A program made the position numbers and the translations under genes. Below are positions 1-44,645 of a DNA stretch of 44,645 nucleotides, piece after piece. This DNA comes from an uncultured Clostridia bacterium (lineage in GTDB: Bacteria > Bacillota > Clostridia > Christensenellales > UBA1242): the NCBI GenBank assembly GCA_944380415.1, contig CALWHN010000005.1, positions 1-44,645 on the forward strand, read 5' to 3'. Each line of letters starts with the position of its first letter. The stretch's first letter is position 1. Below the pieces are notes generated by a model, which was given only the letters and a program-made list of their open reading frames with translations, did no database searches and was not told the DNA's origin.

Positions 1-38
1 TTTAGCAACTCTCGTTGGCTTGCTCAAAGTGGTCAAAT

Positions 39-82
39 TCACCTTATCAGGGTGGTGCTCTAACCGACTGAGCTACAATCCT
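39..82 (-). pseudogene. tRNA-Ile(GAT) 5' half with aberrant 3' half
   Basis: Read on the minus strand from 82, the sequence gives a normal acceptor strand (AGGATTG), D arm and anticodon loop CTGATAA with anticodon GAT, so it starts as tRNA-Ile. After about position 41 of the tRNA the match stops: no T-loop with matching stem and no CAATCCT acceptor strand follow in 1-38. The remaining bases contain a small CAAC-GAGA-GTTG hairpin instead. Being at the window edge, this may be an assembly chimera at a repeated tRNA rather than a real broken gene. Confidence 0.55.
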
Positions 83-128
83 ATATTAAATTTTATTTGT
101 GTTATGCTAACATTCGCGCCCTTTTGCA

Positions 129-177
129 ATTTTACAAGCGCGAAGAATGTAAAAAGGAGGTGGTGCGCTTGTAAAAT
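129..177. repeat. 13-bp perfect inverted repeat between two tRNAs
   Basis: Positions 129-141 are the exact reverse complement of 165-177, with a 23-nt loop. The arms have no U-tract on either side, so this is not a classical terminator. It sits between tRNA-Ala and the tRNA-Ile fragment on the same transcript and could be a processing or stability hairpin (inference). Confidence 0.6.
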
Positions 178-203
178 GGGCATAAACTTGGGATCCAAGT
201 TCG

Positions 204-280
204 TGGTGGAGGTAATCGGATTCGAACCGATGACCCCCTGCTTGCAGGGCAGGTGCTCTAGCCAGCTGAGCTATACCCCC
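204..280 (-). tRNA. tRNA-Ala(TGC)
   Basis: On the minus strand it folds as a full cloverleaf: acceptor GGGGGTA pairs with TACCTCC with one G-U pair, the D arm is GCTC/GAGC, the anticodon loop carries TGC, and the T arm is ATCGG-TTCGAAT-CCGAT. Discriminator A and an encoded CCA end at 204. It is followed downstream by the tRNA-Ile fragment. Confidence 0.97.
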
Positions 281-295
281 ACGGAATGCTCTAAT

Positions 296-324
296 ATATT
301 AACAAAATAAATTTATATTGTCAA
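296..324 (-). promoter_or_regulatory. promoter of tRNA-Ala
   Basis: Minus strand: -35 TTGACA (319-324), 17-bp spacer, -10 TAATAT (296-301). The -10 lies 15 bp before the mature tRNA 5' end. Confidence 0.8.
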
Positions 325-362
325 CAATTTTTTTAAATTTTTTTGCATGTTTAAAAATTATT

Positions 363-390
363 TTGCATATGTTAAAAATAGTGGTATTAT
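363..390 (+). promoter_or_regulatory. promoter of TM2 gene
   Basis: -35 TTGCAT (363-368), 16-bp spacer, -10 TATTAT (385-390) with an extended TG motif. The predicted transcript begins close to the AAGGAGG ribosome site at 398-404. Confidence 0.6.
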
Positions 391-409
391 ATTTTTAAGG
401 AGGGGAGAT

Positions 410-625
410 ATGGCAAAAAGTTCAAGCACGGGAGATAGAATTATTCTATTTATAATCTGCCTTTTCTTGGGTTGGTTTGGAATAGATAAGCTCTATATGA
501 AAGGTTCTTGGAAAATCGCTTTGGTTAAATTCCTTTTGTGTTTCTTAATCATTGGCGAAATCTGGAACATTTACGACATGGTTTGTGCGCTTCTTGGCCG
601 CTACAAATTAAACCCATTAGACTAA
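410..625 (+). CDS. TM2 domain membrane protein
   Basis: A 71-residue protein with two hydrophobic helices joined by a short polar turn. The first helix runs into GWFGIDKLYMK, and the second ends in IWNIYDMV; this G..G.D..Y...D layout is the TM2 domain signature. TM2 proteins are small inner-membrane proteins whose biochemical role is mostly unknown. I chose the ATG at 410 rather than an upstream one because a strong AAGGAGG site lies just ahead of it. The gene is monocistronic: its own promoter precedes it and a hairpin terminator follows 8 bp after the stop. Confidence 0.85.
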   Translation: MAKSSSTGDRIILFIICLFLGWFGIDKLYMKGSWKIALVKFLLCFLIIGEIWNIYDMVCALLGRYKLNPLD

Positions 626-632
626 AACAAAG

Positions 633-660
633 CTCTCGCAAAGGCGAGAGTTTGTTTTTT
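633..660 (+). terminator. rho-independent terminator of TM2 gene
   Basis: Stem CTCTCGC/GCGAGAG (633-639 with 644-650), AAAG-type loop, followed by a T-rich run. Confidence 0.9.
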
Positions 661-693
661 TAAGGGCAAAGCTTTGCCTGTTTTGCTTGCGCA

Positions 694-1026
694 TTAAATA
701 ACGTTTACAGCGGAGAGCATAAGGTCGTTAACTTTAGAGGAGGAGAGGGAATAGAGGATGATTTTTCCCTCTCTTTTGCATGTTACAAGGTTTTGGCTTT
801 TTAAATATTTAAGCTGGTGGCTTATTGTTGTTTGGTTTATGTTTAGAATTGTTGAGAGGTCGTTAACACACATGTCGCACATAGCCAAACATGAAATTAT
901 TTTTAAGCGAGTTCCGTCAGAAAAGTTTTGGAAGAAAATGGCAAGCCTTTCAATTGAATCGTTGTTTGGAAGATAGTTTAAAACTTCTTTTTTGCTCCTT
1001 TCCGTTAGAAGAAGATATCTTTCCAT
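694..1026 (-). CDS. ArsR/SmtB-family transcriptional regulator
   Basis: A 110-residue winged-helix protein. The family core is visible: FSDGTRLKIISCL near residue 38-50, then a helix with CDMCVNDLS, the recognition helix around QTTISHQLKYLKSQNLV, and a beta-wing with KREGKIILYSL. In metal-sensing relatives (ArsR, CadC) cysteines in the ELCVCDL segment bind metal; here Cys pairs are present at the equivalent place, so thiol or metal sensing is possible but unproven. The start at 1026 follows an AAAGGAGC site; an upstream in-frame ATG at 1044 lacks one. The nearest transport gene is the P-type ATPase about 1.5 kb away, in the same orientation but with recF between them, so regulation of that pump is only a guess. 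Confidence 0.85.
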   Translation of the reverse strand: MERYLLLTERSKKEVLNYLPNNDSIERLAIFFQNFSDGTRLKIISCLAMCDMCVNDLSTILNINQTTISHQLKYLKSQNLVTCKREGKIILYSLSSSKVNDLMLSAVNVI

Positions 1027-1102
1027 GCTTTGCTCCTTTAACAAAAGATTTTTTTATTTCATATATAAATTTGACTACTAATTGAATTGTAAATTGCAAA
1101 AG

Positions 1103-1133
1103 AAAACCACCAAAAGAGTTTTTTGGAGGTTTT
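1103..1133. repeat. hairpin upstream of the Cys-rich ORF
   Basis: Positions 1103-1115 pair with 1121-1133 over 13 bp with one mismatch and a 5-nt loop. It lies between two divergent genes and could be an attenuator in the leader of the 1174 gene, but no clear U-tract follows. Confidence 0.45.
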
Positions 1134-1173
1134 TGACGTTTTTAAAGAGATTTTGGCAAAAGAGAGGGGTAAA

Positions 1174-1365
1174 ATGAACTTTTCAAATGAAATCTTACTT
1201 GTTATGTTAATTGGAATCATTGCCGCTGCAACGGACACCGACCTTGCGACTAACACCAACATACTTCTGCTTCTTCTATTAATTTTGCTCTCCAGCGGAA
1301 ATTCTTGTGGAAGTTGCTGCTGTGGTTGTGACAACAACGGGAATTTGAGAACAAGTTTCTTCTAA
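1174..1365 (+). CDS. small Leu/Cys-rich hydrophobic protein
   Basis: A 63-residue protein of unknown function. It has two hydrophobic segments, the second a nearly pure leucine stretch, followed by a Gly/Ser/Cys cluster (CGSCCCGCD). I chose the ATG at 1174 because GAGAGGGG precedes it; an ATG 17 codons upstream has no good site. It shares its style, a poly-Leu core next to CCC and CGC motifs, with the minus-strand gene at 17864-18061. Its stop overlaps the recF stop tail to tail by 4 bp (1362-1365), with no terminator visible between them. It could be a membrane or spore-coat-like peptide; the sequence does not decide. Confidence 0.6.
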   Translation: MNFSNEILLVMLIGIIAAATDTDLATNTNILLLLLLILLSSGNSCGSCCCGCDNNGNLRTSFF

Positions 1366-2513
1366 TTTCTAACCTCTTGGCCAGACCTGATTCTTATTAT
1401 CTTAGAGTTTTTAATTTTTTCTGGAATGTCGGTTGAGCTTATGAAGGTTTGAGTTGAGCCGCAGAACTTTAAAAGTTTTGTTCTTCTTCCCCCATCAAGT
1501 TCGCTTAACACATCATCTAGAATTAAAATTGGCATTTCGCCAGTTTGCTTGTTTATTATTTCAAGTTCAGCAAGTTTAAGCGAAAGGGCAGCAGTTCGCT
1601 GTTGGCCTTGGCTGCAAAAAGATTTTACATCAATTTTATTTATTAAAACCTTAATGTCATCTCTGTGTGGGCCAACGGAAGTGTAACCCAGGGCAAGATC
1701 TTTCTCAAGGCTTTTTTCGTATAGCGCAAGATATTTTTCCTTAAACTTTTCAACAACTTCATTTCCATTTAAAACGGAAGCTTCAACGGAGAAGGAGGTT
1801 TGATATTCAATTTCAAGTTCTTCAGCGCCGTCTGTTAAAAATTCGTGTGCGCGCTTTGCATAGGGCGCGAGAGAGACAACTAAATTGTTTCTGGAAAGCG
1901 AAATTTTTGCCGCGCAATCTGAAAGTTGAACGTCATAGACAGAAATCATTCTTTTAAAGTCTTCCAAGTTTAAGGTTGAGAGATTTGATTTTTTTACAGA
2001 ATTTTTATCTTTAAAATCTTTAATTAGCTTGTTTCTAGAGCGAATTATTTTGTCATACTTATTTAAGATGTTGAAGTAAACTTTTGAAATTTGAGAAAGG
2101 CTTATATCCATAAACCTTCTTCTGTCTTCTGGGCTTTCTTTAATCAGTTTCAATTCGTCTGGAGAGAAGAAAACACACCTAAGTTCGCCCAAAAGTTCAC
2201 CCGTTCTTCTAATTGGAAGGCCGTTTATTTTTATTGCTTTTTTGTTTTTTAAAAAATATATCTCAATTTTTGTCTTCCCAAATTTCTTTTCAACTTCAAG
2301 CTCAATCTTGGCGTTTTCTTGGCCAAAGAGAATAACTTCGCTGTCTCTTGCCGCGCGCATGCTCTTTCCAATTGCGCACGTAAAAATCGCCTCCAGAAGA
2401 TTTGTTTTTCCCTGGGCGTTTTTCCCAACAATTATATTTGCTCCCGGGGAAAAAGAAAATTCAGCTCTTTGGTAGTTCCTAAAATTTAAAAGTTTAATTT
2501 TTGTTACTCTCAT
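1362..2513 (-). CDS. recF: DNA replication and repair protein RecF
   Basis: A 383-residue SMC-like ATPase that loads RecA at single-strand gaps with RecO and RecR. The N-terminus reads as the family start (LLNFRNYQ), followed by Walker A GKNAQGKTN near residue 31-39, the ABC-type signature CSQGQQR near residue 300 and Walker B LILDDVLSELD. The start at 2513 is supported by an AAGAGGA site; seven further upstream codons have none. It overlaps the end of the P-type ATPase by 20 bp, so translation is probably coupled. In most Bacillota recF lies in the dnaA-dnaN origin cluster; here it has been separated from it and placed behind an ion pump. Confidence 0.95.
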   Translation of the reverse strand: MRVTKIKLLNFRNYQRAEFSFSPGANIIVGKNAQGKTNLLEAIFTCAIGKSMRAARDSEVILFGQENAKIELEVEKKFGKTKIEIYFLKNKKAIKINGLPIRRTGELLGELRCVFFSPDELKLIKESPEDRRRFMDISLSQISKVYFNILNKYDKIIRSRNKLIKDFKDKNSVKKSNLSTLNLEDFKRMISVYDVQLSDCAAKISLSRNNLVVSLAPYAKRAHEFLTDGAEELEIEYQTSFSVEASVLNGNEVVEKFKEKYLALYEKSLEKDLALGYTSVGPHRDDIKVLINKIDVKSFCSQGQQRTAALSLKLAELEIINKQTGEMPILILDDVLSELDGGRRTKLLKFCGSTQTFISSTDIPEKIKNSKIIRIRSGQEVRN

Positions 2514-4902
2514 GCTTTTTCCTCTTAAAGGCAATGTTGTATTTGACGTTTATGACAACAAGATGTAAAACAAGCGTTAAAAGAGCCAAAACAAGGCCAA
2601 TTCTTACAACATATGGAGTTAGCGCGCCAATTCCAAAGAACCCCGGCATGATCAGCCCCGCGGCAACCAAGCAGATTGCTGAGAAGCAAACAATTGCAAC
2701 TTTGTACTTCGTGTATGGAAAGCAAAGAGAGAAAAGGTTTAAAAATCCAGAAATTGTCAGCATCAAAGTTGTTAATGTTTGATTTTCTGCAGGCGAGATT
2801 ACATTAAATTTCCAAAGCAGGGTTATTGTTATAACATTGAAGAATATGACAAGGCCATATGGAATTCCGCGCTTCAGAACATATTTGATAAATCCACCTC
2901 GAATCAAATCCTTGTTCGGTTGAAGGGCAAGGAAGAAACTTGGAATTCCAATTACAAAAAGTTCTAGAAGGAACATGTTCTTTGGATAGAAAGGATATTT
3001 AATTTGAATTGCAACGCAGAAGACGGAGAGCAAAATTGCTAAAACCGTTTTCATAAAGAAAAGCGTTGAAGATTTTTGAACGTTGTTTATAACCTTTCGC
3101 CCCTCTTCAACAACGGATGGAAGAGAGGAGAAGTTTGAATTTAAAAGAACAAGGTGGGAGATGTTTCTTGCAACTTCGCTTCCGTCGGCCATTGCAATTG
3201 AACAGTCTGCTTCCTTTAAAGCAAGGGTGTCGTTAACGCCGTCGCCGGTCATTGCAACAACGTTGCTTTCCTTTAGAGATTTTATAATTGCGTGTTTTTG
3301 CTCTGGAGAAACGCGCCCAAAAACTGTGTACTGTTTTGCAAGAACTTTAACCTCTTCAAGGCTAACACCTTCAAGATTGATGTATTTGTCGCTGTTTTCA
3401 ACGCCAACGCGGCCGGCAATTGTGCTAACAGTTTTTGGGTCGTCGCCTGAAATTATTTTAATTTCAACGTTGTTGTCCTTAAACCATTTGATTGTTTCAA
3501 TTGCATCTTTTCTAATTGTGTCCTCAATTAAAACAATTGCAACAACTTCGAGGCCGGCTGGAAGGGTTTCGCCAGAAATTTCACCCTTGCCGCGGGCAAC
3601 CGTTAGAACGCGATAGCCAGCGGAGGAGGCGGAGAGAATTTCTTGGCTGATTTGTTCCGAAATTTTAGCTTTAATATATTCATTTGCGCCAATAACATAT
3701 GTTTCGCCGTTAGAGAAAGAGGTTGCCGTGTATTTCCTGTCGGACGAGAAGGCAATGTTTGCAGAAGAAGTTAAAACTTGCTCTGTTCCAAAGTGTTTGC
3801 AAAGCGCCCTAGAGGTTGAGTTTTGAGTTGGCTGGACGGCCATCATGCTTGAAATTGCATCCTTAATTTCCTCTTCCTTTGCGCCGTAGCAAACAACCTG
3901 TTTAACCGTCATTGTTCCGTCTGTTATCGTTCCTGTTTTATCCAAACAAAGAACATTAGAGCGTGCAAGCATTTCAATGCTGTAAATATCTTGAACAAGG
4001 GTTTTCTTTTCGCTAAGCCTAATAACGCCAACCGTTAGGGCAACGGAAATTAAAAGAAACATTCCCGCAGGAATCATTCCAACTAAACTTCCGCATGTAC
4101 TGCTAATTGATTCCGCCAAATTGCCAACTGAAGACGCCGGCGCCCCAGAGGCAGTTTTTGCCCAGAAATAGTTGTTGCAAAAGACCAAAGCACCAATTGG
4201 AATTATGAAAAGGCCAATTCCTTTGATGATTTTGTTTAAATCTTTGAACAAGTTTGAATTTGGTTGTTTAAAGCTTTTTGCGGCCTTTGCAAGCGATTGG
4301 ATATAGTTGTCGTTTCCAACTTTGTCTGCGCGGGCATAGCATTTTCCGCTTGTTAAAAAACTTCCGGCAAGCAAAGTTTGGCCGCTTTCCTTTTTTATTG
4401 GTTTGCTTTCTCCTGTTAGAAGGCTTTCGTTGACGTCAACCGTGCCGCTTAAAATTACACAGTCCGCCGGAATTTGATTTCCAGTTGAAAGAACCAAAAC
4501 GTCGTCTAAAACAATTTCATTTGAAAAAATTTCCTCTTCCTTTCCGCCTCTGACAACCGTTATTTTGGGAGCAGTTATCAGCGAAAGTTTTTCAACTGTT
4601 CTCTTGCTTCGAATTTCTTGGAAGATTGCAATTGCAGTGTTAAAAATAATGACAATTATGAAAAGAAGGTTTTCGTAGGATTTGACAACAATTAAGGCAA
4701 TAAATATTGCAAGCCAAAGCATGTTGAAAAAGGTAAAAATGTTATCCGTAAAAATTCGCAGATAACTTTTGGAGGTTTTTTGTTTTGTATTGTTAACAAG
4801 TTTTTGAGAAATTCTTTTGGAAACTTGCTCCAAGGAAAGTCCATCGCTTTGGCTTGGAGAAAATCTTTCAACTATCTCATCTTGTTTTTTGTTTTTTCGC
4901 AT
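2494..4902 (-). CDS. HAD-superfamily P-type cation-transporting ATPase
   Basis: An 802-residue ion pump of the inner membrane. Visible motifs are the actuator loop LTGES (162-166), the phosphorylation site DKTGT with Asp321, and the hinge TGDGVND. Two helices precede the actuator domain (about 55-73 and 78-95), two follow it (about 228-245 and 270-295), and about six close the C-terminus. The fourth helix carries GMIPAG rather than the CPC of heavy-metal pumps, which places it near the CtpE-like group thought to move calcium or other divalent cations; the substrate is inferred. A weak AAGGAA site lies 13 bp before the ATG. A promoter (4932-4960) lies upstream, and recF follows in the same transcript. 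Confidence 0.9.
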   Translation of the reverse strand: MRKNKKQDEIVERFSPSQSDGLSLEQVSKRISQKLVNNTKQKTSKSYLRIFTDNIFTFFNMLWLAIFIALIVVKSYENLLFIIVIIFNTAIAIFQEIRSKRTVEKLSLITAPKITVVRGGKEEEIFSNEIVLDDVLVLSTGNQIPADCVILSGTVDVNESLLTGESKPIKKESGQTLLAGSFLTSGKCYARADKVGNDNYIQSLAKAAKSFKQPNSNLFKDLNKIIKGIGLFIIPIGALVFCNNYFWAKTASGAPASSVGNLAESISSTCGSLVGMIPAGMFLLISVALTVGVIRLSEKKTLVQDIYSIEMLARSNVLCLDKTGTITDGTMTVKQVVCYGAKEEEIKDAISSMMAVQPTQNSTSRALCKHFGTEQVLTSSANIAFSSDRKYTATSFSNGETYVIGANEYIKAKISEQISQEILSASSAGYRVLTVARGKGEISGETLPAGLEVVAIVLIEDTIRKDAIETIKWFKDNNVEIKIISGDDPKTVSTIAGRVGVENSDKYINLEGVSLEEVKVLAKQYTVFGRVSPEQKHAIIKSLKESNVVAMTGDGVNDTLALKEADCSIAMADGSEVARNISHLVLLNSNFSSLPSVVEEGRKVINNVQKSSTLFFMKTVLAILLSVFCVAIQIKYPFYPKNMFLLELFVIGIPSFFLALQPNKDLIRGGFIKYVLKRGIPYGLVIFFNVITITLLWKFNVISPAENQTLTTLMLTISGFLNLFSLCFPYTKYKVAIVCFSAICLVAAGLIMPGFFGIGALTPYVVRIGLVLALLTLVLHLVVINVKYNIAFKRKKHESNKN

Positions 4903-4931
4903 TATTGTTTAGTATTTCCTTAATTACAATA

Positions 4932-4960
4932 ATATTACTATATTTATTAAATAATTGCAA
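4932..4960 (-). promoter_or_regulatory. promoter of the P-type ATPase-recF operon
   Basis: Minus strand: -35 TTGCAA (4955-4960), 17-bp spacer, -10 TAATAT (4932-4937). It lies back to back with the promoter of the gene at 5012. Confidence 0.6.
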
Positions 4961-4976
4961 CAATAAATTGATTTAC

Positions 4977-5005
4977 TTGACATTATTTTTAGATTTTTGC
5001 ATAAT
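4977..5005 (+). promoter_or_regulatory. promoter giving a leaderless GTG-started mRNA
   Basis: -35 TTGACA (4977-4982), 17-bp spacer, -10 CATAAT (5000-5005). The GTG at 5012 is 6 nt after the -10, where transcription should begin, so the start codon is at or next to the mRNA 5' end. Confidence 0.7.
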
Positions 5006-5011
5006 AATTTT

Positions 5012-5800
5012 GTGGAAATTGAAAAGAAAAAATTTGAAGAAAAACTTGAACAGCTTTTAAAAAAGTTCGGAAATAATATTGAGATTTTGGGAAAGGACAT
5101 TTCCGATGCAATTTTGTTTTTAAATATTTATGGTGGAGATCAAAAAGTTGTTGCAAACGAAGTTCAACTTAAGTTCTTTGGCCTTCAATCTCCAAAAGTT
5201 TTAAAACCTCAATTTACAAAAACCGGAAGCGAAGCAAAGGTTAAAAGAGAAGGAAGCCAAAAGGGAACTGTCTACACAATAAAAAGCTATGATAGCTCAA
5301 TCCAGCTTTCAGTAACACTTTCTAGAACCTATTTAAAAATTGAAAAGCTCTATGACGGGGGCTTGAACTATTATCTAGCAGAATATGTTTTTGACGAGGA
5401 AACAAATTTTGTTAGAAGGGTAAAACAAAAGTCAAATCCGCTTGGAAGAGAACTTGACTTTTCAGAAGTTTCTCAAGGGAACTTTAAGCGCGGCGTTTGC
5501 TACAGCAAAATAACAGAAACTTCTCAAGCAATGGAAGTTAAATTTTTTAAAATTCCAACGACGAAAGGTGAGGAGCTTTATTACTCCTACTTTGCAAAGC
5601 CGGACCTGTTTTTTCAATTCAAAACTCCAAAGTTTATAACAACAATTCCCTCAATAACCTCAATTGGAATGAAAGCGCTAAACGAACTTCTTGAAAGGCA
5701 GTTTTCAGAGGATTTTATTAGAATTGAAGATCAAACTCTTTTTAAAAAACTTGAAGAAATTTCAAAAAACTTCTTAAATGAACAAAAAAACTTGAAATAG
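5012..5800 (+). CDS. hypothetical protein, 262 residues
   Basis: I do not recognise the family. The protein is soluble, starts with a charged helix (residues 1-25) and continues with a beta-rich middle holding several KxE and aromatic repeats; no signal peptide or membrane segment is visible. The start was placed at GTG 5012 because a TTGACA/CATAAT promoter directs transcription to about that base; a TTG 15 bp upstream would lie before the transcription start, and there is no ribosome site. It has its own terminator that overlaps the convergent acpP stop. A cytoplasmic role is likely, but function is unknown. Confidence 0.7.
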   Translation: MEIEKKKFEEKLEQLLKKFGNNIEILGKDISDAILFLNIYGGDQKVVANEVQLKFFGLQSPKVLKPQFTKTGSEAKVKREGSQKGTVYTIKSYDSSIQLSVTLSRTYLKIEKLYDGGLNYYLAEYVFDEETNFVRRVKQKSNPLGRELDFSEVSQGNFKRGVCYSKITETSQAMEVKFFKIPTTKGEELYYSYFAKPDLFFQFKTPKFITTIPSITSIGMKALNELLERQFSEDFIRIEDQTLFKKLEEISKNFLNEQKNLK

Positions 5801-5810
5801 CTTTCAAGTT
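5783..5810 (-). terminator. terminator of acpP
   Basis: Arms 5789-5797 and 5802-5810 are perfectly complementary with a TAGC loop. On the minus strand the stem is followed by seven U. The hairpin contains the stop codon of the convergent gene. Confidence 0.8.
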
Positions 5811-5821
5811 TCAATAAAAAA

Positions 5822-5843
5822 AGGCCGCGTGGCCTATTTTTTT
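5822..5843 (+). terminator. terminator of the 5012 gene
   Basis: Stem AGGCC/GGCCT (5822-5826 with 5831-5835) followed by an eight-T run. It overlaps the last codons of acpP on the other strand. Confidence 0.75.
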
Positions 5844-6055
5844 TCAATGTAGTTTACAATATCACTAACAGTTGTTAAATTCATTGCATCTTCGTCTGGA
5901 ATTGAAATTCCAAATTCTTCTTCCATCGTCATAAGCATTTCAATCATGTCAAGAGAGTCCGCCCCAAGATCTTCAACAATTTTTGACTCTGGAGTTATTT
6001 TGTCCGGTGAAATGTTTAGTTGAGATGCCAAAAGCTGTTTAACTTTTTCAATCAT
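5834..6055 (-). CDS. acpP: acyl carrier protein
   Basis: A 73-residue carrier of acyl chains in fatty-acid and phospholipid synthesis. The motif GADSLDMIEM carries Ser34, the attachment site for the phosphopantetheine arm, and the acidic helix after it is the partner-binding surface. Length and acidity fit the family. The start at 6055 follows a strong GGAGG site; four upstream codons are in frame but come before it. The gene stands alone, with its own promoter (6075-6102) and terminator, and is not next to fab genes here. Its stop codon lies in the terminator hairpin of the convergent gene. Confidence 0.96.
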   Translation of the reverse strand: MIEKVKQLLASQLNISPDKITPESKIVEDLGADSLDMIEMLMTMEEEFGISIPDEDAMNLTTVSDIVNYIEKK

Positions 6056-6074
6056 ATTAACCTCCACTAGCCGT

Positions 6075-6102
6075 AGTTTAACACATTTTTATTTTATTTC
6101 AA
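6075..6102 (-). promoter_or_regulatory. promoter of acpP
   Basis: Minus strand: -35 TTGAAA (6097-6102), 16-bp spacer, extended -10 TGT-TAAACT (6075-6080 core). Confidence 0.6.
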
Positions 6103-6111
6103 AGAAAATTA

Positions 6112-6120
6112 TGATATAAT
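6112..6120 (+). promoter_or_regulatory. extended -10 promoter of nth, leaderless
   Basis: TG-A-TATAAT is a perfect extended -10 (core 6115-6120). The ATG of nth begins 7 nt later at 6128, so the mRNA should start at or within 1-2 nt of the start codon. No good -35 is visible. Confidence 0.7.
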
Positions 6121-6127
6121 AATTTCC

Positions 6128-6760
6128 ATGGACGAAAGAGCAACAAAAATTTACAGCTATTTAAAGGAAAAATTTCCAGAGCCAATGTGCGAACTAAATT
6201 TTAAAGATCGCTATCAGCTTCTGGTTAGCGTAATTTTGTCCGCCCAGTGCACGGACAAGCGGGTTAATATTGTTACTAAAGATCTCTTCAAAAAATATCC
6301 AACAGCAGAGACGATGGCAAAGGCAAATTTGGAGGAACTTGAACAAGAAATAAAGCCGTGCGGGTTCTATCACAACAAGGCAAAAAACATTCTTTCGGCC
6401 TGCCAAAAAATTGTTTCAGATTTTGACGGCGAAGTTCCAGAAGATTATGACAAGCTTCTAAGTCTTCCAGGCGTTGGAAGAAAGACTGCAAACGTTATAA
6501 CCTCTGCAGGCTTTGGCGGAGATGCAATTGCCGTTGACACCCATGTTTTTAGGGTTTCAAGAAGGCTTGGGCTTGCAAGCGGGAACACACCAGAAAAAGT
6601 TGAACAAGAGCTTATGAAAGCTTTGGACAAAAATGTCTGGAGTGAAAGCCATTTTTTGATGGTTCTCTTTGGGAGATACATCTGCAAGGCTCAAAGGCCG
6701 CTTTGCGAGGAGTGTGGTCTTAAGGAATATTGTAAATACTATAAAGGAATTAAAGAATAG
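6128..6760 (+). CDS. nth: endonuclease III (DNA glycosylase/AP lyase)
   Basis: A 210-residue base-excision repair enzyme that removes oxidised pyrimidines and cuts the abasic strand. The helix-hairpin-helix LPGVGRKTANV (113-123) carries the catalytic Lys119, and VDTHVFR supplies Asp137. The iron-sulfur loop has Cys186, 193, 196 and 202 in the exact C-x6-C-x2-C-x5-C spacing, so the cluster should form. Length matches the family. No ribosome site precedes the ATG; an extended -10 ends 7 nt upstream, implying a leaderless message. obgE follows after 7 bp and is probably cotranscribed. Confidence 0.96.
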   Translation: MDERATKIYSYLKEKFPEPMCELNFKDRYQLLVSVILSAQCTDKRVNIVTKDLFKKYPTAETMAKANLEELEQEIKPCGFYHNKAKNILSACQKIVSDFDGEVPEDYDKLLSLPGVGRKTANVITSAGFGGDAIAVDTHVFRVSRRLGLASGNTPEKVEQELMKALDKNVWSESHFLMVLFGRYICKAQRPLCEECGLKEYCKYYKGIKE

Positions 6761-6767
6761 GTGAAAA

Positions 6768-8048
6768 ATGTTTTTAGATGTTGCAAAAATTAAAATTCAA
6801 GCTGGTTGCGGCGGAGACGGCGCCGTTTCATTCCACAGAACAAAGTTAACCATGAACGGCGGGCCGGACGGCGGAAACGGAGGAAAGGGCGGCGATGTTT
6901 ATTTTGTTGCAAAAAACGATTTAAACACCCTCTATTCCTTTAAATTTAAAACGAAGTTTAAGGCAGAGGATGGCGAGCGAGGCGGAAAACAACTTTGTAC
7001 GGGAAAAGATGGAGAAGACCTTTACATTTCTGTTCCGTGCGGAACCGTTGTTAAAGATTTTGAAAGCGGAAAAGTTTTGGCAGATTTAACAGAGGAAAAC
7101 AAACCCGTTAAAGTTTTGCGCGGCGGAGGCGGCGGAAGGGGAAACAATTTCTATGCAACGCCAACGCGCCAGGCCCCACACTTTGCCCAAACGGGCGAGA
7201 AAACAAAGATGTTTGAAGTTGTTTTGGAGTTAAAGACAATTGCAGATGTTGGGCTTGTTGGCTATCCAAATGTTGGAAAGAGCACTCTTCTTTCAACAAT
7301 TTCAAATGCGCGTCCAAAGATTGCAAACTATCATTTTACAACTTTAACTCCAAATTTGGGCGTTGTCAGTTATTACGACAATTCCTTTGTTGTCGCGGAC
7401 ATTCCAGGGCTGATTGAAGGCGCAAGCGAAGGGGTTGGGCTTGGGCATGAGTTTTTAAAACACATTGAAAGGGTTAGGCTGATTGTCCACATGATTGACA
7501 TCTCTGGCTTCGAAGGGCGAGAGCCATATCAAGATTATTTAAATATAAATTCAGAATTAAAAAAATATGACGAAAAATTGTCAAAATTGCCTCAAATTAT
7601 TGCGCTTACTAAAATTGACCTTTTAACAGAAGAAAAATTAAAGGAAAATGTCAGCGAATTTAAAGAAAAATTGGGAAAAAATTTCAAGGGAGAAATTGTT
7701 TTAATTTCTTCAATAACACAAAAAGGCCTTGAAGAGCTAAAGGGGAAAATTTGGGAAACTCTTCAAAAAATTCCAAAGGAAAAGAAGGAGCAAGTTGAAA
7801 CCTTTGTAATTGATGAAAGAGATAAAACTTCGCTTGAAATAACAAGGGAGGAAGACGGAGCATTTCGCGTTTCTGGCGGCCTTATAGACAACATGATTAG
7901 GGGAATTGTTCTAAGCGACATGGAATCCTTTGCCTACTTCCAAAGAAGGCTTGAACAGGACGGAATTTTAGAAAAACTTAGAGAAAACGGCGCAAAAGAC
8001 GGAGACACAATTAGAATTAAAGACGTTGAATTTATTTTTACTGATTAA
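6768..8048 (+). CDS. obgE: GTPase ObgE/CgtA
   Basis: A 426-residue ribosome-associated GTPase involved in late 50S assembly and stress control. Residues 1-158 form the glycine-rich Obg fold (many GGxGG runs). The G domain follows with G1 GYPNVGKST (165-173), G3 DIPGLIEGAS and G4 TKID. The C-terminal 80 residues match the OCT domain found in Gram-positive Obg proteins. The ATG lies 7 bp after nth with only a weak GGTGA-like site, so expression likely depends on read-through from nth. A bidirectional hairpin terminator follows about 70 bp downstream. Confidence 0.96.
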   Translation: MFLDVAKIKIQAGCGGDGAVSFHRTKLTMNGGPDGGNGGKGGDVYFVAKNDLNTLYSFKFKTKFKAEDGERGGKQLCTGKDGEDLYISVPCGTVVKDFESGKVLADLTEENKPVKVLRGGGGGRGNNFYATPTRQAPHFAQTGEKTKMFEVVLELKTIADVGLVGYPNVGKSTLLSTISNARPKIANYHFTTLTPNLGVVSYYDNSFVVADIPGLIEGASEGVGLGHEFLKHIERVRLIVHMIDISGFEGREPYQDYLNINSELKKYDEKLSKLPQIIALTKIDLLTEEKLKENVSEFKEKLGKNFKGEIVLISSITQKGLEELKGKIWETLQKIPKEKKEQVETFVIDERDKTSLEITREEDGAFRVSGGLIDNMIRGIVLSDMESFAYFQRRLEQDGILEKLRENGAKDGDTIRIKDVEFIFTD

Positions 8049-8118
8049 TAAAAATAATTATTTAATAAAAATTTTTAAATATTGTTTAAAATTTAATTAA
8101 AAAATTAGTAAAAAAAAC

Positions 8119-8150
8119 AAAAAATTGCAACAATTTATTGCAATTTTTTT
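8119..8150. terminator. bidirectional terminator between obgE and the convergent deacetylase
   Basis: Arms 8119-8130 and 8138-8149 are complementary (core AATTGCAA/TTGCAATT), flanked by A on the left and T on the right, so either strand gives a stem plus U-tract. Confidence 0.75.
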
Positions 8151-9264
8151 AAATTTCTTTATTTGGCCTAAATTCATAGTCATAAATGTCTTCAACTTCA
8201 AAAAGTCTTGAAAGGCTGTCTTTTTGCGTTCTAAGCGTGTAGCCATCAATTGGGGTTCTGTCCATAAAAAGTGTCTTTGTTGAGTTTTTTGAATAGGGGA
8301 GATAGGAGAAAAATGGAGCCACGCCAACGCCGCAGAAAAGTTTAAACCCGCTGTCTAAAAGCATTTGGTGTTTTGTCGTCGGCGTCCCATCTTCGTTTGT
8401 AAGTTCCCATTCTCCGTATGGATAGACATATATGCTTGTTTGGCCAATTATTGGTTCAACCTGTGATTTCCAGTTTTCAAGCTCTTCCTTAAACTTCTCG
8501 TCGGAGATTTTTGTCATGTGGTAGTGGCCAAAGGAATGGCAGGCAAAGTTCCAACCCTTTTCTAAAAGCTTTTCAACAACAATTTTTGCGCTGTTGATTT
8601 CCTGAATTCGGTTTTCCGTGTTTTTAAGGCTTGTTCTATATCCCAAAATTCCGTCAAAGCCAGTTAAACAGATTGTTGCCTTTGCGCCATCAATTGAAAA
8701 ATCTGGGTGTTTTTCAACAAAATCTTCCAAGATTGGAATAAATTCATTGTCATATGAAATTTCAACGCTTGGCTTTGTTGACCATGTTATTTCGGTTTGA
8801 GAGGCAAGTTTCCCATTTTCGTCAACAATGATTTTGTCAACCATTCCGCTCTTCATTTTTCGCTGGTCGTAGGCGACGTCGTCAAAGCTTAAAACAAGCG
8901 GCTTTTTGCCCTCCGGAACCTCAAGCGTTGCTTTAACAATTTTTCCGTCCTTTTCTTCAAAGAGTTTGTTGATGTCAATTAGCGCATAATTATTTTCATA
9001 AAGTTCTCTTAAAAGCGCTTTAAACTCGTTTGGAGTTATGCAGTCGCGGTCATAGTCGCTTTGCATTGGGTTTTCTTCTGAAAGGGCAAGCGCCGGATAG
9101 GCTAAAAGGCAATGTGTGAAAAGGTGTTCAACTTGGCCGGTGTAGAGAACTTTATTTGAAGAAATTGAGGTTGGGCTGCTTGGAGAGGTTGAGTAGGTTA
9201 GCGGAAGCGCGAAAGCAATTCCAACAATAGAAAAAAAACATATTAAAACTATAAATTTCTTCAT
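8149..9264 (-). CDS. exported polysaccharide deacetylase-like protein (NodB/CE4)
   Basis: A 371-residue secreted or membrane-anchored protein. An N-terminal hydrophobic segment (about 4-20) with two lysines ahead of it is a signal peptide. The CE4 motifs are visible: LSFDD with Asp128 and Asp129, the metal-binding CHSFGHYH (H-x3-H) and YPYGEW. CE4 enzymes remove N- or O-acetyl groups from cell-wall or surface polysaccharide; the substrate is not evident. A segment of about 60 residues inserted after FDD makes it longer than typical. No ribosome site is seen; a CATACT -10 ends 6 nt before the ATG, so a leaderless message is likely. Confidence 0.85.
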   Translation of the reverse strand: MKKFIVLICFFSIVGIAFALPLTYSTSPSSPTSISSNKVLYTGQVEHLFTHCLLAYPALALSEENPMQSDYDRDCITPNEFKALLRELYENNYALIDINKLFEEKDGKIVKATLEVPEGKKPLVLSFDDVAYDQRKMKSGMVDKIIVDENGKLASQTEITWSTKPSVEISYDNEFIPILEDFVEKHPDFSIDGAKATICLTGFDGILGYRTSLKNTENRIQEINSAKIVVEKLLEKGWNFACHSFGHYHMTKISDEKFKEELENWKSQVEPIIGQTSIYVYPYGEWELTNEDGTPTTKHQMLLDSGFKLFCGVGVAPFFSYLPYSKNSTKTLFMDRTPIDGYTLRTQKDSLSRLFEVEDIYDYEFRPNKEI

Positions 9265-9270
9265 AATTTT

Positions 9271-9300
9271 AGTATGTTTTCTTTTGATGATTTAATTCAA
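9271..9300 (-). promoter_or_regulatory. promoter of the 8149-9264 gene, leaderless
   Basis: Minus strand: -35 TTGAAT (9295-9300), 18-bp spacer, -10 CATACT (9271-9276), then 6 nt to the ATG at 9264. Confidence 0.55.
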
Positions 9301-9303
9301 AAG

Positions 9304-10875
9304 TTATTGCTGTTGTCCTTCGTTGTTCTTTGCAATTGCATCGCTTGTTGCCTGTTTTAAAACATCTTTGCTAATGTTGCCAAGGCGAACTTTCATTGCG
9401 TCCTCTTCGTTCATTCCGTCCCTGTAGGCGCCAAGAATTAAGTTTTCAACCTTCCTTGTTTTTAATGTTCCGCTTTTATATTCTTTTGTTGCAAAGTCTT
9501 TAACTTTTCCAACTGCGCTGTAAACTGCGGCCTCATATGAGTTGTTTAGATATTTTTGGAAGGATTCTGAACCCAAAAGTTTTCTTCTTGATCTTGGGTT
9601 AACTTCGCCCATATATTGCTTTGGATTTAGTCCAACAGCATAGACAGGAATTGATTGCTCGGTGTCTCTCTTTTCCTTTTGTCCGCCAACAAACAACTTG
9701 TCTCTTAAAATTCCTGGAGCATAGCTTTCAATTTTCTTTAAAATTGTTTCAAGCCTAATTCTTCCGCCGCTAGCAGCTGCAGCAGCAAGAGTAGCTCTTG
9801 CTCTTGGAAGGGCAGAGCCGCTTTCCGAAAGCGCTTCCATGCTTGCCGCCTCTCTAGCAGGCGCTTCGCTTGCATAGACTGGGCTAAGGCCAAAGGTCTT
9901 TTTCAAATTGTTTGCAAGGCCCAAAACAATTTCCGATTGTAATGGAAGAGCGGCTTTTTCAACTTTAAGTTCAAAGCCCAAGTTTTCCAAGTTTTCAATT
10001 GTTTTAAGTTTGAACTCTTTTAAAGCTTGATCGTCAAAAGATTTGCCAAACAATGAATCAATCGCTTCCTTAACAGCAGAAGAAATTTTGCTTACACAGT
10101 CCCTTCTTTGGCCGTTTAAAAGACCAAGCGCTGTAAAGAAATCCAGTTTCAATGCTTCGTCTATTTGATAGGCAAATTTTGCCTCTCCAAGGTCAAAAGA
10201 GCGGGAGAGGCCAATTGTTGCCAATTTTATTGCAACAATTCGTTCCTCGTTTGTTAAATTAGCGTCTTTTAAAAGTTTTTGAGCCGCAACATTGCATGCA
10301 ATTGCAAACGCCTCAAAGTCGTTTGAATTTATGTTTAGGTTAATTTGAAGGGAATCACTTTTCTTAAGTGGATTTCTGGAAATTTTGTAGTTTGTTTGAC
10401 CATATGTTTCGCTTACGGAAACCTTTATTCCAAAAAGGTCGTTAAAAAAGCCCCAAATTTTTCCAATTCTGTCAATATTTTGCCCAGGTAGGCCAACCCT
10501 TTCTTTTCCTGAAAAGTTTATTCTTAGAGGAACAATCATCTCTGAGTAGAATTTTTTGTTTGGCGATGGTGCAAGAGCATAACTTGTGTATTCGCCATTT
10601 GCAGAATATGGCTGGATTCCCTCTAAAACATTTCCGTGCCAGTTTCCAGAAATTTTTTCCCACTCTGACTTTGACCTTAAATCGCCAAGTGTTTCTGGAT
10701 TTGCAGTGCTTTGTGCGAACTGAATTAATTCTAAAACGGTTTTTTCATCTGGATTGTAAAAAAATTCGCCAATAGAATCATTGCCGTGGTTGTATGCGGT
10801 TTCAATGTCCTGTTTTGTTCTCTCTGAAAAATCATGTTTACTGAAAAGTTCTTTCAAGCTTTCTTTGCTTACCAT
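9304..10875 (-). CDS. hypothetical protein, 523 residues
   Basis: I do not recognise this protein. It has no signal peptide or membrane helix and looks cytoplasmic. A central Ala/Ser-rich stretch (around residues 335-365) looks like a flexible linker between an N-terminal domain and a helical, Lys/Glu-rich C-terminal domain; the end is QQQ. The start at 10875 is fixed by a GGAGG site 6 nt upstream (AAATGGAGG); six in-frame codons before it are not needed. No terminator lies between it and the convergent or downstream genes; the deacetylase starts 40 bp further on under its own promoter. Probably a lineage-specific protein. Confidence 0.7.
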   Translation of the reverse strand: MVSKESLKELFSKHDFSERTKQDIETAYNHGNDSIGEFFYNPDEKTVLELIQFAQSTANPETLGDLRSKSEWEKISGNWHGNVLEGIQPYSANGEYTSYALAPSPNKKFYSEMIVPLRINFSGKERVGLPGQNIDRIGKIWGFFNDLFGIKVSVSETYGQTNYKISRNPLKKSDSLQINLNINSNDFEAFAIACNVAAQKLLKDANLTNEERIVAIKLATIGLSRSFDLGEAKFAYQIDEALKLDFFTALGLLNGQRRDCVSKISSAVKEAIDSLFGKSFDDQALKEFKLKTIENLENLGFELKVEKAALPLQSEIVLGLANNLKKTFGLSPVYASEAPAREAASMEALSESGSALPRARATLAAAAASGGRIRLETILKKIESYAPGILRDKLFVGGQKEKRDTEQSIPVYAVGLNPKQYMGEVNPRSRRKLLGSESFQKYLNNSYEAAVYSAVGKVKDFATKEYKSGTLKTRKVENLILGAYRDGMNEEDAMKVRLGNISKDVLKQATSDAIAKNNEGQQQ

Positions 10876-10963
10876 AAAAACCTCCATTTTCATTAAAATA
10901 TTACCATAAAACCTTTAACTTTGCAATAGGCAAAACAAAAAAATTTGGCAATTTTAGCCAAAT

Positions 10964-11755
10964 TTATCTTTCAAGAAAGTAATTAACAGAATCGCAAACA
11001 AATTTTTCTTGAATTTTTGTAAATTTTTCCGTTCTCCAAACCCATTTTTCGTCTTTTGAAAGTGGGTGTTTGTCCGAACAGAAAAAGGCTGCGTAGTGTT
11101 TTACTCCAAGGAATTTGCAAGTTGCCAAAAAGCCAGCCCCCTCCATCTCAACTCCAACAAGCCCTTTTTTTCTCCAGCTTTCTTCCTTTTCAAAGGTTTG
11201 TCTAAAAACTGCAACAGATGTGACCATATTGTCATGTGTGCAATTGTGGCCTTTGCTAATAAAATATTCTTCCATATCCGAGTAAATGTCTGGACACGGG
11301 TTTTCAATATATTCTTTCGCCTCGCCATAGTGAAAGGAAACTCCGTCTTCCGCATAGACTCTGTTTGGGAAAGTTACATCTCCAATTTGAATGTCCTTCG
11401 AAAAGCCGCCAATCATTCCATAGAGCATGAACTCTTCAACTCCAAGCGCGCGAAGAGTTTCAACAACATCTGCCGTTTGAGGCGCGCCATATCCGCCATG
11501 GAGAAAACAAACGGTTGGATTGTCTTCAATTACAACAACTTCCGAACGGGTTATGAAGCCTGGGAGTTTTTCCATTATCGTTTTTGTTTTGAAATATTTT
11601 TTAATTATTCCCATTGCCTTTCCCATGCAGAACAAAACCGCTCGCTTTGGAACAAGGCTTTCGTCAACATTCTCTCTGTGGCTGCTTTTTGAATGTTCCT
11701 TTGCGTCGAAAACGCTTTTTGATTTGTCTTCTGGATTGAACCATTTAATCTCCAT
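10964..11755 (-). CDS. nucleoside phosphorylase (PNP/UDP family)
   Basis: A 263-residue enzyme of the PNP_UDP_1 fold, which splits nucleosides with phosphate into base and ribose 1-phosphate for salvage. Family marks are the phosphate and sugar region around YGMIGGFS, the conserved GVEMEGAGFLATCK near residue 200 in which the EME glutamate contacts the ribose, and SDKHP near the base site. This pattern is nearest to uridine/purine phosphorylases, but which base is used cannot be read. The N-terminal 35 residues are longer and more charged than usual. AAGGAG lies 7 nt before the ATG and an extended -10 lies further upstream. Confidence 0.85.
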   Translation of the reverse strand: MEIKWFNPEDKSKSVFDAKEHSKSSHRENVDESLVPKRAVLFCMGKAMGIIKKYFKTKTIMEKLPGFITRSEVVVIEDNPTVCFLHGGYGAPQTADVVETLRALGVEEFMLYGMIGGFSKDIQIGDVTFPNRVYAEDGVSFHYGEAKEYIENPCPDIYSDMEEYFISKGHNCTHDNMVTSVAVFRQTFEKEESWRKKGLVGVEMEGAGFLATCKFLGVKHYAAFFCSDKHPLSKDEKWVWRTEKFTKIQEKFVCDSVNYFLER

Positions 11756-11787
11756 GCTAGCTCCTTAAAATAGGATAAATTTTTTCC

Positions 11788-11796
11788 ATTGTAACA
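11788..11796 (-). promoter_or_regulatory. extended -10 promoter of the phosphorylase gene
   Basis: Minus strand TG-T-TACAAT (core 11788-11793). It gives a leader of about 25 nt that includes the AAGGAG site, in contrast to the leaderless genes nearby. Confidence 0.55.
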
Positions 11797-11805
11797 TATA
11801 TATTG

Positions 11806-11836
11806 AAAAAAATCCATACTTAAATGGATTTTTTTT
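11806..11836. terminator. palindromic hairpin with A/T flanks
   Basis: Arms 11806-11817 and 11824-11835 pair perfectly (core ATCCAT/ATGGAT) with a 6-nt loop and a T-run, terminator-like on either strand. It lies between two divergent genes, so its role is unclear; it could insulate the phosphorylase promoter from polA-side transcription. Confidence 0.55.
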
Positions 11837-11890
11837 GAGTAATTTTGGCTAAATAGTGTCAAAGAAATTTAAAAAAACATAAATAACCCT

Positions 11891-12061
11891 ATGAAAGATT
11901 GCTCCCCAGAAAAACTTGCGCTAATTGCAACTCAAATTGCAATTGAGATTTCAAGGGGGAAAAATATTGATCAGCTCAACACAGTCAAATGTTTAATTAA
12001 CCAGGTTAGTTCTGTTATTTCAACAATCATTCTTCAAAGGATTAACAACAAATTAAATTAA
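11891..12061 (+). CDS. small DUF6774-like protein
   Basis: A 56-residue ORF, shorter than usual gene-calling limits: it opens MKDCSPEKLALIATQIAIE and closes with a helix ending IILQRINNK. The layout of an N-terminal Cys, two amphipathic helices, a short polar hinge and a final AxxR/LQR-type end resembles the DUF6774 family of Clostridia; function unknown. It has no ribosome site. A weak CATAAA lies 7 nt upstream, possibly a leaderless start. Its stop overlaps the polA stop tail to tail by about 3 bp. Recognition is from memory of the family pattern, so moderately sure only. Confidence 0.55.
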   Translation: MKDCSPEKLALIATQIAIEISRGKNIDQLNTVKCLINQVSSVISTIILQRINNKLN

Positions 12062-14577
12062 CATTCATAAAGGCTGCTTCCGCTTGAAACTTCAACAGGA
12101 AGGGGAACAGAAAGTGAAACAACGCCCTCCATCTCTTTCGAGAGTATTTTTGAGACCTCCGAAACTTCGTCCTTTGGACAGTCAACAACAAGCTCGTCAT
12201 GAATTTGAAGAACAAGTTTTGCTTTAAGATTTTTGTTTTTGATTTCTTTATAGACGTTTATCATTGCAAGTTTGATTATGTCAGAGGCTGTTCCTTGAAG
12301 CGGCATGTTTATTGCAACCCTTTCTCCAAACTTTCGAATTCCGCCGTTTGAAGAGGAGAGTTCGGGGATGTATCTAATTCTTCCAAAAAGAGTCTTTGCA
12401 TAGCCATTTTGCCTTGCAATTGCAATTGATTCGTTCATATATTCTTTAACGCGCGGGAACCGAGAAAAATATTTGTTCATATATTCAGTTGCGCGAATAA
12501 CACTTGTTCCAAGGTTTACAGAAAGGCCATATTCGCTTATTCCATAGATTATTCCAAAATTGACGGTTTTTGCAAGCCTTCTTTCATTTGGCGTAACCTC
12601 GCTTAGCGGAACGCCAAAGATTTCGGAGGCTGTCCTTGCGTGGATGTCCTCGTTTCTCCTGTAGGCCTCAATCATCGTTGAATCCTGGCTGTAATGAGCC
12701 ATAAGCCTAAGTTCAATTTGGTTATAGTCCGCAGAAACCATCTGACCACCAGGAAAGCGGGAGATAAAAAGCTTTCTAAGTTTTCGCCCCTCCTCATCGC
12801 GGATTGGAAGATTTTGAAGGTTTGGCTCACTTGAGGAAAGGCGGCCGGTTGAGGTTAGTGTTTGGTTGAAGATTGTTTTTATGTAGCCGTCGTTTTGTTT
12901 TGAAAATTGGCAGAAGGCCTCAACATAGGTTGAGAGAAGCTTTTGAATTTTTCGATAGCGAAGAATTTGAGGAACAATTTCGTGCTGGTCTTCAATTTGT
13001 TGAAGAACCTCAACGTTTGTTGAAAGCTTTGTGTTTCGCCTTGCCTTTAGTCCAAGTTTTCCAAACAAAATTGCGGACAGTTGCTTTGGCGAGTTGATGT
13101 TGAAATTTTCGCCCGCAAGCTCGATAACTTTTTTAACAATTTCGTCAAGTTCAACTTCAAGCGAGGATTTTAACCTTAAAAGCTCCTCCTGGTCAATCAA
13201 AAGCCCGTCGTTTTCCATTGAGAAGAGAACGTCAACAAGCGGAAGTTCAATTTTTTGATAGAGCAAGTCAAGGCCAAGCTCTTCCATCTTTTGCCTAAGG
13301 CTTTTTTCCATGAAGAAATAGTAGGTTGGTTCATCTGCGGCGTCCTTGGCGTTTTGCCCAAGAAGATATCTTGCAATTACAATGTCAAAAACTTCGCCAA
13401 AAATTTGAACATTAAATTTATCTAAAATGTGTTTTTTCTCTTTTAAACCAAAGCAGATCTTTTTGATTGACGAATTTTCAAAAACTTCTTTTAACCCGCC
13501 GAGCGCAGCTTCAATTGAAAGCCCGCTTTCAAACATTGAAATTTCGCTTTCAAAGGTGTAGAGAATGTTTGGGGTGCAGGCGATTTTTAATTTGTCTGAA
13601 AAATCGAAGGCAAATTTTCCCTCGGCTTTTATATAGCCAACAATTTTATCGAGCATCTCTTTTGAAGAAACTTTTATCGTTTCAAACGGAAGAGCTTCTT
13701 CTTTTGCAAGAGAGGAGGCGTTTTCATCAAAGATGTCCGTTCTTCTTATCAGGCTTTTAAACTCATAGTTTTTAAAAAATTCATATGTTTCTTTTGAATA
13801 AGGGAATTGATAGGTCAAATCCTCAAGTTTAAACGAAAGAGGAACATCTCGATTGATTGAGGCAAGCTGGCGCGAAAGATAGGCAAGGTCGCGCCCGTTT
13901 AAAAGTTTTGTTCTTAATTTTTCGTTAATTTTATCCAAATTTTGATAAATGTTATCTAAATTTCCAAACTTTAAAAGAAGCTCTGTTGCACCCTTTTCTC
14001 CAATTCCCACAACTCCGGGAATGTTGTCCGAACTGTCGCCCCTAAGCGCTTTGTAGTCGACAATTTGGTTTGGCAAAAGACTCATTTTATCCTTTAAATT
14101 TTGGGAAGTTACAACGTCAATTTCGCTAACACCGCGCTTTGGAAACCAAATTATAGTTTGATCGTCTAAAAGTTGGAACAAATCTCTGTCGCCCGAGAGC
14201 AAAACTTTTTCAACGCCCTCTGTTTTTGAAAGCGTTCCAATTATGTCGTCCGCTTCAATGTCCTTCTTTTCAAAATATTTTATCTTCATTGTGTCCAAAA
14301 GGCTTTTTAAAATTGGCATTTGGCTTGCAAGCTCACTTGGCATTGGTTTTCGCTTTGCTTTATAGTCTGCATAGAGCGCATTTCTAAAAGTTTTTTTGCC
14401 AATGTCGAAAGCAACGGCGATGTATTTTGGTTTAAGGTCAACAATCGCTTTTGTTAGCGAATTTACAAAGCCATAGACAGCGTTTGAATATTCACCTCTG
14501 CTGTTTGAGAGGAGAGGAAGGGCGTAGAACGCGCGATTTGCAATGCTGTTTCCGTCAATGATTAAAAATTTTTCCAT
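12058..14577 (-). CDS. polA: DNA polymerase I
   Basis: An 839-residue repair and gap-filling polymerase. Residues 1-290 form the 5'-3' exonuclease (DGNSIANRAFYA at the start, then the acidic cluster with GDRDLFQL and the helix-hairpin-helix VVGIGEKGA). Residues about 300-450 align with the 3'-5' exonuclease, but the D-x-E motif is lost (FAFDFSD), so proofreading is probably absent, as in several Gram-positive PolA proteins. The polymerase domain shows SADYNQIELRL, the O-helix RRLAKTVNFGIIYG and HDELVVD. No ribosome site precedes the ATG; a perfect extended -10 ends 6 nt upstream, predicting a leaderless mRNA. Confidence 0.96.
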   Translation of the reverse strand: MEKFLIIDGNSIANRAFYALPLLSNSRGEYSNAVYGFVNSLTKAIVDLKPKYIAVAFDIGKKTFRNALYADYKAKRKPMPSELASQMPILKSLLDTMKIKYFEKKDIEADDIIGTLSKTEGVEKVLLSGDRDLFQLLDDQTIIWFPKRGVSEIDVVTSQNLKDKMSLLPNQIVDYKALRGDSSDNIPGVVGIGEKGATELLLKFGNLDNIYQNLDKINEKLRTKLLNGRDLAYLSRQLASINRDVPLSFKLEDLTYQFPYSKETYEFFKNYEFKSLIRRTDIFDENASSLAKEEALPFETIKVSSKEMLDKIVGYIKAEGKFAFDFSDKLKIACTPNILYTFESEISMFESGLSIEAALGGLKEVFENSSIKKICFGLKEKKHILDKFNVQIFGEVFDIVIARYLLGQNAKDAADEPTYYFFMEKSLRQKMEELGLDLLYQKIELPLVDVLFSMENDGLLIDQEELLRLKSSLEVELDEIVKKVIELAGENFNINSPKQLSAILFGKLGLKARRNTKLSTNVEVLQQIEDQHEIVPQILRYRKIQKLLSTYVEAFCQFSKQNDGYIKTIFNQTLTSTGRLSSSEPNLQNLPIRDEEGRKLRKLFISRFPGGQMVSADYNQIELRLMAHYSQDSTMIEAYRRNEDIHARTASEIFGVPLSEVTPNERRLAKTVNFGIIYGISEYGLSVNLGTSVIRATEYMNKYFSRFPRVKEYMNESIAIARQNGYAKTLFGRIRYIPELSSSNGGIRKFGERVAINMPLQGTASDIIKLAMINVYKEIKNKNLKAKLVLQIHDELVVDCPKDEVSEVSKILSKEMEGVVSLSVPLPVEVSSGSSLYEC

Positions 14578-14583
14578 GAAAAT

Positions 14584-14592
14584 ATTATACCA
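14584..14592 (-). promoter_or_regulatory. extended -10 promoter of polA, leaderless
   Basis: Minus strand TG-G-TATAAT (core 14584-14589), exactly 6 nt before the ATG at 14577. No -35 match is obvious. Confidence 0.75.
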
Positions 14593-14638
14593 AAACTTAA
14601 AAGTTTTTCATAACAAAATTGGTTTTTCTGCTATTTGT

Positions 14639-14667
14639 TTGACAACGTGGCAAATTAATGCTATGTT
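14639..14667 (+). promoter_or_regulatory. promoter of glnS
   Basis: -35 TTGACA (14639-14644), 17-bp spacer, -10 TATGTT (14662-14667). It leaves a leader of about 23 nt that holds an AAGAGG site. Confidence 0.75.
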
Positions 14668-14696
14668 AAATCTATACATTTTTAAGAGGCAGAATT

Positions 14697-16349
14697 ATGG
14701 TTGAAGCAACAAATTTTATTGAAGAAATTATAAATAAAGACCTTGCAGACGGAAGGGTTAAGGCAATTCAAACAAGGCACCCGCCAGAGCCAAGCGGCTA
14801 TCTTCACATTGGCCACGTTAGGAACATTGTTTTAAACTATGGAATTGCAGAAAAATATGGCGGCGTTTGCAATCTTAGATATGATGACACAAACCCAACA
14901 AAGGAGAGCCAAGAATTTGTTGATGCAATTCAAGAGGACGTAAAATGGCTTGGATATCATTGGAATGAAATCCACTATGCTACGGACTATTTTCAACAGA
15001 ACTATGAATATGCAGTTAAGCTTATTAAAGAGGGAAAGGCCTATGTTTGCGACCTTTCTCCAGAAGAGCTTTCAAAAACTCGTGGAACGCTAACAGAGCC
15101 GGGAGTTGAAAGCCCATATAGGAACAGAAGCGTTGAGGAAAATCTTGAGCTTTTTGAAAGAATGAAAAGCGGCGAATTTCCTGCCGGAGCAAGGTGTTTG
15201 AGGGCGAAGATTGACATGGCAAGCCCAAACATGAACATGAGAGACCCTGTTCTTTACAGAATTCAATATAACCACCATCAAAGAATTGGAGATGACTGGA
15301 AAATCTATCCTTCCTATGATTTCTCCCATCCGCTTGATGACGCATTGGAGGGCGTTAGCCATTCAATTTGTGGCCCAGAGTTTGAGGACCACAGGCCGCT
15401 GTATAACTGGGTTGTTGAAAACTGTGGAACAGAAAACAAGCCAAGGCAAGTTGAATATGCAAATCTTTACATCAAGGGTGCAATTTTAGGAAAGAGATTT
15501 ATTAAAAAACTTGTTCAAGACGGCGTTGTTATGGGGTTTGACGACCCAAGGCTGTATTCTCTTCGTGGGCTAAAGAGAAGAGGAGTTTTGCCAGAGAGTT
15601 TGAAGGACTTTGTTATTGGCGCTGGAATAACAAAGAGCAACGCCCTTTTAGAGCCAGCTTTTTTGGAGCATTTCATTAGAAACACTTTGAACAAGGTTTC
15701 AAGAAGAGTTATGGCGGTTTTAAATCCAATTGAACTTGAAATAACAAACTATCCAGAGGGAAAAGAGGAGGAGGTTGTTTTAGAAGACTATCCTCAAAAC
15801 GAGGAAAAGGGCGAAAGGAAATATTATTTTTCCAAAAACCTTTTAATTGAGGCAGAGGATTTTATTAAAGAGCCAAATCCAAAGTTCTATCGCCTTTATG
15901 TTGGCGCAGAAGTTAGGCTTAAAGGTGCATATATTGTCAAATGCACAGGTTTTGAAACGGACGATGATGGAAATGTTGTCAGGGTTCTTTGCGAGTATCT
16001 TCCAGAAACAAAATCCGGAAGCGATTGCACAAAGAAAGTTAAGGGAACAATTCACTGGATAAATCCAAACCACAGCGAAAAAATTGAGGTTAGGTTGTTT
16101 GAAAATTTGGTTGACGAGGAGAGCGCAAGCGAAGTTGAAGGCCAAGAAAACGCAGTTTCGGGCTACAAAATCAACCCTAACAGCATTGTTGTTTTAAATA
16201 ATTGCTACATTGAAAGTGGGCTAAACTTAAACTTTGATGAAAGATATCAGTTTATTAGAAACGGCTATTTTTGCTTGGATAAGGATTCATCGGCAGACAA
16301 AAAAGTTTTCAACAGAACAATAACTTTAAAGGAAACCAAGAAGATATGA
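14697..16349 (+). CDS. glnS: glutaminyl-tRNA synthetase
   Basis: A 550-residue class I synthetase that charges tRNA-Gln. The start (TNFIEEIINKDLADG), PPEPSGYLHIGHVRN with the HIGH motif, RYDDTNPTKE and the C-terminal anticodon-binding beta-barrels with GTIHWINPNHSEKIEVRL all fit bacterial GlnRS, and so does the length. Unusually, the KMSKS loop, normally VMSKRKL, reads ILGKRFI, losing the Met and Ser; nearby FDDPRLYSLRGLKRRG is conserved. The enzyme is probably active with a modified ATP loop, though glutamate specificity cannot be fully excluded. Its stop overlaps the next ATG (ATGA), so the two are translationally coupled. Confidence 0.92.
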   Translation: MVEATNFIEEIINKDLADGRVKAIQTRHPPEPSGYLHIGHVRNIVLNYGIAEKYGGVCNLRYDDTNPTKESQEFVDAIQEDVKWLGYHWNEIHYATDYFQQNYEYAVKLIKEGKAYVCDLSPEELSKTRGTLTEPGVESPYRNRSVEENLELFERMKSGEFPAGARCLRAKIDMASPNMNMRDPVLYRIQYNHHQRIGDDWKIYPSYDFSHPLDDALEGVSHSICGPEFEDHRPLYNWVVENCGTENKPRQVEYANLYIKGAILGKRFIKKLVQDGVVMGFDDPRLYSLRGLKRRGVLPESLKDFVIGAGITKSNALLEPAFLEHFIRNTLNKVSRRVMAVLNPIELEITNYPEGKEEEVVLEDYPQNEEKGERKYYFSKNLLIEAEDFIKEPNPKFYRLYVGAEVRLKGAYIVKCTGFETDDDGNVVRVLCEYLPETKSGSDCTKKVKGTIHWINPNHSEKIEVRLFENLVDEESASEVEGQENAVSGYKINPNSIVVLNNCYIESGLNLNFDERYQFIRNGYFCLDKDSSADKKVFNRTITLKETKKI

Positions 16350-16729
16350 AAATTAGAGTTTGGGAAATAATTGTCTTCACAGTTTTAATTGTTTTGGCAA
16401 TAACGTTTTCTCTTCTCCAAGGCGTTTGGAGTGGTTTTAGCTATTTTTCTTCTTCAATTTTCCTAATATTTATGATTTTCTTTATTAACAACAGAATTTA
16501 CTACTTGAGGCTTTTAAAGCAAAGATATGACGACGGGCTTGAAACATATTTTGTTGAGCTCTATAACAACGGCCTTATAACAAAAGATCAGTTTGAAAAC
16601 GTTGATGAAGCAATTGTCAAGGGATATTATAAAGATTACAGGCGCTATCGAACAATGACAATTCTTTTAATTGTTTGCTTTGCCTTAATTTTGGTTTCAG
16701 TTGCATTGGTTCTTTTTGGCCTTTGGTAA
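16346..16729 (+). CDS. small integral membrane protein
   Basis: A 127-residue protein with three predicted helices (about 8-28, 33-48 and 104-125). Between helices two and three lies a charged cytoplasmic segment whose core, ELYNNGLITKDQFENV, resembles the SHOCT-like helix pair found at the end of many small bacterial proteins. Function is unknown. Its ATG overlaps the glnS TGA by 4 bp, which indicates coupled translation. The next gene, an HtrA-type protease, starts 31 bp after its stop, so it is probably in the same transcript. Confidence 0.75.
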   Translation: MKIRVWEIIVFTVLIVLAITFSLLQGVWSGFSYFSSSIFLIFMIFFINNRIYYLRLLKQRYDDGLETYFVELYNNGLITKDQFENVDEAIVKGYYKDYRRYRTMTILLIVCFALILVSVALVLFGLW

Positions 16730-16749
16730 TAAAATTTTAGATTACGAAC

Positions 16750-16788
16750 AAACTAACACCATGAAAAAGTTTTTTGTGGTGTTAGTTT
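16750..16788 (+). promoter_or_regulatory. hairpin spanning the start codon of the HtrA-like gene
   Basis: Positions 16750-16761 are perfectly complementary to 16777-16788 over 12 bp with a 15-nt loop. The A of the ATG (16761) is the last base of the 5' arm and the rest of the start codon lies in the loop. No ribosome site is seen. Such a stem could block initiation at low temperature, like an RNA thermometer (inference). Confidence 0.5.
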
Positions 16789-17807
16789 TATTATTGTTCT
16801 CATCAACAATTTTTGTTGGTTGTTTTGGAGATAACGAGGGAGATATAAAAGGAACGCCGGACGTCAACATAAACATGACGCCAAGGCAAATTGTTGCAAG
16901 TTCGCTTACAAATTTTGAAGACATTGTTGAAGCCGTTGCTCCAGCAGTTGTTGGAATTAGTGCAGTTTATGGAAACATTGAAAGCGTTGGAAGCGGCGTT
17001 GCCGTTGCAGACGGCGGATATGTTTTGACAAACAACCATGTTGTTGAAGATGCAAGTTCAATTTCCGTTTATTACGCAAACAAGACGAGCGGCTCGGCCA
17101 AATTAATTTGGGCAGATCCGTCAATGGACCTTGCAATAATTAAAACTTCAGTCAACATGCCATATCTTGAAATGGGAAATTCAAACTTGGTTGAAACTGG
17201 CCAGGAGGTTATTGCAATTGGAACGCCGCTGACGCTTCAGTTTAAGCACACTGTTACAAAGGGAATTATTTCAGCAACCAATAGAACAATTGAAATTTCA
17301 AACGACGACGGAACAACAAGTTACCTTCAAAACCTTATGCAACACGACGCAAGCATAAACCCAGGAAACAGCGGAGGCCCCCTCATCGATTCTGCGGGAA
17401 GAGTTGTTGGAATTAACACACTAAAAGTTTCCGAGGCGGAGGGAATTGGCTTTGCAATTCCAATTGAGGTTGCAAAACCGGTTATAAACCACGTCGTTTC
17501 AGATGGAACTTATCAAACGCCATATTTGGGGATTTTTGGCTTCGACAGCGAAATTGCTGTTTTCTATGGAAGAACGCTTAACAAAAGCGGAGTTTACGTT
17601 GTAAATGTCGATTCAAGTGGACCTTTGGGTAAGGCCGGAATCAAATCGGGGGACATCATAACAAGCGTAAACAGCGACGAGGTTGTTACCATGTTAAACC
17701 TCAGAACATTGATCTATAACTATAAAATTGGCGAAACAATTTCGGTTGGCCTGATTAGAGAGGGAAGGGAAATCTCCCTTGAAGTAACGTTAAGTGAAAG
17801 GCCTTAA
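16761..17807 (+). CDS. HtrA/DegP-like serine protease with PDZ domain
   Basis: A 348-residue exported protease of misfolded envelope proteins. The N-terminus is a lipoprotein-style signal (hydrophobic residues 4-20 then Cys21), so it is probably anchored to the outer face of the membrane. The trypsin-like triad is visible: His93 in NNHVVEDA, Asp123 in DPSMDLAI and Ser204 in GNSGGP. A PDZ domain closes the protein (about 260-345). I chose the ATG at 16761 because the signal peptide begins there; an upstream in-frame codon would add 20 residues without one. The start codon sits in a stable hairpin. A strong terminator follows. Confidence 0.93.
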   Translation: MKKFFVVLVLLLFSSTIFVGCFGDNEGDIKGTPDVNINMTPRQIVASSLTNFEDIVEAVAPAVVGISAVYGNIESVGSGVAVADGGYVLTNNHVVEDASSISVYYANKTSGSAKLIWADPSMDLAIIKTSVNMPYLEMGNSNLVETGQEVIAIGTPLTLQFKHTVTKGIISATNRTIEISNDDGTTSYLQNLMQHDASINPGNSGGPLIDSAGRVVGINTLKVSEAEGIGFAIPIEVAKPVINHVVSDGTYQTPYLGIFGFDSEIAVFYGRTLNKSGVYVVNVDSSGPLGKAGIKSGDIITSVNSDEVVTMLNLRTLIYNYKIGETISVGLIREGREISLEVTLSERP

Positions 17808-17824
17808 AAATTTATGAAAATGAA

Positions 17825-17857
17825 AAAGAGCCCTTGGGGGAAGGGGCTCTTTTTTTA
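17825..17857 (+). terminator. terminator of the glnS-HtrA operon
   Basis: Stem AGAGCCC/GGGCTCT (17827-17833 with 17844-17850), then a run of T. Confidence 0.9.
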
Positions 17858-17863
17858 TGTAGA

Positions 17864-18061
17864 TTAACCTCTGTTTCCACATGGTGAGCAGATGCAAGAC
17901 AATAGTAAAATCCAGATTAAGCAGTCGCAGCCGTTTCCAAAGCCTTCACCATTGCCGCAGCAGCAGGATAAGAGTAAGAGAAGGATTATAAGTGTGCAGC
18001 AGTCCATTCCGCAGCCACATCCATTTCCACCCATTCCTCCGAATCCGTTGAAGAAATTCAT
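17864..18061 (-). CDS. small Cys/Gly-rich hydrophobic protein
   Basis: A 65-residue peptide. It starts with a Gly/Asn-rich stretch (NGFGGMGGNGCGCGMDCC), then a leucine-rich hydrophobic segment ending SCCCGNG, a second Gly-rich stretch, and a second hydrophobic segment ending in CICSPCGNRG: two symmetric halves of Gly/Cys plus hydrophobic core. About ten cysteines suggest metal binding or disulfide cross-linking, perhaps in a spore or envelope layer (inference). A strong AGGAGG site precedes the ATG at 18061. It shares composition and leucine-run style with the ORF at 1174-1365, though their order of parts differs. Confidence 0.7.
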   Translation of the reverse strand: MNFFNGFGGMGGNGCGCGMDCCTLIILLLLLSCCCGNGEGFGNGCDCLIWILLLSCICSPCGNRG

Positions 18062-18337
18062 GATATGTACCTCCTATTTAAATTTTGCATATGTATTTTT
18101 TTATCTTTTGTGCTTCAAAATTTTTTCTTTGGCTCTCACTCCATACTATTAAGAAAAAAGTTAAAATGTTACAACCAAGAAAATCAAGAAAAATTTTGCA
18201 TAATCTCTTGGCGCTTTAAATATATTTAAACTAAGCAAGGGGCCTATTCGACAAATTCTGAGTTAATAGCCCCAAATTCAACACATTATACCTTTGCACA
18301 ATTTTTTTGCTTTGGTATGGTTAAAAGCGAGGAGAAA
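18062..18337. other. 275-bp intergenic region with a hairpin and a promoter
   Basis: No coding potential seen. A stem of GGGG-C-CTATT with AATAG-CCCC (18239-18273, one bulge) has a 16-nt loop. A promoter for the next gene fits at TTGCAC (18294-18299), 16-bp spacer, TATGGT (18316-18321). No riboswitch class is recognisable. Confidence 0.45.
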
Positions 18338-19105
18338 ATGCCATTTTATGTTGTTAAGTCACGCACCTTAAAAATTTGCTTAGCAGTTATTATTGTTTCA
18401 ATTCTATTGGCCGTTAGCATAGACGGGGTTAGCGCAGCCCAAGTTTACTTTGGCTATCCAAACAGAAAAGTTCCCGTTTACTACGTTCAAACGGAGGAGA
18501 AGCGCGTTGCAATAAGTTTTGACGCAGCTTGGGGAGCAGATAAGACAGAAGAAATTATGGAAATTTTGCAGGAATATGACTGCAATGCAACCTTCTTCCT
18601 TGTTGGATTCTGGACGGATAAATATGGCGACATCGTCAAAAAAATTGATGAAAATGGCTTTGAAATTGGAACCCACTCCAACACTCATCCCGACATGACA
18701 AACCTTTCTCAAGACCAAATTAAGCTTGAACTTGAGGCGTCAATTAAGCTAATTACCGACATAACGGGAAAAGAAGTCAAATTCTTCCGCGCTCCATATG
18801 GCGCATATAACAACACCCTTTTAGACACGGCACAAAGCATGGGGCTTACGACAATTCAGTGGGATGTTGACACGTTGGATTGGAAAGGGCTTTCAGGAGA
18901 GGAAATTTGCACAAGGGTTCTAAGCAATGTTAGGCCAGGAAGCATAATCCTTTGCCACAACAATTCAGACCACATTCTAGAAGCTCTTCCGCTAATTTTG
19001 GACAGGCTTATCAAACAAGGTTACACGGTTGGCGCGGTTGGAGATTTGGTTTTAACTGAAAACTATGAAATAGACAGAAATGGAATGCAAAAACCAATTG
19101 CATAA
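18338..19105 (+). CDS. PdaB-like polysaccharide deacetylase
   Basis: A 255-residue CE4 enzyme with one N-terminal membrane/signal segment (about 12-30). Core motifs are ISFDAAWGAD with the catalytic Asp, THSNTHPDM with the two metal-binding His, FRAPYGAYN and DTLDWKG, and a final LCHNN loop. The wording SFDAAWG and the N-terminal layout match the sporulation-linked PdaB group of Clostridia, which supports but does not prove spore formation. I took ATG 18338 because GAGGAG lies 6 nt upstream; an ATG seven codons earlier has no site. The OB-fold gene follows 11 bp downstream and is probably cotranscribed. Confidence 0.88.
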   Translation: MPFYVVKSRTLKICLAVIIVSILLAVSIDGVSAAQVYFGYPNRKVPVYYVQTEEKRVAISFDAAWGADKTEEIMEILQEYDCNATFFLVGFWTDKYGDIVKKIDENGFEIGTHSNTHPDMTNLSQDQIKLELEASIKLITDITGKEVKFFRAPYGAYNNTLLDTAQSMGLTTIQWDVDTLDWKGLSGEEICTRVLSNVRPGSIILCHNNSDHILEALPLILDRLIKQGYTVGAVGDLVLTENYEIDRNGMQKPIA

Positions 19106-19116
19106 AGGAGAAGAAT

Positions 19117-19767
19117 ATGAACTACGAAATGATGAACAACAACAAAGTCTTTTTACTTGGAAAAATTGAAACCGAGCCCAGTTTCAGCCACGAAACTTTT
19201 GGAGAAGCTTTCTATGAAATTATGATGAGCGTTCCAAGACTTTCGGAACATTCGGACATAATTCCAATAACAGTTTCTGAAAAACTTTTGACAAAAGACC
19301 AGTTTAAAATTGGGAATCAAATTGCAATCAAAGGTCAATTTAGAAGTTATAACAAAATTGTTGACGGCGCAAGTAAGCTTGTTCTAACAGTTTTTGTTAG
19401 GGAAATTATTGAAGTTGACCAAAGCATGAATCCAAACATAATTGAAATTGTTGGCTATATCTGCAAGCCTCCTGTTTACAGAACAACGCCTTTTAAAAGG
19501 GAAATTTGCGACATTTTAGTTGCTGTCAACCGCGCATACAACAAGTCTGACTACCTTCCTTGCATTGCGTGGGGGAGAAATGCAAAATATATCAAAGACG
19601 CAGAAGTTGGAACCCAAATTTCAATTGTTGGCCGAATTCAAAGCAGGGAATATCAAAAAAAGATAAGCGAGGACGAGGTTGTTACAAAAACTGCATATGA
19701 AATTTCAGTTAACAAAATTCAAATCAGCGGCCAGGACGAAATTGCCTCAGACGAAGATATAATTTAA
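19117..19767 (+). CDS. single-stranded-DNA-binding-like protein, two OB folds
   Basis: A 216-residue protein made of two similar halves (about 8-105 and 107-205). Each has the beta-barrel rhythm of SSB: NKVFLLGKI...FYEIMMSV...GNQIAIKGQFRS and NIIEIVGYI...CDILVAVNR...CIAWGRNA...GTQISIVGRIQSR. The second half is closer to canonical SSB (the IAWG and GRIQSREY positions). Clostridia often carry such paired OB-fold proteins besides the true ssb gene; the acidic SSB tail is missing (it ends EDII), so partner binding may differ. GGAGAAG precedes the ATG. A perfect stem terminator follows directly. Confidence 0.82.
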   Translation: MNYEMMNNNKVFLLGKIETEPSFSHETFGEAFYEIMMSVPRLSEHSDIIPITVSEKLLTKDQFKIGNQIAIKGQFRSYNKIVDGASKLVLTVFVREIIEVDQSMNPNIIEIVGYICKPPVYRTTPFKREICDILVAVNRAYNKSDYLPCIAWGRNAKYIKDAEVGTQISIVGRIQSREYQKKISEDEVVTKTAYEISVNKIQISGQDEIASDEDII

Positions 19768-19796
19768 AGAGGAAGACGTTCTTCCTCTTTCTTTTT
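19766..19796 (+). terminator. terminator after the OB-fold gene
   Basis: Arms 19766-19775 and 19781-19790 pair perfectly (AAAGAGGAAG/CTTCCTCTTT), 5-nt loop, then CTTTTT. Confidence 0.9.
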
Positions 19797-19814
19797 ATAA
19801 GAACAAAAAAATTG

Positions 19815-19843
19815 TTGACAGAATAAAATTATTTTGATATATT
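19815..19843 (+). promoter_or_regulatory. promoter of the tRNA-Gly locus
   Basis: -35 TTGACA (19815-19820), 17-bp spacer, -10 TATATT (19838-19843). It lies 23 bp ahead of the broken 5' half, so the intact tRNA-Gly 140 bp downstream depends on reading through that fragment. Confidence 0.8.
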
Positions 19844-19866
19844 ACTATCGCACACTAAGAAATTGT

Positions 19867-19901
19867 GCGGGAGTGGCTCAGTGGTAGAGCGTCGCCTTGC
19901 C
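19867..19901 (+). pseudogene. 5' half of tRNA-Gly(GCC)
   Basis: Thirty-five bases identical to the first 35 of the intact tRNA-Gly at 19981, from the acceptor strand through anticodon GCC. The match stops at the anticodon; the anticodon 3' stem, T arm and acceptor 3' strand do not follow. Confidence 0.9.
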
Positions 19902-19904
19902 TGC

Positions 19905-19957
19905 GGGAGAATGTAAGGAAAGCAGGTCAAGAAAGCGCATCAATCTTGCATTCGCCC
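19905..19957 (+). repeat. long hairpin after the tRNA-Gly 5' half
   Basis: Positions 19905-19917 pair with 19945-19957 over 13 positions with one mismatch and one G-U pair, enclosing 27 nt. The arms contain pieces resembling the tRNA (GCGGGAG, GAATG and its complement), so it may derive from tRNA-Gly sequence. Confidence 0.55.
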
Positions 19958-19980
19958 TGTCGCGGCGAAAAAAAACAAAT

Positions 19981-20055
19981 GCGGGAGTGGCTCAGTGGTA
20001 GAGCGTCGCCTTGCCAAGGCGAATGTCGCGAGTTCGAATCTCGTCTTCCGCTCCA
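19981..20055 (+). tRNA. tRNA-Gly(GCC)
   Basis: A complete cloverleaf: acceptor GCGGGAG/CTTCCGC, D arm GCTC/GAGC, anticodon stem TCGCC/GGCGA with GCC, T arm GCGAG-TTCGAAT-CTCGT, discriminator T and an encoded CCA. It is the only intact copy in this locus and is followed by its own terminator. Confidence 0.97.
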
Positions 20056-20059
20056 AAAG

Positions 20060-20085
20060 AAACTAGCAAACGGCTAGTTTTTTTA
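20060..20085 (+). terminator. terminator after tRNA-Gly
   Basis: Stem AAACTAGC/GCTAGTTT (20060-20067 with 20073-20080) and a T-run. Confidence 0.85.
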
Positions 20086-20225
20086 TAGAAAAAGGCTTGC
20101 GCGACATTCGTGTTAATGGGGCCCCCAAAAATATACGTAAGGAATTTTTGGGGAGCGGAGAAATCTGCGGAGCGAAAAAGTCATTTGCGAAAGCAAAGGC
20201 AGAAGCGGAGCACGATTGCGGAGCC
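20086..20225 (+). other. structured insert between tRNA-Gly and an orphan 3' half
   Basis: Holds a perfect 10-bp stem CCCCAAAAAT/ATTTTTGGGG (20123-20132 with 20144-20153), a small stem TTTGC-GAAA-GCAAA (20184-20197) with a GNRA loop, and four copies of GCGGAG (20155, 20167, 20205, 20218). The CGACATTCG at 20102 is the complement of part of tRNA-Gly. No protein is encoded. Looks like a decayed or folded RNA element. Confidence 0.5.
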
Positions 20226-20256
20226 GTCGCGAGTTCGAATCTCGTCTTCCGCTCCA
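20226..20256 (+). pseudogene. 3' half of tRNA-Gly
   Basis: Thirty-one bases identical to 20025-20055, the variable loop, T arm, acceptor 3' strand and CCA of tRNA-Gly. No matching 5' half lies directly upstream. Together with the 5' half at 19867 it leaves out only nine bases of a whole tRNA. Confidence 0.9.
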
Positions 20257-20262
20257 AAAACA

Positions 20263-20289
20263 AAAACCCCTTTTGACGGGGGTTTTTTA
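20263..20289 (+). terminator. terminator after the tRNA-Gly 3' half
   Basis: Stem AAAACCCC/GGGGTTTT (20263-20270 with 20279-20286) and a T-run. Confidence 0.85.
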
Positions 20290-20410
20290 TATGTCATTTT
20301 TTGCTCTTATTATTTTTTAATAAACTCAATAATATTTTTCTTTTTGTTTGTTGGCAAAGATTGAATTAAGAAAAGAGAAAAACAAAAAAATAAAAAATAA
20401 AAGTATAAAC

Positions 20411-20440
20411 AAAAAATCCAAGAACTATGTTCTCGGATTA
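20411..20440 (-). terminator. terminator of the tRNA-Cys/tRNA-Leu transcript
   Basis: Minus strand: arms 20429-20439 and 20415-20425 pair with one G-U, then six U. Confidence 0.8.
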
Positions 20441-20447
20441 TTTTGTT

Positions 20448-20533
20448 TGGTGCTGGTGGCCGGACTCGAACCGGCACGGAGTTGCCTCCGAGGGATTTTA
20501 AGTCCCTTGCGTCTACCATTCCGCCACACCAGC
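20448..20533 (-). tRNA. tRNA-Leu(TAA)
   Basis: Minus strand: an 86-nt class II tRNA with a long variable arm. Acceptor GCTGGTG/CACCAGC, anticodon loop CTTAAAA with TAA, T arm GCCGG-TTCGAGT-CCGGC, discriminator A and encoded CCA. Confidence 0.97.
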
Positions 20534-20536
20534 TTT

Positions 20537-20611
<75 letters not shown>

Positions 20612-20637
20612 ACAACCAAAAAATTTGAAGCATGGAT

Positions 20638-20666
20638 ATTTTAGCAAAACAAAATAATTATGTCAA
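20638..20666 (-). promoter_or_regulatory. promoter of tRNA-Cys/tRNA-Leu
   Basis: Minus strand: -35 TTGACA (20661-20666), 17-bp spacer, -10 TAAAAT (20638-20643). Confidence 0.8.
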
Positions 20667-20737
20667 CGATTTACAGCAATTTTGCTCTTTAATATTTATG
20701 CTAAACCCATGTTGGTTGTTTAATCATCTTTGAAAAA

Positions 20738-21316
20738 TTATTTTTCAAATTGTACGCTTTGATTTTTAGAATTGTCAAACTTTGAAAAGCAATCTGAAAT
20801 TTCCGAAAGCTTTTTGCCAAGTTCAAGCGATCTTGAATATCTTGAAACAATTTTCTCTTTTGGAACGTCGTGGCCGCCCTGTTTTGCGCGGGAAGCAACC
20901 CTTTCAACGTTTATCTCTGGGTTAGTCGTGTAAACAAAAGTTGAAACAATTTTGTATCCATGTTTTTTTGCTTCCTGAAGCAGTTCAATCTTGCTTGGGT
21001 GGGAGAGAACGGTTTCATAGCAAAAGGACTTCCCCTCTGAAATATATTGCTTAACCTTATTTGTTGTAAAGAACATTGCCTCCTTGTTTCTTAGCTCTTC
21101 GTCTTGAACATCTTTAAAAAATGTGTTGCAATAGACATCTGCGTTAATATATTCAAGTTTAAGTTTGCCTTCCAAATAGAGGTTTGCAATTAAAGTTGAT
21201 TTTCCGCTTCCATTTGGGCCAGCAAAAACATAAATTGTCCTCTCTGGGGCTTGAGTTGGTTTTGCCGAAGCTTCTTCCAAAATCTTGTTTGTTGTTTTAA
21301 AGTCAAAAACTTTCAT
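20738..21316 (-). CDS. zeta-toxin-like P-loop kinase
   Basis: A 192-residue protein of the zeta toxin/COG4185 group. It has Walker A AGPNGSGKSTL (near residue 32-42), NADVY as the early substrate segment, YETVLSHPSK, and the family tail RVASRAKQGGHDVP with IVSRYSRSL. Zeta and PezT toxins phosphorylate UDP-N-acetylglucosamine, but many chromosomal members are of unknown role. No antitoxin gene accompanies it. The start at 21316 was chosen because a TTGATT-17-TATAAT promoter ends 7 nt upstream and an earlier ATG overlaps the -10; hence a leaderless mRNA is predicted. It is divergent from the LigD gene. Confidence 0.85.
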   Translation of the reverse strand: MKVFDFKTTNKILEEASAKPTQAPERTIYVFAGPNGSGKSTLIANLYLEGKLKLEYINADVYCNTFFKDVQDEELRNKEAMFFTTNKVKQYISEGKSFCYETVLSHPSKIELLQEAKKHGYKIVSTFVYTTNPEINVERVASRAKQGGHDVPKEKIVSRYSRSLELGKKLSEISDCFSKFDNSKNQSVQFEK

Positions 21317-21323
21317 ATTGAAC

Positions 21324-21352
21324 ATTATACACGCTCTTTTTTGCAAAATCAA
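21324..21352 (-). promoter_or_regulatory. promoter of the zeta-like gene, leaderless
   Basis: Minus strand: -35 TTGATT (21347-21352), 17-bp spacer, -10 TATAAT (21324-21329), 7 nt to the ATG. Confidence 0.75.
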
Positions 21353-21391
21353 GGGAAAATCAACTGAGGGAAGTTATATTGAATGAAAATT

Positions 21392-21400
21392 TGCTAATAA
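21392..21400 (+). promoter_or_regulatory. extended -10 promoter of ligD, leaderless
   Basis: TG-C-TAATAA (core 21395-21400), then seven T and the ATG at 21408. No ribosome site; -35 weak. Confidence 0.5.
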
Positions 21401-21407
21401 TTTTTTT

Positions 21408-23759
21408 ATGTCTAGTTTAAAGGAATATAAAAGCAAGAGAAATTTTGATAAAACAAATGAGCCCTCTGGGGAAAAATCCAGCCTGAGGGGAAGAAAGTTT
21501 GTAATTCAATATCACGAGGCAAGGGCCAAACACTATGATTTTAGGCTTGAAAACAAAGGCGTTCTCTTAAGCTGGGCCGTTCCAAAAGGGCCGTCTCTTT
21601 GCCCAAAGGACAAACGGCTTGCAATTATGGTTGAGGACCACCCGCTTGACTATGCAAATTTTGAGGGGACAATTCCAAAGGGAGAATATGGCGGCGGAAC
21701 GGTCATGATTTGGGACGAGGGAACTTGGGCGCCCTTTGGAAATGTTGAGAGAGGTCTTAGGGCAGGGCAGCTTAAGTTTGAGGTCTTTGGGAAGCGAATT
21801 TTTGGAAAATTTGTTTTGATAAAACTTGAAAAAGACAACTGGCTTTTAATCAAAGAAAAGGACGAATTTTGCAAAAAAACAAGCGGAATTTCCGCCTTTA
21901 AAACGAGCATAAAAACGGGAAGAACAATTTCTCAAATCGAAAAGGGAGAGAAAATTTTGGCCCCATTTAAATGGGCGGAGCCAATGCTCTGTCTCTTGCA
22001 GGAGTCTGTTCCGAAGGGCGAGGAATGGGTTTATGAGGTCAAGCACGACGGCTATCGAATGATTTGCTTTTTAGAGGGCGGAAAGGCCGAGCTCTATTCG
22101 CGAAATCACACGAGTTTTAATAAAAAATTTCCAACAATTTTGCGCGCGCTTGAAAGTTTTTTCAGTTCCAAACAAGTTGTTTTAGATGGTGAGGTAATTT
22201 TAGCAGATGAGGATGGCAAGAGCGATTTTGGGGCGCTTCAAAGGGCAATTAAAAGCAAAAGGGTGGGAAACCTTTGCTATGTTGTGTTTGATATATTAGC
22301 GCTGGACGGAGAGGATTTGAGAGGTCTTCCGCTTCTTGAGAGAAAGAAAATTTTGGAAAAGGTTTTAGGGGGTGCTCCAAGCGAAATTTTGGCTTGCCAA
22401 TTTGTTTCAGGAGACGGGGAAAAATATTTTTCTGCCGCAAAAAAAATTGGTCTTGAAGGAATTGTTGCAAAGAAGAAAAACTCCAAATACACTGGCCTTC
22501 GAGACGGAAACTGGGTTAAGGTTAAATGTTATATGCGGCAAGAGTTTGCCATTTGCGGGTTTTCTAAAAAGAAAGGGGGAAAGAGCCTTAGTTCTTTAAT
22601 TCTTGGCGCAGTTGAAAACGGAAAATTTGTCTATGTTGGAAGAGCTGGAACGGGATTTTCCGAAAGAGAAGCGGATTCTCTTTTAAGAAAGTTTAGAAGT
22701 CTTCTGTCAAAGAAAAATCCATTTAAAGTTAAAATTGAAGAGGAAAAGGACGAAAAAATTTTCTTTTTAAAGCCAGAGCTAGTTGCAGAGGTTCAATTTA
22801 TTTCCTTCACCAAGGACGGCCTTTTGCGCCAGGCAAGTTTTAAAGGGCTTAGGGAGGATAAGGAGCCTTTGCGAGTTGAGCTTGAAAAACCAAGCAAAAA
22901 AGATGATAAAGTTGTTGTTTGCGGAGTTGAAATTTCAAGCCCAAACCGCCTTGTTTTTAAGGACAAAAAAATTAAGAAAATTGATGTTGCAAATTACTAT
23001 GATAAAGTTTATGAGCGAATTGCGCCGTTTTTGGAAAACAGAATTTTAAGCGTTGTAAGATGTCACGATGGAAACATGAAAAACTGTTTTTTTAAAAAAC
23101 ATCCAGATTCAATCTCGGAGGGAACGGAAGAAATCTTCGTCAGCGGAGAGGAGGAAAAGGAAAAATACTTTTATATAACAAACAAGCGGGGGCTGATTTC
23201 CGAGGTTCAACTTGGAACGATTGAGTTCCATCCTTGGGGAAGTACGGTAAAAAACCTGGAGAAGCCGGACGTAATGGTTTTCGACCTGGACCCTGATGAA
23301 AAACTTAGCCTTGAAGAGGTTAGGCGAGGAGCTTTGGACCTTAAAAAGATTCTTGACCAGCTTTCGCTAAAAGCTTTTTTAAAAACTAGCGGAGGAAAGG
23401 GTTACCATGTTGTTGTTCCGTTTATTGCCTCGGCAAACTGGGAAAAATTCTATGAATTTTCAAGAAATATTGCAACTCTTATGGAAAACCGCTGGCCAGA
23501 AAGATATACAACAAATGTTAGAAAGAACAAGCGCGAGGGGAAAATTTTTATAGACTTTTTAAGGAACAACCGCGGCCAGACAAGCGTTTGTCCATATTCT
23601 CTTCGCGCAAGAAAGGGCGGGAAAGTTTCTGCGCCAATTTCCTGGAGCGAGCTTTATAAAATTTCTCCAAGCGAAATTGACATTGATTCCATGCTTTTAA
23701 GGATTAAAAAGAGCGACCCGTGGAAAGATTTCTATAAAATTAAACAAAAAATTAAATAA
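21408..23759 (+). CDS. ligD: multifunctional DNA ligase D
   Basis: A 783-residue enzyme for end joining and other repair. Domain order is phosphoesterase (1-165, with His36, His42, Asp44 and HPLDY near 78-82), ATP-dependent ligase (190-490, nucleotidyl Lys212 in KHDGYR), then primase-like polymerase (505-783, catalytic Asp626 and Asp628 in FDLDPDE). This PE-LIG-POL order is the one seen in many Bacteroidetes/Bacillota proteins and differs from the mycobacterial POL-PE-LIG order. No ku gene is next to it. The ATG lacks a ribosome site but lies 7 nt after an extended -10. Codon use resembles its neighbours, so no sign of recent transfer. Confidence 0.95.
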   Translation: MSSLKEYKSKRNFDKTNEPSGEKSSLRGRKFVIQYHEARAKHYDFRLENKGVLLSWAVPKGPSLCPKDKRLAIMVEDHPLDYANFEGTIPKGEYGGGTVMIWDEGTWAPFGNVERGLRAGQLKFEVFGKRIFGKFVLIKLEKDNWLLIKEKDEFCKKTSGISAFKTSIKTGRTISQIEKGEKILAPFKWAEPMLCLLQESVPKGEEWVYEVKHDGYRMICFLEGGKAELYSRNHTSFNKKFPTILRALESFFSSKQVVLDGEVILADEDGKSDFGALQRAIKSKRVGNLCYVVFDILALDGEDLRGLPLLERKKILEKVLGGAPSEILACQFVSGDGEKYFSAAKKIGLEGIVAKKKNSKYTGLRDGNWVKVKCYMRQEFAICGFSKKKGGKSLSSLILGAVENGKFVYVGRAGTGFSEREADSLLRKFRSLLSKKNPFKVKIEEEKDEKIFFLKPELVAEVQFISFTKDGLLRQASFKGLREDKEPLRVELEKPSKKDDKVVVCGVEISSPNRLVFKDKKIKKIDVANYYDKVYERIAPFLENRILSVVRCHDGNMKNCFFKKHPDSISEGTEEIFVSGEEEKEKYFYITNKRGLISEVQLGTIEFHPWGSTVKNLEKPDVMVFDLDPDEKLSLEEVRRGALDLKKILDQLSLKAFLKTSGGKGYHVVVPFIASANWEKFYEFSRNIATLMENRWPERYTTNVRKNKREGKIFIDFLRNNRGQTSVCPYSLRARKGGKVSAPISWSELYKISPSEIDIDSMLLRIKKSDPWKDFYKIKQKIK

Positions 23760-23763
23760 AAAC

Positions 23764-24330
23764 TTAGTTTTTCTTTGTTTTTTTAGCATTTTTTATAAAA
23801 ATTGAGTTTGCAAACGTCTTGCCGGGCCTAATTTTTTTATTTGAAAAAATATGAATTTTTTTAGTTTCTCCGCCAGACCTTATAACAATTTCATAGTTGG
23901 AAAAGCCAATTATATTTAAAAACGGGTTTACATGGAAAAGGTCGTTTCTAACATAAACAATTCCAACCATTGCTAATATGAGCAGATATACAACCGACAT
24001 GCTTATAAACTCCAAATCAAAGGCAAGAGCAAAGAGAACAAAAAGTGGGAAATATGGCAAAAAGTTTTGACATGTTAAATTCTTTGCCTCAATTATCTCA
24101 ACCTCTTGATATTGTTCTTTCTTATAGGTGTACAAAATTCCAACAAGTCCAATTATTATCAAAGCTAAGTTGACAAGAAGCATCGTTGTGTTTGTTACAT
24201 TAAAAGTTAAATTTCCGTTAGCAATTTCAACAAGCTCTTTTATTAGAATTAGGAAATAAAGCGGAATGTAACTGCTTATGTAAACGCAAATTTTTCTAAA
24301 AAGGTCCATGTTCTTATTTTTTGCAACCAA
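23764..24330 (-). CDS. integral membrane protein of unknown function
   Basis: A 188-residue protein with about four membrane helices (near 14-32, 47-66, 90-110 and 112-130) and a basic, beta-rich C-terminal tail. No family recognised. The start is uncertain: a TTG at 24330 lies 6 nt after TATATT (24337-24342), matching the leaderless pattern of other genes here, whereas an ATG at 24309 has no ribosome site. It converges with ligD (4 bp apart) and diverges from the ankyrin gene; its -10 sits 4 bp from the ankyrin -35. Confidence 0.65.
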   Translation of the reverse strand: MVAKNKNMDLFRKICVYISSYIPLYFLILIKELVEIANGNLTFNVTNTTMLLVNLALIIIGLVGILYTYKKEQYQEVEIIEAKNLTCQNFLPYFPLFVLFALAFDLEFISMSVVYLLILAMVGIVYVRNDLFHVNPFLNIIGFSNYEIVIRSGGETKKIHIFSNKKIRPGKTFANSIFIKNAKKTKKN

Positions 24331-24345
24331 AAAACAAATATACTA

Positions 24346-24374
24346 TTGACAGCGCGATATTTCGCCTTTATAAT
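24346..24374 (+). promoter_or_regulatory. consensus promoter of the ankyrin gene
   Basis: -35 TTGACA (24346-24351), 17-bp spacer, -10 TATAAT (24369-24374), a perfect sigma-70-type match. Confidence 0.9.
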
Positions 24375-24391
24375 AAAGTTGAGGTGGAAAA

Positions 24392-25480
24392 GTGTCAAAC
24401 AAATATAACTCTAAGAAAAAAGGGCTTTTAGGAAGCTACATTAAGACAAATTTTGAAGGAACGCAAAAGGGAAAACTTAAATATTCAAACGTTGATGACA
24501 AATGGCTTGAAAAAGAGGAAACAAAGGCCCAGAGAGAAAGAAACCAAGATTTATTAAAATTTGCATACCTTGGAGACAAGAGAAGAGTTAAAATTGCGCT
24601 GACCTATGACAACGCGGCAAACATAAATTCAACGGACAAAAATGGGAACAACGCATTAATTCTTTCCGTCTATTCAAGAGGGGAAGAGGTTGTTAAATAT
24701 TTGGCGAACTATCACAAGGACGAAAAGGGATGGGAAATTCCCGGAATTGTTCCAATTGACTTAGACCATGTCAACCAAGATTGCGTCTCTGCGCTCCACC
24801 TTTCGTCAAAGCTTAAGAACCACAAAATTTCAAAGATAATTCTTGCAGCGGGAGCAAACCCAAATGTTTTAGGAAAATTTGGCGAAACCCCAATTTTTGA
24901 AAGCGTTAAGGAGGCGGACCCAGACGGAATTGAAATTCTATATTCCTTTGGCGCAGATTTAAACCACAGAAATAGAGAGGGCTTCACTCCGACAATTGTT
25001 GCGTGTCAAAACAGGTTTAGACAAGAGGCGCTTTTAAAGCTTAAAAAACTTGGCGCGGACCTCAGAATTAGAGATAAAGCCGGAAGAACAACTTTGATGC
25101 ATGCGGCAAACAACGACAACGGCGCAATCATGGACATTCTTTTAAAAGAGTGCGGTGAAAAAGAGTTTATAAATGCTTCGGATAAAAACGGAGTTACAGC
25201 GCTTATGATCTGTGCGAAGAGAGGGAACAGAGAGGCAACAAGGGTTCTTCTTGCAAGGGGAGCAAACCCGTTTGCGCTTGACAACAAAGGATTGGACGCA
25301 ATGGATTATGCATATAGATATCAAAATCACACTTGCGCAGAAATAATTGCAAAAGCCCAAAGAATTTATTTGCAGGCTCAAGAGAAATTCCAAACTCCAG
25401 ACCAAAAGGCAAATTACCTTTCCGCTCAGCTTGAAGCAATTGGGAAACAAAACAGAATTCAAAATTCTTGCTCAAAATAA
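24392..25480 (+). CDS. ankyrin-repeat protein
   Basis: A 362-residue soluble protein made mainly of about seven ankyrin repeats between residues 60 and 335. Each is about 33 residues with the usual G-x-T/N-A/P-L start and loop (for example NGNNALILS, FGETPIFES, EGFTPTIVA, AGRTTLMHA, NGVTALMIC). Residues 1-50 are basic and disordered, with several KKK runs. Ankyrin folds bind partner proteins; the partner is unknown. No signal peptide, so cytoplasmic unless exported another way. GTG start at 24392 with a GAGGTGG ribosome site; the upstream promoter is near perfect. A bidirectional terminator lies just after the stop. Confidence 0.85.
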   Translation: MSNKYNSKKKGLLGSYIKTNFEGTQKGKLKYSNVDDKWLEKEETKAQRERNQDLLKFAYLGDKRRVKIALTYDNAANINSTDKNGNNALILSVYSRGEEVVKYLANYHKDEKGWEIPGIVPIDLDHVNQDCVSALHLSSKLKNHKISKIILAAGANPNVLGKFGETPIFESVKEADPDGIEILYSFGADLNHRNREGFTPTIVACQNRFRQEALLKLKKLGADLRIRDKAGRTTLMHAANNDNGAIMDILLKECGEKEFINASDKNGVTALMICAKRGNREATRVLLARGANPFALDNKGLDAMDYAYRYQNHTCAEIIAKAQRIYLQAQEKFQTPDQKANYLSAQLEAIGKQNRIQNSCSK

Positions 25481-25507
25481 AAACCTTATTCAATAAGGTT
25501 TTTTTCT
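25481..25507. terminator. bidirectional terminator
   Basis: Stem AACCTTA/TAAGGTT (25482-25488 with 25494-25500) with A before and T after, serving both the ankyrin gene and the convergent kinase, whose stop codon lies in the stem. Confidence 0.8.
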
Positions 25508-26046
25508 TTTAATTTATTAACTATGTCCTCAACAATTTCCTCGCAGGATTCAATGTTTCCGTCTTTTATTTTGAATTTAATTTTATATTTTTTTAATTCT
25601 TTCAAGATTTTTTCGCCAAGCAAATCTGCTTCTTCTTTTGTTTTTTGAAGGCGGCCGTTAGGGTTGTAATCGGCAATCCTATTTATGTAATATGTCAAAT
25701 TGTCGAAGGAATTGTAGGTCTCAACAACCAATTTGTCAAAAGTTTTGCCCATGGAAGCCTCGCTACTATATTCGTTATTGTATACAAGCGACATAAAAAT
25801 TGGCGAGTCCGTTACTATGACATCTACCTGATCTTTACAGCAATTCAATTTGTAATATTGTTCTGCGAAGATGTAAAGTTGGTTTCTAATTGCAATATAG
25901 TTTTTTTCATAAACTTTGTCCTTTGCAAACTCTGTTATAAATTCGGCGTTTATTCCCATCATTTTAAGCTTGGAAAATATGTATGCAGCGGCTGTGCTTT
26001 TTCCTGCGCCAGGGCCGCCCATTAAATTGACAACAAAACAACTCAT
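25486..26046 (-). CDS. P-loop kinase/ATPase of unknown substrate
   Basis: A 186-residue protein with Walker A GGPGAGKST (near 11-19) and a deoxynucleoside/adenylate-kinase-like layout, including a TDSPI segment near residue 80 that looks like a Walker-B-type DSP motif. It resembles the AAA_28/NadR-like ATPases often seen in phage and host genomes, but I cannot assign a substrate. The start at 26046 follows AAGGAG at 7 nt; five upstream codons precede that site. It starts about 30 bp after secF in the same direction and could be read from that operon. Confidence 0.75.
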   Translation of the reverse strand: MSCFVVNLMGGPGAGKSTAAAYIFSKLKMMGINAEFITEFAKDKVYEKNYIAIRNQLYIFAEQYYKLNCCKDQVDVIVTDSPIFMSLVYNNEYSSEASMGKTFDKLVVETYNSFDNLTYYINRIADYNPNGRLQKTKEEADLLGEKILKELKKYKIKFKIKDGNIESCEEIVEDIVNKLKEKNLIE

Positions 26047-26078
26047 TTTTTTCTCCTTCATGTCTTGAAAAAAAGTGG

Positions 26079-27074
26079 CTAATTGCCACTTTTATTTTTC
26101 TTCTTTTTGAAAACAATTTCCTTCCATAAAAGCGGAAGCGCGAACGTTGTTGAAAGAGCAACAAAGAAAATTCCAACCATAACAGGAAGCGCAAATTCTC
26201 TAATTGGAAGAACTCCAAAGCCTGTTAATAGAACAAGGCAAATTAAAGAAACTGCTAAAATTAAAAGTGTTGCAGGGGCGCTTTGCTTTGCAGAAAGGTT
26301 TGCAACCTCTTCGCGAGAAAGCTCCTTTTTGACGCTGTTATCTCTAACCTTGTCCAAATAAATTAAGTTTGAAATAGCTGAGAGGACAAAGATTGTAAAC
26401 ACGCTTGCAATAAACGGAACGTTGACCGTTATTCTGCAAATTAAAACAACTGCAAATGTAAGCATGACGTTCAGTAGTGTTGAGATAAAAATTGAAAGCC
26501 CGCCAGAAACCCCAAATCTAATCAATGCGCCAATTGCAAGAAGAACAATTGCAACGCTTAGGGCAATTGAGGAATAGACGGCAACATCTGATTTTGTGTC
26601 GCCAACAGTGTAAACAGAAATGTAGTTTTGTTGAAGCAGGCCGTTTTGGTCATACTCTGAAAATTTTTCATAGAGCATTGTTTTGATTGCGTCAAGCTCT
26701 TCTTGAGTTGGTTTTTCGGAAGAGAGCAGTTTGTAGACAACAGTGTCCCCAAAGCTTCCGTTTTCTGTTTGGACTGATGCAAGTTGCATGTTTCCAATTT
26801 CGCTAAAAACTTCGTCCAAATATTTAATTGTTGTTTCCTTGTCATAAGGAGAGCCATTTTCATAAGGGTTCCCGTTTGCATCAAATTCAACGCCATAGAC
26901 AACTTCAACAATTGTTCCGCCGGTGAAATCAAAGCCAAGCTTAAAGCCAATTACCGATACGATTATTATTGCTGAAACCAAAAGGGCGGCCATAAAGACC
27001 AAATAAATTTTCGCACCTTTACAATAGTTGACATTGGAATTTTTAAAATAATTTGAAAGTTTATTGGATTTCAT
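26079..27074 (-). CDS. secF: protein translocase subunit SecF
   Basis: A 331-residue membrane protein that, with SecD, uses the proton gradient to complete protein export after the SecA push. One N-terminal helix (about 22-45) leads to the FDFTGGT motif near residue 50, followed by a periplasmic loop and five further helices (about 165-310) of the RND-like SecD_SecF fold. GGAGGAAG precedes the ATG, which lies inside the end of secD: the genes overlap by 14 bp, so translation is coupled. Confidence 0.93.
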   Translation of the reverse strand: MKSNKLSNYFKNSNVNYCKGAKIYLVFMAALLVSAIIIVSVIGFKLGFDFTGGTIVEVVYGVEFDANGNPYENGSPYDKETTIKYLDEVFSEIGNMQLASVQTENGSFGDTVVYKLLSSEKPTQEELDAIKTMLYEKFSEYDQNGLLQQNYISVYTVGDTKSDVAVYSSIALSVAIVLLAIGALIRFGVSGGLSIFISTLLNVMLTFAVVLICRITVNVPFIASVFTIFVLSAISNLIYLDKVRDNSVKKELSREEVANLSAKQSAPATLLILAVSLICLVLLTGFGVLPIREFALPVMVGIFFVALSTTFALPLLWKEIVFKKKKNKSGN

Positions 27075-28377
27075 CTACTTCTTCCTCCCTTGAAAAGTTT
27101 GCCCTGTTTCCATTTTCAGGATTTAGCGCAGAATAGGATTTGTTTAAATGATATGTGAAGAAAAGTGTTATCAAAAGGCTTAGAAGAGAGCAAACAATCA
27201 TGATCATTGAAAAACTTTTCATTGCGCCTGTGCAAATGAAATATGCAACAGTGAAAATAATTGCAAGCGCGCCGCCAATTTCTGCAATTATTGCAGCAGA
27301 TTTTTTATATCCCGTTTTAATTGAAACATTAAGTTTTTTTCCAAGCGCATATTCTGCTCGAATTTTCTCAAAGAGAATAAAGTGAAGCGCGGCAATTAAA
27401 ATTAATCCAACAAGCGCCCCTCCAAGACTTGCACTTGAAAGCGTTATGATTGGAACTGCTTGCATGAAGAATATAACTGCGCCAATGTAAAGCAAGATTG
27501 AAACAATTGCCATGAGGCCAAATTCCCTGTAAACAATTGCAAAGACAACCATAATTAAAAGCGCTGCAACTCCAGCTGCAATTGAAAGGCCCAAAAGCGC
27601 TTCGTTTCCTGCGCTTGGCGAAATTTCTCCAACAGAGCCGTTAATTGTTAAAATTGTGTCATAACTTCCCGTTTGAACTTGAATTGCAAGGTTAACAGCT
27701 TCTGTGCTTGTCATGCTTCCAGTTGAAGTTGAAATGAAAAGGAACGAATTTGTTACGTGGCTTGAAATTGGAAGATAGAAGAAGTAGCTTGTTGAATCCC
27801 CTCTGTAGAAATACAAATAAACTGGTGAGGAGCTTGTTGCATCTTCAGTTAAATCTGAAAGAATTTCTGAGCCCTCTTCGTCAAAACCAATGTATGTTCC
27901 CCAATAATATGTTGTTGGGTCTTGCATTGCAAAGGCAGAGGTGACATTTGAGCCAACAAGAACCGCCTCGGCATCTGCGCTTGCAGAGGTTTTGATTTTT
28001 AGCTCTCCGCTTCCAATCAACGCCAAAATGCTTGCAGCGTCATCTTGGTTTGGGCTTTCAATTCTAATTTTGTTGTCAGAAGTTAAATAAACCCTTGCGT
28101 CCTCATAGCCTTTTTGTTCAATTAGCGAACTTACGCGGTCGTAAGTTGAGTTTATTGCCTCTTGAAATTCCTCGTCCGTCATTTCGCCAATTTTAGATGG
28201 CGTGTAGTTGGCGTAGATTCCTCCCTCAAAGTCCATTCCCTTTTCAATTGCGCCAGCAAAACCAGCAAAGCCGTTCAACGAGCCGGCTGGCATGAAGCTG
28301 ATTATTGAAAAGACAATTAGGAGAACTGCCAAAAGTGAGATTAAAACAATTTTTGCTATTGCCTTTTTCTTTTCCAT
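27061..28377 (-). CDS. secD: protein translocase subunit SecD
   Basis: A 438-residue partner of SecF with six membrane helices, the first at 8-30 and five clustered from about 265 to 415. The first conserved motif, normally GLDLQGG, reads GMDFEGG, a mild divergence. The large external region (about 45-260) is Ser/Thr-rich and shorter than in proteobacterial SecD, as usual in Clostridia. It has its own promoter (TTGACT-17-TATAAT) and an AAAGGAA site. Together with the separate secG at 41061 it shows a full Sec accessory set in the window. Confidence 0.9.
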   Translation of the reverse strand: MEKKKAIAKIVLISLLAVLLIVFSIISFMPAGSLNGFAGFAGAIEKGMDFEGGIYANYTPSKIGEMTDEEFQEAINSTYDRVSSLIEQKGYEDARVYLTSDNKIRIESPNQDDAASILALIGSGELKIKTSASADAEAVLVGSNVTSAFAMQDPTTYYWGTYIGFDEEGSEILSDLTEDATSSSPVYLYFYRGDSTSYFFYLPISSHVTNSFLFISTSTGSMTSTEAVNLAIQVQTGSYDTILTINGSVGEISPSAGNEALLGLSIAAGVAALLIMVVFAIVYREFGLMAIVSILLYIGAVIFFMQAVPIITLSSASLGGALVGLILIAALHFILFEKIRAEYALGKKLNVSIKTGYKKSAAIIAEIGGALAIIFTVAYFICTGAMKSFSMIMIVCSLLSLLITLFFTYHLNKSYSALNPENGNRANFSREEEVDEIQ

Positions 28378-28405
28378 TTTTAAATTCCTTTTAAATTGCT
28401 AATTG

Positions 28406-28434
28406 ATTATATTAAAACTAAAACTTTAAGTCAA
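28406..28434 (-). promoter_or_regulatory. promoter of secD-secF
   Basis: Minus strand: -35 TTGACT (28429-28434), 17-bp spacer, -10 TATAAT (28406-28411). Confidence 0.85.
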
Positions 28435-28485
28435 CTAAATTACCCAATTATAAAATTTTTTGTTTTTCCATAAAATATTAGCGAT

Positions 28486-29055
28486 ATGAGCAAAAAGATA
28501 GTTTTATATTGCCTAATTTTTGTTTTTGCAGTTTTGGCGTGTTTTGGAATAATTTTTGCCTATAATAAGGTTACTTATCCGCTTAAATTTGAGGAGGAAA
28601 TTGTTGAATATTCCGCGGCGTTTGGTGTCGACCCCGCGCTTGTTGCAAGCATAATAAACGCCGAAAGCGGATTTAGAGAAGACGTTGTTTCCAAAAAAGG
28701 GGCTGTTGGCCTTATGCAAATCATGCCAAAAACCGGGAAGTGGGCGCTTGAAAGGCTTTTGGGACAAAGCGTTGATATTGAATTTCTTTCTGATAAAAAA
28801 GATGGAATTTTGTTTTTGCCAGAGGAAAACATTAAAATTGGAACATATTATCTTTCCTATTTAATTGAAAAATTTAAAGATTTAAACTTGGTCATTTGTG
28901 CATACAATGCGGGGGAGGGAACGGTTTTTTCTTGGCTGAAAAATCCGGCTTATTCCCAGGACGGAAAGACGCTAGAAAAAATACCATATAAGGAAACGTC
29001 AGCATACCTTGAAAAAGTTTTGCGGAATTTAAAAGTTTATCAAAAAAAGTTTTAA
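28486..29055 (+). CDS. membrane-anchored lytic transglycosylase
   Basis: A 189-residue SLT-type (goose-lysozyme-like) enzyme that cleaves peptidoglycan glycan strands. An N-terminal helix (6-27) anchors it outside the membrane. The SLT domain shows Glu60 in INAESGF as the catalytic acid, the GLMQIMP loop (75-81) and AYNAGEG near 140. It resembles Slt/MltE-type domains and the YjbJ-like Gram-positive versions; a separate gene for cell-wall turnover, not sporulation-specific by sequence. No ribosome site is seen; TAAAAT lies 9 nt upstream, so the start could be leaderless, less clearly than in other genes. Confidence 0.9.
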   Translation: MSKKIVLYCLIFVFAVLACFGIIFAYNKVTYPLKFEEEIVEYSAAFGVDPALVASIINAESGFREDVVSKKGAVGLMQIMPKTGKWALERLLGQSVDIEFLSDKKDGILFLPEENIKIGTYYLSYLIEKFKDLNLVICAYNAGEGTVFSWLKNPAYSQDGKTLEKIPYKETSAYLEKVLRNLKVYQKKF

Positions 29056-29073
29056 AAGCGCCTTTAAAAATTC

Positions 29074-29102
29074 TTTACTTTTATAATTAAGTGTGTTATA
29101 CT
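29074..29102 (+). promoter_or_regulatory. promoter of rpsO
   Basis: -35 TTTACT (29074-29079), 17-bp spacer, extended -10 TGT-TATACT (core 29097-29102). It leaves a leader of about 90 nt. Confidence 0.7.
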
Positions 29103-29107
29103 CTTGC

Positions 29108-29198
29108 AGATACTTCATACAAAGTTGTTCGCGTATGGCCTCCGCCTACCTTACGACATGCTTTGTTTGAAGCGAATTTTTTAGTAGGAGGTTTAAAA
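29108..29198 (+). promoter_or_regulatory. structured 5' leader of rpsO, possible S15 autoregulation
   Basis: Positions 29113-29124 pair with 29161-29172 over 12 bp with one mismatch, enclosing a loop with CGTA/TACG pairing. A CCTCCGCCTAC stretch in the loop could pair with the GTAGGAGG ribosome site. rpsO leaders are known to bind S15 and shut off translation in several lineages; this one is a candidate. Confidence 0.5.
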
Positions 29199-29459
29199 AT
29201 GGAAAAAAGCGTTAAGAAAGAAATTATTGAAAAATATCGTCTTTCTGAAAGCGACACTGGTTCTCCACAAGTTCAAATTGCTCTTTTAACAGAAAGAATC
29301 AACCACTTGACAGAGCATTTGAAGAAAAACCACAAGGACAACCACTCTCGCCGCGGTCTTCTTCAACTTGTTGGCCAAAGAAAAGGCCTTTTAAAGTATT
29401 TAGAAGAGAAAGACATCAATGCTTATCGTGAACTTAAAAAATCGCTTGGAATTAGATAG
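29199..29459 (+). CDS. rpsO: 30S ribosomal protein S15
   Basis: An 86-residue 16S-rRNA-binding protein. Standard four-helix sequence with [40 protein letters not shown] and the ending LGIR; length is normal. The ATG follows a strong TAGGAGG site. pnp follows 43 bp downstream, an arrangement conserved across many bacteria (rpsO-pnp). Confidence 0.98.
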
Positions 29460-29502
29460 GCAACAAAAAAAATAAAGGGAAGAAAATTTAAGGAGAAGTT
29501 TT

Positions 29503-31599
29503 ATGTCAAATCAAAACGCAACAACCTTTGAAATTGAGGTTGGCGGAAGAAAAGTTACATTTGAAACTGGAAAGTTTTGCGAACTTTCAAGCGGAAGTTG
29601 TCTTGTTAGATGTGGCGAAACAGCAGTTTTAGTAAATGTTAACATGAGCGAAACCCCAAGACCGGGGATTGATTTCTTCCCTCTTGGGGTAGATTTTGAA
29701 GAAAAAATGTATGCCGTTGGAAAAATTCCTGGCGGCTTTAAAAGAAGAGAAGGAAGGGCTAGTGACAAAGCAATTTTAACATCAAGGTTAATAGACAGGC
29801 CTCTTCGCCCTCTTTTCCCAAAAGGTTTCTACAACGACGTAACAGTTGTTGCAACGGCGCTTTCTGTTGACCCAAACATTGCGCCAGAACCTCTTGCAAT
29901 GCTTGGTTCAAGCTTTGCATTAAGCATTTCAGACATTCCATTTATGGGCCCAACAGGTTCTGTTTACGTTGGCTTGGTCGACGGCAAGTATGTTATAAAC
30001 CCAGACCTTGAACAACGCGAAAAAAGCCTTATGCACCTTATGTTGAGCGGAACAGAAGAGGCAATTTTAATGGTTGAAGCAGGGGCAAAGGAAGTTTCCG
30101 AAAAACAAATGCTTGACGGAATTATGTTTGGCCATGAAGAAATCAAAAAGATTGTTAGATTCATGAAAGATGTCAAAGCCAAAATTGGAAAGCCTGTAAG
30201 CGAAAAAATTGTTTATGAAACAATTGACCCAGAGCTTGAAAAGGGTGTTAGAGAGTTTGCAACTCCATTGATTGAAAAAGCTCTTTGCGAATTTGATAGG
30301 CAAAAGAGGCAAAAAAATCAAGATGAGGCAAACGAGGAAATTCAGGCTCACTTTGCAGAAAAATATCCAGAGCAAGCTAAGCAAATTGGCGATGTTGTCT
30401 ATAAAATAACAAAGGAAACTGTTCGCTCTAAAATCTTAAACGAAGGCGTTAGACCAGACGGAAGAAAGACAACAGAAATTCGCCCAATTTGGAACGAGGT
30501 TGGCGTTCTTCCAAGAGTTCATGGAAGCGGCGTGTTCACAAGAGGGCAAACCCAGGTTTTGACAACGCTGACCCTTGGAACAATTTCAGACATGCAAAAG
30601 TTGGAAGGTCTTGACGAAGAAGAAACAAAAAGATATATGCACCACTACAACATGCCAGGCTATGCAACCGGAGAGGCAAAGCCTCTTAGAAGCCCCGGAA
30701 GAAGAGAGATTGGCCACGGAGCACTTGCAGAAAGAGCTCTTGAACCAGTTATTCCTTCAGAGGACGAATTCCCATATGCAATCAGGCTTGTTAGCGAAGT
30801 TCTTTCCTCAAACGGCTCTTCATCCATGGCAAGCACATGCGGAAGCACACTTGCGCTTATGGACGGCGGCGTTCCAATTAAAGCCCCTGTTGCAGGAATT
30901 GCAATGGGCCTGATTAAGGACGACGAGAGCAAAAAAGTTGCCGTTCTTTCAGACATTCAAGGCCTTGAAGATTTCCTTGGAGACATGGACTTTAAAGTTA
31001 CAGGAACATCTAAGGGAATTACCGCAATTCAAATGGACATTAAAATTAAGGGAATTGACGAGCAAATTTTAACAACAGCTTTGGAACAAGCAAGACTTGG
31101 AAGGCTTTATATTTTGGACAAGATGCTTTCAGTTATCGACAAGCCAAGACAGCAGCTTTCAAAATATGCTCCAAAAATTATAACATTCCAAATAAATCCA
31201 GATGCAATTAAAGATGTAATTGGTTCTGGCGGAAAAACAATCAATAAAATTATTGATGAAACTGGCGTTAAAATTGATATAACAGACGAAGGAAAGGTTT
31301 TCATTGCAACTCCAGATTCAGAGATGGCCGAAAAGGCAAAGAGAATTATTCTTTCAATTGCAGAAGACTTGGAAGTTGGAAAAATCTATTCCGGAAAAGT
31401 TGTAAAAATAATGCAATTTGGTGCCTTCGTTGAAATTGCGCCGGGAAAGGAAGGAATGATTCACATTTCAAAACTTGCCTCCAAAAGAGTTGAAAAAGTT
31501 GAAGACGTTGTTAAGGAAGGAGACGAGGTTGAAGTTGAAGTTATAAAAATTGACAACAAGGGAAGGGTTGACCTAAAACTTGTTAGCAAACAACAATAA
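29503..31599 (+). CDS. pnp: polyribonucleotide nucleotidyltransferase (PNPase)
   Basis: A 698-residue 3'-5' phosphorolytic RNase of mRNA decay. It has two RNase PH domains (about 10-220 and 300-540), the linking helical domain, a KH domain ([15 protein letters not shown] near 562-576) and a C-terminal S1 domain ([20 protein letters not shown]). Catalytic-site sequence [12 protein letters not shown] is intact. AAGGAG lies 7 nt before the ATG. It follows rpsO and overlaps nothing; rpmE comes 10 bp later with its own GGAGG. Confidence 0.98.
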
Positions 31600-31609
31600 G
31601 GAGGGAAAA

Positions 31610-31813
31610 ATGAAAGAAAATATCCACCCAAACTATCATCAAATCAAAGTTACCTGTGCATGCGGAAACACTTTTATAACCGGCTCCACATATGAGGGAG
31701 AGGAAATGAAAATTGACATTTGCAACAAATGCCATCCGTTCTTTACAGGAAAACAAAAGATTGTTGACACAAGCGGTCGTGTTGAAAGATTCAACAAAAG
31801 AATTGGAAAATAA
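31610..31813 (+). CDS. rpmE: 50S ribosomal protein L31
   Basis: A 67-residue L31 of the zinc-binding (C+) type: CACG near residue 14-17 and [10 protein letters not shown] near 36-45 provide the four cysteines. The start is the ATG at 31610 behind AGGAGG, which overlaps the pnp stop region by only a few bases. Position behind pnp is unusual: L31 is often next to rho or prfA genes (prfA is found at 37933 here, 6 kb on). Confidence 0.97.
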
Positions 31814-31816
31814 CAA

Positions 31817-31846
31817 AAAAAACAAGCAAATTGCTTGTTTTTTTTA
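31817..31846 (+). terminator. terminator of the rpsO-pnp-rpmE operon
   Basis: Stem AACAAGCAA/TTGCTTGTT (31821-31829 with 31831-31839) with a long T-run. Confidence 0.85.
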
Positions 31847-31866
31847 TAATTTTCACAAAAAATTTC

Positions 31867-32025
31867 TTATAGACGGTTGTAAAGCTCAGCCGCATGGTTT
31901 GAAACATTTTGGCTTACTTCTGCTTGAAAAGTTAAAGCAAATGCAACACATGCAACAATTCCTTGCAGAAGAGAAGTTGCAACTGTTTTAGCAATGTTTG
32001 TTTTTTCATCTAAAAATTTTCCCAT
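31867..32025 (-). CDS. small single-helix membrane peptide
   Basis: A 52-residue protein of unknown family, with a charged N-terminus (MGKFLDEK) and one membrane helix (about 13-33, VATSLLQGIVACVAFALTF). The start is supported by a GGAGGG site 9 nt upstream; a longer in-frame opening of 16 residues lacks one. It is divergent from the three-paralog cluster and uses a promoter that overlaps theirs. Confidence 0.65.
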   Translation of the reverse strand: MGKFLDEKTNIAKTVATSLLQGIVACVAFALTFQAEVSQNVSNHAAELYNRL

Positions 32026-32044
32026 TTTTGTTCCCTCCAAACGG

Positions 32045-32073
32045 AGTTTAACACATTGTTTTGACAATGTCAA
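32045..32073 (-). promoter_or_regulatory. promoter of the small membrane peptide
   Basis: Minus strand: -35 TTGACA (32068-32073), 17-bp spacer, extended -10 TGT-TAAACT (32045-32050 core). The -35 lies in the palindrome TTGACA-A-TGTCAA (32061-32073). Confidence 0.8.
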
Positions 32074-32076
32074 CCC

Positions 32077-32105
32077 TTGACATACTCGCGGCGTTGAGAT
32101 ATAAT
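32077..32105 (+). promoter_or_regulatory. consensus promoter of paralog 1, leaderless
   Basis: -35 TTGACA (32077-32082), 17-bp spacer, -10 TATAAT (32100-32105), 7 nt to the ATG at 32113. It is a perfect match on both boxes. Confidence 0.9.
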
Positions 32106-32112
32106 TTTAAAC

Positions 32113-33546
32113 ATGGAAAATACAGTTAAAATTGGAGAAGTTGAAATTTTAGAAAGGCTTGAACCGCTTGATGAGGCCGGAATAAAAGATCCTAAATTCA
32201 ATGTTAAAGTTGGCGAAAAAGAAGTTTGTTTTGAGTCAATCAACGAATTTGTTAGCAAAACATTAATTGGGCTTAACAATTGGTTTCTTCTAAGGCGCGA
32301 GAAGCTTTTGGATTGTCAAGATGAAAAGGCCAATCAAGCGGCGGAAAGATTGTACTATGTCTTTAAAACTTTCGAAGATGGGCAAATTGACAGAGAAGTT
32401 TTTTTAAAATTGATGAGTGAAGACCTTCCAAAGGTTATCGATTACGCTCCCGTTGAAAATTTTGGATTTAAATTTAAGGAAGTTTTTGGTAAAGCCATTA
32501 ATAATTTGGGCCATAGCAATTTTCATATATTTTGTCGAGGTTTTGTGCGCAGCCGCTTTGAAGAGCCAGTCTGTGTTCCACTCTATAAAAATGGAAGCGA
32601 ATTTAAGGAATTAATTGGAAACTATATCTGCATTCGCTTGTTTAAAGATTTTAAACATTCTGTTGTGAAAAATCTTGAAACCTTCAACGAAGCTTACATG
32701 AGGAATTTTATTGAAAAAAGCCCAAGAAATAACAGATTGAAATTGTTCTACGACAAGATTTCGGGAAATTATTATGGCGATTTTTTTAGAGAGGAATTTT
32801 TAAAGGAATTTAAAGGAATTAAAGAGGATTTATATGATGCTTTTAAAGAAATGCAGATAAAAACCTTTACTGACATAAAAGAAAGCCTTTACAGCCTGGA
32901 CGAAAAGGATGTTGACCAGGAAAAATCAAACGAGCTTGGCGTCAAGGTCTATGAAATTGGAGATCAACCAAAGAAAATGCTTCTTCATGTTACAAGGATG
33001 CGAAAGAGAGAAACTATCAAGAGAGACAATTTGGCCGAACTTAAAGAAAGATTTCTTCCCCAGGAGGGAAGGGCGGGCAAGGCAAACGACCATATTTCTC
33101 TTTCATACATTGACAATTCGGATATCAAAGCTTTCGAATCGCCAAATGACTATATTTCAGTAATTTATGGAAGCGACATTCCAAGCGACCATTTGCTAAC
33201 AATTAGCAATAAGGACGCTTACACCGAGAGAGAGGAAACGCCAGAGGAGGCGCCATATAGCAGTCAAGTTGCATGTTATCTCTCAGCAAAAGATTTGCTT
33301 GAAGAAACAGCTTTTTTCAATGAAGTTGCAATAATTAAGGCTGATGAGGTTGGGGGGAAAGGTGAAAAGCCTAATTTTCCAATTGCAATTTTCTGCAACG
33401 GAGATATAACTGAAAAGGATGTTGATGCTGCAAAATATCTAAATTTGCCAATTGTCCACTCAACAACAAAGAAGATTTTGGCCAATATTTATGCGGCATC
33501 TGGAGTTGGATTTCTAAACGCCGATGCCTTTGAGCAAGAGTTTTAG
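32113..33546 (+). CDS. unknown protein, paralog 1 of a three-gene cluster
   Basis: A 477-residue soluble protein with no signal peptide. The N-terminal part (1-270) is helical and variable; a shared block starts near residue 250 (IKEDLYDAFKEMQ, then SLY, DVDQ, LGVKVYEIG). The C-terminal domain (287-477) has LLHVT (His292), ISLSYIDNS (Tyr332), VIYGSDIP, HLLTISNKDAYT, FFNEVAI (Glu404) and FCNGDITEKDV. No ribosome site; a perfect promoter ends 7 nt before the ATG, so the mRNA should be leaderless. No recognised family. The H/Y/E spacing (40 and 72 residues) resembles some ADP-ribosyltransferases, but the fold is not shown. Confidence 0.8.
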   Translation: MENTVKIGEVEILERLEPLDEAGIKDPKFNVKVGEKEVCFESINEFVSKTLIGLNNWFLLRREKLLDCQDEKANQAAERLYYVFKTFEDGQIDREVFLKLMSEDLPKVIDYAPVENFGFKFKEVFGKAINNLGHSNFHIFCRGFVRSRFEEPVCVPLYKNGSEFKELIGNYICIRLFKDFKHSVVKNLETFNEAYMRNFIEKSPRNNRLKLFYDKISGNYYGDFFREEFLKEFKGIKEDLYDAFKEMQIKTFTDIKESLYSLDEKDVDQEKSNELGVKVYEIGDQPKKMLLHVTRMRKRETIKRDNLAELKERFLPQEGRAGKANDHISLSYIDNSDIKAFESPNDYISVIYGSDIPSDHLLTISNKDAYTEREETPEEAPYSSQVACYLSAKDLLEETAFFNEVAIIKADEVGGKGEKPNFPIAIFCNGDITEKDVDAAKYLNLPIVHSTTKKILANIYAASGVGFLNADAFEQEF

Positions 33547-33553
33547 TTCGACC

Positions 33554-33582
33554 TTGACATTGCGTTTTATGTAGGATATAAT
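33554..33582 (+). promoter_or_regulatory. consensus promoter of paralog 2, leaderless
   Basis: -35 TTGACA (33554-33559), 17-bp spacer, -10 TATAAT (33577-33582), 7 nt to the ATG at 33590, the same layout as the promoter of paralog 1. Confidence 0.9.
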
Positions 33583-33589
33583 TAAACAG

Positions 33590-34957
33590 ATGATAAAAAG
33601 CGGCGAAGAAATAATATATAAAATTTTTAAACAGCCAGTTCAGCAGTTAAGGCTAAATTTATTGATCCACAGATTTTTAAGAGGCCAAAATCTTTTGGCA
33701 GAAACAGATTTTGAAAAAGAAAGAGATGTTGACGCTCTTTTAAATTTATTGGATCAAGACCTAACTAGAAATGAAAACAGACAAAAGTTAAAACTTTATG
33801 AAAAAAGCCTAAAAAAATATTGCCCAGTTGAAACTGTTCCTAAAAACATTAAAAAAATTGTTTTCGTCGCTTTTTCGCTTGAAAATGTGACATATGCAAA
33901 TCAGCCAATAGTATCTAGATATAATGAAAATTTTTTAAATTCAAATTGTATAATAAATATAAAGAATTTTTCTGGATTTTACAGCCATTTTTTAAAAAAT
34001 TATATAACAATCAATCTTTTTAACGATTTTTATGAAGATGTTTTGGTAAACCTTGAGTCGTTTGTTTATTCATATAAAAAGGGCCTTTTAAAAAAGTCTG
34101 AGCGAAATGACAGGCTTCAAAGATTTTATAACTTACTTTCTTCCAAGGACGGCGAAATTTTTTCGGCGGACCTTTCAAAGTTCGTTGGAATTAAAGAGGA
34201 CTTATATGATGTCTTTAAGGAGATGCAGCAGGTTGCTTTTAACAGCATAAAAGAAAGCCTATATCTTCCAAAGCAGGAAGATTTGGACCAACGCAGGACA
34301 GAGCGCTTTGGTGTTAAAGTTTACAACATTGGCTCTTCTCAGAAAAAACTCTTGTTGCACGTAACAAGTTTTAGTCGAAAATGGAGGAGAAATTCTCCAG
34401 AAAAGCTAAAAGTTTTTAGAGGCAAGGGCCCTGTTTCAATTAAGCATTCAATCCTTCCAGAAAGGGGAAGAAGAGGAAAGGCAAACGATTTTATTTCGCT
34501 TTCCTATGTTGACAATTCAGATCTTAAAACATTTAGAGATATCGGACATTTTGTTTGTTTGGTCTACGGGAACAACATTCCAAACGACCACTTGATTACA
34601 ATCAGTAACATGGACGCCTTCACCGAAAGATCTCAAACAGCAGAGGGAGCAGTTTTTAGCGACCAAAAACCCTTCTATTCTTCCGCCGACGACCTTTTGG
34701 ATTCAACAAAGGTTGTAAACGAAATTGCGGTTATAAAAAGAGACGATTTTGGGGAAGAAGTTGGAGAGCCAAATCTTCCAATTGCGGTCTTTTGCAATGG
34801 TTTTATAACGGAGGAAGATGTTAGATGTGCAAGACGATTTAATGTTCCAATTATCTTCTCTGAAACATATAAAAATATGGAATGCGAAGGCTACAGTTTT
34901 GAAGGAATGGTTTATTTCTATGATTCAGATTGTATTGAAAGCGAGGCGGTTTTGTGA
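33590..34957 (+). CDS. unknown protein, paralog 2 of a three-gene cluster
   Basis: A 455-residue relative of paralog 1. Shared block: IKEDLYDVFKEMQ, FGVKVYNIGSSQKK, then LLHVT (His257), ISLSYVDNS (Tyr306), LVYGNNIPNDH, TISNMDAFT, VNEIAVIK (Glu378) and VFCNGFITEEDV. The N-terminal 200 residues keep the helical style but diverge more. The start is leaderless, like paralog 1. The end overlaps the next GTG (GTGA) by 4 bp, so paralogs 2 and 3 are coupled. Function unknown. Confidence 0.8.
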   Translation: MIKSGEEIIYKIFKQPVQQLRLNLLIHRFLRGQNLLAETDFEKERDVDALLNLLDQDLTRNENRQKLKLYEKSLKKYCPVETVPKNIKKIVFVAFSLENVTYANQPIVSRYNENFLNSNCIINIKNFSGFYSHFLKNYITINLFNDFYEDVLVNLESFVYSYKKGLLKKSERNDRLQRFYNLLSSKDGEIFSADLSKFVGIKEDLYDVFKEMQQVAFNSIKESLYLPKQEDLDQRRTERFGVKVYNIGSSQKKLLLHVTSFSRKWRRNSPEKLKVFRGKGPVSIKHSILPERGRRGKANDFISLSYVDNSDLKTFRDIGHFVCLVYGNNIPNDHLITISNMDAFTERSQTAEGAVFSDQKPFYSSADDLLDSTKVVNEIAVIKRDDFGEEVGEPNLPIAVFCNGFITEEDVRCARRFNVPIIFSETYKNMECEGYSFEGMVYFYDSDCIESEAVL

Positions 34958-36138
34958 AAATGAAATATGATTATGATGAAAGAAGAAGCAACCTTATAAC
35001 AAGGCAAGAAATTGCTTGTTTTCTGTTTGCACTAAAAAATAAAATTATTCCAGAAGATGAAACAACGGAAATTTTAAAACAAAAATTAATAGAGGGGCCA
35101 ACGGGGTTTGACAAAAATTCACTGAGTGCTTTTGCAAGCAAAAAGAAAGAAATTTTAAAAAAATTTAAAGAAATTCCTTTTTCAAGCTTTAAAAATGCGC
35201 CAATTGAGGTTTTAAGAGAAGTTTTTTGTGTAAAAGTCTTTCAGGATAGTTATAAAAACGTTATGACAAATTTAAAAACTTTCAACGAAGCTTTTCAAAA
35301 GGGATTTTTAAATGAAAAAGACAATTTTAAAAGGCTTGGAGAAGTTTTTAATTTGTTAAACTCAAACAAGGAAATTATAAACAGTGTTAACCTGGAAAGA
35401 TATTCCGGCTTAAAAGAAGTTTTGTATGACGCCTTTAAAGAGATGCAAGAGCAAACTTTTTCCGACATTAAAAAAAGCCTTTACACTTTGGAAGAGGCGG
35501 ACATAGACCAAAAGCTTTCAGAGAATTTGGGCGTTACGGTTTACAAAATTGGAAAGCAGCCAAAGAAAATGCTTATGCACGTTAGTTGGATTGAAAAAAA
35601 GAACATGCAAAGCGAGGGGGATTATTTTGAGCCAAAGGGAAAGAAAAATGTTTTAAGCGAATACATTGCGCTAAGCTATGTTGATAACGGCCATTTAAAA
35701 ACCTACAGGAATTTGGACGATTATATAACAGTTATTTATGGAAGAGATATTCCTCAGGACCACCTCGTTGCAATAAGTGATAAGGACGCCTTTGTTTCAT
35801 ATGAGTGGCCAAGCGAAGACGTAAAGGAAAAGGGCGAAGAGAAGGGGCTTGGAACAACGGTTAGCAACCAAAAGCAGCTTTTTCTTGGCGCGAAAGAGCT
35901 TTTGGAAAGAACCCAGGTTTTTAACGAAATTTCAATTCTAAGGCAAGACGCTGCTTCTCAAAATCCAATTACAACAAGGCCAATTGCAGTTTTTTGCAGA
36001 AGGGAAATTTCCGACGCAGACGTTTCGTTTGCAAAAAAATATGGCCTTCCAATTGTCCTGTCCAATGCAAATTACAGCTATAAATCCCAGTGGACGGATA
36101 AAACGCGCTTTGACAACACGGACTACTTGGAGATGTGA
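34954..36138 (+). CDS. unknown protein, paralog 3 of a three-gene cluster
   Basis: A 394-residue member, shorter at the N-terminus. It keeps LKEVLYDAFKEMQ, LGVTVYKIGKQPKK, MHVS (His209, HVS rather than HVT), IALSYVDNG (Tyr242), VIYGRDIPQDH, AISDKDAFV, FNEISIL (Glu325) and VFCRREISDADV. The GTG at 34954 overlaps the previous TGA by 4 bp; an ATG at 34960 is the alternative. A GAGGCGG-like site precedes it, so unlike its sisters it is translated by re-initiation or a weak ribosome site. A poly-A/T hairpin terminator follows. Confidence 0.78.
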   Translation: MKMKYDYDERRSNLITRQEIACFLFALKNKIIPEDETTEILKQKLIEGPTGFDKNSLSAFASKKKEILKKFKEIPFSSFKNAPIEVLREVFCVKVFQDSYKNVMTNLKTFNEAFQKGFLNEKDNFKRLGEVFNLLNSNKEIINSVNLERYSGLKEVLYDAFKEMQEQTFSDIKKSLYTLEEADIDQKLSENLGVTVYKIGKQPKKMLMHVSWIEKKNMQSEGDYFEPKGKKNVLSEYIALSYVDNGHLKTYRNLDDYITVIYGRDIPQDHLVAISDKDAFVSYEWPSEDVKEKGEEKGLGTTVSNQKQLFLGAKELLERTQVFNEISILRQDAASQNPITTRPIAVFCRREISDADVSFAKKYGLPIVLSNANYSYKSQWTDKTRFDNTDYLEM

Positions 36139-36150
36139 ATTAATAAAATA

Positions 36151-36188
36151 AAAAACAAACAATAAAAAATTTGTTTGTTTTTTTGTTT
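36151..36188 (+). terminator. terminator after the paralog cluster
   Basis: Arms 36153-36162 and 36171-36180 pair perfectly (AAACAAACAA/TTGTTTGTTT) with an 8-nt loop and a T-run. The -35 region of the next gene would overlap it. Confidence 0.75.
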
Positions 36189-36207
36189 TAGTGTCAATAA
36201 TCTAATC

Positions 36208-37914
36208 ATGACATCTTTTCCAGTTATCAATGGAAGCGCAATAGCAGATGGAAAGAGCAGGGCAATTGCTTGGGTTAATCCAAAGGGAAAAATTGACCTC
36301 GTTTCTTTCAAAGGCAAAAAGAATTTTATGGGTTCAAAAATTCCCTTTCTGAGGGGAATTGCATTTTTAGTTTTTGGAATTTACATTTTTATTGCTTCGC
36401 TTGGAAAAAGTCAGCTTGGAACAAAGACGGGAAAGGGTGAGGAATTTGAAGAAAAAATTGCAAAAAAACTAAAAGTTTCACCAATTGTTGTAACTTTAAC
36501 AATTTCGGGGGCAATTGGAGCACTTGTTGGCTTTTTGGGCTTAATTTTGATTCCATATTTCTTTTTCTCAATGCTTTTAGATAAGGGCCTGGACTTATAT
36601 CTGGTTGCATTCATCATGGCTCTTTTAAGAGTTGGCCTTTTAATTTTAATTTTGCTTTCTCTTAGATTTATTCCATCTATGAGACAGCTCTATCGAAATA
36701 ATGCCGCAGGGAACCTTGCGGTTGCAAGCCACGAGGGAAAGCGCCTTGACTCTCACTATCTCTCAACAAATTTTTTAAACTTTGTTGTTTGGGGTTTTAT
36801 TCTTTCATTTTTTGTGGTATCATTTGTTGTTGCAGAAATTAATTTCTTTTTTAAGTTTTTAATTAATTTAGCAGTTACATTTGCGGCTTTTTCGCTTGTT
36901 TATGAATTTTTAAAGCTTTTTGAGTTCAAAAACAATTTATTTGCAAAAATTGTTACAAATCCAATTGCATATTTGACAAGCGAAATTCCAACCCAAACGG
37001 AAAGAGAAACGGCGTTTTCTGCGCTTAGCGAGGTTGTTTTAATGGAAGAAAACGAGGATAGAATTGTTAGAAAAGTTGGGCCCGGAGTTGCCTTTAGCGT
37101 TGCCTACAGCGAGGTTAAACAAAGGCTTTTGGACGCGGGGATAAGCGATCCGGCCGAAGCGGACTGGCTTATTGCAAGCGCGCTTAACATTGGCCGCGGC
37201 GAAGTTAAAATGCTTACAAATTTAACGTCAGAGCAATATAAAAAAATTAAAAACGCTCTTGCAAAGCGCGAAAAAAGAATGCCAATTTCAAAAATTTTCA
37301 ATCTTGCTTGTTTTTATGGAAGAGATTTTTATGTTGACAAAAATGTTCTCTCTCCAAGGCAAGAAACAGAGCTTGTTGCAGAAGAGGCCATAAAGGAGGC
37401 CAAAAAGTTCATAGACCAGCCAAAAGTTTTGGATTTAATGACGGGAAGCGGAGTTATTGCCGTTACTGTTGCACTTGAAACAAATTCAACAGTTTTTGCA
37501 AGCGATGTTTCAAAGGCTGCGCTAGAGGTTGCAAAGAAGAACGCAAAGGCAATTGGCGCAAAGGTTAAGTTTGTTGAAAGCGACCTGTTCAAAGCGTTTA
37601 AACGCGAAAAATTTGACATTATCGTTTCAAATCCGCCATACATTGCGTCAAAGGAAATTTTGACGTTGGATGACGAGGTTAAAAAATATGACCCGTTAAT
37701 TTCTCTTGACGGCGGAGAAGACGGCCTCTATTTCTATCGCGAAATTGCAAATGTTTCGCCCAAATTTTTAAAGGAGGGCGGCGAGCTGATTTTGGAGATT
37801 GGAAGTACCCAAGGCGGAAGCGTTAAAAAATTGTTGCAAAATAACTTTAAAAATATTAAAATAAAAAAAGATTATAGTGGTAACGACAGAATTGTTGTTG
37901 CAACAAAGAAATAG
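36208..37914 (+). CDS. prmC: DUF1385-PrmC fusion: release-factor glutamine methyltransferase
   Basis: A 568-residue protein in two parts. Residues 1-275 are a DUF1385-like membrane module with about four to five helices (40-62, 95-118, 120-150, 195-225), opening with PVINGSAIADGKSRAIAW. Residues 285-568 are a full PrmC: an N-terminal helical domain with DPAEADWLIASAL, motif I VLDLMTGSGVIAVTV and catalytic NPPY (475-478). PrmC methylates the GGQ glutamine of release factors, and prfA follows 18 bp downstream. In related genomes DUF1385 and prmC are neighbouring genes; here they are joined in one frame. AATAAT lies 6 nt before the ATG, a possible leaderless start. Confidence 0.88.
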   Translation: MTSFPVINGSAIADGKSRAIAWVNPKGKIDLVSFKGKKNFMGSKIPFLRGIAFLVFGIYIFIASLGKSQLGTKTGKGEEFEEKIAKKLKVSPIVVTLTISGAIGALVGFLGLILIPYFFFSMLLDKGLDLYLVAFIMALLRVGLLILILLSLRFIPSMRQLYRNNAAGNLAVASHEGKRLDSHYLSTNFLNFVVWGFILSFFVVSFVVAEINFFFKFLINLAVTFAAFSLVYEFLKLFEFKNNLFAKIVTNPIAYLTSEIPTQTERETAFSALSEVVLMEENEDRIVRKVGPGVAFSVAYSEVKQRLLDAGISDPAEADWLIASALNIGRGEVKMLTNLTSEQYKKIKNALAKREKRMPISKIFNLACFYGRDFYVDKNVLSPRQETELVAEEAIKEAKKFIDQPKVLDLMTGSGVIAVTVALETNSTVFASDVSKAALEVAKKNAKAIGAKVKFVESDLFKAFKREKFDIIVSNPPYIASKEILTLDDEVKKYDPLISLDGGEDGLYFYREIANVSPKFLKEGGELILEIGSTQGGSVKKLLQNNFKNIKIKKDYSGNDRIVVATKK

Positions 37915-37932
37915 ATACACAGGGAAAATTTT

Positions 37933-39009
37933 ATGATTGAAAAAACAGTTAATTTGAAAAAGAGGTTTGACGAGCTTACAGACTTAATTTCCAAACCGGA
38001 AATTATTGCTGACCAAAAACAGTGGAAAAAATTAGTCAAAGAGAGGGCAGGGCTTGAGGACATTGCCGCTGCTCACGATCAACTTGAAAAGCTTTTAAAG
38101 GAACTTGATGCAACAAGGCAAACGATTAAAACTGAAACAGACTCAGAAATTGTTGAGCTTTTTAAAGAAGAGGAAAAAAATTGCAAAAAGCAAATCGAAG
38201 AGCTTGAAGAAAAAATTAAAATTTTGCTTTTGCCAAAGGATGAAAACGACGACAGCAACGTCATAATTGAAATCCGCCCGGGCGTTGGCGGCGAGGAGAG
38301 CGCGCTCTTTGGCGCAGTTTTGTTAAAGATGTATTGCCGCTATGCAGAGCGCAAGCATTGGAAGGTTGAAATTGCAGATTTGAGCGAAACGGAAATTGGC
38401 GGCGTTAAGGAATGTTCATTTATAATTAGCGGAAAGGGCGCATATTCAAAGTTAAAATATGAAAGCGGAGTCCACAGGGTTCAGCGCGTTCCGGAAACAG
38501 AATCTCAGGGAAGGGTTCACACTTCAACTGCAACAGTTGCCGTTTTGCCAGAGGTTGAGGAAGTTGACTTTGAAATTTTGGACAAGGACCTTAGAATTGA
38601 TACATACCGAAGCAGCGGCGCGGGCGGACAGCACGTTAATAAAACGGATTCAGCGATTAGAATAACCCACATTCCAACGGGAATTGTTGTTGCCTGCCAA
38701 GATGAGCGCTCTCAAATTAAGAACAGAGAAAGAGCTTTTCAAATTTTAAAATCAAAGCTTTATGAGTTTTATAAATCTCAGATAGATAAAGAATACAGCG
38801 AAAACAGAAAAAGCCAAGTTGGAAACGCAGAGCGTTGCGAGAGGATTAGAACATATAACTATCCACAAGGCAGAGTTACAGACCACAGGATTAATTTCAC
38901 GCTTTATGCTCTTGAAGATTTTTTGGATGGAAATTTGGATGAGATGATTGAAAACTTGGAACTTGCAGATCAAAAGAAAAAACTTGAGGAGGCTCTTGGG
39001 GCAGAATAG
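37933..39009 (+). CDS. prfA: peptide chain release factor 1
   Basis: A 358-residue factor that ends translation at UAA and UAG. The tripeptide motif region reads RVPETESQGR (P-x-T class, RF1-type) rather than the SPF of RF2, and the catalytic loop SSGAGGQHVNKTDSA has the GGQ methylated by PrmC. Length is normal. A modest AGGGAAA site precedes the ATG 18 bp after prmC, so the pair is cotranscribed. Confidence 0.97.
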   Translation: MIEKTVNLKKRFDELTDLISKPEIIADQKQWKKLVKERAGLEDIAAAHDQLEKLLKELDATRQTIKTETDSEIVELFKEEEKNCKKQIEELEEKIKILLLPKDENDDSNVIIEIRPGVGGEESALFGAVLLKMYCRYAERKHWKVEIADLSETEIGGVKECSFIISGKGAYSKLKYESGVHRVQRVPETESQGRVHTSTATVAVLPEVEEVDFEILDKDLRIDTYRSSGAGGQHVNKTDSAIRITHIPTGIVVACQDERSQIKNRERAFQILKSKLYEFYKSQIDKEYSENRKSQVGNAERCERIRTYNYPQGRVTDHRINFTLYALEDFLDGNLDEMIENLELADQKKKLEEALGAE

Positions 39010-39047
39010 TTGCTTTTTAGGCTAAATTTTGGTAAAGTTAAATTGAT

Positions 39048-40229
39048 ATGGAAGAAGTTTTACAAGAAGAAAAATTTGAATATGTAAATCGAGAAACAGG
39101 GCTTGTTTTGACAAACCCTGTTGATATTGCATATTATAAAAGCATTCAAAATGATGAGATCATAGACAATGGCCTGCTTGGAAGTTTTACCAAGGAGGGC
39201 AAATATTCAATTGAGAAAAGGTTTTTAAGAGAACTTGTTGAAATAAGAAAATATGTTGTTGAAAGTTTTGAATATAGGTATGTGTTAAACACAATCCTTG
39301 GAGGGGATGAACTTAGGTTCACCCTTGTAATTGAAGATTTAATTTCAGAAGAAAAAAAGCTTGCGACATTGAGATTTATTGAAACAGTTAGAAAAGAGGA
39401 CGGAAGCGAGGAACTTTTAAAGACAATTGTTGCAACGTATAAAGATGACCCGGACATATATTTCGTAAAAAAAGCCTTTAAAGTTTTTAACATTGTTGAA
39501 AAGGACGAAGTTGAGGGGAAGTCGGACAACGAAGAGCTACTTTCAATTTTGAATCGTTTTAAGGAAATAAAAAGCTTAAAAGCTAAAAGAATTTCAATGT
39601 TAGATTTTATTTCAAGCGCATATGTAGATGAAATTCTTGCAATTTTGCGAGCAAATCCTTGCAAATTTTCCGAGTTTGTTTTAAGAAAATATGGCGAAAG
39701 TTTGGTTTTGCTTAAAAATAAGATAACCTCGGAGAATTATTACATCTTAGTAAAGCGAATGTTGGATAAAATTTTAGATGGCGCAAAGGTTCAGCTTAAA
39801 GATGAAAACCTTTCATCTCAAATTTTAAAGGCAAAGCAAAATTATGTAAACAATTATAAAAACTTACATGAAGAGCTTACAGCAGCGCCAAAACAAGAGG
39901 AAATAAAAAAACAAAACAAATCTTCCGAGGCGGCGCCAAAGTCATCTGGCGGCGGCGGAGCAAAGAAGAAGGCCAGCCCAAAAGTTAAAAGCGCGGGCAA
40001 AAAGCCAGCAAAAAAGGCAAGCCCTAAAAAGTCGGCAATATATTTTGATAAATCTATGAGCGTCTATCCAAAAGAGGAAAATAGGGAAGCAAAGCCCAAA
40101 CCTCAGGAGAAAGAGGACAATTTCTTTGCCTCATTCATTGACGGAAAAGTTGAAAACATTTTATCTAAAAGAGCTGTTGCATCAAAAAGCTTGAAAAACA
40201 AAATGGACATGGGAATGGAAATGAATTAA
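39048..40229 (+). CDS. hypothetical protein with a basic, histone-H1-like tail region
   Basis: A 393-residue protein. The first 270 residues are helical and acidic/mixed, with no recognised family. Residues about 285-345 form a Lys/Pro/Ala/Ser-rich stretch with repeats such as KKKASPKV, GKKPAKKASPKK and GGGG, typical of DNA- or RNA-binding histone-H1-like tails, followed by a short acidic/Met-rich end. The start is the ATG at 39048; an extended -10 (TGG-TAAAGT, core 39033-39038, with -35 TTGCTT at 39010) lies 9 nt upstream, so the leader would be only 2-3 nt. It may bind nucleic acid (inference). Confidence 0.7.
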   Translation: MEEVLQEEKFEYVNRETGLVLTNPVDIAYYKSIQNDEIIDNGLLGSFTKEGKYSIEKRFLRELVEIRKYVVESFEYRYVLNTILGGDELRFTLVIEDLISEEKKLATLRFIETVRKEDGSEELLKTIVATYKDDPDIYFVKKAFKVFNIVEKDEVEGKSDNEELLSILNRFKEIKSLKAKRISMLDFISSAYVDEILAILRANPCKFSEFVLRKYGESLVLLKNKITSENYYILVKRMLDKILDGAKVQLKDENLSSQILKAKQNYVNNYKNLHEELTAAPKQEEIKKQNKSSEAAPKSSGGGGAKKKASPKVKSAGKKPAKKASPKKSAIYFDKSMSVYPKEENREAKPKPQEKEDNFFASFIDGKVENILSKRAVASKSLKNKMDMGMEMN

Positions 40230-40256
40230 AAAAACCGCGGCTATCGCGGTTTTTTA
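40229..40256. terminator. bidirectional terminator
   Basis: Stem AAAACCGCG/CGCGGTTTT around 40231-40253, with A before and T after; it serves the 39048 gene and the convergent 40254 gene. Confidence 0.85.
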
Positions 40257-40625
40257 AAAGTCTTGCTGCTGTGATGTCGAAGGAGTTTTTTGCTTTTCAG
40301 TTACACATTTGTTCATGTAGCCAAGCAATTTTAAGAGGGTTACAGATTTTTCTGATTCAATTGCCAAAACTTCTTTTAAAGAAAAATCCAAGTTTCCATA
40401 TTCATATGGAGCCCTAAGAGCCTTTAAAAGTTCTCCAAGTTGAATCAATTGTTTCCCCGTTAGATCCATTTCAAATTTGTCAATCAAATTGCCAGCGAAA
40501 TTTTTAAAATCGTTAAAACGAGTTACTCTTTCTGTTTCGCTTGGATAAACTTTTGCTGTGTTAACTTGAAAATCGATTGATTTTGAAAGATCTGAATTGT
40601 TAAAATTGTAATGCAAAATTGCCAT
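40254..40625 (-). CDS. hypothetical protein, 123 residues
   Basis: A soluble helical protein of unknown family. The middle has Leu heptad-like spacing (LIQLGELLKALR, TLLKLLGYM). It ends in a Ser/Gln-rich tail (STSQQQ). The start at 40625 is fixed by an AAGGAG site; a 21-residue in-frame extension lacks one. It has its own consensus promoter with a 30-nt leader. Confidence 0.65.
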   Translation of the reverse strand: MAILHYNFNNSDLSKSIDFQVNTAKVYPSETERVTRFNDFKNFAGNLIDKFEMDLTGKQLIQLGELLKALRAPYEYGNLDFSLKEVLAIESEKSVTLLKLLGYMNKCVTEKQKTPSTSQQQDF

Positions 40626-40656
40626 GTTCAACTCCTTAAATCCTATTTTCATGTGA

Positions 40657-40685
40657 ATTATAAAATAAAATATTTGTTTTGTCAA
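40657..40685 (-). promoter_or_regulatory. promoter of the 40254-40625 gene
   Basis: Minus strand: -35 TTGACA (40680-40685), 17-bp spacer, -10 TATAAT (40657-40662). Confidence 0.85.
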
Positions 40686-40707
40686 CACCCTATGTTAAAA
40701 ATTTTTC

Positions 40708-40736
40708 TTGCAAAATCGTCTATAATAGTTTATAAT
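40708..40736 (+). promoter_or_regulatory. promoter of the 40753 gene
   Basis: -35 TTGCAA (40708-40713), 17-bp spacer, -10 TATAAT (40731-40736); a second TATAAT (40721-40726) lies inside the spacer. Confidence 0.7.
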
Positions 40737-40752
40737 TTGAAAGAGGTGAAAT

Positions 40753-41001
40753 ATGAGCATTTTTCTAGGAAGCTTTTTAAACGATTGGTGGGACGCAATT
40801 TGCAAGTTCTTTAAAGGCCTAAACAACACTGTTTCAATTTTAATAGTTGTTTTTCTTTCGCTTTTAACGCTGCTTTGTTTAATTCGTTTCATAAAACCTA
40901 TGTACAGCGTTGATAAAAACAAGATTAGAATCATGCCGCTCATATTTTGTATTCTTTTCGGAGGTTTAACCGCTTTGGTTTGCGCAGCAACTTATGCTTA
41001 A
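40753..41001 (+). CDS. small membrane protein
   Basis: An 82-residue protein with two membrane helices (about 27-47 and 60-80) separated by a basic loop, and an amphipathic, Trp-rich N-terminus (DWWDAICKFF). No family recognised. AGAGGTGA precedes the ATG. It lies just before secG under its own promoter; secG has another. Confidence 0.7.
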   Translation: MSIFLGSFLNDWWDAICKFFKGLNNTVSILIVVFLSLLTLLCLIRFIKPMYSVDKNKIRIMPLIFCILFGGLTALVCAATYA

Positions 41002-41009
41002 AAAGTGTT

Positions 41010-41037
41010 TTGACATTTTTTCATATTGTGTTATAAT
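41010..41037 (+). promoter_or_regulatory. promoter of secG
   Basis: -35 TTGACA (41010-41015), 16-bp spacer, -10 TATAAT (41032-41037). Confidence 0.85.
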
Positions 41038-41060
41038 TCCAAAGCTTTAAAGGAGATTTT

Positions 41061-41357
41061 ATGAGTTTTTTAGGCTTAACACCTGCTTGGATTACAGATT
41101 CTTTTCCAATTATTAGATATGTTTTGATGTTCATTGTTGCCATTGCTGCAATAACCTTAATTGTTTCAACTTTGATGCAAGAAAGCCAGGAGGGCGGCGC
41201 GAACGCAATTACTGGAACGCAAGAAAGCTATTATTCTCAAAACAAGGGAAGGACAAAAGAGGGAATTCTTAAAAAGATAACAATTGCAATGGCGTCAATT
41301 ATTGCAATTTCAATCGTCCTGTTCTTTGTAACAATAATAATTGAAAATGCTTTTTAA
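41061..41357 (+). CDS. secG: protein-export membrane protein SecG
   Basis: A 98-residue subunit of the SecYEG channel. Two helices (about 18-38 and 73-94) flank a hydrophilic loop with the family signature LMQESQEGGANAITG, and the remainder matches SecG length. AAAGGAG precedes the ATG. secG followed by rnr, smpB and ssrA is a common gene order in Bacillota. Confidence 0.93.
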   Translation: MSFLGLTPAWITDSFPIIRYVLMFIVAIAAITLIVSTLMQESQEGGANAITGTQESYYSQNKGRTKEGILKKITIAMASIIAISIVLFFVTIIIENAF

Positions 41358-41359
41358 TT

Positions 41360-41387
41360 TTGAAATTACACTTTGTTATGTTAAAAT
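41360..41387 (+). promoter_or_regulatory. promoter of rnr, leaderless
   Basis: -35 TTGAAA (41360-41365), 16-bp spacer, extended -10 TGT-TAAAAT (core 41382-41387), 6 nt to the ATG at 41394. Confidence 0.65.
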
Positions 41388-41393
41388 TTGCTT

Positions 41394-43628
41394 ATGAAAC
41401 TTCATGAGCGAATTTTTTTTGAAATAAAAAACGGAAATCTAAACTATAAAAGCTTTTCCGGGCTTTTTCAAACGCTTTCCAAAAAGCTTGATGAAAGCGT
41501 TGAAAATGTTGCAAGATGCGTAAACAAAATGTTAAACGATGGCGAACTTGTTGAAAACTCAAGAAACCAGCTTGTTGTTCCAAGCGAGCTTGGGCTTTAC
41601 AAGGGCGTTGTAAACGGGAATCCAAAGGGCTTTGCGTTTATTTCGCCTTCGCTGAAAGGCCTTATGGGTTTTGAGGTAAAAAAGGGAGAGGCAGAAGACA
41701 TCTTTGTTCCTGCAAGCATGCTGTTTGGCGCACTTGACGGCGATGAGGTTCTTTATCGAAGGGAGGGAAAGGACAGCGGCGTTGTTGTAAAAATTTTAAG
41801 GCGCGGGAACAAGGAGATTGTTGGAAAAGTTGTTTTGGGAAACAATTCAATTTTTAAAGGAAACAGGTTGGACAGCGAGGATTATTACTTAATTGCGGAC
41901 AACCCAAAGTTTTCAAAACCTGTTTTAATTCCAAAAAGAGAACTTAAAGGTGCAAAAGATGGTGACAGGGTTGTTTTAGAGCTTACGTTTCAGCCAGAGG
42001 GAAAAGGGCTTCCGGTTGGCCGCGTTAGAGAAATTTTGTTTGGTGACGATGTCGAACAGGGCGTTGTTTCAATTCTTTGCGAAAACCAAATTCCAAGCCA
42101 ATTTCCAGAAAAAGTTTTAAGCGAAGCAGAAGGACTTTCTGTTGACTATGAAAGTGAGCGCAAAAGGCGCGTTGATTTAACCGAAAAAACAATCGTAACA
42201 ATTGATGGCGCAGATGCAAAAGATTTGGACGATGCGATTAGCCTTGAAAGAGAGGGCGAAAATTATGTTTTAGGTGTTCACATTGCAGATGTTGGCCACT
42301 ATGTAACGCGAAACAGCGAGATAGACAAGGAAGCTTTTTTGAGAGGAACAAGCGTTTATCTTCCAGGAAGAGTTTATCCAATGCTTCCAAAAAAACTTTC
42401 CAATGACCTTTGCTCGCTAAATCCAAATGAGGAGAAGTTGACTCTTAGCGTTGAAATTGTTTTAAATCAGTTTGGAGAGGTTGTTGGAAGCAAAATTTTT
42501 GAAAGCATAATCAAAAGCTGTGGAAGGTTGACCTACACCCAGGTTCAACAGGTTATAGACGGTCAAAACGTTGAGAAAAAAATCCTTGGGCCAGAGGATG
42601 TCAAACAGGTTTTGGAGGGAGAAATTAAAGAGCCTGTTAGATCAATGCTGCTTGAAATGGAAGAGCTAAGCCAAAAGCTTTCGCGCTCTCGCGAAAGGGC
42701 TGGCGCGCTTGACCTTGACCTTCCAGAAACATATTTTGAAATTCAAGACAATAAAATTTTAGATGTCAGAAAAAGGGAGCGAACAAGTTCCTACAAGCTT
42801 ATTGAAAATTTCATGGTTTTGGCGAACAGAGTCGTTGCGGAAACATTCTGCAATTTAGATGTTCCTTTTGTTTACAGAATCCATGGCGAACCCTCTCGTG
42901 CAAGAATTGGAGAGGTTGTTTTGGCGCTTGAAAGCCTTGGAGCCCAAATTAAACAAGAAAAGAAAATTACTCCAAAATACATTCAAAAGATATTAGAAGC
43001 AGTTAAGAAAACGGAGTTTTCAGAGGTTGGGAGCAAACTTGTTCTTCGTGCGCTTGAAAAGGCAATTTACAGCGAACAGTGCTTGGGCCACTTTGGCCTT
43101 GCCCTTCAATTCTATTGTCACTTTACATCTCCAATTAGAAGATATCCGGATTTGACAATCCACAGAATTATCAAAGAGGCGCTTTCTTGCTGCGAAGGGA
43201 ATATATTAATAAGTGAACATATTCCAACAAATTCAATTGTTAAAAAGTTTAAGGGGAATTATGACCTTGAAGAATTTGTTATTGATTCCGCCCTTCAATC
43301 AAGTGAGCGCGAGAGAAAGGCCGACCAAGCGGAAAGAGATGGCGACGACCTTTTCAAGGCAAAGTTTATGGAGGATAAGATTGGCCAGGAATATGTTGCA
43401 AAGATAAGCGGCGTTTCAAGCTTTGGAATTTTTGTTGCCCTTGACAACACGGTTGAAGGCCTTATCAAAATTGAAAATCTTCCACCAGATGACTATATTT
43501 ATGACGATAAGAAGTTTGTTTTAAAGGGCAAAAAGCGAAAATTTATCATTGGACAGAGTTTAAAAGTTAAGCTTATTTCTTCGAATGTTGTGACGAGAAA
43601 GATTGAATTTTTGTTAAAAGAGGATTAA
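41394..43628 (+). CDS. rnr: ribonuclease R
   Basis: A 744-residue 3'-5' exoribonuclease that degrades structured and tmRNA-tagged messages. N-terminal helix-turn-helix (1-65), cold-shock domains (about 66-215), the RNB catalytic domain with DAKDLDDAISLE (Asp cluster near 268-278) and HYCHFTSPIRRYPDL-type end (reading FYCHFTSPIRRYP), and a C-terminal S1 domain (GQEYVAKISGVSSFGIFVAL). The ATG at 41394 has no ribosome site but an extended -10 ends 6 nt upstream; a TTG two codons earlier lies on the -10. It precedes smpB and ssrA, its partners in ribosome rescue. Confidence 0.97.
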   Translation: MKLHERIFFEIKNGNLNYKSFSGLFQTLSKKLDESVENVARCVNKMLNDGELVENSRNQLVVPSELGLYKGVVNGNPKGFAFISPSLKGLMGFEVKKGEAEDIFVPASMLFGALDGDEVLYRREGKDSGVVVKILRRGNKEIVGKVVLGNNSIFKGNRLDSEDYYLIADNPKFSKPVLIPKRELKGAKDGDRVVLELTFQPEGKGLPVGRVREILFGDDVEQGVVSILCENQIPSQFPEKVLSEAEGLSVDYESERKRRVDLTEKTIVTIDGADAKDLDDAISLEREGENYVLGVHIADVGHYVTRNSEIDKEAFLRGTSVYLPGRVYPMLPKKLSNDLCSLNPNEEKLTLSVEIVLNQFGEVVGSKIFESIIKSCGRLTYTQVQQVIDGQNVEKKILGPEDVKQVLEGEIKEPVRSMLLEMEELSQKLSRSRERAGALDLDLPETYFEIQDNKILDVRKRERTSSYKLIENFMVLANRVVAETFCNLDVPFVYRIHGEPSRARIGEVVLALESLGAQIKQEKKITPKYIQKILEAVKKTEFSEVGSKLVLRALEKAIYSEQCLGHFGLALQFYCHFTSPIRRYPDLTIHRIIKEALSCCEGNILISEHIPTNSIVKKFKGNYDLEEFVIDSALQSSERERKADQAERDGDDLFKAKFMEDKIGQEYVAKISGVSSFGIFVALDNTVEGLIKIENLPPDDYIYDDKKFVLKGKKRKFIIGQSLKVKLISSNVVTRKIEFLLKED

Positions 43629-43696
43629 AAAACGCTTAAAAACGCAAAAAAAACGTGATTTTTGTTAAAAATTTTAAAAATTTTTTAATTTTGGTA

Positions 43697-43725
43697 TTGA
43701 TTTATATAAAAACTGGTGTTATAAT
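43697..43725 (+). promoter_or_regulatory. promoter of smpB
   Basis: -35 TTGATT (43697-43702), 17-bp spacer, -10 TATAAT (43720-43725). The GGAGGGG site lies immediately after the -10, in the bases that normally precede the transcription start. Confidence 0.8.
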
Positions 43726-43736
43726 GGAGGGGAGAA

Positions 43737-44192
43737 ATGAAGATAATAACTAACAACAAGAAGGCATATTACGATTATTTCATTTCGGACAACCTTGAAG
43801 CTGGAATTTCATTGCAAGGAAGCGAGGTTAAGTCAATTAGGGCGGGCGGAATTAGTTTAAACGAAAGCTATGTTAAAATCATTGGCGACGAAGTTTTCTT
43901 AATTAATTGCTACATAAAGCCCTTTGAAAAATCTTCGGCCTTCGTTCCAGACTCCAAGAGAATGAGAAAACTCCTTTTGAAGAAACAAGAAATTTCAAAA
44001 TTGAAACAAAAAGTTTTGGAAAAGGGGTTGACAATTGTTCCACTTAAGGTATACTTAAAAGGAAGTCTTGTTAAAGTTGAAATCGGAATTGGAAGGGGAA
44101 AGAAACTTTTCGACAAGAGGGCAACTTTAAAAGAAAAAGCTGTTAAACGAGAAATTGAAAACGAAAGCAAAAATTTAAGAGTTGGCAGCTAA
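43737..44192 (+). CDS. smpB: SsrA-binding protein SmpB
   Basis: A 151-residue beta-barrel protein that carries tmRNA to stalled ribosomes. Recognised by ITNNKKAYYDYFI, ELGISLQGSEVKS-type sequence (here LEAGISLQGSEVKSIRAG), SYVKI and GKKLFDKRATLKEK near the end. The C-terminal tail is basic and short, as usual. ssrA starts 15 bp after its stop, so smpB and ssrA are probably read from one transcript. Confidence 0.97.
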   Translation: MKIITNNKKAYYDYFISDNLEAGISLQGSEVKSIRAGGISLNESYVKIIGDEVFLINCYIKPFEKSSAFVPDSKRMRKLLLKKQEISKLKQKVLEKGLTIVPLKVYLKGSLVKVEIGIGRGKKLFDKRATLKEKAVKREIENESKNLRVGS

Positions 44193-44207
44193 ACCATTTT
44201 CGCTCCT

Positions 44208-44561
44208 GGGGGCGCACTTGGTTTCGACGGGGAAGACCTTTTTGGGGCATAAAGCGTGTGGTAGCCGGTTACCATAAAACGGGTTAAAAATAAACGCAGA
44301 TAATAGAAATCTTGCTGTTGCAGCTTAACAAATAGCTCAACTGTTCCGGTTAGATTCCCACAATTTAACAATGGAGCATCAAAACAAGTGGGGAACTTTT
44401 CAAGAAATGCCCAAAGCCTTGAAAAAGAACAAATTGGGCTAGTTCAATTTAATTTTGTTTGTTGAGTTAAATTGAATTAAACAATTTTCAATAAACTACA
44501 CACGTAGAAAAGCGCCACAAAGCTTTTTCGGACGTGGGTTCAATTCCCACCGTCTCCACCA
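44208..44561 (+). ncRNA. ssrA: transfer-messenger RNA (tmRNA)
   Basis: The 354-nt RNA has the tRNA-like ends: GGGGGCG at the 5' end pairs with CGTCTCC, followed by discriminator A and encoded CCA; the T arm is GTGGG-TTCAATT-CCCAC. The tag reading frame runs 44296-44328 and encodes ADNRNLAVAA then TAA (a terminal AVAA instead of the usual ALAA). Pseudoknot-like inverted segments follow. It lies 15 bp after smpB with no promoter of its own visible, so it is probably cut out of an smpB-ssrA precursor. Confidence 0.95.
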
Positions 44562-44619
44562 GTTGGCCAAAAGGCCAAAAAAAAGCCGCAATGGCAAAAA
44601 TTAATAGAGAGGACATTTT

Positions 44620-44645
44620 ATGGTATTCTTAGGATTCTTTGATGC
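44620..44645 (+). CDS. start of a gene cut by the window edge
   Basis: An ATG at 44620 follows an AGAGGAC site at 44606-44612 and reads MVFLGFFD before the sequence ends. The first eight residues are hydrophobic, but no product can be named. Given the position after ssrA it could be any downstream gene; the ORF is too short to judge. Confidence 0.4.

What the first reader, a model, noticed from the sequence alone, without database searches (positions are those of the whole stretch)
32113..36138. Tandem cluster of three paralogs of an unrecognised family
Three adjacent genes (477, 455 and 394 residues) share a block (LYDAFKEMQ ... LGVKVYxIG) and a C-terminal domain with HV(T/S), (I)SLSY(I/V)DN, (V)IYG..IP..H, IS..DAF/YT and NE(V/I). 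N-termini diverge strongly, which suggests tandem duplication followed by specialisation of one half while the C-terminal domain is kept. The first two carry nearly identical perfect leaderless promoters, so promoter plus gene was probably duplicated together; paralog 3 is coupled to paralog 2.
Basis: partly seen in the sequence, partly recalled or inferred. Interest (0 to 1): 0.75.

Follow-up and report, generated by a model that had tools for sequence, protein, structure and literature searches.

The report
Tandem trio of unnamed enzyme-like proteins
Three neighbouring genes in an uncultured gut Clostridia genome encode related proteins with different front ends and a shared back-end domain that no family library recognises; the domain also occurs patchily in other small-genome Clostridia and looks like an enzyme domain of fast-changing accessory genes, but its fold and function are not established.

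Summary
Three adjacent ORFs (477, 455, 394 aa) are true paralogs (E 1.8e-86 and 2.2e-62), not low complexity. They match nothing in Pfam, NCBIfam, PADLOC or PDB sequences, nor (domain) PHROGs. The shared part is larger than stated: residues 165-275 (38-44% identical) plus the C-terminal ~200 aa (38-51%); only residues 1-164 diverge. Profile searches show the C-terminal domain is a wider unnamed family: 18/197 genomes sampled in this family, 18/117 in a second Clostridia family, none found in viral, phage or plasmid collections. Two columns are invariant (D368, E404 in a YNE motif); S-x-S and H292 are frequent. Some relatives fuse it to an HD domain.

The cluster behaves like an accessory, conflict-type locus: empty in one congener, one copy in another, triplicated in two, independently tandem in a fourth, and gene 1 was recently exchanged between two species (dS 0.044 against 0.23-1.9 in other genes compared).

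Best guess, unproven: an enzyme domain, most likely ADP-ribosyltransferase-like, aimed by variable helical N-termini. AlphaFold gave no usable model (pLDDT 48 and 31) and profile comparison with DarT and KptA found nothing. The promoters share consensus hexamers and geometry, but their spacers do not resemble each other.

The parts
32077..32112 (+). Promoter of paralog 1: TTGACA (32077-32082), 17-base spacer, TATAAT (32100-32105), 7 bases to ATG; leaderless geometry
   Evidence: conserved in G002
32113..33546 (+). Paralog 1, 477 aa
32605..32937 (+). Paralog 1 middle region (residues 165-275), conserved helical module with LYDAFKEMQ
   Evidence: helices predicted with pLDDT about 52-89
32932..33543 (+). 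C-terminal domain of paralog 1 (H292, S329-x-S331, D368, N403-E404)
33554..33589 (+). Promoter of paralog 2: TTGACA, 17-base spacer, TATAAT (33577-33582), 7 bases to ATG
   Evidence: conserved in G002
33590..34957 (+). Paralog 2, 455 aa
34304..34954 (+). C-terminal domain of paralog 2
34954..36138 (+). Paralog 3, 394 aa, GTG start overlapping the stop of paralog 2 (GTGA), probably translationally coupled
35524..36135 (+). C-terminal domain of paralog 3
32001..33650 (.). Stretch (gene 1, both promoters, first bases of gene 2) at 95-100% DNA identity to the species in G002, recently exchanged; neighbouring housekeeping genes 80-100%, paralogs 2 and 3 mostly 63-88%
   Evidence: sliding identity; dS

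Best explanation
The three genes are members of an unnamed, patchily distributed family of proteins without a visible signal peptide, made of a variable, mostly helical N-terminal part and a conserved C-terminal domain of about 200 aa. Shown: paralogy, the wider domain family, the invariant D and E, patchy presence at one chromosomal site, repeated tandem duplication, and a recent exchange of gene 1 between species. Inferred: the C-terminal domain is an enzyme, most likely of ADP-ribosyltransferase-like (NAD+-consuming) type, with E404 as catalytic glutamate and H292 and S-x-S(Y) on the preceding core strands; the N-terminal helices choose the target or sense a trigger; the cluster is an accessory conflict locus (defence against phage or rivals, or self-limiting toxin) that cells gain, duplicate, exchange and lose. 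The strong promoters of genes 1 and 2 suggest steady production of leaderless messages.
For: Family and conservation: D368 and E404 28/28, N403 26/28, S or C at 329 27/28, S331 21/28, P423 25/28, H292 16/28 in a divergent set, the pattern of an active site rather than a scaffold. Motif order resembles ARTs: H on a first strand, S-T-S-like motif (ISTSY, ISTT, ICTS in relatives), then Y-N-E followed by a hydrophobic strand (the resemblance to PARP Y-N-E and to R-S-E enzymes is recalled, not tested). The low-confidence model puts strands at 288-295, 326-333, 404-407 and 426-429. KptA, an ART-fold enzyme, appears at E 0.33 over 257-314 of paralog 1, not significant. Accessory behaviour: 18/197 own-family genomes and 18/117 of another family; empty pnp-rpmE-prmC site in G003, one copy in G001; independent tandem pair in G004; gene 1 dS 0.044 against 0.23-1.9 elsewhere. 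HD-domain fusions in four relatives, two above Pfam's cut-off.
Against: No fold was obtained: AlphaFold mean pLDDT 47.8 (full length) and 31.3 (domain); structure search of the first gave nothing better than E 0.94. Profile comparison with DarT and KptA gave no match, though DarT and KptA do not match each other in the same test either. H292 is not conserved in 12 of 28 rows, and two further relatives have Q in place of E. The C-terminal strand-helix-strand (PDYI...AK..IPIV), weakly like ribosomal protein S2, is not a usual ART feature. No phage, plasmid or viral-contig relatives and no conserved defence neighbour.
Confidence: 0.35

Rival explanations
1. The C-terminal domain is a new alpha/beta fold unrelated to ARTs, for example a Rossmann-like domain with another hydrolase or transferase chemistry or a nucleotide sensor; the locus is still an accessory conflict-type cluster.
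For: The end of the domain (P-D/S-Y-I ... A-K-x-x-x-I-P-I-V-x-I-D) reads like a strand-helix-strand of Rossmann type, with weak hits to ribosomal protein S2. Invariant D and E with a poorly conserved H do not fit a strict H-Y-E or R-S-E triad. HD domains joined in relatives suggest nucleotide chemistry.
Against: The S-x-S strand and the YNE strand followed by a hydrophobic strand fit an ART core about as well; no profile supports a Rossmann enzyme either.
Confidence: 0.4
2. The proteins are delivered out of the cell and act on host or competitor cells, with the N-terminal part as delivery or binding module.
For: The named relatives are metagenome-assembled Clostridia; variable N-terminus plus fixed C-terminal domain is the layout of polymorphic effectors (general knowledge); rapid divergence.
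Against: No signal peptide or transmembrane stretch is visible in the three proteins; neighbours are housekeeping genes without a secretion system or dedicated immunity gene.
Confidence: 0.12
3. Lineage-specific regulatory or metabolic proteins with an ordinary physiological role, not a conflict system.
For: dN/dS of 0.15-0.34 shows purifying selection; strong conserved promoters; housekeeping neighbourhood.
Against: Absent from most genomes of its own family and from a congener at the same site; gene 1 exchanged between species; some relatives appear broken.
Confidence: 0.13

Closest known systems
DarT (Pfam PF14487), DNA-modifying ADP-ribosyltransferase
   Same: Comparable size; an aspartate between the middle strands and a catalytic glutamate on a strand followed by a hydrophobic strand (compared by eye with L084).
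   Different: No profile or hhalign match; no DarG macrodomain partner next to the genes; extra C-terminal strand-helix-strand.
KptA/Tpt1 RNA 2'-phosphotransferase (PF01885), ART fold
   Same: Only sequence hint to an ART-fold enzyme: E 0.33 over residues 257-314.
   Different: Not significant; hhalign P 0.04; D368 and the YNE motif have no established counterpart.
Enzymes joining an HD-type domain to a mono-ADP-ribosyltransferase domain (SidE type; recalled, not tested)
   Same: Some relatives, not the window genes, join the domain to an HD domain before (L028) or after it (L068, L069, L073).
   Different: Homology to SidE was not tested; none of its Pfam models was hit; the window proteins have no HD domain.

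Membership tests
ADP-ribosyltransferase superfamily | Split-beta-sheet ART fold | tested here: inconclusive
   AlphaFold models unusable; Foldseek no match
ADP-ribosyltransferase superfamily | Catalytic glutamate on a core strand | tested here: inconclusive
   E404 invariant in the 28-row set, but Q in two further relatives; strand placement only from a low-confidence model
ADP-ribosyltransferase superfamily | H or R on first strand and S-T-S or Y on second | tested here: inconclusive
   H292 16/28 with R in 3; S/C329-x-S331 frequent
ADP-ribosyltransferase superfamily | Significant profile match to any ART family | tested here: not met
   Pfam, NCBIfam, PADLOC, PHROGs, PDB sequences, hhalign to DarT and KptA
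ADP-ribosyltransferase superfamily | NAD+ as substrate | not testable with these tools
   needs protein assay
Toxin-antitoxin system | Conserved adjacent antitoxin gene | tested here: not met
   No shared partner gene in ten neighbourhoods; the divergent 52-aa ORF was found only in two species
Known anti-phage defence system | Match to PADLOC models | tested here: not met

The most novel reading that the evidence does not exclude
A previously unnamed NAD+-dependent (ART-like) effector domain family of small-genome Clostridia that swaps helical targeting parts and HD-domain partners, forming a new kind of intracellular conflict or defence system whose genes spread by homologous replacement at a fixed chromosomal site instead of on mobile elements.
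Probability: 0.2. Interest if true: 0.75.

Novelty: new variant of a known kind. Interest (0 to 1): 0.42.

Why it matters
The domain has no profile in any library searched yet occurs in about 10-15% of sampled genomes of two Clostridia families, so many proteins annotated only as hypothetical could be grouped by one model. If it is an effector enzyme, it would be a conflict system of uncultured reduced-genome gut bacteria that current defence catalogues miss. The mosaic exchange of one paralog between species makes the selection on it directly testable.

Tried and rejected
Low-complexity artefact: rejected. Phage or plasmid origin: no match for paralog 1 in phages and plasmids, nor in four viral-contig scans with members of the family; a fifth viral scan, with DarT to gather more DarT sequences, also found nothing. 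Pfam 'Fe-S_assembly' and IscX hits on 233-275, 'Defb50' and T-cell-receptor hits: chance matches below cut-off. Foldseek on the low-confidence model: meaningless. hhalign to DarT and KptA: no match, with the control pair failing too, so uninformative. Literature searches for an ART-like or HD-fused family in Clostridia gave no description of this domain in titles or abstracts.

Full report
The observation. Gene 1 against the whole 851-kb genome finds only genes 2 and 3, at E 1.8e-86 and 2.2e-62, and a wide profile finds no further copy. Genes 2 and 3 overlap by GTGA, so gene 3 is probably coupled to gene 2. The conserved part is more than the C-terminal domain: residues 165-275 of gene 1 are 38-44% identical between paralogs, the C-terminal part 38-51%, and only residues 1-164 are at 15-20% with large gaps.

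Identity. None of the proteins reaches a curated cut-off in Pfam, NCBIfam or PADLOC, and paralog 1 has no PDB sequence relative; 19 and 28 family members scanned one by one give only scattered chance hits in Pfam, NCBIfam and PHROGs, as do profiles against PDB sequences.

A wider family. A profile of the domain, seeded with the paralogs, their orthologs and two distant proteins of a congener, finds 18 of 197 sampled genomes of the same family, none outside that family in a sample of its order, 6 of 391 in the class sample, own genome included, and, after widening, 18 of 117 genomes of a second family. The broad phylum sample of 299 gave only the own genome. Most relatives are 300-1850 aa with divergent N-termini that look helix-rich by eye. 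In a 28-row alignment two columns are invariant, D368 and E404 (paralog 1 numbering), and N403 is nearly so; S/C329, S331, P423 and P446 are frequent, H292 is present in 16. Two further relatives (L029, L033) have Q at the E position. Four relatives join the domain to an HD domain, two of them above Pfam's cut-off, before it in L028 and after it in L068, with sub-threshold matches in L069 and L073.

Evolution of the locus. The site lies between pnp-rpmE and a fused yqhQ-prmC gene. Of the congeners, G002 has the same three genes, G001 one gene next to yqhQ-prmC, and G003 none, with rpmE and yqhQ-prmC about 70 bases apart. G004, a less complete genome, has a distant tandem pair elsewhere, before dnaX. 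The tree groups orthologs 1-1, 2-2 and 3-3 with strong support, so the triplication predates the split of the two species, and places the G004 pair as a separate duplication. Gene 1 differs from its G002 ortholog by dS 0.044, while the other genes compared in this part of the window have dS 0.23-1.9 and paralogs 2 and 3 have 0.70 and 0.90. Identity along the DNA stays at 95-100% from about 32001 to 33600 and then falls inside gene 2. The simplest reading is recent homologous replacement of gene 1, its promoter and the start of gene 2 between the two lineages. dN/dS of 0.15-0.34 suggests that all three are kept as proteins.

Promoters. Both upstream elements are exact TTGACA-N17-TATAAT with 7 bases to the ATG; the genome has five exact matches to this kind of site, none for the reversed control. 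They are conserved in G002 and, with other spacing, in G001; the G097 gene has a weaker version; most more distant relatives have longer leaders. The hexamers and geometry are alike, the spacers are not.

Mechanism. The order of conserved elements (H-bearing strand, S-x-S strand, invariant D, Y-N-E strand followed by a hydrophobic strand) suggested an ADP-ribosyltransferase-like enzyme, and a non-significant KptA hit (E 0.33) points the same way. The tests did not settle it. The last 30 residues of the core look like a Rossmann-type strand-helix-strand, which is unusual for ARTs. I therefore give the ART reading 0.35 and a different, new alpha/beta enzyme or sensor domain 0.4; the ART reading is the most specific mechanism I can name, not the majority bet. 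The accessory, conflict-like behaviour of the locus is better supported than either chemistry.

Verdict. A real, unnamed family with a tandem trio in a patchy and recombining locus; mechanism open. Interest moderate, because the key question (the fold) could be settled by one deeper structure prediction.

Noticed in passing
window 31867-32025 (-): A 52-aa ORF with a Shine-Dalgarno sequence (GGAGGG), its own promoter-like site (TTGACA-N17-TAAACT, 32073-32045) and one hydrophobic stretch runs divergently from paralog 1. It is conserved in G002 (71% aa, dN 0.19, dS 0.39) and no homolog was found in G001 or at the empty site of G003. Possible partner of the trio.
   Followed up: partly
L088, L090 and L092 (relatives in G146, G117, G155): A gene that looks, from its sequence, like a uracil/hypoxanthine-DNA glycosylase lies convergent and directly next to the family gene in two genomes and about 1 kb away in a third; two of the three genomes share the genus.
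   Followed up: no
L047 (G865:C29:2757-3269), L068 (G982:C4), L062/L074 (G937:C9): Some relatives carry an in-frame TAG or are split between frames inside the domain, which suggests decay in some genomes.
   Followed up: no
window 36175-37914 (+): One ORF joins a YqhQ-like membrane part to PrmC (release factor methyltransferase), just before prfA; orthologs of similar full length are found in congeners and some other genera, while in other genera only the PrmC part matches.
   Followed up: no
window 32024-32082: Back-to-back promoters of the 52-aa ORF and paralog 1 with a palindrome TTGACAATGTCAA (CATTGTTTTGACAATG just upstream) between them; partly lost in G002. Could be an operator.
   Followed up: no
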